Virus record (IMG/VR): IMGVR_UViG_3300030116_005755 | Span: 1-25,817 of that record | Reading direction: 5' to 3' (one strand) | Source: a virus | Length of the DNA: 25,817 nucleotides | In this document: in pieces, positions 1 through 25,817 of the stretch | How the letters are laid out: each line of letters starts with the position of its first letter | Position numbering within the stretch: the first letter of the stretch is position 1 | Program-made: the position numbers and the translations under genes | Notes under the pieces: model-generated | What the model was told of the DNA's origin: nothing | The model's database searches: none | The model's input: only the letters and a program-made list of their open reading frames with translations

Positions 1-127
1 CGGGTGTATCAATACCTGCTAACCTGACACGTTCTTTTTTTGTCAGGCTAAAACCTAAGTCAATTTCCACGTCAACCGTGTCTCCGTCGACTACCTTCGC
101 AATATTTTTCACTGCATAAGAGTACAT
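1..127 (-). CDS. Thermonuclease (staphylococcal nuclease-like) protein, N-terminal part, cut by window edge
   Basis: Only the first 42 codons lie in the window; the gene continues beyond base 1. The start is the ATG at 127-125, just after the TAA of the upstream gene. The visible protein begins MYSYAVKNIAKVVDGDTVDV and reaches RVRLAGIDTP at the edge. VVDGDTV (D14, D16, T17) and R35..D40-T41-P42 match the conserved metal-binding and catalytic region of the SNase fold, which in this family is usually completed by an E and a second R further on (not visible here). Family members are calcium-dependent nucleases that cut DNA and RNA. A phage copy could act in host DNA degradation or nucleotide recycling; that role is inference. 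Its place at the end of the lysis-like cluster suggests expression with the late operon. Confidence 0.8.
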   Translation of the reverse strand, partial: MYSYAVKNIAKVVDGDTVDVEIDLGFSLTKKERVRLAGIDTP

Positions 128-128
128 A

Positions 129-386
129 TTAATCTGAAACTTCTTTGTTTCCGCAAACTCTTTGATAGGTCATATCATCTGTATATGATTCAGCCCACTT
201 GTTTTCAGTATAAGTACAAAAATACCAAAGATCATCTACATCTTGATCCATCAGTCTTATCATTTCATCTTGTGCGGAAAGAGTTTGTTTCATGTCTTCT
301 AAATCATGCACAAGACCACTTATGTACCACACCAACGCAACTAACTGAACAGTCATTGCGAAGGCTAAACCGATATTTACTTTCAT
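129..386 (-). CDS. Small membrane-anchored coiled-coil protein, function unknown
   Basis: This is an 85-aa protein. The N-terminus (about residues 4-26, ending VALVWYISGLV) is one hydrophobic segment after a single Lys, reading as an uncleaved signal anchor. Residues 27-50 are charged and heptad-like, and the C-terminal part holds two cysteines (C57, C78) that could pair outside the membrane. Its ATG overlaps the TGA of the holin-like gene upstream (ATGA), so translation is probably coupled to the holin. A one-TM protein with a periplasmic coiled coil next to a holin would suit an inner-membrane spanin or a holin regulator, but nothing in the sequence proves either. I recognise no named family. 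Confidence 0.7.
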   Translation of the reverse strand: MKVNIGLAFAMTVQLVALVWYISGLVHDLEDMKQTLSAQDEMIRLMDQDVDDLWYFCTYTENKWAESYTDDMTYQRVCGNKEVSD

Positions 387-769
387 TTTTTGCTATCCGT
401 ATTTTTTAATTTATCAAATGATCTCATTCCTCCAATACCGAGCATACCTAGAAGCAAGGGCATCATAACCGACATATCAGCTTGTGGAACTTCAAACCCA
501 AAGCCTAATGCTATTGGCGCGACCATGTAATTTATTCCGAGCGATATACCTGCGATCCAACCGATGAGCGGTCTCCACGACGATTGAAACCAGTTGCCTT
601 GAGCGTCGGCTTGCAAGATTTTCAGTTGCTGCATAACAATCGCTTGATGGTTCTTCTCTGCCATAGTTGCGATCTCATGCGCTAGTTTTGCTTTCTGATC
701 TTTGTCCTCAATAACCTTATCAAGAATATTGCTAACTGGATCGACAAGCTTGCCGAGTAAATCAATCAT
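383..769 (-). CDS. Holin-like protein, GTA-type 3-TM holin family
   Basis: The protein is 128 aa from the ATG at 769, which has the Shine-Dalgarno GGAGGA five bases upstream and overlaps the previous gene by 8 bases. A longer reading from 826 adds 19 residues with no good ribosome site, so I rejected it. Residues 1-55 form a charged amphipathic helix region (MIDLLGKLVDPVSNILDKVI). Then comes the motif GNWFQSSWRPLIGW (residues 58-71), which I recognise from the 3-TM holin family of gene transfer agents and alphaproteobacterial phages. Hydrophobic stretches lie at about 66-90 and 100-114. Holins of this type open the inner membrane at the end of infection so that the muralytic enzyme can act. 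The neighbours are other small membrane proteins, consistent with a lysis block. No endolysin is visible in the window. Confidence 0.8.
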   Translation of the reverse strand: MIDLLGKLVDPVSNILDKVIEDKDQKAKLAHEIATMAEKNHQAIVMQQLKILQADAQGNWFQSSWRPLIGWIAGISLGINYMVAPIALGFGFEVPQADMSVMMPLLLGMLGIGGMRSFDKLKNTDSKK

Positions 770-1115
770 TTCTATCCTCCATGGAAATCGTTGATTTTTT
801 AGTTTCTGCTTTTGCACTATAGGCATTAAAGCCCATGAATGCAGCTACGACACCAGATGCTGCAATTACATAAACTGATGCAATGTCTGTTATAAGGCTT
901 GCAGCTTTATCAAAGCCAAGCACAGAAGCTAACAAAATTATGAATGGATATATCAACATACCTGCCAATGCGAAACCAGTAAATCTTCTTTCTGCATTTC
1001 GCTTCAAGTCTCGGTCGACCATCTCTAATCTGCGATCTTCTAAGGCAAGCGCATTCCACTCTTTGCGCTGAATCACACCGTCTCCATTTGTATCTGCCTT
1101 ATCGAATTCTGTCAT
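762..1115 (-). CDS. EF-hand calcium-binding two-TM membrane protein
   Basis: This 117-aa protein has two parts. Residues 8-19 form one canonical 12-residue EF-hand loop (DTNGDGVIQRKE), with Asp8, Asn10, Asp12, Gln16 and the bidentate Glu19 in the expected places. A basic helix follows (30-45), then two hydrophobic segments at about 47-67 and 72-96, and a short charged tail. The start ATG overlaps the TGA of a 37-aa gene upstream (ATGA). I recall similar EF-hand plus two-TM proteins from marine phage genomes, without a settled function. Its place directly before the holin suggests a role in lysis timing or membrane organisation, possibly Ca2+-responsive; that is inference. A lone EF-hand normally needs a partner hand, so the protein may dimerise. 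Confidence 0.75.
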   Translation of the reverse strand: MTEFDKADTNGDGVIQRKEWNALALEDRRLEMVDRDLKRNAERRFTGFALAGMLIYPFIILLASVLGFDKAASLITDIASVYVIAASGVVAAFMGFNAYSAKAETKKSTISMEDRND

Positions 1116-1225
1116 TTTAACGACCTCGCATATGCCATAGCTACTTTTTTATCTCGCGTAATTATAACAACTTTTCCTTGCTTGTCATATATTATGTATT
1201 TGTTACGCCATTCCTTTAATATCAC
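1112..1225 (-). CDS. 37-aa protein in nested overlaps, function unknown
   Basis: This is a very short gene starting at GTG (1225-1223) and ending at TGA (1114-1112). It encodes VILKEWRNKYIIYDKQGKVV followed by a basic segment ending MAYARSLK. The support is positional. The GTG shares bases with the TGA of the 53-aa gene before it (GTGA), and its TGA shares bases with the ATG of the EF-hand gene after it (ATGA). It therefore fills the gap exactly, in the overlap style used across this operon. The sequence alternates beta-like (YIIYDKQGKVVII) and basic helical parts, with no TM or signal. No family recognised. The alternative is non-coding spacer. Confidence 0.55.
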   Translation of the reverse strand: MILKEWRNKYIIYDKQGKVVIITRDKKVAMAYARSLK

Positions 1226-1383
1226 CGTTCTATTTTGATACAGACTACCTTTGAATTTTGATTAGTAACAAGGACTTTTGCCTTTGTAGCGTTTTTCTTG
1301 CATTCTTCTTCGCTAGAATAACTTCCTACGTGATAGTGATCAAATGTTCCGCTTACTAATTGCAACCAGAGTAAAACCCACAT
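1222..1383 (-). CDS. 53-aa probable exported or membrane-anchored small protein
   Basis: The ATG at 1383-1381 directly abuts the TAG of the upstream gene (1386-1384), with no intervening base. The protein begins MWVLLWLQLVSGTFDHYHVG: a ten-residue hydrophobic N-terminus that could act as a short signal or anchor. A Cys-containing charged region follows (SSEEECKKNATKAK), then a second Cys near the end (VVCIKIER). The two cysteines (C28, C48) could form a disulphide outside the cytoplasm. Small phage proteins of this shape often sit in lysis cassettes, but there is no lipobox, so an outer-membrane spanin is not supported. The close packing with neighbours on both sides is the main argument that it is real. 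Confidence 0.6.
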   Translation of the reverse strand: MWVLLWLQLVSGTFDHYHVGSYSSEEECKKNATKAKVLVTNQNSKVVCIKIER

Positions 1384-1860
1384 CTACCACACCCCACGAA
1401 ATTGACCGATAAAATAAAATACCGCAAACAAAATACCGCCACTTGTTGCAAATATCACAAAGCCAATAGCAAAATTTATCAGACTATCTATTTGTGCCTG
1501 TTTTCTATATAGTTCATCTTTTCTTCTTTTTCTCATTTGTGCTTCGATCTGTAAAACCTCATCCCAAGCTGATTTGCCATAATGCCATGTGATGTGTTCC
1601 TTGATCTCCTGACGCATCTGCTCCATTTTTTTCTTGTTAGCGAAGATCTCTATCGCTGTCTCTTCATCGCTTCCTTTGAAAGTTTTTTTCCAGAAGGGTG
1701 GATTCTTTTCTCTCTCTTCTAAATTCGTAAAATCTGAAAATGCTTTGCCCCACGTAGAAAGCTGAGACGTCATATCCTGCAAATCTTTACCAGCTCCAAT
1801 TGCACCTTTAAGAGCCTTAAATGCTCCAGTTGCTAATGCTACACAGGAAACGGGATCCAT
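1384..1860 (-). CDS. Hypothetical protein with C-terminal membrane anchor (MDPVSCVALATGAFKALKG type)
   Basis: This is a 158-aa protein. The N-terminus (MDPVSCVALATGAFKALKGA, then IGAGKDLQDM) is a glycine/alanine-rich amphipathic stretch that I recognise from uncharacterised proteins of marine T4-like and other phages. Residues 45-125 are strongly charged and helical. Residues about 128-151 (FAIGFVIFATSGGILFAVFY) form one TM segment, and the tail is GQFRGVW. It lies between a small TM/coiled-coil protein and the 53-aa gene. A membrane or virion-internal role is possible, but I cannot name one. Confidence 0.7.
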   Translation of the reverse strand: MDPVSCVALATGAFKALKGAIGAGKDLQDMTSQLSTWGKAFSDFTNLEEREKNPPFWKKTFKGSDEETAIEIFANKKKMEQMRQEIKEHITWHYGKSAWDEVLQIEAQMRKRRKDELYRKQAQIDSLINFAIGFVIFATSGGILFAVFYFIGQFRGVW

Positions 1861-1867
1861 AGCAAAC

Positions 1868-2080
1868 CTACTTAGACAGCAACCTTTGGATGTCGCGTCT
1901 CATTTCTTTTTGATCGTTACGCAACTCATCCAAAAGTTTGTTTGTTATATCGTTCTGATGTTTCAACAACCTGATTTCAGATTTGTTAGTTAAGATATTA
2001 TTCATCAACCACCAAACACCTGCAAGCATGGCTGTGGAAACAGCAATCACATATCCCATATATTGATCGAACAATCTCAT
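1868..2080 (-). CDS. Small TM plus coiled-coil protein
   Basis: The protein has one hydrophobic N-terminal segment (VIAVSTAMLAGVWWLMNNIL) followed by a heptad-rich helix (residues about 33-68) containing LLKHQNDITNKLLDELRNDQ. Two ATGs are possible: 2095 (75 aa, overlapping the previous gene by 14 bases) or 2080 (70 aa, one base after the upstream TAA, with GGGA five bases ahead). I prefer 2080, weakly. The shape recalls XhlA/DUF2730-type phage membrane proteins that accompany holins, but similarity is limited to architecture. It opens the cluster of small membrane proteins that runs to the left edge. Confidence 0.65.
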   Translation of the reverse strand: MRLFDQYMGYVIAVSTAMLAGVWWLMNNILTNKSEIRLLKHQNDITNKLLDELRNDQKEMRRDIQRLLSK

Positions 2081-2081
2081 A

Positions 2082-2405
2082 TTATCCCAAATCATCTAGT
2101 ATTTTTATTCTAAAGTAGGTTGAATTAGGAAAAGTCTCTATTGCACCAGACGCAAAAGTTACTGTGAACTCTCCCCTAAATACGCCTTCATTAGCTGTAT
2201 CCGCAGTTACCCAATTATATCTAATTCTACCTGCATCTTCATCTACGATTGTGCATGATCCATTTGTAACTATTAAATTGTCGTCAAGATCAGCCATGTT
2301 GAAAACAACAGTTGCACTTGTCAGATCAACAGCCGTACCATTAGCGTCTTTCAATGTTGCCGTAAGAAAAGGACTTGTATCACCTTTTTTAATTGTAAAT
2401 GCCAT
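2082..2405 (-). CDS. BppU-N-terminal-domain-like baseplate/fibre protein
   Basis: This 107-aa protein begins MAFTIKKGDTSPFLTATLKD, with DLTSATVVFNM and later GVFRGEFTVTFASGAIETFP. This is the pattern of the N-terminal beta-sandwich of BppU and related phage proteins (the 'xGDTxPxLxxxLxDxxGxxxDLTGAxVxF' type), which attach upper-baseplate or side-fibre parts to the tail. The length fits the single domain, so no fibre shaft is fused. The start is supported by TAGGAG overlapping the stop of the upstream repeat protein. It probably joins the adsorption apparatus, perhaps as a partner of that 23-residue repeat protein; the pairing is inference. Confidence 0.7.
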   Translation of the reverse strand: MAFTIKKGDTSPFLTATLKDANGTAVDLTSATVVFNMADLDDNLIVTNGSCTIVDEDAGRIRYNWVTADTANEGVFRGEFTVTFASGAIETFPNSTYFRIKILDDLG

Positions 2406-2413
2406 TTTTACTC

Positions 2414-3895
2414 CTAACTGACAGAATTTATTCCGTCATTATCAATGTCTACGGTATTAATACTATCGTCTGCTTCTACTGAATTTGGAACAGCCGTACC
2501 TGCATTGACCCGACCTGCAAGCCCAATATCATATACAAGCGTTGGAATAGTTGGCGTTCCACTTACAATATCGCTTGCAGTTAAGACAATATTGATTGTT
2601 GCCGCAGGTGTTCCAATAATCGGATTGCCACTTTCCACAATTACTAACGGCAACTGACCTTCTGGTAATGCAGGGAAGATATTATCTGGAAGTGCAGGTG
2701 TGCCAGATACAACACTAACAGGGACAAGTGTTTCTGCTTCTGACATTGCTATTGAGTCTACAACTGGACTTGCTGCCGCAACGCTTGTAGCTGTTAAGAC
2801 ATGAACTTGTGTTATTGATGTGGTGGCAACATTTGGTGCAACCGATGCAACACTATCCAGAACAAAAGTTTCATCCTCAGCCATGTTGACGCTTGAAACG
2901 ATAGGTGTTCCTGTTGCGATTGCAGATGCAGTCAATGCAGTGTTTTGAGAAACGGATGTTGTGCCTACAGTTGGATTACCAGTTTCAATAGAATTAGCAG
3001 TAAGCGGAATAACTATAGTTAACGTGACGGATGAAACAACAGGATCAGATGCTTCTACACTTGTTGCTGTGATACTGTGTTCTTGTGTTAGTGCAACGGA
3101 AGCAACATTAGCCGCAGACGCTTCAACAGAAGAAGGTGTTATTGATTGTTGTGAAACAAGTGTTGGGCTTCCAACTTGCGGTTCACCTGCATCAAGATCG
3201 GCTGTTGTAAGCGTTTCATACTCAGCCATATTTGCATTATTTGCTACTGGCGTTCCTGATAGGACGCTTGAAGCTGTAAGATCATGTGTGCCAACAATCG
3301 CAACGGATGATACACTAGGACTTCCTGATACAACGCTAGATGCTGTGAGTGTTTCATCCTCTGTCATGCCAATAGACGCAACAACAGGATTACCTGACTC
3401 AACAGAAGAAGCAGTTAATGAGTGTTCAACAGTAAGTGATAATGTTGGAACAGACGGAACACCTGTCGTAAGAGACGGTGTTGTGAATGTTTCATCCTCA
3501 CCCATATTGATTGTAGGCGCACTGAGAGAGCCAGAAACAACACTTTGAGGTGTGAGGTCATGGTTTTGCGTAAACGTAGTAGACGCGGCTTGTGGTGGCG
3601 CACACGCCACATTTGAACAGAGTAGTGCGTGTTCGGATACAATAGATGTATTCGCGACCACAGACGCGCCAGTGAGCAGTGAACTTGCCGTGATAACATT
3701 AATAATTGTTGCTGTGCTTGATTGCACAACAGGAGCACCAGAGACAACTGATGTTGCTGTGAGTGAATGGACTTGCGTAAATGTAACTGACCCAATCGCA
3801 GGTGTTCCCAAGACAATGCTGCTAGGGGTTATTGCAATTTCTCTTACACCATCATCCGCAATCGGTGCTGATGCGACTGGCGCAAATCCAAACAT
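2414..3895 (-). CDS. Tandem 23-residue-repeat structural protein, probable fibre or tail decoration
   Basis: This is a 493-aa protein. After a 21-residue leader beginning MFGFAPVASAPIADDG, residues 22-461 are 19 tandem copies of a 23-residue unit. The consensus is LTASSVxSGxPVVxSxxxxx followed by EDET or xxHS. The units carry no cysteine except in copy 4, are rich in Ser, Thr, Val and Ala, and have one Gly-x-Pro turn per unit, suggesting a beta-solenoid or elongated beta shaft. Copy 17 has two extra residues. The C-terminus (residues 462-493) is Asp/Asn-rich and ends DIDNDGINSVS, a possible calcium site. I recall comparable LTA-x-S-[IV]-x-T/S-G-x-P repeats in uncharacterised alphaproteobacterial and marine phage proteins. 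The length and position suggest an adsorption fibre or spacer. Confidence 0.75.
   Translation of the reverse strand: MFGFAPVASAPIADDGVREIAITPSSIVLGTPAIGSVTFTQVHSLTATSVVSGAPVVQSSTATIINVITASSLLTGASVVANTSIVSEHALLCSNVACAPPQAASTTFTQNHDLTPQSVVSGSLSAPTINMGEDETFTTPSLTTGVPSVPTLSLTVEHSLTASSVESGNPVVASIGMTEDETLTASSVVSGSPSVSSVAIVGTHDLTASSVLSGTPVANNANMAEYETLTTADLDAGEPQVGSPTLVSQQSITPSSVEASAANVASVALTQEHSITATSVEASDPVVSSVTLTIVIPLTANSIETGNPTVGTTSVSQNTALTASAIATGTPIVSSVNMAEDETFVLDSVASVAPNVATTSITQVHVLTATSVAAASPVVDSIAMSEAETLVPVSVVSGTPALPDNIFPALPEGQLPLVIVESGNPIIGTPAATINIVLTASDIVSGTPTIPTLVYDIGLAGRVNAGTAVPNSVEADDSINTVDIDNDGINSVS
2513..3832 (-). repeat. 19 tandem 69-bp (23-codon) protein-coding repeats
   Basis: The repeats occupy residues 22-461 of the gene at 2414-3895. 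The period is 23 codons (69 bases) almost throughout; copy 17 is 25 codons and the last copy 24. The copies have diverged strongly at DNA level but keep the L-T-x-S-V and S/T-G-x-P positions. Ends of units tend to be either an acidic EDET/EYET/EAET type or a xxHS/xxHD type, often alternating between about copies 5 and 9. This hints at an older 46-residue unit. Confidence 0.8.
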
Positions 3896-3899
3896 TTAA

Positions 3900-4208
3900 T
3901 TATGACCTAGCTGCAACCCAATCAGAAACCATTGTTTTGACTTCTGCATTCGTCATATCAGACGTTGTTCCATCGTCATTTGTTTTTTGGTATTTATTTG
4001 CGGTGTGCTGAGCAAGGACTTTTGTTTCTAATTCTGTAGCTGTCAATTCCGTTACAGTATCAGGAATATAATATTCCCGATCCGCTTCGTCAGGTGACCA
4101 ACCGACCATTGTATTTTCTGCTGTATCAAGAAAATAACCACCATCTTCAACCCACTCAGGGGTACGCATACCTCCTGCGGTCATATGCATTTTATATTCT
4201 ATAATCAT
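3900..4208 (-). CDS. Hypothetical fibre-associated protein (EYYIPDT type)
   Basis: This is a 102-aa soluble protein with no TM or signal. It begins MIIEYKMHMTAGGMRTPEWV, contains EDGGYF and DREYYIPDTVTELTATELET, and ends in a helix (DMTNAEVKTMVSDWVAARS). Its ATG overlaps the TGA of the preceding gene (ATGA), so the two are probably translationally coupled. I recall similar short proteins with a Y-[YV]-[IV]-P-D-T core beside tail-fibre genes in marine phages, sometimes annotated as unknown and sometimes as chaperone-like. A fibre-assembly role is a reasonable guess but unproven. Confidence 0.65.
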   Translation of the reverse strand: MIIEYKMHMTAGGMRTPEWVEDGGYFLDTAENTMVGWSPDEADREYYIPDTVTELTATELETKVLAQHTANKYQKTNDDGTTSDMTNAEVKTMVSDWVAARS

Positions 4209-5023
4209 TCTTTTGACTCCTTAGACTTTTCCAGTTGTAACATATAATCTGTATTAAGAAAATCTGCCTTACCAAAAATTCTTTCTGCGGTAATATCTGC
4301 ATTTTTATAATACTTATCTGCCATTTGATCTAAAAAGCTTTCCAGATCATTGCTGTGTAGCAACTCTTTCTTAGCAATCCTTTCAGCCGTAAATTTTATA
4401 TATCCAGAAACTTCTGTCAAAGCTAACTGTGGATGCACTCCGTATTGTTGCATATATTCAATGGTTGCTGTGGAAGCTCTACCACCGTCCATTAAATTCC
4501 GATACATCAGTTCAAAACCTCTACGAACATGATGCCGCTTTTCCTCCCTCTCAAAAGCAAGTTCATCCCATTCATCAATCCCATAATTTTCTTTGATGTT
4601 ATCATAACTATCAATAAGCGTAGCAATATCTTTTATTGAGCCGTTTATTTTATTTTCGATTTGAATAAGATTGTGCCGCTTCTGTCGTAGCTTTGCTTCA
4701 CTCACTGCATCGCTTGAACCTTCTAGTTCAATAATTTCCATGCGTATTTCAGCATGAGTAACCTGCGCTTCATTCAATGCATTTTCTCTTTTTTCTACTT
4801 CCGCAGTAATCTGCCGCAACATTCTATAAGGGGAATGACCGTTGAGCATTGTCAATGTCATCATATTCAATGTTGTCTGTGAATTATTCCGATCAAATGC
4901 CCTAGTAGCTTTTGCAATTTCTGGTAATTTTTCAGCAACCTTTGCAGCCGCAACTTGATTGATATTTTTACTTGCCTCTACTGGCAAAGAAAAAGTTATC
5001 GGTTTTGTTACTACGTTTGTCAA
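4205..5023 (-). CDS. Hypothetical helical/coiled-coil protein with TTG start
   Basis: This 272-aa protein is almost entirely predicted helical. A long charged coiled-coil region spans about residues 75-150 (AEVEKRENALNEAQVTHAEI; LRQKRHNLIQIENKINGSIK) and further helices run to the end. It has no TM and no beta signature. The start is TTG at 5023-5021, chosen because a perfect AGGAGGT lies five bases upstream, overlapping the TAG of the last propeller gene; no in-frame ATG is near. It sits between the six propeller genes and the 23-residue-repeat gene, in a region otherwise made of beta-rich fibre proteins. A fibre chaperone or connector is conceivable, but I recognise no family. Confidence 0.65.
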   Translation of the reverse strand: MTNVVTKPITFSLPVEASKNINQVAAAKVAEKLPEIAKATRAFDRNNSQTTLNMMTLTMLNGHSPYRMLRQITAEVEKRENALNEAQVTHAEIRMEIIELEGSSDAVSEAKLRQKRHNLIQIENKINGSIKDIATLIDSYDNIKENYGIDEWDELAFEREEKRHHVRRGFELMYRNLMDGGRASTATIEYMQQYGVHPQLALTEVSGYIKFTAERIAKKELLHSNDLESFLDQMADKYYKNADITAERIFGKADFLNTDYMLQLEKSKESKE

Positions 5024-5033
5024 ACTTGACCTC

Positions 5034-6149
5034 CTATGATGGACTTCCTGAGCAACCGCCCATATAATTATTACTTTGTGTTAGATCTGCAAAATCACTT
5101 GCGTCTCCTGTTGTTTGTATTGTGAAACGCTGAATTGTATTTTTAATTGTAGAACTCTGTAGACCTCCGTTTATTGTTCCATAAGTTTTATTAGACGTAC
5201 AAGCATGCACTCTTCTAGTTGCCGCCAAGTCACCGAAATCTGTTGCATTACCTGTTGTTCCCAAAGTGACATAATCCATTGTATTCACTGACAAAGACCC
5301 TGATGTTCTGCCACCACACCAAACACCTCTAGTTGCATCACCACAAGCATCAAATTCTTCTCTTGCTGATGTGAGGTCACCAAAATCCGATGCATTCCCT
5401 GCGCTTGCGCTTGCAAAATAATCAATCACATTTGAGTAACCACCGCGATCACCCCCACCGACATGAACATAAGTAGCTCCATAGACTGCACCAGTGTAGT
5501 CAGCGTTTGTTGTAAGGTCTCCGAAATCAGTTGCATTTCCAAGAGTAGCTATTGTAACTCTCCCGATTTGACCAGTTGAAGATGTAGTAATTCCCTGACC
5601 ACCTATATGAAACCCATATGTCCCATCACTGGCACAAGAAATTTTAATTGCGGCATGTAAAGAATCACCAAAATCTGCTGCGTTTCCAAGCGTAGAAATG
5701 GTAATATAATCTATTGTCTGCGTATCTGTTCCACTTCCATAGTATCCGTTAAAAATAAGTCCGCGACTTGTGCTTGAACATGCTGCACATAATGTTTTTC
5801 CTGTTGTCAAATCACCAAAATCTGCTGCGTTACCTGCGGTGGTTATATCGTAATAATCAATAATAGCTAATGGATTACTTGATGAGTCTCTTCCCCCTGC
5901 GATGATAGCTCTATCACCACCCCAACTAAAAGCAGATTCCAAAGAAATAGTTTTAAACTCACTATTTATATATTGATAAAGAACATTGTTAGAACTATCC
6001 CACCAGAAATCTCCCTCACTTGGCGATGATGGTTCTGTGCCGCTTGCTGTATATCCCTGCTCAATTGCGTTGCCTCTAACTTTAAGCTTGTTAGGAAAGT
6101 CAACCGCTGAACCTTTATTGCCAATTGTGTTTACTTTTAACGTACTCAT
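5034..6149 (-). CDS. Six-bladed kelch-like propeller fibre protein, copy 6 (N-terminal type III)
   Basis: A 371-aa protein. Residues 1-30 (MSTLKVNTIGNKGSAVDFPN, then KLKVRGNAIE) are an N-terminal domain shared only with the next copy upstream at 6159-7244. A second module follows (SGTEPSSPSEGDFWWDSSNN..INSEFKTIS), common on phage fibre proteins. From about residue 77 there are six blades of about 48-50 residues, each ending in [ND]A[ATS]DF[GA]DL or a close variant; the last reads DASDFADL. The protein ends SGCSGSPS-type, completing the first half-blade and suggesting closure of a circular six-bladed propeller. It probably binds a host-surface target or decorates the tail; no enzyme motif is seen. 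The TAG stop is part of the Shine-Dalgarno of the next gene. Confidence 0.75.
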   Translation of the reverse strand: MSTLKVNTIGNKGSAVDFPNKLKVRGNAIEQGYTASGTEPSSPSEGDFWWDSSNNVLYQYINSEFKTISLESAFSWGGDRAIIAGGRDSSSNPLAIIDYYDITTAGNAADFGDLTTGKTLCAACSSTSRGLIFNGYYGSGTDTQTIDYITISTLGNAADFGDSLHAAIKISCASDGTYGFHIGGQGITTSSTGQIGRVTIATLGNATDFGDLTTNADYTGAVYGATYVHVGGGDRGGYSNVIDYFASASAGNASDFGDLTSAREEFDACGDATRGVWCGGRTSGSLSVNTMDYVTLGTTGNATDFGDLAATRRVHACTSNKTYGTINGGLQSSTIKNTIQRFTIQTTGDASDFADLTQSNNYMGGCSGSPS

Positions 6150-6158
6150 TTTTCTCTC

Positions 6159-7244
6159 CTAAGAAGCACTGCCTGATGTCATACCACCCAATCTTCGGGC
6201 ATTACCTGATTTGTTTAAGTCTCCGTGATCTGTGGCATTGCCTGTTGTAGCTATCGTAATTCTATCTATGGTATTTAATCCACCATAATAATCATAACCA
6301 CCTGCAAAAACTCCGTATGTATTATCGCTTGTTGCTGCGAGTTGGTATCTACTTACTGTAAGGTCTCCAAAATCTGTAGAGTTTCCAGTTGTTTGAATAG
6401 TTATATAATCAATAGTATTGATCATCATTCCACCACCTGTTACACCTCTTGTATCTCCTGAGGTAGCAGCAGCATAAACTCTATTTGAAACGCCATCACC
6501 AAAATCTGTAGCATCGCCTGTTGTAGCTATAGTAACATAATCCATCGTCAGATTATAAGCAGTTGCAGCAAAAACGCCTCGGGTAGCATCATTCATGCCA
6601 CCTTCCATCTGGTATCTTCCAAGCGTCAAATCGCCAAAATCCGTACCATTTCCTGATGTTTGACCACCCAAAGTAATATATTCAATTTTATTTGTTACAC
6701 TACCAGTATACCCACCTGCAAAAAGCCCACGATCACCATTAGAAAGTGACATATGATCTCTTGTTGCGGCAGTCATGTCTCCAAAATCTGCGGCATCGGC
6801 TGTCGTGGCTATGGTTACAAAATCAATCGTATTTACATGAGTGCTTGTATATCCACCTGCGAAAACTCCATAAGTTGTATCGGAAACTGCTCCTGCGGTT
6901 CTTCTTGAACTAGTCAAATCGCCAAAATCAGACGCATTACCTGTCGAAGTAATATCAAAATAATCTATAATATTTGATGATCCAAAACCTCCAGCATGTA
7001 ATGCTCTTGCACCGTACCATGTTGAAGGTGGAGCAAAAGAAATAGTTTTAAACTCTGAATTAATGTAATGCTTTAGAACACCGTTTCCTGTGTCGTACCA
7101 AAAATCACCGTTTGAAGGTGAACTAGGCTCTGTGCCTGAGGAAGTATAAGTTCGTTCAATTGCATTTCCGCGAATAGTCAATTTATTTGGAAAATCAACT
7201 GCACCGCCTTCATTGTCAAATGTATTTACTTTTATTGTACTCAT
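6159..7244 (-). CDS. Six-bladed kelch-like propeller fibre protein, copy 5 (N-terminal type III)
   Basis: A 361-aa paralog, the shortest of the six. Its N-terminus MSTIKVNTFDNEGGAVDFPN matches the type III domain of copy 6. The linker module is SGTEPSSPSNGDFWYDTGNG followed by YINSEFKTIS. Six blades follow, with phrases such as TYGVFAGGY, NTIDFVTIATT and GNSTDFGDL; the last is altered to GNATDHGDL. The protein ends MTSGSAS. Its ATG overlaps the TGA of copy 4 (ATGA), the only junction in the array made this way. As with the other copies, a receptor-binding or decoration role is inferred from location and fold, not from a known characterised homolog. Confidence 0.75.
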   Translation of the reverse strand: MSTIKVNTFDNEGGAVDFPNKLTIRGNAIERTYTSSGTEPSSPSNGDFWYDTGNGVLKHYINSEFKTISFAPPSTWYGARALHAGGFGSSNIIDYFDITSTGNASDFGDLTSSRRTAGAVSDTTYGVFAGGYTSTHVNTIDFVTIATTADAADFGDMTAATRDHMSLSNGDRGLFAGGYTGSVTNKIEYITLGGQTSGNGTDFGDLTLGRYQMEGGMNDATRGVFAATAYNLTMDYVTIATTGDATDFGDGVSNRVYAAATSGDTRGVTGGGMMINTIDYITIQTTGNSTDFGDLTVSRYQLAATSDNTYGVFAGGYDYYGGLNTIDRITIATTGNATDHGDLNKSGNARRLGGMTSGSAS

Positions 7245-8365
7245 GAAGCTGCTCCTGACATACTTGCCATAGCGTAAGTTGAAGCTAATAAATCACCAAA
7301 GTCAGAAGCATTTCCTGTCGTTGCTATCGTGACTGATTGCAAACTATCACTTGTCGTACCTCCACCAAAAATAGCAGTAGTCGCGTTATTAACCGCTGAC
7401 AATATATGCTGACCGCTTACTAAATCTCCAAAATCTGTGGAATTTCCAGTTGTGTCGGTAGTGATATATTCTATTTGATTTAAAATGCTGCTTGAATTTC
7501 TACCGCCCCCAAACAATCCTCTGGTATCGCCACCTGCACCTGCCATATTCTTTTTCGAACCTAATAAATCACCGAAGTCAGTTGCATTACCTGTTGTCTG
7601 AATAACAACATAATCCATGACATTGTTATAAGCTGTGGAACCTTGACCACCTGCGGTAACTCCCCTTGTGCCATTACTTAATGCTGCAATATTTCTTCTG
7701 GAAACCGTTAAGTCTCCAAAATCTGTAGAATTAGAAGGAGATGCTATTGTGATATATTCAATGTTATTTGAATAATAAGTTCCATCAACACGTTCACCGC
7801 CAAAGTGCAAACCGCGTGTAGCATCAGCCGCAGCCGCCCCTGATTCCATACCAGTTGTTAAATCACCGAAATCGGTTGCGTTTCCAGTTGTTGCGATGGT
7901 GATATATGATATTTCTTCTCTGTCTTGAACTTCATCATTACCTGCAAAAATAATTCCATAAGTTGCATCAGAACAACCTGCCGCACCATAAAAGGAAGCT
8001 AATAAATCTCCAAAGTCGGTGGCATTTCCCGAAGAAGTTATATCAATATATTGAATAACATTTTGTTTTCCAAGAATGCTATTATTGTAACCACCTGCAA
8101 AAACACCTCTATCCCCATACCAAACAGTAGAAGGGTTGACATGAGTAAGCTGCTTAAATTCTCCATTGATATAAGTGTAATATTTGTCATTTGCCGTATC
8201 AAACCAAACATCACCATTTGCAGGAGAACTTGGTTCAGTTCCGCTTGCCGTGTATGCAAAACCTAAAAGACCGCTATCCGAACCACCGCTATTTAATCCA
8301 TACGTGAAATTAGGTGCGCCAGTACCTGCGCTGTCTGTTATCTTTTCAACTTCTACATCACTCAT
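7241..8365 (-). CDS. Six-bladed kelch-like propeller fibre protein, copy 4 (N-terminal type II)
   Basis: A 374-aa paralog. The N-terminus MSDVEVEKITDSAGTGAPNF, with GLNSGGSDSGLLGFAY, is shared with copy 3, including the AGTGxPNF motif that type I copies also have. The module SGTEPSSPANGDVWFDTAND then YINGEFKQLTH precedes the propeller. There are six blades ending NATDFGDL, NATDFGDL, NSTDFGDL, NATDFGDL, NSTDFGDL and NASDFGDL, the most regular set in the array. The protein ends MASMSGAAS. The stop is TGA overlapping the next ATG, rather than TAG. The fold call rests on repeat number and phase. Confidence 0.75.
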   Translation of the reverse strand: MSDVEVEKITDSAGTGAPNFTYGLNSGGSDSGLLGFAYTASGTEPSSPANGDVWFDTANDKYYTYINGEFKQLTHVNPSTVWYGDRGVFAGGYNNSILGKQNVIQYIDITSSGNATDFGDLLASFYGAAGCSDATYGIIFAGNDEVQDREEISYITIATTGNATDFGDLTTGMESGAAAADATRGLHFGGERVDGTYYSNNIEYITIASPSNSTDFGDLTVSRRNIAALSNGTRGVTAGGQGSTAYNNVMDYVVIQTTGNATDFGDLLGSKKNMAGAGGDTRGLFGGGRNSSSILNQIEYITTDTTGNSTDFGDLVSGQHILSAVNNATTAIFGGGTTSDSLQSVTIATTGNASDFGDLLASTYAMASMSGAAS

Positions 8366-8374
8366 TTTATTTTC

Positions 8375-9535
8375 CTAAGAAGGTGAACCAGAACACCCAC
8401 CTGCACCGTCAATTGTTGCCGTATTGTCTCCAAAATCTGTAGCATTACCTGTTGTCTGGATCGTTACGTAATCCATTGTATTTGTATAAGGTGATGCACC
8501 ACCGCTATTAAAGACAGCGTATGTAGCGTCAGCCACAGCGGCTGTTTGTCGCCCTTCTGTAAGGTCACCAAAATCTGTGGCATTTCCTGTCGTTTGGATT
8601 GTTATATAGTCTATTACGTTCTGATAAGAGAATGAAGCACCGCTACCACCTCCCATAACACCGCGAGTTGCGTCTGAAACAGCTCCACCTATATAAAAAC
8701 CCACTGTCATATCGCCAAAGTCCACTGCATCTCCTGCGGAAGCGTATGTTATATATTGTATCGTTTCATCATTTGCAGAATAATAATTATAGCCACCGCA
8801 TATAATACCCCTTGTTAAATCACCGTAAGCACCACCCAGTCGATTGCCTCTGATTAAGTCTCCTCCAAAGTCAGTGGCGTTGCCTGTCGTTGCAATCGTA
8901 ATTTTATCTATATCAGTTTTGTATCTGGCTTCACCACTACCAGATCCGAAACCCATCGCAAATATTCCTAAAGTGCCGTTAGAACATGCTACCGTATCTG
9001 ATTTTGATTGTGTTAAATCTCCAAAATCTGTAGCGTTTCCTGCTGAACTGATTGTGACGTAATCCATTACATTTTGGTATGAGGTGCTTGTATTAACGCT
9101 GCCGCCTCCCCATACGCCTCTAGTTTGATTACTTAGTCCTGATGTAAATTCTCTTGTGACGCTCAAATCACCAAAATCAGTGGCGTCTCCTGTTGTAGTT
9201 ATATCTATCTGATTTATTGTATTTAATGAAGATCCATTATTTGCGGTTTCACCGCCAGCGAATAATCCTCTAGTTCCACTCCAAGCATTTTGAGCCGCAG
9301 CCGCATTTTCATGCGTTATCTGTTTAAACGCACCTGCTACATAATAATATAATTTATCATTTGTGCTATCATACCAAAGATCACCGTTTGCAGGGGAAGA
9401 TGGTTCTGTTCCTGATGAAGTGTATGCCTTGCCGATTAAACCGCTATCAGAACCGCCAGAATTAAGACCGTATGTAAAACTTGGTGCGCCTGTCCCTGCA
9501 CTATCCGTAATTTTTCTTGTTTGAAATTCTGACAT
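8375..9535 (-). CDS. Six-bladed kelch-like propeller fibre protein, copy 3 (N-terminal type II)
   Basis: At 386 aa this is the longest paralog. The N-terminus MSEFQTRKITDSAGTGAPSF, with GLNSGGSDSGLIGKAY, is type II, as in copy 4. After the SGTEPSSPANGDLWYDSTND module there is an extra Ala-rich linker (HENAAAAQNAWSGTRGLFAG) before blade 1. Six blades follow; blade 3 has a one-residue insertion in the signature (NATDFGGDL) and blade 4 reads DAVDFGDM. It ends GCSGSPS. The start ATG follows TAGGAGAATACA, in which the TAG is the stop of copy 2. Confidence 0.75.
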   Translation of the reverse strand: MSEFQTRKITDSAGTGAPSFTYGLNSGGSDSGLIGKAYTSSGTEPSSPANGDLWYDSTNDKLYYYVAGAFKQITHENAAAAQNAWSGTRGLFAGGETANNGSSLNTINQIDITTTGDATDFGDLSVTREFTSGLSNQTRGVWGGGSVNTSTSYQNVMDYVTISSAGNATDFGDLTQSKSDTVACSNGTLGIFAMGFGSGSGEARYKTDIDKITIATTGNATDFGGDLIRGNRLGGAYGDLTRGIICGGYNYYSANDETIQYITYASAGDAVDFGDMTVGFYIGGAVSDATRGVMGGGSGASFSYQNVIDYITIQTTGNATDFGDLTEGRQTAAVADATYAVFNSGGASPYTNTMDYVTIQTTGNATDFGDNTATIDGAGGCSGSPS

Positions 9536-9544
9536 TGTATTCTC

Positions 9545-10678
9545 CTAAGATGGTGACCCTGACCCTGCCATAACTGCCATTGAAGTACCTGCTAAATCGC
9601 CAAAATCACTGGCATTTCCTGTTGTACTAAAAGCCCAATAACTTATAGTATTTACTTCACCTGAGCCGCTTATTCGACCACCCATAGCAACACCTCTGCT
9701 ATAGTTAGAAGTCGCATCAAAATAATCAGGCGAATATGATAGATCACCAAAATCCGCAGCATTACCAGTTGTTTGTATAGTAACATATGACATTGTGTTT
9801 AAGAAAGTATTTGAATTGTAAGACTTACCGCCCATCACTACAAACTTTCCATCCCCACTTGCTGCCGCACAAAATGTATGCATCACACTATCATCACCAA
9901 AATCTGTAGCGTTGCTCGGAGTTGCCATTGTCGTGTATTCTATTGTTTGGTTGACAGAAGTTTTATTACTAGCCCCATGCTCCATTTTGTGGACTGCCCT
10001 TGTTGCATCACCTGCGGATGTTGTTCCTTCTGGACTGACAGTACAATCACCAAAAGCTGAAGCATTGCCTGTTGTGGCTATTGTAACATAATCTATTTTG
10101 CCGTAATTATTTACAAAATTACCACCATGAATAAGCATATATGTTCCATCTGCCACCGCAGAGTTATCCCGACCTGCTTGAATTGTATCGCCAAAATCTG
10201 TGCAATTGCCCAAAGTTGAGGGCGTGACATATTCAAGGGTATTCGTATACGAACCCAACCCTAATTTAAAAATAGTCCTATTATTCGCACCTGCGGCAGT
10301 CCCTTGAGCCGTTGCAGAAGTAGTATCCCCAAAGTCGCTAGCATTTCCTGTTGTTGTAATATCAAAGTAATCAATAGTATTTGAGCTTGAACCGCCTCTT
10401 TCCCCTGCGTGAACCAAGGCTCTGTCTCCATACCATGTGGTAGGAGCGATCCCGATTGTTTCTCTCCACTCACCTGCAATATAAATAAATATCTTTTCGT
10501 TTGTTGTATCCCACCAAATAGAACCATTCTGAGGAGAACTTGGTTCACTAGAACTTGCGTTATATTCACCAACATTTAGCGTAGAAACTGCCGCGCCATT
10601 CATTGTAACCCCATTGGAAAAATTGGGTTTCCCTGTCCCTGCCGCATCTACAATTGTATCAACTTTTATTTCTGGCAT
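9545..10678 (-). CDS. Six-bladed kelch-like propeller fibre protein, copy 2 (N-terminal type I)
   Basis: A 377-aa paralog. The N-terminus MPEIKVDTIVDAAGTGKPNF, with NGVTMNGAAVSTLNVGEYNA, is type I, shared with copy 1. The module SSSEPSSPQNGSIWWDTTNE then YIAGEWRETIGIA links it to the propeller. The six blades are the most diverged of the array: their signatures include NASDFGDT, NCTDFGDT, NASAFGDC and NATDFGDD. It ends MAGSGSPS. Faster change here than in its type I partner may reflect altered binding specificity, but that is inference. Confidence 0.75.
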   Translation of the reverse strand: MPEIKVDTIVDAAGTGKPNFSNGVTMNGAAVSTLNVGEYNASSSEPSSPQNGSIWWDTTNEKIFIYIAGEWRETIGIAPTTWYGDRALVHAGERGGSSSNTIDYFDITTTGNASDFGDTTSATAQGTAAGANNRTIFKLGLGSYTNTLEYVTPSTLGNCTDFGDTIQAGRDNSAVADGTYMLIHGGNFVNNYGKIDYVTIATTGNASAFGDCTVSPEGTTSAGDATRAVHKMEHGASNKTSVNQTIEYTTMATPSNATDFGDDSVMHTFCAAASGDGKFVVMGGKSYNSNTFLNTMSYVTIQTTGNAADFGDLSYSPDYFDATSNYSRGVAMGGRISGSGEVNTISYWAFSTTGNASDFGDLAGTSMAVMAGSGSPS

Positions 10679-10687
10679 TTTTTTCTC

Positions 10688-11818
10688 CTAAGACGCACTA
10701 CCCGAACAAGCACCTGACTCACTGAAATTTGCCACATAATCCCCGAAGTCTGTTGCATTTCCTAAAGTTTGAACTGTTATATAATCCATGACATTATTAT
10801 CACCAGTGCTTGAATTATAGCCATGTGAAAAAACGCCATAAGTAGTATTACTCATTCCGCTTAAAGTTCTTGCGACTGTAAGATCACCGAAATCTGTTGC
10901 GTTGCCTGTTGTCTGAGTTGTAAAATATTGCATGACATTTGTTATAGCACTATTTCCTCTACCACCTGCTACGACACCTCTTGTTGCGTCTGATACACTT
11001 CCAAGCTCATATGCGCCTACTGTAAGGTCACCGAAATCAGTTGTATTCCCAGTTGTTGCATAGGTAATATATTCAGTCGTAACAGCCGATTGAGAAGTAT
11101 AACCACCTGCAATTACGCCTCTAGTTGCATCAGCAAAAGAAGTACCGCCATATAGGCCAGTAGTTACGTCTCCGAAGTCTGTTGCATTGCCAGTAGTTGC
11201 AGGAATAATTTTATCAATTTCATTTGAGTTACTACCACTGTAACCACCTGCAACAATTCCAATTGTGCCATTACAACTTGCCGCATCTGTCCAAGCCTTT
11301 GAGCTTTGCAAATCTCCAAAATCTGTCGCGTTTCCAGCTGTGCTTATAGTAACATAATCAATAATGTTTTTTAGATTACTTAGACTGCTTAGATAACCTC
11401 CAAACCATAAACCCCTTGTTGCATTACTTAATGAACCTATTGATTGTCTTGCTTCTGTAAGATCGCCAAAGTCTGTTGCGTTGCCAGTACTAAGAATAGT
11501 GATATAAGAAATTACGTTAGAGGAAGAACCACCAGTACGACCACCGCCCATTACACCTCTATCACCACCCCAAGTAATACCTCCTGCAATACCGATGGTC
11601 TCTTTCCACTCACCCTCTGCATAGATAAATGTTTTTTCGTTTGCAGTATCCCACCACAAAGCACCATTGCTAGGACTGCTTGGCTCTGATGAACTTTCAG
11701 TATATTCATTAAGGTTAAGAGTAGACGTAGCTGCACTATTGACCGTAATACCATTTTCAAAGTTTGGCTTACCCGTACCTGCCAGATTTACAACTGTATC
11801 TACTTTTAATTCTGTCAT
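10688..11818 (-). CDS. Six-bladed kelch-like propeller fibre protein, copy 1 (N-terminal type I)
   Basis: A 376-aa paralog and the first of the array in transcription order. The N-terminus MTELKVDTVVNLAGTGKPNF, with NGITVNSAATSTLNLNEYTE, is type I. The module SSSEPSSPSNGALWWDTANE then YAEGEWKETIGIA is followed by six blades. A clear consensus is visible: TRGVxAGGY, then NxIDYITIxTT, then GNATDFGDLT. The end is GACSGSAS. Its ATG shares one base with the TAA of the cupredoxin-domain fibre gene (TAATG), so the array is coupled to the main fibre operon. Confidence 0.75.
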   Translation of the reverse strand: MTELKVDTVVNLAGTGKPNFENGITVNSAATSTLNLNEYTESSSEPSSPSNGALWWDTANEKTFIYAEGEWKETIGIAGGITWGGDRGVMGGGRTGGSSSNVISYITILSTGNATDFGDLTEARQSIGSLSNATRGLWFGGYLSSLSNLKNIIDYVTISTAGNATDFGDLQSSKAWTDAASCNGTIGIVAGGYSGSNSNEIDKIIPATTGNATDFGDVTTGLYGGTSFADATRGVIAGGYTSQSAVTTEYITYATTGNTTDFGDLTVGAYELGSVSDATRGVVAGGRGNSAITNVMQYFTTQTTGNATDFGDLTVARTLSGMSNTTYGVFSHGYNSSTGDNNVMDYITVQTLGNATDFGDYVANFSESGACSGSAS

Positions 11819-12924
11819 TAGATTACTGCGTATCTCGCCCCTGATGAAATTGTAATTGTTACACCACTTGCAACGGTCAATGGACCAACCGAGAAAGCGT
11901 TATCTGTTGCTGCGACTGTTACATCCGAGCTGAGTGTCTTTGTGTGACTATTTACAGCACTCAAACCTCCTGATTGATCGGCAAAGCTTAACTGACCCGA
12001 CCCATCAGTTTGCAAAACTTGTGAGGCACTGCCATCTGCCGTAGGAAAAGATAAACCATCTAAAATAATTTTTCCTGTTCCATTTGGTGTAATTGCAATG
12101 TTTCCATTTGATGCTGAGACAATACCGTTGCCGTTCACATCAAGGTCACCACCCAATTGCGGAGTCGTATCAGCCGCTACACTTGCAATCCCACCTGATC
12201 CGCTTTGATCATCTACCCAAGCATAATCACTACCGTTGTAACTTAATATTTGTCCTGAAGATGCACTGCTTAAATTGAGATGTGTATTTACATCACTATC
12301 GGTATAACCTGCATTGCTAACCCATGCATAATCAGAACCATTATAGCTAAGAACTTGACCACTTGATGCGGAACTAAAATTTAAATGAGAGTCTACATCA
12401 CTGTTTCCATAACTTGCCGCAGGTGTGCCGAATGAGATGGTTCCTGATCCGTCCGTCTGTAAAACTTGTGAAGCACTTCCGTCAGACGTTGGGAATGTAA
12501 AAGCACTAGCAAAACTTGCAAAATTTGCATCACCAATCGGTGCAGTTTTAACAAGACCGCCCATGCCGCTATGGTTCGTACAATAGTAATATAAATGATC
12601 TGCCGCGTCTTGCTCTAACGTAACTTCAACATAAGCACCTGACGAACCTGCCGTTCCAACTGTTGTAATCCCTGTCGTAAAGGCTGATCCACCTCCATGC
12701 GTGCCGTTTGATGTTGTGGAAAACGCTAACGGATGTCCACTGTTGCTACTATCAGAATTGTCGAAGCGATAAGTTATACCTTTGGAAAGCGAAACAGTTT
12801 GTTGTTGCGTACCATCCATGTAATATTTGCCACCTGCAACCGTAACCGTTATCGTGGCAACTGCCGCCTTACCAGAAGAATTAATACTAGGCGCAAAGCT
12901 TGCTAAATTTCTGTTTATACTCAT
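11818..12924 (-). CDS. Tail fibre protein with N-terminal cupredoxin-like domain
   Basis: A 368-aa protein. Residues about 24-128 look like a cupredoxin: beta-rich, with GGKYYMDGTQQQTVSLSKGI and TYRFDNSD, then NSGHPLAF (H64) and LYYYCTNHSGMGG (C115, H118, M121). His, Cys, His and Met are the four ligands of type 1 copper sites, and C-x2-H-x2-M is the spacing I remember for amicyanin. The rest is fibre-like: repeated SASQVLQTDGSGxxSF motifs, two copies of SSASSGQ[VI]LSYNGSDYAWV, and the C-terminal GPLTVASGVTITISSGARYAV, an ending typical of phage fibre proteins. Similar domains occur in cyanophage and marine phage structural proteins as I recall. Copper binding is possible but not shown; the fold may serve only as a beta scaffold. 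Confidence 0.75.
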   Translation of the reverse strand: MSINRNLASFAPSINSSGKAAVATITVTVAGGKYYMDGTQQQTVSLSKGITYRFDNSDSSNSGHPLAFSTTSNGTHGGGSAFTTGITTVGTAGSSGAYVEVTLEQDAADHLYYYCTNHSGMGGLVKTAPIGDANFASFASAFTFPTSDGSASQVLQTDGSGTISFGTPAASYGNSDVDSHLNFSSASSGQVLSYNGSDYAWVSNAGYTDSDVNTHLNLSSASSGQILSYNGSDYAWVDDQSGSGGIASVAADTTPQLGGDLDVNGNGIVSASNGNIAITPNGTGKIILDGLSFPTADGSASQVLQTDGSGQLSFADQSGGLSAVNSHTKTLSSDVTVAATDNAFSVGPLTVASGVTITISSGARYAVI

Positions 12925-12933
12925 GACTTTTTC

Positions 12934-13647
12934 CTAAATCGCGTATTGTTGCACTTGTAAGATGTCGCCAGTACTTGCGCCAGAAACTAACGTCACTACG
13001 CTAGTTGATATTGAATAGTCTGTAGTTGGCAGTAATAAAATCCCATTAAGATAAACCGCACTTTTATTTATATTGTAACTGCCAGAGAATGCAGTCTGAC
13101 CGCTTGTTGCGGTAAATTCTGTTGTGGAATAATTTGCAGATGCACCGCCATATTCGACAACCTCTACTATATCACCAGTTGAAGCTCCAGAACCAAGCAC
13201 AACGGCAGTCCCACTTGTCGCTGTAAATGAGCTTGCATCTAATTTTGCGCCATTCATAAACACCAAGATATTGCCTACTGTGTAGTTCACACTGAATGAG
13301 GTTTGTCCTGATGTCGCTGTGAATGCTGTAAAATTATGCGCTGCTCCTGATAAAGTTAGATCAGCCGCACTTGGGCTAATAAATACATAAGCAGAACCAC
13401 TTAAATTGAGTAATGATCCTGTTGAACTACTACTGAGCGTTCTTGTTAGTGTCGTTCCGCTATGCGTGTATGTACCTTGACCTATCTCCCAAGCGGTACC
13501 ATCCTCAATAACGTAACGGACGGTATCCCCATTGGAAATACCGCCATCAGCAAATGTTTGGTAGCCACTCTGAGCAGACCCAAGACTAACTGTTCCTGTT
13601 CCTGTTGTTGAAGTAGCTACCTTGACCCGATCTGCAAATTTTACCAT
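12934..13647 (-). CDS. Tail fibre protein with two C-terminal T7-fibre-like beta repeats
   Basis: A 237-aa protein. Residues 1-100 ([20 protein letters not shown], then [19 protein letters not shown]) form an N-terminal domain common to many phage fibre and minor structural proteins. Residues 106-167 and 177-237 are two copies of one domain. Each starts FTATSGQT[SA]FS, has a VFMNGAKLD or VYLNGILL turn, and ends GASTGDI[VL][EQ]V. This small beta domain is found on many phage fibres. The start ATG lies two bases after the TAA of a 43-aa gene. A structural adsorption role is likely; the binding partner is unknown. Confidence 0.7.
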
Positions 13648-13649
13648 CT

Positions 13650-13781
13650 TTACTTGCTTTCGTCTTTGACATCATCTTCTTCGGTTTTTTTCTTCTTTTC
13701 TTTTAACTCAACCGAAAAATCTTTTTCAGCAATTTTTTTACCGTGTTCATCTGAAACGGCACTTAGATTATGATGAACCAT
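13650..13781 (-). CDS. 43-aa Lys/Glu-rich small protein
   Basis: The ATG is at 13781-13779, nine bases after the TAG of the gene at 13791, and the TAA is two bases before the next ATG. The protein [20 protein letters not shown] is followed by a charged tail with a run of lysines ([17 protein letters not shown]). There is no TM or cysteine. It fills the only notable gap in this part of the operon and keeps the spacing of its neighbours, which supports a real gene. It could be a fibre-assembly factor; no family recognised. Confidence 0.6.
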
Positions 13782-13790
13782 TTAAAAAAC

Positions 13791-14162
13791 CTATGATGGG
13801 TCTGGAATACCGACCGTAAAAGAAGCAAGGCTGAATGTATTGCCAGAAGTTACTGATTGTGAAGCAGAAAGTGAACCTGTCACTAACAACCTACTGTTGC
13901 TTGTATCTACGATTGCATAATGCGTAACCGTACCTGTTCCTGTGATGCTTCCGTCTGTAATTGCAGCCGCAGTTACTTCACGACCACCGCCTGATCTATC
14001 GGCAGGTGCGCCAATGGAAAGTGAGGTAGAGTTTCCTAAAGCGTATGTTGCGTTTGCTTCTGTGTAGGTTGTAGCCTCTTGTGAAGTCACTACTATTTTA
14101 TTTGCTTCTGTGTCTAAAACGGTCAATCCGTTATCAAACACCCTGTCCGCTATAGTTGCCAT
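13791..14162 (-). CDS. Small virion/fibre-region structural protein, function unknown
   Basis: This 123-aa beta-rich protein begins MATIADRVFDNGLTVLDTEA. It contains TEANATYALGNSTSLSIGAP and GGGREVTAAAITDGSITGTG, then HYAIVDTSNSRLLVTGSLS. I recognise this type from many phage genomes, where it sits beside tail-fibre genes without assigned function. A good ribosome site (ACGGAGAT) lies upstream. It ends in DPS before TAG, recalling the Pro-Ser ends of several neighbours. Confidence 0.65.
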   Translation of the reverse strand: MATIADRVFDNGLTVLDTEANKIVVTSQEATTYTEANATYALGNSTSLSIGAPADRSGGGREVTAAAITDGSITGTGTVTHYAIVDTSNSRLLVTGSLSASQSVTSGNTFSLASFTVGIPDPS

Positions 14163-14231
14163 AATTTAAATCTCCGTTTCAAATTGCATATGCACCTGCA
14201 TCCTACAACATTTTATTTAATAAATGAAGTC
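14163..14231 (-). other. Short intergenic gap within the fibre operon
   Basis: This 69-base AT-rich gap lies between two minus-strand genes. It holds the ribosome site ACGGAGAT for the downstream gene and a weak inverted repeat (ATGCAGGTGCAT) next to TGCATATGCA. No U-tract or convincing -10/-35 pair is seen. It is the longest gap in the fibre region without a gene, so a weak promoter or processing site cannot be excluded. Confidence 0.3.
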
Positions 14232-14612
14232 CTAAGATGGTTCAGTAGGATACGTTGGATTCAATGGGTCAAACCCCTCTTGTGACGGCATATCTCTTAG
14301 TGCTTGACGATATGTCTGCCATTCTGTTTTTTTGCTATCGGATAAAGGGCTGTCTGGAACTTGTGTCCAATCACTTTTAGCAAGTTTTGCATTGCGATCT
14401 TCTCTAAATCCTAAAAGATTTTGACCATTGCTGTAAGCTTCTATTTCTTCGCTTGTTGGAACTGATAAAGTACCATCTACACAAGTTGAAAGGATGTGTT
14501 GGATACCATCTACATGATACCCACCCTCTGGTATCATTGGGGCAAGACTTTCCTCTGAACATACTACTGTACTTAAAAATGATCCATCTGCATTATAAAT
14601 CGTATATTCCAT
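14232..14612 (-). CDS. Phage tail assembly chaperone-like protein (SDWTQ / YRQALRD motif)
   Basis: A 126-aa protein. The C-terminal half contains FREDRNAKLAKSDWTQVPDS then WQTYRQALRDMPSQEGF. This R-x-x-R-x-x-x-L-x-x-S-D-W-T-Q / Y-R-Q-x-L-R-D pattern marks the phage tail assembly chaperone family (Phage_tail_APC / DUF4376-like), usually encoded beside fibre or tip genes. The N-terminal half (MEYTIYNADGSFLSTVVCSE) is a small beta domain. It directly follows the J-like gene; its ATG overlaps the region of that gene's stop (TTAAAAATG). It probably helps fold or attach a fibre protein. Confidence 0.75.
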   Translation of the reverse strand: MEYTIYNADGSFLSTVVCSEESLAPMIPEGGYHVDGIQHILSTCVDGTLSVPTSEEIEAYSNGQNLLGFREDRNAKLAKSDWTQVPDSPLSDSKKTEWQTYRQALRDMPSQEGFDPLNPTYPTEPS

Positions 14613-14614
14613 TT

Positions 14615-17600
14615 TTAACCTGACAATACTAAAACTGCGATAGTGCCTTGTGAACCACCGCCACCGCTATCATTCCCTCGTAACTGTATCGAAAAACCTA
14701 CCGACCCACTGGTGGAGGTTGTCGTACCAGTCATGACCATCGGTTGAAATTCTCTTAGTGGGTTTATTGTGATACTACCCTCTTTTGCTTTCAAATCTCT
14801 ATAAGACGTATTAGCTAAAGTTACGTTGGAAGAAGTGGGGGTTACTCTTAAATAAGGACTTTCAACATTATTCGCGTGACCACCAATCTGTCCAACAACA
14901 ATTACGTCTGCACCTACTTTTACGCCAGAAAACGAAACAGTGACAGATGCTGCCGTACCGTTTCTAGTAAGCGAGTTACTAAACACCGTAGTGTTAGCCT
15001 GACCGAGTGCAGGAAAACGATCTACGTCAAGCGTACCTGCGGTAATTTTCGCAGCATCCAAACTTCCAATTTTTGCACTTGTAACCGCTAAATCTTGAAT
15101 TTTTGCTGCGGTAATCACTGCATCATTAATTTGTGCTGCTGAAGTTATTATTCCTGATGATGCAATGAGACCGCCTGTTATTTGATTAGCTGCTATCTTA
15201 TTTGTGGTGATAGCACCTGCCGCTATTTCATTTGCACCAATCGCATTGGCTGATATTTTTGCAGCCGTGATTGCGTCATCAGCAATTTTAGCTGTATCAA
15301 TTGTGCCATCAGGTATTTGACTTGCTGCAATAGAACCTGACAATTCGGAAAAGCTACTTGCGCCACCTGCGGCTGTATTCCAAGTTGACCCATCCCAAGC
15401 ATAAAGCTGATCATTTGTTGTAAGATATACATTTTGACCAACAAAATCACCGCTTGTTGGCAATGAGGAAACAGGTTCAATCATATCTAAACCTGCATCA
15501 ATAAATATTTGTCTTATGCCATTTTCAAAATCTGGATCATCTAAATATGTAGTTGTTGCAGATACTCCTGTTGTAAACGCTGATGCATTGCCCGAAAAGT
15601 CAACTGCCTTTAAGAAATAGTATCTTGTTTGATTTAAATTTAAGCCTGTCCGTGTAAAAGTTGAACCACCCGAAACACCGACCTTAGTTGCACCGCTTGA
15701 GGTATTTGTGGTATTTTCATAAATTTCTACAAAATTCAAATCTGCATCTGCAGGGTTTGTCCAGTTTATTGTTATAAATTTAAAACCGCCAGTTGCAGAG
15801 ATAGATGTGGGTAGACTTGGTGCAGTGGTATCGCCACCGCCAGTAAAGGTTGTTGTTGCAAATGGTCCTTTATTTCCTTGTACAGTAACAGCTCTCACTC
15901 TTATTTGATATTCTACACCATCAACAAGTGGTGTTAATTCAATACTTGTTTCGGGAGTGATTGTAGATTGATAACTGCTATCTGCCGTTGCTTTGTGTTC
16001 TACCTCATAATGAGAAATAAAAGAATTATTAGGCGCAGTCCAAGAAACTATTACGCTATTGATAAAAGTTCCATCAGCTTGTGTTCTGCCACCGCCACCA
16101 GTTGTTAAACTAGAGATTGTTAAATTATCAGTAAGACTTGGCAAATTACTGTCATTTGATTTTAAATCTGCTTCTTCCGCATTCCAACTAAAAGCAGCCG
16201 AAGAAGTTTCCCTAAGTGTCAATCCTACGGAAAGCTCTCCACTATCTCTACTCGCTTCAAGCCTCCAACCGATTACTTCAAAATCTTTCGCGCTGAACCC
16301 ATACCGCGAGTTTGTTATTTCGATAATATCTCCGACCTGCACCTCTAAAGCTTTCAAGCTAAATTTTGCGCTTAAAGTCATCGACTCCCTTGCTCTGAAC
16401 AAAGTCATTTTTGCAATTCGTTGTGCAGCAATCGCAGAAGTTGTGAAAGGCAGAGGAAAGTCTAAAACATTTTCTACACCGCTATCGTCACTTATAAACG
16501 TAGAACTCCGCACTTCGGGATAGTCAGCTCTGCGCCAATCATCTTCTGCATTATTGAACATTCCACGGACAATATTAAAATTATCTCTCCTACTTGGCTT
16601 AGTTTCCAAAGTTACTTCGCTACGGAAATCATCTAGCGTAAAACTTTTTACTGGCGTTGAGTATGCACCCACTACAAGCTGCCACTGCCCTTGTCCCCAA
16701 AACAGCGTTCCTGCACAAGAGGCTACCATATCTGCAAGAATATCCTGTGGCGATCTATCTAGAGATAATACGCCATTTATTTCATACCGTTTCTCTGTGC
16801 CGCTATCGCTTAAAGTGACGTCCTCATCGCAGGTGTTTGCAGCCGCAGAAAAAACAGTATCATTCGTATCACCGCCATTGTTTAAACCATACTTTGAGGT
16901 CAAATAGTCCCTTATACACAATGCTGCATTTGCAGAAAATGCTGTCGAACCGCTTCTTGGGTCAGTGACCTTTTTTCCCTGCACAACTGCCGTAAATAAG
17001 GGTACACCTTGTGTAAAAACATCTTGGTTGTATTTAAGGCGAACATACAAACAAGCTATGCCTTGACCCCGAAAGTTTGTGTCGTCTCCGCTTTGACCAT
17101 TAGCCCAATCAGGTGTATTTCCGTCGGTCAAACTATTCAAAGTAGTATAGACATTTTGTGTTGGCGAACCCTCAAACTTTTTAATTAAAATAGTCGAATT
17201 GCCATCACCATCTTGCCAAAGAGAAGTTGTAACATTTCCATCTGAGTCTAATGCTACCTCTTTATCATTAATATAAATCGTTCCGATATTATTTACTTCA
17301 TGACCTGCTAATGTAATTATTTGGTGCAAGTACTCATTGTTAGTACCAGTTGACTCTAGGTAAGTTACAACCCCACCTTTACGCACAGTTCCATAGACAA
17401 CTTCTTGTGCAGCATTCGGTGATCTTGTGTTTGTGAATAATCCGCGACTTGAACCAAAAGCACTGCTATCGAAATCTGGCATCATCGCTTTAAATGCCCA
17501 GTTTACTACCACACCGATAGCTATGCCGCCAATAATAGGTATTAAAATCGCAGGTATGACTGACGTAAGACCTAAAGCACTAACTATTGCAGTACCCACA

Positions 17601-17674
17601 ATAGTCGGATGCCTTGGCACATTATCCCAATCATTCCAATGTTTTACTGTTAAATCACCTAACTTATACTTCAT
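14615..17674 (-). CDS. Tail tip attachment protein J-like, with two fibronectin III domains
   Basis: A 1019-aa protein. Residues 24-61 are strongly hydrophobic (IVGTAIVSALGLTSVIPAIL and on), like the separate gpI protein of lambda, here fused at the N-terminus. Residues about 85-500 are the J/phage tail protein 3-type hub, with NAAQEVVYGTVRKGG and RYEINGVLSLDRSPQDILAD. FN3-like domains lie at about 512-612 and 618-708. A small module (residues 736-770, DGSTWN) follows. Residues 780-887 are low-complexity I-x-x-x-A-I-T-x-x-K-I repeats (DDAITAAKISANAIGANEIA), typical of trimeric fibre shafts. A beta-rich end follows. It overlaps the peptidase gene by 11 bases. The role is central tail fibre and receptor contact, forming the tip below the hub. 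Confidence 0.85.
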   Translation of the reverse strand: MKYKLGDLTVKHWNDWDNVPRHPTIVGTAIVSALGLTSVIPAILIPIIGGIAIGVVVNWAFKAMMPDFDSSAFGSSRGLFTNTRSPNAAQEVVYGTVRKGGVVTYLESTGTNNEYLHQIITLAGHEVNNIGTIYINDKEVALDSDGNVTTSLWQDGDGNSTILIKKFEGSPTQNVYTTLNSLTDGNTPDWANGQSGDDTNFRGQGIACLYVRLKYNQDVFTQGVPLFTAVVQGKKVTDPRSGSTAFSANAALCIRDYLTSKYGLNNGGDTNDTVFSAAANTCDEDVTLSDSGTEKRYEINGVLSLDRSPQDILADMVASCAGTLFWGQGQWQLVVGAYSTPVKSFTLDDFRSEVTLETKPSRRDNFNIVRGMFNNAEDDWRRADYPEVRSSTFISDDSGVENVLDFPLPFTTSAIAAQRIAKMTLFRARESMTLSAKFSLKALEVQVGDIIEITNSRYGFSAKDFEVIGWRLEASRDSGELSVGLTLRETSSAAFSWNAEEADLKSNDSNLPSLTDNLTISSLTTGGGGRTQADGTFINSVIVSWTAPNNSFISHYEVEHKATADSSYQSTITPETSIELTPLVDGVEYQIRVRAVTVQGNKGPFATTTFTGGGDTTAPSLPTSISATGGFKFITINWTNPADADLNFVEIYENTTNTSSGATKVGVSGGSTFTRTGLNLNQTRYYFLKAVDFSGNASAFTTGVSATTTYLDDPDFENGIRQIFIDAGLDMIEPVSSLPTSGDFVGQNVYLTTNDQLYAWDGSTWNTAAGGASSFSELSGSIAASQIPDGTIDTAKIADDAITAAKISANAIGANEIAAGAITTNKIAANQITGGLIASSGIITSAAQINDAVITAAKIQDLAVTSAKIGSLDAAKITAGTLDVDRFPALGQANTTVFSNSLTRNGTAASVTVSFSGVKVGADVIVVGQIGGHANNVESPYLRVTPTSSNVTLANTSYRDLKAKEGSITINPLREFQPMVMTGTTTSTSGSVGFSIQLRGNDSGGGGSQGTIAVLVLSG

Positions 17675-18101
17675 TTATATTCCAAGCACTGGTAATGTTT
17701 TCTATCGGCAAGGCTTCAAGCCCATCGTCATTCAGAAACAAAGCATGTCGACCCCAAGCGATACCCATTGCTTTACCTATCACCCATCTTCGACATTGGT
17801 CTGTTAAAACCAAACACCCCTTTGGCGGTAATCCATCAACCCTTGTAAGCTTTCCAGATATTGCTTCTTCAATCGTTCTTGCCTTAAAAATTTTCCGAAG
17901 CTGATCTCTTTTAAATGTTTCATTACCTTTATGATATTTTCCAACCCAATCATCTGCCCAACCTTTTCCATACATAGCTTTGAAAGCACCATTCGTAAAT
18001 GTTAAGCAATCATTGCTAAACCAAGCAAATGGCTGTCGCTTTACTCTAGCCACGTAATTATTCAAAGAATTTAAATCAGGAATTGTCTTCTGGTGGCTCA
18101 T
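17664..18101 (-). CDS. NlpC/P60-like cell-wall peptidase of the tail tip (DUF6950 type)
   Basis: The protein is 145 aa from the ATG at 18101, preceded by a purine-rich AGGGAAA. A longer reading from 18164 overlaps the upstream gene by 91 bases and is unlikely. The core FAWFSNDCLTFTNGAFKAMY places a candidate catalytic Cys (C32) at the start of a helix, followed by GKGWADDWVGKYHKG. AWGRHALFLNDDG gives a candidate catalytic His (H119). This matches the DUF6950/NlpC-like proteins at this position in alphaproteobacterial phages and the gp14 peptidase slot of gene transfer agents. Such enzymes open the peptidoglycan locally during DNA entry. The gene overlaps its upstream neighbour by 26 bases and the J-like gene by 11. 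Confidence 0.75.
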   Translation of the reverse strand: MSHQKTIPDLNSLNNYVARVKRQPFAWFSNDCLTFTNGAFKAMYGKGWADDWVGKYHKGNETFKRDQLRKIFKARTIEEAISGKLTRVDGLPPKGCLVLTDQCRRWVIGKAMGIAWGRHALFLNDDGLEALPIENITSAWNINEV

Positions 18102-18666
18102 TTTCCCTACCCCAAGGCACTTGTTTATCTTGTAGTCGTGCAACCCACCTAAAAAAACTATCATTGCTATTTGAGTAACTTTCTGTCGCTATTACTGCCG
18201 AATGACTTGCCTCTGTATATCTCCTGACCACTGGTCTCTCCAAAACAATCAAACGACTTTCTACAGTCAATTTTATTGAAGAAGTCTCACCAGTATCAAG
18301 GATTGTCATTTGATCCATAAAACCTGAAAAGACTTCTGCAACATGCGTTACTCCTTGCACTCCCCAGAATACTTCTACCAATCTTCCTTGGTAATTTTCC
18401 GTAAGAGCGTAGGAAAGGATCGTACTGTCAAGACCATTGAGAGTTAGCGTACAACCTCTGGTGGAAAGGTCACTTACTTCTTCCAGACCTTCAATGTTAA
18501 GCAGATTGCCAGTGCCAATATACGTTTCGGTATTGATCGTTTTGTCACCATAACCTGTCCACAAACGTAATGTAGCACTCGCAAAACTTAATTTTACCGC
18601 ATAAAACGGCTCAAGCTCACTATTGCTAAGTGCAGAAACAAGGCTTGCATTAATACTTCGTGTCAT
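18076..18666 (-). CDS. Tail hub-like protein (DUF2163/gp13 position)
   Basis: A 196-aa protein beginning MTRSINASLVSALSNSELEP. It contains LRLWTGYGDKTINTETYIG and GLEEVSDLSTRGCTLTLNGL, then LVEVFWGVQGVTHVAEVFSG. The S-x-x-L-x-T/S-G ... G-x-L-x-x-I-x-G-L-E-x pattern is that of phage proteins between the distal tail protein and the peptidase, corresponding to the DUF2163 hub protein of gene transfer agents but shorter. The C-terminal part has RRYTEASHSAVIATESYSNS and ends in acidic residues. Its ATG overlaps the TGA of the previous gene (ATGA). Assignment rests on position and a partial motif. Confidence 0.65.
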   Translation of the reverse strand: MTRSINASLVSALSNSELEPFYAVKLSFASATLRLWTGYGDKTINTETYIGTGNLLNIEGLEEVSDLSTRGCTLTLNGLDSTILSYALTENYQGRLVEVFWGVQGVTHVAEVFSGFMDQMTILDTGETSSIKLTVESRLIVLERPVVRRYTEASHSAVIATESYSNSNDSFFRWVARLQDKQVPWGRENEPPEDNS

Positions 18667-19262
18667 ACTACCTCTACTGCCCCAAATGTAATTCCATAGG
18701 TACTAACGTCATTCGCATCCCATGAAGATTCATTACTGCTTAATCTAAATAGCCCAGAGGCACTTGTAAGGTCTGCAGAGACGCTTGAACGTGTTTTCCG
18801 CAGTGCAGGGAATATTTCAAGGTCAGCCGCACTCCCTGTGCCTGTGAAGTCCAGTATGACCTTATGTAAGGTGCTGTCCGATCCTGTCCCAAGCTGTATA
18901 TAATCACCTGCAAGCAAAGTGTCGCCACTTGTGACCGTTGCTGAAACTGTCCTGTCACCTGCCGAACCGCTAATAGTAGCTGCTGTGGCTGTTCCTCTTG
19001 GGCTTGTTGCATCGGGATCATTTAGCAAAAACGAACCGAAACGACCGCGCAAACTTGCTAAAAAAGAAATCCACTGTTCTGCATTGGCTCTTTTCATTTT
19101 TGGCAGGGTTATATCTGCTTCCCATCTTTCTCCTGTGTAAGCATGGGTTTGACCTGCAAAAGTAAATGGACTTTCCGAATATGCTGTTGCAGTTACCATC
19201 GTCCACTTGATACTCTTAATACCTGTGGCTGTTGGAAGCGTTAAAGGATAACTTATTGCCAT
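18663..19262 (-). CDS. Distal tail protein-like component (DUF2460/gp12 position)
   Basis: A 199-aa protein. The N-terminus MAISYPLTLPTATGIKSIKW leads into a beta domain, with RWEADITLPKMKRANAEQWI then SLRGRFGSFLLNDPDATSPR. This K-M-x-R-x-x-A-x-x-W-x-x-F-x-x-x-L-x-G-x-x-G-x-F-x-L-x-D-P segment is recurrent in phage proteins just after the tape measure. The rest is beta-rich and ends FRLSSNESSWDANDVSTYGI. In gene transfer agents this slot is the distal tail protein ring. It shares one base with the tape measure stop (TAATG). Confidence 0.7.
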   Translation of the reverse strand: MAISYPLTLPTATGIKSIKWTMVTATAYSESPFTFAGQTHAYTGERWEADITLPKMKRANAEQWISFLASLRGRFGSFLLNDPDATSPRGTATAATISGSAGDRTVSATVTSGDTLLAGDYIQLGTGSDSTLHKVILDFTGTGSAADLEIFPALRKTRSSVSADLTSASGLFRLSSNESSWDANDVSTYGITFGAVEVV

Positions 19263-21190
19263 TAGGAAAATGCCCTCCCGAAACCACCGCCACGTCTTTT
19301 AGTATCTGCTACCGCCATTTTGGCACTTGCCGCTATCTCTGGCATCAATGACCTGATCTCTGTTCTCACTGTCTGCTGAACCCCTGTTGTGACGTTAATA
19401 TTCTGAACAACTGTGACGCCATCCCCACCACTTAAAGCAGAACGCGTATTGTTGCTGTTCATCACCGTAGCCGCGCTTTGGGGAACAATTAGCTCTGGAC
19501 CACGCTCACCAACTAAATACGGTTGCCTCGGGGAGATCGCGCCACCACTTGCCACTGGATTAAATAAAGATGAAAAGCTCACTGTTCTCAAACCCAATCC
19601 AGGGAATATAGAATTTAATACTGCATTTACAACGGTTAAGCGGAATATCTGCGCTATCACTTGCGCTACCGTTTGACGTATCAATTGTTTGAAATCGTCC
19701 ATAGTTACCTTTGTCCCTGCAACCATTTTTTCGAAGATACTTGTGATCCCATCACCAAGATTCATAGCCGCATCTACAAAACTAGCAAAAACAGGCTCAG
19801 TCTCATATCGGATTTGGTGAGTAATTTTTTCTATGGCTTCTTGTGCAGCATCAAAAAGCTCTGAATCTTTACCAATTTTTTGGAGTTCTTTTAGTTCATC
19901 GTTTAAGTTTTTTATGCCAAATGTATATTTATCTACAAGTTTTTTTGCTTCTTCAAACGCTTTCATATCTGTAATAATATTAAAAGCGCTTGGGACACCG
20001 TCTGCCGCTGTTGCTACAGCGTGCAAACCTTCATCGACCTCTGCTAGTGTTCCGCTACCAAAATCTTTTAAATTTTTAACAACGTGTTCTGGCAACAAAC
20101 CGTCAAAAGCTTCAGCTGCAAATTCTGCCGCTTCTTCTATTAAGCCAAGCTGATCTGCGGTATAACCTAAAGCTGCCGCGATTAGTAAAAGTGGTGTTCT
20201 TTTCGTAATTGCATTGAAAAATCGCATTGCAATACCAGAAGCCTTAATAGCAGTAGCTAATTTGACAAACTGCCTAACACCATTCACCACATTGATCGCA
20301 ACCCCTAAAGCAAGGTAGACACCAAATGCGATAGCAAAACTTCTGAGATTATCTGCAGCAAATTCAATCGCTTTAGCTAACAACCTAAACGCAAAGCCAA
20401 GAGTTTGACCAATTTCCGTAGCCAAACCTTTGCTGTTTCTTAAAATATCTGTAATTACATTTGTTAATTCTATAAAACCTTCGTTGAGACCACTTTGCGC
20501 GATCTGTCCTTGGAAATTAAAAACCGCATCCCCAAGCATCGACAGCGCACCGCCAGTAGTCTTAGCGAATTGATCCATTGCCCCATCTGCTGTGCCACCT
20601 GCACCAAACGTATCTAGTATAATTCTTGCTGTTTCTGCCGCACTATAAGAAACACCTGCCTCAAAACCTGCAAAGGCTGAAACGCCTCTATCTCTAAACT
20701 GATCTGCAGCCCCAATACCTGCCGACAAAGCCCTCTGAAGGTTCATCGCTGCCTCATCAAAGCCCATACCAAACTGAGCCGCGATATTACCAGTGGCTTG
20801 TAAAAGAGCATTTAAATCGTCTGCATTGCTTGATGCAGCCGCTAAAGAACCTGCACCTCTCTGAATATCCCTTAAACTGAAAGGCACTCTTGCAGCGAAC
20901 TTCTGCATATGCTCAAATGCTGCTGCACCTTCTTCCGCACTACCTAAGAGTGCAGTAAGCTGCACTTCAAGAGCCTCAATCTGTGCGCCTGTTTGTATTG
21001 TGCTTTTGATAAACGAACCGAAAATAGCAGTACCACCGACTGCTGCAATAGCACGACCTACCTTGCGGAAACTGTTTGACATTTTGTCTGTTGCCGCCTC
21101 AGTTTGGCGAGAAACTTTTTGCAAGTCTCCCCTGAGCTTCGCCATATCAAGCTCAATGCGAACTAGAATTTCGTCAACAGTCGTAGCCAT
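19262..21190 (-). CDS. Tail tape measure protein
   Basis: A 642-aa protein. Residues 1-40 are a helical start (RIELDMAKLRGDLQKVSRQT). Residues 45-240 match the conserved tape-measure core (FGSFIKSTIQTGAQIEALEV; LRDIQRGAGSLAAASSNADD; FGMGFDEAAMNLQRALSAGI). A hydrophobic stretch lies at about 283-305. The C-terminal 470-530 region (GITSIFEKMVAGTKVTMDDF, then LIRQTVAQVIAQIFRLTVV) is the lambda-H-type end domain. It is followed by GGAISPRQPYLVGERGPELI, a hallmark of phage tape measures. It sets tail length; at the usual 1.5 Å per residue this would be roughly 95 nm, a rough estimate. It starts by sharing one base with the TAA of the chaperone extension (TAATG). Confidence 0.9.
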   Translation of the reverse strand: MATTVDEILVRIELDMAKLRGDLQKVSRQTEAATDKMSNSFRKVGRAIAAVGGTAIFGSFIKSTIQTGAQIEALEVQLTALLGSAEEGAAAFEHMQKFAARVPFSLRDIQRGAGSLAAASSNADDLNALLQATGNIAAQFGMGFDEAAMNLQRALSAGIGAADQFRDRGVSAFAGFEAGVSYSAAETARIILDTFGAGGTADGAMDQFAKTTGGALSMLGDAVFNFQGQIAQSGLNEGFIELTNVITDILRNSKGLATEIGQTLGFAFRLLAKAIEFAADNLRSFAIAFGVYLALGVAINVVNGVRQFVKLATAIKASGIAMRFFNAITKRTPLLLIAAALGYTADQLGLIEEAAEFAAEAFDGLLPEHVVKNLKDFGSGTLAEVDEGLHAVATAADGVPSAFNIITDMKAFEEAKKLVDKYTFGIKNLNDELKELQKIGKDSELFDAAQEAIEKITHQIRYETEPVFASFVDAAMNLGDGITSIFEKMVAGTKVTMDDFKQLIRQTVAQVIAQIFRLTVVNAVLNSIFPGLGLRTVSFSSLFNPVASGGAISPRQPYLVGERGPELIVPQSAATVMNSNNTRSALSGGDGVTVVQNINVTTGVQQTVRTEIRSLMPEIAASAKMAVADTKRRGGGFGRAFS

Positions 21191-21414
21191 TAATCAGGAT
21201 ACCTTTCCATCAAACTCTCAAGCTCATCCCTTCGCAACGGTGGTGGCTTACCGCCAGAATGAAACTCAACAAAACCTTCTATGGCTAAAACAAATTCTTT
21301 GAAAGACATATCCCAAAAGTCTCTAGGGCTAATTTGCATTTTACCAAATGCTAACTTTTGCCATTCTGCCCAAGGAATTTCATCTAGCCGTTCGCCACCT
21401 CCTGCACGTTTCCC
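21190..21414 (-). CDS. Second tail assembly chaperone domain (Phage_TAC_6-like), probable -1 frameshift extension
   Basis: The frame is open from a TGA just before 21430 to the TAA at 21192-21190. It encodes, after the slip, 72 residues with LDEIPWAEWQKLAFGKMQIS, PRDFWDMSFKEFVLAIEGF and ELESLMERYPD. This is the pattern of the short chaperone that precedes tape measures in alphaproteobacterial phages (P-W-x-x-x-x-x-x-x-x-x-x-L-x-P-x-x-F-W-x-M-T). The conserved P-W start lies upstream of the only ATG (21339), and no ATG, GTG or TTG precedes it in frame. The slippery G GGA AAC at 21414-21408 would bring ribosomes from the gene at 21728 into this frame, giving a fusion of about 179 aa. Internal initiation at 21339 (49 aa) is the alternative and would lose the conserved N-terminus. 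Confidence 0.75.
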   Translation of the reverse strand, partial: GKRAGGGERLDEIPWAEWQKLAFGKMQISPRDFWDMSFKEFVLAIEGFVEFHSGGKPPPLRRDELESLMERYPD

Positions 21415-21728
21415 TCTTGTTGCTCATCGGTAATGATAAATGCTAATAACTCAGCAATAATTTTTAAGGTTTCTGTAAACCCTGTCGACCAGATAAGTTG
21501 CCCTACCTCTTTTTCGCTCAGATCTTTACCACTTGAGCGCAAAACAGGTGTTAATATTGCGATCATTTCCATAGTTGTAAGATTTACTTCTGATATTTCT
21601 TGTGCTGTTTTCAAAATGCCTTTACCAAGTCCTGTTTCGATCCGCATCAAAACATCCATATTGATCTTGCATTTGAAAGTCTGACTACTCAGAGTCAGCT
21701 TCACTTCTCCGCGCTTTGGGTTTGTCAT
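21384..21728 (-). CDS. Tail assembly chaperone, GTA gp10-like (Phage_TAC_11/DUF3356 type)
   Basis: The protein is 114 aa from the ATG at 21728, which has AGGAGGT upstream. The longer reading from 21767 has no such site and overlaps the previous gene by 83 bases. It begins MTNPKRGEVKLTLSSQTFKC, the N-P-x-R-G-E-x-x-L-x-L start of the GTA gp10 family. LMRIETGLGKGILKTAQEIS and LTPVLRSSGKDLSEKEVGQL follow. These proteins coat the tape measure during tail-tube growth and are absent from the finished virion. The last codons contain the in-frame heptamer G GGA AAC, where a fraction of ribosomes probably shift to -1. The gene overlaps the upstream gene by 44 bases. Confidence 0.8.
   Translation of the reverse strand: MTNPKRGEVKLTLSSQTFKCKINMDVLMRIETGLGKGILKTAQEISEVNLTTMEMIAILTPVLRSSGKDLSEKEVGQLIWSTGFTETLKIIAELLAFIITDEQQEGNVQEVANG
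21408..21414 (-). promoter_or_regulatory. Slippery heptamer GGGAAAC for -1 programmed frameshift
   Basis: Read on the minus strand the codons are GAG GGA AAC GTG; the heptamer G GGA AAC fits the X XXY YYZ rule and is in the right phase. A -1 slip gives GGG AAA CGT and enters the open frame of the second chaperone. Lambda uses GGGAAAG for its G/GT proteins. An AGGAGG lies six bases downstream (21402-21397) and could pause the ribosome or be chance. I did not find a clear strong stem or pseudoknot by eye. Confidence 0.65.
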
Positions 21729-21933
21729 CCTTGACCTCCTTAGTTTCAATTTCAAAAACTTCGCCACGATCTGCTACATCTGTAACAGAAGTTACCTGAT
21801 ACTGTTTTTTATTTGCAGTGATTACATCGCCCTCTGCAAACTTTACTGCACAAGGCACTGTAAACATAGTTCCGCGAGAATGACCAAGGATCATCGTCTC
21901 ATTAAAATGAATGGTAACTTTTTCCCAAGCCAT
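21685..21933 (-). CDS. Small protein between tail tube and chaperone, function unknown
   Basis: The protein is 82 aa from the ATG at 21933, eight bases after AGGAG; a TTG at 21939 is too close to that site. It begins MAWEKVTIHFNETMILGHSR and is beta-rich through AEGDVITANKKQYQVTSVTD, then charged to the end (KEVKDDKPKARRSEADSE). There is no TM and one cysteine. Genes at this spot in related phages vary. A role in tail-tube capping or completion is possible but not shown. The Shine-Dalgarno of the next gene (AGGAGGT) lies inside its coding region. Confidence 0.65.
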   Translation of the reverse strand: MAWEKVTIHFNETMILGHSRGTMFTVPCAVKFAEGDVITANKKQYQVTSVTDVADRGEVFEIETKEVKDDKPKARRSEADSE

Positions 21934-21945
21934 TCTCAAAACTCC

Positions 21946-22371
21946 TTAGACTGTTGCGAATGTAAATGCGCCAGAATTTTCCAATGTCACAGAATATGTA
22001 ACTTCGCCATTATGCTCACCTGCATATTCTAATGATGCTACCATAAACTCACCTGTGTACGTTCCGAAGTCTGGGACAATGATTTGAAAGTTGTGGAAGT
22101 CACTCGCACCGAAAGCACTACGCAAAGTTGCTTCCGAAGCTGCGTCTGTAAATACTCCCGAACCACTGATAGACATTGATTGGATGCCACCGTTTGCTAA
22201 TAATGCTCTTACATTAGAACTATCTTTAGTTGTAACATCTACCGCTTCATCATTCATTGTAAGGGAAGTCGATCTTAAACCACCGATAGTGGTATAAGTA
22301 TCTGAACCTGATGCAGCCGTATTATCTGCACCAATTTTTAAAAGTAGGGCTGAACCTTTTTGTGCCGCCAT
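21946..22371 (-). CDS. Major tail tube protein (TP901-1/Phage_tail_2 type)
   Basis: A 141-aa protein beginning MAAQKGSALLLKIGADNTAA. It contains YTTIGGLRSTSLTMNDEAVD, VTTKDSSNVRALLANGG and SMSISGSGVFTDAASEATLR, and ends YSVTLENSGAFTFATV. The G-x-x-x-L-x-x-N-x-x-x-x-D-x-T-x-K-D-S and I-S-G-S-G-V-F-T-D signatures are those of tail-tube proteins of gene transfer agents and P335/TP901-1-type siphophages. It polymerises as rings around the tape measure. The length fits the family. The stop of the previous gene is embedded in its Shine-Dalgarno (TAAAGGAG). Confidence 0.9.
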   Translation of the reverse strand: MAAQKGSALLLKIGADNTAASGSDTYTTIGGLRSTSLTMNDEAVDVTTKDSSNVRALLANGGIQSMSISGSGVFTDAASEATLRSAFGASDFHNFQIIVPDFGTYTGEFMVASLEYAGEHNGEVTYSVTLENSGAFTFATV

Positions 22372-22383
22372 GTCTTTACTCCT

Positions 22384-22788
22384 TTAGCTGTCAAACACAA
22401 CGACACGAAATCTCATAACCCCATGCCGTGTTATACCGTCATTTTCCACTAGCGTCGTCGAAAACTCTTGTCGAATGTTCACTAGCGAAGCTCCTGATAC
22501 AGTTATATCAGTATTATGCAGGTTTGAATAGACCGATTGCATAATCTCTTTTATCTCACGCAACCCACGATACTGAGACCAGACATGAATTGTTTGAGTG
22601 TGTTCTATTCCGTCTAAAGTTTTTGTTCCATTATTAGCTGTAGTTTCCTCGCCAATAATTACATAAGGATATGGAGTACTCTCATCTGCGTTATCAAAAA
22701 CCGAAACCGAAGCACCAGATAGACCTGTGGTATTACCATTTAACGTACTAAATATAGCTTGTTGTAATGGAAAAGAATGTAAGGACAT
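22384..22788 (-). CDS. Tail completion/terminator protein (DUF3168)
   Basis: A 134-aa protein. The features are the N-terminal helix LHSFPLQQAIFSTLNGN, then VSVFDNADESTPYPYVIIGE, DGIEHTQTIHVWSQYRGLRE and IKEIMQSVYSNLHN, ending VMRFRVVVFDS. The P-Y-P-Y-V-x-I-G-E and H-x-x-x-I-x-V-W-S pattern is diagnostic of DUF3168, which caps the tail tube and joins it to the head. It shares one base with the stop of the neighbour upstream (TAATG). Confidence 0.85.
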   Translation of the reverse strand: MSLHSFPLQQAIFSTLNGNTTGLSGASVSVFDNADESTPYPYVIIGEETTANNGTKTLDGIEHTQTIHVWSQYRGLREIKEIMQSVYSNLHNTDITVSGASLVNIRQEFSTTLVENDGITRHGVMRFRVVVFDS

Positions 22789-23213
22789 TATCGCGCCCTC
22801 AACTTCTTATATAAAGCTCTAATCTTAGGCTTGTTTTCCTCCAATGCAGGTTGCAAAAACGGACGTGCGCCCATTTTGCTAGTGCCAAACTCTAAGTGCG
22901 CTGAATATTCTGCCCGACTTTCTACGCTTGCACCTAATCTATCAGGGTCAATAACAACGTGAACATTGCTGGCAAGATACCCTGTGTCTGTATTCGGTGG
23001 ATTACCTGCTAATGAAGCGACATGAATACGGTTTGGATTGTACTTTCGGTATGTTCTGCCTGTGCTGTTATGAGCGTGTATAGACTCAACCGCAGTATTA
23101 CGCACCATGTTAGCCCCTCTAGCCACTACTTGTTGCAGCTGAGAACGATATTGTTGCAAAACCTTATCCGATCTATTTTTTCTGCTAACAACAGTAACAC
23201 TAAGTCTATTCAT
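22788..23213 (-). CDS. HK97 gp10-like head-tail neck protein
   Basis: A 141-aa protein. It contains a helix with QVVARGANMVRNTAVESIHA, then AGNPPNTDTGYLASNVHVVI, ASVESRAEYSAHLEFGTSKM and GARPFLQPALEENKPKIRAL. The A-x-Y-A-x-x-x-E-F-G-T ... R-P-F-x-x-P-A motif is that of the HK97 gp10 family (head-tail joining). It acts between the connector ring and the tail terminator. The gene overlaps the adaptor gene by 4 bases (ATGA). Confidence 0.88.
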   Translation of the reverse strand: MNRLSVTVVSRKNRSDKVLQQYRSQLQQVVARGANMVRNTAVESIHAHNSTGRTYRKYNPNRIHVASLAGNPPNTDTGYLASNVHVVIDPDRLGASVESRAEYSAHLEFGTSKMGARPFLQPALEENKPKIRALYKKLRAR

Positions 23214-23563
23214 GTTGCGACACCTACACCCTCTTGTGCTGCTATCTGCATATACTTAAATTCGTTATTTATATTTTTGATACCTTTTATTGCAAATGTT
23301 CTTGTATGTTTTAGACCGTCCCTAAAATGTTCTTGAACAAGTCTATCTGCATGACTTAAATCTCTGCGATACCGTATCATAATTATATGACTTGTCACCT
23401 CACGCATTTGATCTCCAAAAAGACTTTCCTGTGCGTCTTTGGGCATTATTCTTGCAAAAATATCTGTCACTTTACTAAATACTACTGTTGCACCGCCACC
23501 ACCATCAGCGGTTTTCGTAAACCTCTGTATTTGAAGCTTTGAACGCATTTTACCAATAGACAT
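23210..23563 (-). CDS. Head-tail adaptor protein (SPP1 gp16/Phage_H_T_join type)
   Basis: A 117-aa protein beginning MSIGKMRSKLQIQRFTKTAD. It contains VTDIFARIMPKDAQESLFGD, MREVTSHIIMIRYRRDLSHA and RTFAIKGIKNINNEFKYMQI. This is the pattern of small head-closure proteins (I-G-x-L-R-x-x-I-x-I-x-x ... A-x-I-x-P ... H-x-I-x-I-R-Y-R) that close the capsid connector and bind the tail. The start shares one base with the stop of the connector gene. Confidence 0.85.
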   Translation of the reverse strand: MSIGKMRSKLQIQRFTKTADGGGGATVVFSKVTDIFARIMPKDAQESLFGDQMREVTSHIIMIRYRRDLSHADRLVQEHFRDGLKHTRTFAIKGIKNINNEFKYMQIAAQEGVGVAT

Positions 23564-24237
23564 TAGCTTATTCCTGTTCTCAATATATTAGCATAGGGAT
23601 GAACACCTAAACGCATAATCTTATACTTTGCCAATAACGTGTTTAGGATTTTGGGTAACATTGGAGGAGAAGAACCTTCTTGTTCACCCCTATGCTCATA
23701 AGCAAATGTCATATATTGCAACATTGCTAATCTGATGTCTTCTGGCACATCGGTTCTGGCTGTGCCGTAACCTGCAGTATAATTTATTTCTAAACCATTC
23801 GCAGCCCTAAGATCTGTCGGAAATGTTCCTCCATCCCTAAGATAAACACGTCCAATATCATTGATAGTATCAACATAATAATTTGATGTTGCCCAAGTAG
23901 ATTGTGTATCTGAGTCATTGTAATAATTTATACTTGTAACGCTGATTGCAGGTGAAGCAGCTAATTCAATATAGTTTGAATATGCTCTTGTTTCGACTCC
24001 TGTCCTCATACCTTCAAATAAAGGATCAAGGATTGATGCCGTGCTGTCAAGGTATTGCTGAACGGTTCTAGTAATAAATGCACGACCAGTATACTGCTCA
24101 GCCCAGAGCCGTGATGCTTTAATAAAAGTTTTGACAGGAATATCGTCTATGTCATCGTCTAGGCGTAAGTGTTCTTTCGCCTCTTCAATGCTGATAGGCT
24201 CAATCGTGGGTTCTGTTATTACTTTTAATCCAGCCAT
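23563..24237 (-). CDS. Head-tail connector protein (gp6-like)
   Basis: A 224-aa protein. The N-terminal helical domain reads EPISIEEAKEHLRLDDDIDD then IKASRLWAEQYTGRAFITRT, a classic start for HK97 gp6/phiE125 gp8-type connectors. The middle is beta-rich (ASPAISVTSINYYNDSDTQS; VYLRDGGTFPTDLRAANGLE; NYTAGYG). The end has IRLAMLQYMTFAYEHRGEQE. It forms a ring under the portal and is the first neck component. Shorter family members hold only the N-terminal domain; this is the long type. Confidence 0.88.
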   Translation of the reverse strand: MAGLKVITEPTIEPISIEEAKEHLRLDDDIDDIPVKTFIKASRLWAEQYTGRAFITRTVQQYLDSTASILDPLFEGMRTGVETRAYSNYIELAASPAISVTSINYYNDSDTQSTWATSNYYVDTINDIGRVYLRDGGTFPTDLRAANGLEINYTAGYGTARTDVPEDIRLAMLQYMTFAYEHRGEQEGSSPPMLPKILNTLLAKYKIMRLGVHPYANILRTGIS

Positions 24238-24253
24238 AGCCTACCATCCTTAT

Positions 24254-24550
24254 TTATTTTTTCGGTGCTTTACCACCTTCCCAAGCTTCATTGACATCAG
24301 GTGTGCTTGGATCATCACCTACTAATTGACCTTTTTCGTTTCTTGCACGTTTTGGTTTCTCTGCTTTCGTTTCTGGAACAGGCGCATTGCCCTGTATCTC
24401 CATAGCCAAACCATTATCGACAAAATACTTAAAGACTTTTTCCTGCCACGCTTCGGAAGAACTATATTCTTTATTGACTTCGTAGGTCATTGTTTCTGCG
24501 CCATCTGATCTAGAAACACCAACCGAATTTCTTAACATTGTTATTTTCAT
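24254..24550 (-). CDS. Small hypothetical protein between capsid and connector
   Basis: A 98-aa protein. The first 50 residues (MKITMLRNSVGVSRSDGAET ... VFKYFVDNGLAMEI) form a small alpha/beta domain. The second half is charged and probably flexible (KAEKPKRARNEKGQLVGDDP, then STPDVNEAWEGGKAPKK). The R-N-x-K-G-x-x-x-x-D-D-P-S-T-P-D-x-N-E-A-W end recurs in small phage proteins next to capsid or connector genes as I recall. A perfect AGGAGGT precedes its ATG by four bases, and a hairpin separates it from the capsid gene. Function unknown; a head decoration or assembly role is possible. Confidence 0.65.
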   Translation of the reverse strand: MKITMLRNSVGVSRSDGAETMTYEVNKEYSSSEAWQEKVFKYFVDNGLAMEIQGNAPVPETKAEKPKRARNEKGQLVGDDPSTPDVNEAWEGGKAPKK

Positions 24551-24554
24551 ACCT

Positions 24555-24561
24555 ACCTCCT
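24555..24561 (-). promoter_or_regulatory. Strong Shine-Dalgarno AGGAGGT
   Basis: Full anti-Shine-Dalgarno complement four bases before the ATG at 24550. It lies just downstream of the hairpin, so translation of the small gene restarts independently of the capsid gene. Confidence 0.7.
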
Positions 24562-24569
24562 AGTAGGAA

Positions 24570-24588
24570 GGGGAGCAAAAAGCTCCCC
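24570..24588 (-). other. Hairpin after the capsid gene (7-bp stem, 5-base loop)
   Basis: GGGGAGC, then TTTTT, then GCTCCCC on the minus strand form a perfect 7-bp GC-rich stem 12 bases after the capsid stop codon. No U-tract follows (next bases TTCCTACTAGG), so it is not a standard intrinsic terminator. It may protect the 3' end of capsid mRNA or cause partial termination, which would help produce more capsid than downstream proteins. This is inference. Confidence 0.6.
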
Positions 24589-24599
24589 AAACCATAAAC

Positions 24600-25814
24600 T
24601 TATGGATGCTCAAGAACTCTCATTGCTTCCGCGAGAACCACTTCACCGCCAACCCTTCTTCTAGCAATGTAACGAACATTACCTGATGAAGCTTGGCTGA
24701 ATGGGTCACGTAAAACTGAAAGTGCTACCCGATCGACAATCATGTATCCCCTGCGGTAATCACCGAAGATAACTGATTTTGCTGTTGTAGCAATGTCAGC
24801 AACGTCTGGTGCTTCCACATATGGGTGTCCCAAGATCGTGTTTGGTAAACCTGACTGCCCAGAGAAACCAGTTTGGAATAGATATTGACCTGCAGTATCC
24901 TTCAGCTTTCTGATTGCTCCAAGTGTAGCGCGATTCATCATAAATGTAGCTGACCGTGCATACTCAGATTTTAAACCGTGAACTAAGTCGAACAGATCGT
25001 CTGCTACGATTGATGCAGCATTAGCCGCAGTTGTAGATGAAACTGTTGAACCGTTTACGATACCTGTTGGCTTGTTTGAACCGTCACCAGAAATAAAGGC
25101 TGTACCTTCTGCTTTTGCAAACTGCTCTGCAAATTCAGTGTTCATTTCAGCTTCTAAATCAAACACACTGTCTTCAAGCAACTGTGAACTAATATCAACA
25201 AGTGCATAATGCTCATGTGTTGGTATTGTGTTCAATGAGGTTGTGTAACCTGTTGTTTCCGAACGTGAGCCAGTTTCCGCAGTCCAAGCTGCTGCAAAGG
25301 TTGCAGTTTTGCTTGGCACTTCAATTTCTTTGTTAGAAGTTTGACGAATACGTGCAACTGATCGAACTGGTGAAATCTCAGTAATCACCTTGATCAGTTC
25401 CTCAACATACTCGGCAGGTGCTAAATTACCTGCAGTAGCTGCTGTGCCAACTGTCAAAGCTTTCTTTTCAATATCATCAAGCCCTTCTTCGCCTTTACGC
25501 ATGAAGGTGTCCCAAGCTTTTAGATTAACATCAATGTCTTTGCTATCCATGCCGTTTGCAGGACGCTTAAGCATTGTTTCAATCTCAGCAAGTTTTTCTT
25601 CCATGCCTTCAGAGGCTTTTTGCTGTTGAGTGATTGACTGGTTGATCGTCTCAAACTTGTCCATCTCACTTTCAAGCTTTGCAAGCTTTTCTTCAACAAG
25701 TGGGTCTGCTTCCCCCTTGCTTTCAATTTCTGCCAGACGCTCATCATTTACCTTTTTGAATTCTTCAAAGGCACTTGCCATCGCGTCTACGGCAGTTTTG
25801 ACTTCTTCTGTCAT
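24600..25814 (-). CDS. Major capsid protein, HK97 fold, with N-terminal scaffolding (delta) domain
   Basis: A complete 404-aa protein; its ATG is three bases from the right edge, so its ribosome site is not visible. Residues 1-85 are a charged coiled coil (FEEFKKVNDERLAEIESKGE; EEKLAKLESEMDKFETINQS), the delta domain normally removed by the prohead protease. The HK97 core starts at about 117 (KKALTVGTAATAGNLAPAEY; ITEISPVRSVARI). It continues with PTHEHYALVDISSQLLEDSV, FAEQFAKAEGTAFISGDGSN and KPTGIVNG, and ends with the P-domain region GDYRRGYMIVDRVALSVLRD then RRRVGGEVVLAEAMRVL. It closely resembles gene transfer agent and alphaproteobacterial siphophage capsids. The protease, portal and terminase should lie just outside the window. 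Confidence 0.93.
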   Translation of the reverse strand: MTEEVKTAVDAMASAFEEFKKVNDERLAEIESKGEADPLVEEKLAKLESEMDKFETINQSITQQQKASEGMEEKLAEIETMLKRPANGMDSKDIDVNLKAWDTFMRKGEEGLDDIEKKALTVGTAATAGNLAPAEYVEELIKVITEISPVRSVARIRQTSNKEIEVPSKTATFAAAWTAETGSRSETTGYTTSLNTIPTHEHYALVDISSQLLEDSVFDLEAEMNTEFAEQFAKAEGTAFISGDGSNKPTGIVNGSTVSSTTAANAASIVADDLFDLVHGLKSEYARSATFMMNRATLGAIRKLKDTAGQYLFQTGFSGQSGLPNTILGHPYVEAPDVADIATTAKSVIFGDYRRGYMIVDRVALSVLRDPFSQASSGNVRYIARRRVGGEVVLAEAMRVLEHP

Positions 25815-25817
25815 TAT

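Follow-up and report, generated by a model that had tools for sequence, protein, structure and literature searches.

The nearest system with which we compared the present locus is the tailspike cluster TSP1-TSP4 of the Ackermannviridae (the CBA120-type branched complex), in which several receptor-binding proteins are encoded in tandem, with conserved, position-specific N-termini and diverse C-terminal receptor modules (PMC8432352, PMC11414711). A given receptor module can be joined there to more than one TSP type, at a breakpoint motif common to them (PMC8432352). The modules are beta-helical tailspikes of four types, and the XD1-XD3 hinge domains form a branched baseplate complex.

Kelch propellers have also been encountered in phages. 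CBB_552, a kelch protein of the giant phage CBB, was found in the virion by mass spectrometry, and other giant-phage kelch proteins belong to BcepSaruman and to PhiPA3/Noxifer; the accessible part of the CBB report describes neither a tandem anchor-class array nor propeller exchange (PMC5259590). In Synechococcus phage S-SKS1, the repeat unit YGYFGGG..NTIDRIDFSNET..NNLPQAR..LAAVSS has a layout like that of the unit described here, but it carries another signature motif, shows 31% identity, and no three-class anchors were seen. The eukaryotic kelch domains of KEAP1 and KLHL12 have the same six-bladed fold, glycine doublet and ring closure, whereas their identity to the propellers described below is 12-14% and their context is different.

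The DNA analyzed here (the window) is a stretch of 25,817 nucleotides forming part of a 49.9-kb linear virus record. It contains six tandem genes which share with the Ackermannviridae cluster conserved anchors, diverse C-termini with a putative receptor-binding role, and the presence of one C-terminal module on different anchors. It differs from this cluster in having kelch propellers and no beta-helix, anchors of about 75 residues in three classes, arrays of 1-7 genes and a dedicated helical companion in siphovirus-like metagenomic phages. The array appears to work like the Ackermannviridae tailspike cluster, but since fold, anchor classes, array sizes and companion all differ, it is not a member of it. 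No description of such an array was found in the literature searched, which covered few subscription papers.

Gene organization of the array

The first-pass annotation had reported six adjacent genes, each with six GNATDFGDL-type units. Both statements held: six intact head-to-tail open reading frames of 361-386 aa occupy positions 5034-11818 of the minus strand, and each contains six GNATDFGD-type units, 36 in total, spaced by 44-52 residues (the second unit of P5 reads ADAADFGD). A degenerate DNA pattern for this motif gave 18 matches on the coding strand, none on the other strand and none in a reversed control. The P4 and P5 genes overlap by 4 nt and the remaining spacers are short. Inside the array, neither a promoter scan (28 matches, 27.7 expected by chance) nor a terminator scan (8 versus 6.0) showed an excess. 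The coordinates are collected in Table 1.

Table 1. Positions in the window of the array genes and their neighbours.
Feature	Position	Strand	Basis
1019-aa central tail fibre (J-like)	14615..17674	-	phrog_5616 E 6e-85; phrog_31 'central tail fiber J' E 1e-75
237-aa tail-fibre-like gene	12934..13647	-	phrog_2710 E 2.5e-9
368-aa tail-fibre-like gene, directly 5' of array	11818..12924	-	phrog_677 'baseplate wedge tail fiber protein connector' E 3e-19
P1, class A1	10688..11818; anchor 11594-11818, propeller 10691-11593	-	ORF, six units, anchor profile
P2, class A2	9545..10678; anchor 10454-10678, propeller 9548-10453	-	ORF, six units, anchor profile
P3, class B1	8375..9535; anchor 9311-9535, propeller 8378-9310	-	ORF, six units, anchor profile
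P4, class B2	7241..8365; anchor 8141-8365, propeller 7244-8140	-	AlphaFold and Foldseek, propeller match
P5, class C1	6159..7244; anchor 7020-7244, propeller 6162-7019	-	propeller match, nucleotide comparison
P6, class C2	5034..6149; anchor 5925-6149, propeller 5037-5924	-	ORF, six units, anchor profile
272-aa all-helical companion, directly 3' of array	4205..5023	-	linkage counts, helical model

The window encodes an HK97-type head and a siphovirus-like tail module comprising capsid, tape measure, distal tail protein and the J-like central fibre, followed by the 237-aa and 368-aa tail-fibre-like proteins. The array lies downstream of the fibre genes, on the same strand, and is followed by the 272-aa gene and smaller late genes. 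The 237-aa protein is 87-99% identical in the closest relatives compared. Within its connector-family match, the 368-aa protein contains a cupredoxin-like stretch (Pfam Copper-bind, E 0.013, below the cut-off).

Two further observations concern the neighbourhood. A 493-aa protein encoded at 2414-3895 is built from a short degenerate repeat (LTASSVxSGxPxV); its identity is 91% in relative L012, 73% in L014 and about 30-38% in more distant arrays. In L009 (9586-13845; record G000, about 34585-38844), a cluster resembling DNA base hypermodification was seen, with a Tet/JBP oxygenase (Pfam E 8.9e-21), a ParB-N protein, a DAO-type FAD oxidoreductase, a P-loop kinase-like protein and a 262-aa protein to which no assignment was given.

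Propeller fold

An AlphaFold model of P4, built with 86 relatives, had a pLDDT of 91, with values of 95-99 across most of the propeller; residues 1-37 of the anchor were poorly modelled (50-67). The model contains six times four strands, 24 in all, and the conserved C-terminus (..SGSxS) is the last strand of blade 1, which closes the ring. When this model was compared with the PDB by Foldseek, the top matches were six-bladed kelch domains (E 1e-16 to 1e-18), among them KLHL12 (6v7o, E 9e-18) and KEAP1 (1zgk, E 6e-17), both with a target TM of about 0.87, and the designed SAKe6 proteins. The closed six-bladed propeller that had been proposed from the repeat count is thus borne out for P4; the same fold is predicted for P1-P3, P5 and P6 from full-length identities of 38-48%. 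Furthermore, the blade number is constant, as had been argued: in the middle 90% of 146 non-redundant relatives the propeller is 284-328 aa long.

The kelch glycine doublet at the end of strand B is present at columns 29-30 of the repeat alignment (G 0.75 and G 0.88 in 923 repeats). Sequence searches of Pfam and the PDB do not reveal the family: none of the six array proteins reached a Pfam gathering cut-off (best match Kelch_1, E 0.18), none of the 86 family members matched any Pfam kelch model at E 0.001, and the A4 profile found no match among PDB sequences.

In eukaryotic viruses, kelch domains serve as intracellular adaptors (poxvirus matches were obtained in BFVD), and the array proteins could be imagined as non-virion proteins that act in or outside the cell, for instance in host takeover or as decoys. 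The Pfam search revealed no fused effector domain in any of the six. The position of the genes among late structural genes, the tail-fibre-like nature of the N-terminal module and the three-class anchors all speak against this explanation, which we hold to be very unlikely. Gene position and a weak similarity of the anchors to phage structural families suggest a location in the virion.

Anchor classes and array sizes

Each protein consists of an N-terminal anchor of about 75 residues and a C-terminal six-bladed propeller. The anchors sort into three classes, A, B and C, which class profiles separate clearly (typical scores of 130 versus 70 in the window group), and their order in the window is A-A-B-B-C-C. 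The first-pass annotation, right on the genes, the blades and the mixed set, had overlooked these classes, as well as the exchange of propellers, the 272-aa companion and the kelch identity.

Array size, for which variation between relatives had been raised as a question, does vary between phages. Among 100 arrays on unique contigs, bounded on both sides, sizes ran from 1 to 7 genes with a mode of 3: 54 held three genes, 21 a single one, and the others from 2 to 7. All three classes were present in 45 of the 50 bounded arrays with A/B/C anchors, exactly as A-B-C in 27, while the arrays of the window group read A-A-B-B-C-C. Array families with unrelated N-termini also form triplets of three different N-terminal types, for instance fibronectin-like, 'MPSYSGVWTL' and 'WPGGIIRKT'.

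A second array family (L045, L052, L062, L066, L076, L077 and similar loci) consists of triplets with three other N-terminal types in fixed order, and has a distant homologue (20-25%) of the 272-aa companion. In arrays with unrelated N-termini (L045, L063, L071, L080, L084, L088, L095 and L103), proteins of about 610-930 aa with at least 10 repeat units were observed; each of these chains is probably a fusion of at least two propellers.

Apart from the related repeats of S-SKS1, all arrays come from metagenome-derived contigs. Searches by tblastn with P4, P1 and a P4 fragment gave no match among the catalogued phages (50,697 records), with low-complexity filtering that may hide weak repeats. 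A capsid query used as a control matched 473 of these records, so the absence of the array is real at that sensitivity. S-SKS1 was the only genome of this collection found to have related repeats; its kelch-like repeat proteins, annotated as hypothetical, lie at the record end (L099, 204948-207940), and 22 places in the genome match. A scan of 85,462 species genomes yielded 9 loci, mostly on MAG contigs that may be misbinned virus, and thus names no host.

Exchange of propellers between anchors

In order to compare anchors and propellers by position, five six-gene phages were examined. Same-slot anchors were 93% identical (median), against 43% for same-slot propellers, a value hardly different from the 42% found between propellers of different classes. 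For the anchors, same-slot minus other-slot identity was 0.431, which was reached in none of 2000 slot permutations; for the propellers it was -0.003, reached in 1107 of 2000. Slot memory is strong in the anchors and there is none in the propellers. The six proteins are indeed a mixed set and not copies, as had been supposed, propeller pairs within one of these genomes never exceeding 54% identity.

Comparison of the window with its close relatives L011/L012 gave the same picture: the flanking genes show 97-100% identity and the anchors 88-96%, while same-slot propellers are seemingly unrelated. The missing propellers are partly found elsewhere. That of P4, on a B2 anchor, is 95% identical to the propeller of L011 gene 3, which has a B1 anchor and lies one slot earlier; that of P5, on a C1 anchor, is 90% identical to L011 gene 4, on a B2 anchor, again one slot earlier. 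L131 gene 2 and L134 gene 1 provide a further propeller common to different anchors. Nucleotide identity shifts at codons ~70-80, where the breakpoints lie, and is high again across the last ~30 nt. Rapid drift as the sole source of diversity was rejected: it would leave same-slot propellers more alike, which they are not, and it cannot place one propeller on different anchors. In the moved genes, pS was 0.16-0.30 for the propeller and 0.79-0.81, near saturation, for the anchor, and this low propeller value beside a nearly saturated anchor indicates exchange, not fast drift.

Propellers that match at high identity mostly have anchors of one class (in 9 of 10 pairs of the close group), which makes the class-specific anchor DNA the probable homology arm. 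Most gene ends carry TC[T/A]TAGGAG, where stop codon and following Shine-Dalgarno sequence overlap, and an incoming propeller therefore supplies a working ribosome site.

Since anchor sequences hardly differ between strains, and since repeat proteins are a known cause of broken assemblies (PMC9238414), the shuffling might be an artefact in which short-read assemblers joined co-occurring strains through anchor DNA. No second copy of the window's own arrangement was present among the compared records; other arrays do, however, recur at 99.9-100% identity across IMG/VR records (L011/L012, L039/L130, L117/L118, L029/L144). Cross-class moves join anchors only about 40% identical in protein, which leaves no shared k-mer for an assembler to cross, and the moved copies, at the pS given above, do not represent one population. 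An artefact of this kind is highly improbable.

The localisation of variability in the tail module would also suit programmed diversification inside one genome, either through a diversity-generating retroelement or through an invertase shufflon. The six genes all point the same way, however, the differences extend over whole propellers and are not confined to single codons, and the 49.9-kb record, which is linear and may be a fragment, contains no reverse transcriptase (PF00078), resolvase/invertase (PF00239) or tyrosine integrase (PF00589). Programmed diversity is scarcely credible here, and exchange between phages is the reading retained.

Loop variability and selection

Across the 923 repeats, conservation covers the motif and strands C and D, and variability is concentrated (2.8-3.9 bits) at columns 11-16, the DA loop formed by the six columns after the motif, and at columns 31-37, the BC loop formed by the seven columns after the glycine doublet. 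In the KEAP1 and KLHL12 structures, the ligand face is made up of the BC and DA loops. For these loops, dN/dS was 0.35 in nine pairs of propellers shared recently, versus 0.11 in the scaffold. These ratios indicate that the propellers are functional proteins under purifying selection, with loops that are relaxed or diversifying. Since kelch propellers elsewhere bind mostly proteins, the target of the array propellers may not be a surface glycan.

It could also be proposed that the propellers are general low-affinity adhesins on the capsid or tail shaft, binding for example mucus-like or surface polysaccharides, and not specific receptor binders. Such a role is in line with the structural kelch proteins of giant phages, namely CBB_552 in the virion (PMC5259590) and the BFVD matches, which include a 'virion structural protein' of PhiPA3, Noxifer and Phabio. 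However, the array genes are placed after the tail fibre genes and not in the head module, and position-specific anchor classes together with loop-restricted diversity exceed the needs of passive decoration. This role thus seems unlikely, and specific recognition at the tail is preferred.

The 272-aa companion gene

For 87 arrays, 1 kb or more of sequence was available downstream; in 70 of these a homologue of the 272-aa gene followed the array, mostly at no more than 70 nt. None of 98 fetched loci devoid of kelch genes had such a homologue. Conversely, in all 71 loci for which the sequence reached far enough, a kelch gene lay at most 1.5 kb upstream of the homologue; among them were phages with a single propeller and phages whose anchors are of other types. 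The protein is 58-99% identical among 31 aligned homologues, against about 40% for the propellers. Its structure model is all-helical with moderate confidence (pLDDT 72), and a Foldseek search with this model returned nothing significant (best E 0.37). Neither the protein nor two distant homologues matched any catalogued phage.

As the gene tracks the propeller and not one anchor type, its likeliest role, judged from gene linkage, is that of a propeller-specific candidate chaperone or adaptor. Chaperones linked to shared tail fibres are described in Alteromonas phages (PMC10579305). Kelch genes with a 272-aa-like homologue (about 28-29%) were also seen in L108 and L105, on contigs that binning had assigned to a Thermoprotei archaeon and to a Nomurabacteria genome; these are possibly misbinned viruses or possibly very distant hosts.

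Discussion

We consider it probable that the array is a tail-associated multi-receptor module in which fixed anchors carry swapped kelch receptor-binding heads. The anchor of each class keeps its place in the gene order, while the propeller is exchanged between phages and, less often, between classes. The anchors would fit every propeller to its own site on the tail tip, and the three classes may correspond to three types of docking site within one heteromeric assembly. The variable BC/DA-loop face would bind host surface molecules, giving up to six binding specificities per virion. Swapping would proceed by homologous recombination through the conserved anchors and gene ends and so renew the set, perhaps aided by the phage's own ERF single-strand-annealing protein, which is encoded by the window's own record (Pfam E 5.9e-19). 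The 272-aa helical protein, which accompanies the propeller genes whatever the anchor or array size, may help to fold or attach them.

A more detailed model can be put forward tentatively. The tail tip of these uncultured, probably marine phages might carry three obligate kinds of kelch protein (A, B and C) in a heteromeric head, with propellers recombined from a large shared pool and a dedicated helical protein that folds or mounts the subunits. If this is true, the doubling A-A-B-B-C-C would give either two alternative heads per particle or a head with six specificities.

The combination of fixed anchors and swapped heads in multi-receptor phages is known chiefly from enterobacterial tailspikes. 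The array suggests that this logic recurs on a fold unrelated to theirs, in phages that the catalogued collection almost entirely lacks and that are distinguished by a regular code of three anchor classes and by the strict linkage of a companion gene. The 272-aa gene is a testable candidate for a propeller-specific assembly factor. The arrays would also offer a simple sequence signature for the host-recognition modules of uncultured phages, and a natural library of monomeric binding domains that are compact (~300 aa) and share a constant scaffold.

Follow-up and report, generated by a model that had tools for sequence, protein, structure and literature searches.

Two tail assembly chaperone domains very probably joined by a -1 frameshift in a family of uncultivated phages

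How a conserved protein domain can be produced from a reading frame which has no start codon at its beginning is the question raised by a tail gene locus in IMG/VR record IMGVR_UViG_3300030116_005755, a virus contig of 49,930 bases. The window analysed here is the whole stretch of 25,817 nucleotides from positions 1 to 25,817 of this record, and the feature under study lies on its minus strand. Tailed phages offer familiar examples of tail chaperones joined by frameshifting. Phage lambda makes gpG and gpGT in a ratio of about 30:1; the tape measure protein is bound by the G part and the tail tube protein by the T part (PMC5009743). A minor fusion product that does not enter the virion counts among the marks of this type. 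A preliminary description of the window had proposed that two chaperones are joined by -1 recoding here as well. The analysis supports this proposal, and programmed -1 frameshifting of the lambda G/GT type, yielding a fusion of 179 amino acids from a siphophage tail chaperone gene, is regarded as by far the most probable explanation.

The chaperone locus and its two frames

The first chaperone is encoded by ORF0 (21384..21728, minus strand), a frame of 114 amino acids ending with TAG which corresponds to the 'G' product and matches the Pfam family Phage_TAC_11 (PF11836, GTA-gp10) with an E-value of 7.2e-8, over the curated cut-off. Its AlphaFold model has a pLDDT of 85 and finds fold matches including viral proteins annotated as tail assembly chaperone (e.g., E 9e-4). 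No significant match of ORF0 in the PDB was found by sequence or fold, and likewise no relative of the chaperones with a solved structure was detected by either route. The second chaperone is found in the -1 frame, where a start-less extension of 72 amino acids (21190..21408, minus strand), the 'T' domain of the fusion, matches Phage_TAC_6 (PF09550) with an E-value of 3.8e-12, over the cut-off, its residues 11-72 aligning from profile position 1. Both are located between the genes of the major tail tube protein (21946..22371, minus strand; Phage_tail_2, E 3e-40) and of the tape measure protein (19262..21190, minus strand; TMP_3, E 6e-12), the start of the latter overlapping the -1 frame stop as TAATG. 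This is the position which the lambda G/GT type leads one to expect. One further small ORF of about 82 amino acids (21685-21933, minus strand) with weak head-tail adaptor-like matches only is found between the tail tube and chaperone genes.

The heptamer GGGAAAC (21408..21414, minus strand) is read as G_GGA_AAC in the frame of ORF0 and lies 28 nucleotides upstream of the TAG, which is the first stop of this frame. In the -1 frame the last preceding stop lies 9 nucleotides upstream of the heptamer and no further one occurs until the TAA at 21192-21190, so that a start-less -1 extension overlaps the chaperone frame as it does in lambda. Most ribosomes would end ORF0 at its TAG and release the short Phage_TAC_11 chaperone. 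A minority, if lambda is a guide to the rate, would slip by -1 with tRNA-Gly on GGA and tRNA-Asn on AAC; these tRNAs would re-pair with GGG and AAA, and reading would resume from CGT in the -1 frame. The product would comprise 107 plus 72, i.e., 179 amino acids, bear the Phage_TAC_6 domain, and contain the peptide G-N-R-A-G-G across the shift. If the roles in assembly follow those of lambda, coating of the tape measure protein would fall to the short form, and the fusion would bring in the tail tube protein. The phase of the heptamer within the last codons of the first chaperone, the coordinates and the Gly-Asn-Arg-Ala-Gly-Gly peptide had all been given correctly in the preliminary description. 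The motif by itself is not rare in the window, with four occurrences of GGGAAAS observed versus five expected from shuffles, and the case therefore rests on phase, place, and conservation.

The Phage_TAC_6 domain and its first predicted helix begin around an I-P-W motif (ATT CCT TGG, approximately 21367..21375, minus strand), which is located upstream of the only ATG of the frame, as had been claimed. Before P-W the -1 frame of the window contains no ATG, GTG or TTG, the codon directly preceding it being ATT. A gene caller is expected to yield, as foreseen, the ORF of 49 amino acids (21190..21339, minus strand) which starts with the ATG at 21339-21337 and is devoid of the P-W helix. The Phage_TAC_6 profile match includes I-P-W, and the domain surpasses the Pfam cut-off only if read from before this ATG. 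As modelled by AlphaFold with a modest pLDDT of 73, the -1 domain has a helix (residues 13-22) beginning at the tryptophan of P-W, so the 49-amino-acid ORF would lack the first helix.

Conservation of the probable slip site among relatives

A search based on ORF0 yielded 80 loci in viral contigs with 37-100% identity to ORF0, 79 of which were usable; in the remaining one (L052) the match ends 1 nucleotide before the end of the stored locus, which is thus without the heptamer. All 79 usable relatives contain GGGAAAC or GGGAAAG in phase, 22-31 nucleotides upstream of the ORF0 stop, and at 90% identity they form 37 clusters, 34 with GGGAAAC and three with GGGAAAG. A scan starting from an alignment of Phage_TAC_6, which does not comprise the heptamer, found one of the two motifs in phase in 80 of 80 loci; the two sets have contigs in common and are not fully independent. 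Loss of the heptamer, which the preliminary description had named as an observation that would speak against recoding, was thus never seen in the close family. Two relatives (L008 and L009) have an additional in-phase heptamer, GGGAAAT, 9 nucleotides upstream of GGGAAAC.

Codon choice at the slip site is fixed beyond what the protein requires. In 35 relatives the glycine codon of the heptamer is always GGA (35 of 35), versus 19% of the glycine codons elsewhere, and asparagine is always AAC (32 of 32), versus 35% elsewhere. The codon preceding GGA ends with G in all 35, which is achieved by GAG, CAG, GCG, TCG, and ACG, and in contrast to these fixed codons the conserved glycine 7 is encoded by four different ones. 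Were the 35 sequences independent, the log10 probability of this choice would be -56, a figure which overstates the case as the sequences are related. In the extension, proline 12, phenylalanine 31, tryptophan 32, proline 71, and aspartate 72 are invariant across the family.

These relatives also bear on the possibility that an error of sequencing or assembly, or a dead gene, lies behind the frame break. Indel errors do occur in homopolymer runs, and the heptamer consists of two short ones. All 79 usable relatives, which come from many metagenomes, nevertheless show the identical break, and both of their frames are conserved and open; the region of the window is identical at the protein level in two separate contigs (L002 and L003). 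The relatives thus refute an error or a dead gene, and this explanation can be given practically no weight. Slippage of the polymerase during transcription could likewise join the frames. It is considered about equally negligible, as polymerases slip preferentially on long runs of A or T, in comparison with which GGG AAA is short, and the in-phase X_XXY_YYZ form is a requirement of tandem tRNA slippage.

Possible starts in the second frame and stimulatory signals

A further alternative is a separate second protein with its start inside the -1 frame, be it the ATG at 21339 to give 49 amino acids or a non-standard codon such as the ATT before P-W, and aided by AGGAGGT. This strong Shine-Dalgarno-like sequence (21397..21403, minus strand) closely follows the heptamer just upstream of the -1 domain and is retained as a similar stretch in relatives; in many chromosomal GTA-type loci, moreover, the chaperones are separate and the second has a start codon ahead of P-W. 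No relative has an ATG between the slip site and P-W, the second observation named beforehand as contrary to recoding, and in 25 of the 37 clusters there is no ATG, GTG or TTG of the -1 frame anywhere before P-W. A TTG is found between slip site and P-W in 10 of 37 clusters, which counts against the frameshift reading; it is nearly always a leucine codon directly before P-W. In the other two a candidate start codon is located only upstream of the heptamer. The sole relative in which an ATG was noted upstream is L077, where it lies 39 nucleotides from the heptamer. No start is therefore consistent in the family.

The ATG of the 49-amino-acid ORF lies downstream of the P-W helix, and in three of 35 relatives its methionine is replaced by CTG or ATA. 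Pairing with 16S rRNA upstream of it is weak (-2.5 kcal/mol versus -8.1 kcal/mol for ORF0 and -5.5 kcal/mol for the tape measure start), and no Shine-Dalgarno site precedes it on average in the 35 relatives. An internal start at this codon, neither fixed in relatives nor preceded by good pairing, was rejected. At +24 to +30, the spacing appropriate for the Shine-Dalgarno-like stretch, the codons are mixed and mostly not start codons. A separate start also leaves the fixed heptamer unexplained, and altogether it is judged very improbable, if less so than an error or transcriptional slippage.

Stimulatory signals were looked for on both sides of the heptamer. Downstream of it, single-sequence z-scores gave no sign of RNA structure (mean z -0.4 to +0.4), and consensus folding of the relatives gave no consensus pairs. 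Simple heptamer frameshift sites without a known stimulator exist. Most relatives have a Shine-Dalgarno-like stretch after the heptamer, with a mean anti-Shine-Dalgarno duplex of -8.0 kcal/mol at +12 in 35 relatives; this is the wrong side of the site for an effect of the dnaX type. The stretch encodes a glycine-rich linker in the -1 frame, so its conservation need not mean function and it may be purely coding. An upstream Shine-Dalgarno stimulator is not claimed, only weak pairing being seen there (mean -4.9 kcal/mol at -14).

Related chaperones in phages and gene transfer agents

Like the window, lambda G/GT with its site G_GGA_AAG has the order tail tube, chaperone, tape measure, a GGGAAA heptamer in phase close to where the first frame ends, and a start-less -1 extension. 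It differs in that the domains of the window are Phage_TAC_11 and Phage_TAC_6 and that the last base of the heptamer is C rather than G in most family members. An identical heptamer serving the same role ahead of the tape measure gene is known from other phages, being the reported slip site G_GGA_AAC of the haloarchaeal virus HCTV-1 (PMC5009743) and the chaperone frameshift site GGGAAAC of the Caulobacter phage Colossus (PMC3556154). These are different phages, and the likeness noted here is one of heptamer and role. The Streptomyces phage OnionKnight has an annotated joined, frameshifted chaperone (gp15/gp16) whose -1 part shows a weak resemblance to Phage_TAC_6 (E 0.05) and whose first domain is of different length; the stretch scanned has no three-three heptamer, so its site differs from that of the window.

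Four distant public phage records contain an in-phase GGGAAAC or GGGAAAA with an open -1 frame: MW202777, OP947159 (a Desulfofustis phage), MN988490 (Rhizobium phage RHph_Y3_1), and MW202897. In the first two (loci L083 and L084, respectively) the second chaperone is annotated with an ATG start downstream of P-W despite the preceding in-phase GGGAAAC. RHph_Y3_1 is an ambiguous case, as its annotated start is located directly before P-F. The phages which carry the locus of the window form a family of uncultivated, mostly marine phages in which gene callers miss the very probable join. In this large family and in several public phage records the second gene is, or would be, annotated in a truncated form without its first helix.

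The pair of Phage_TAC_11 and Phage_TAC_6 is present in the window as it is in gene transfer agents (GTAs), bacterial gene carriers resembling phages, of the RcGTA type. The window is nonetheless a phage and not a GTA; its tail protein of 1019 amino acids matches Phage-tail_3 and fn3, with no match to GTA_TIM and with DUF2460 only at E 0.17, and the record is a virus contig, not a chromosome. In the GTA literature g10 and g10.5 are given as 'tail chaperone 1' and 'tail chaperone 2', and g10 of RcGTA carries pfam11836, i.e., Phage_TAC_11 (PMC11409702). RcGTA thus resembles the window in the Phage_TAC_11 domain of g10 and differs from it in that g10 and g10.5/g10.1 are treated as two separate genes. 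Phage_TAC_6 searches were carried out over alphaproteobacterial genomes other than R. capsulatus, and the loci were sorted by frame, start, and heptamer. From the 59 chromosomal loci classified, many of them with GTA signatures, half have a second chaperone with its own start just before P-W. Fifty-four loci are in -1 relation with a recognisable P-W; when a start codon no more than 12 codons ahead of P-W is counted as an own start, 25 combine such a start with the absence of a heptamer, 21 show a heptamer but no such start, two have both, and six neither. The two features are nearly exclusive (Fisher p 2e-7, a descriptive value only since the genomes are related), and a tree test corrected for kinship found too few independent pairs for a decision.

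In 14 loci C_CCT_TTC or C_CCT_TTT is located directly before P-W, the -1 frame reading P-F-P-W, P-F-S-W or P-F-R-W. The GTA-type chromosomal clusters L243, L244, L185, L190, L245, L174, L176, and others lack a start before P-W and have CCCTTTC in phase where the first chaperone ends. In L243 and L244 the region of the zero-frame stop and the sequence upstream of it are free of candidate starts. Several CCCTTTC loci also have, downstream of P-W, an ATG or TTG which overlaps the first stop; a protein initiated at that codon would be without P-W, whereas the own-start loci retain it by definition of their class. L178 and L193 have GGGAAAG instead of CCCTTTC, L193 also with a TTG as possible start. 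The genomes of L174, L177, L178, L185, L190, and L193 encode GTA_TIM a few kb downstream, and this domain occurs together with Phage-tail_3 and Rcc01698_C in one protein downstream of L211, L241, L243, L244, and L245. The GTA clusters with an own start include L171, L175, L179, L183, L187, and L192.

The view, taken also in the preliminary description, that GTA chaperones are separate genes thus holds for many GTA-type clusters but fails for others, including clusters with GTA_TIM, which have an in-phase slippery heptamer and no start. Judged from these arrangements it seems reasonably likely that in some alphaproteobacterial lineages GTAs of the RcGTA type produce the second chaperone by -1 frameshifting at C_CCT_TTC or G_GGA_AAG, while in other lineages the pair would have been converted into separate but overlapping genes, the second of them starting directly before P-W. 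No report of frameshifting in GTA chaperone genes was found in the literature searched; a paper on the Wolbachia GTA is not a precedent, as it concerns a +1 shift in a hydrolase. If true, a chaperone pair described as two genes would be expressed by recoding in part of the GTAs, which bears on how the phage tail module was domesticated.

Elsewhere in the window (5034-11818, minus strand) six tandem ORFs of 361-386 amino acids share a similar N-terminus and a pairwise identity of 38-50% over most of their length, a seventh, adjoining ORF (11818-12924) being unrelated to them. A Pfam scan of one of the six gave no match; the array looks like fibre or surface proteins expanded by duplication.
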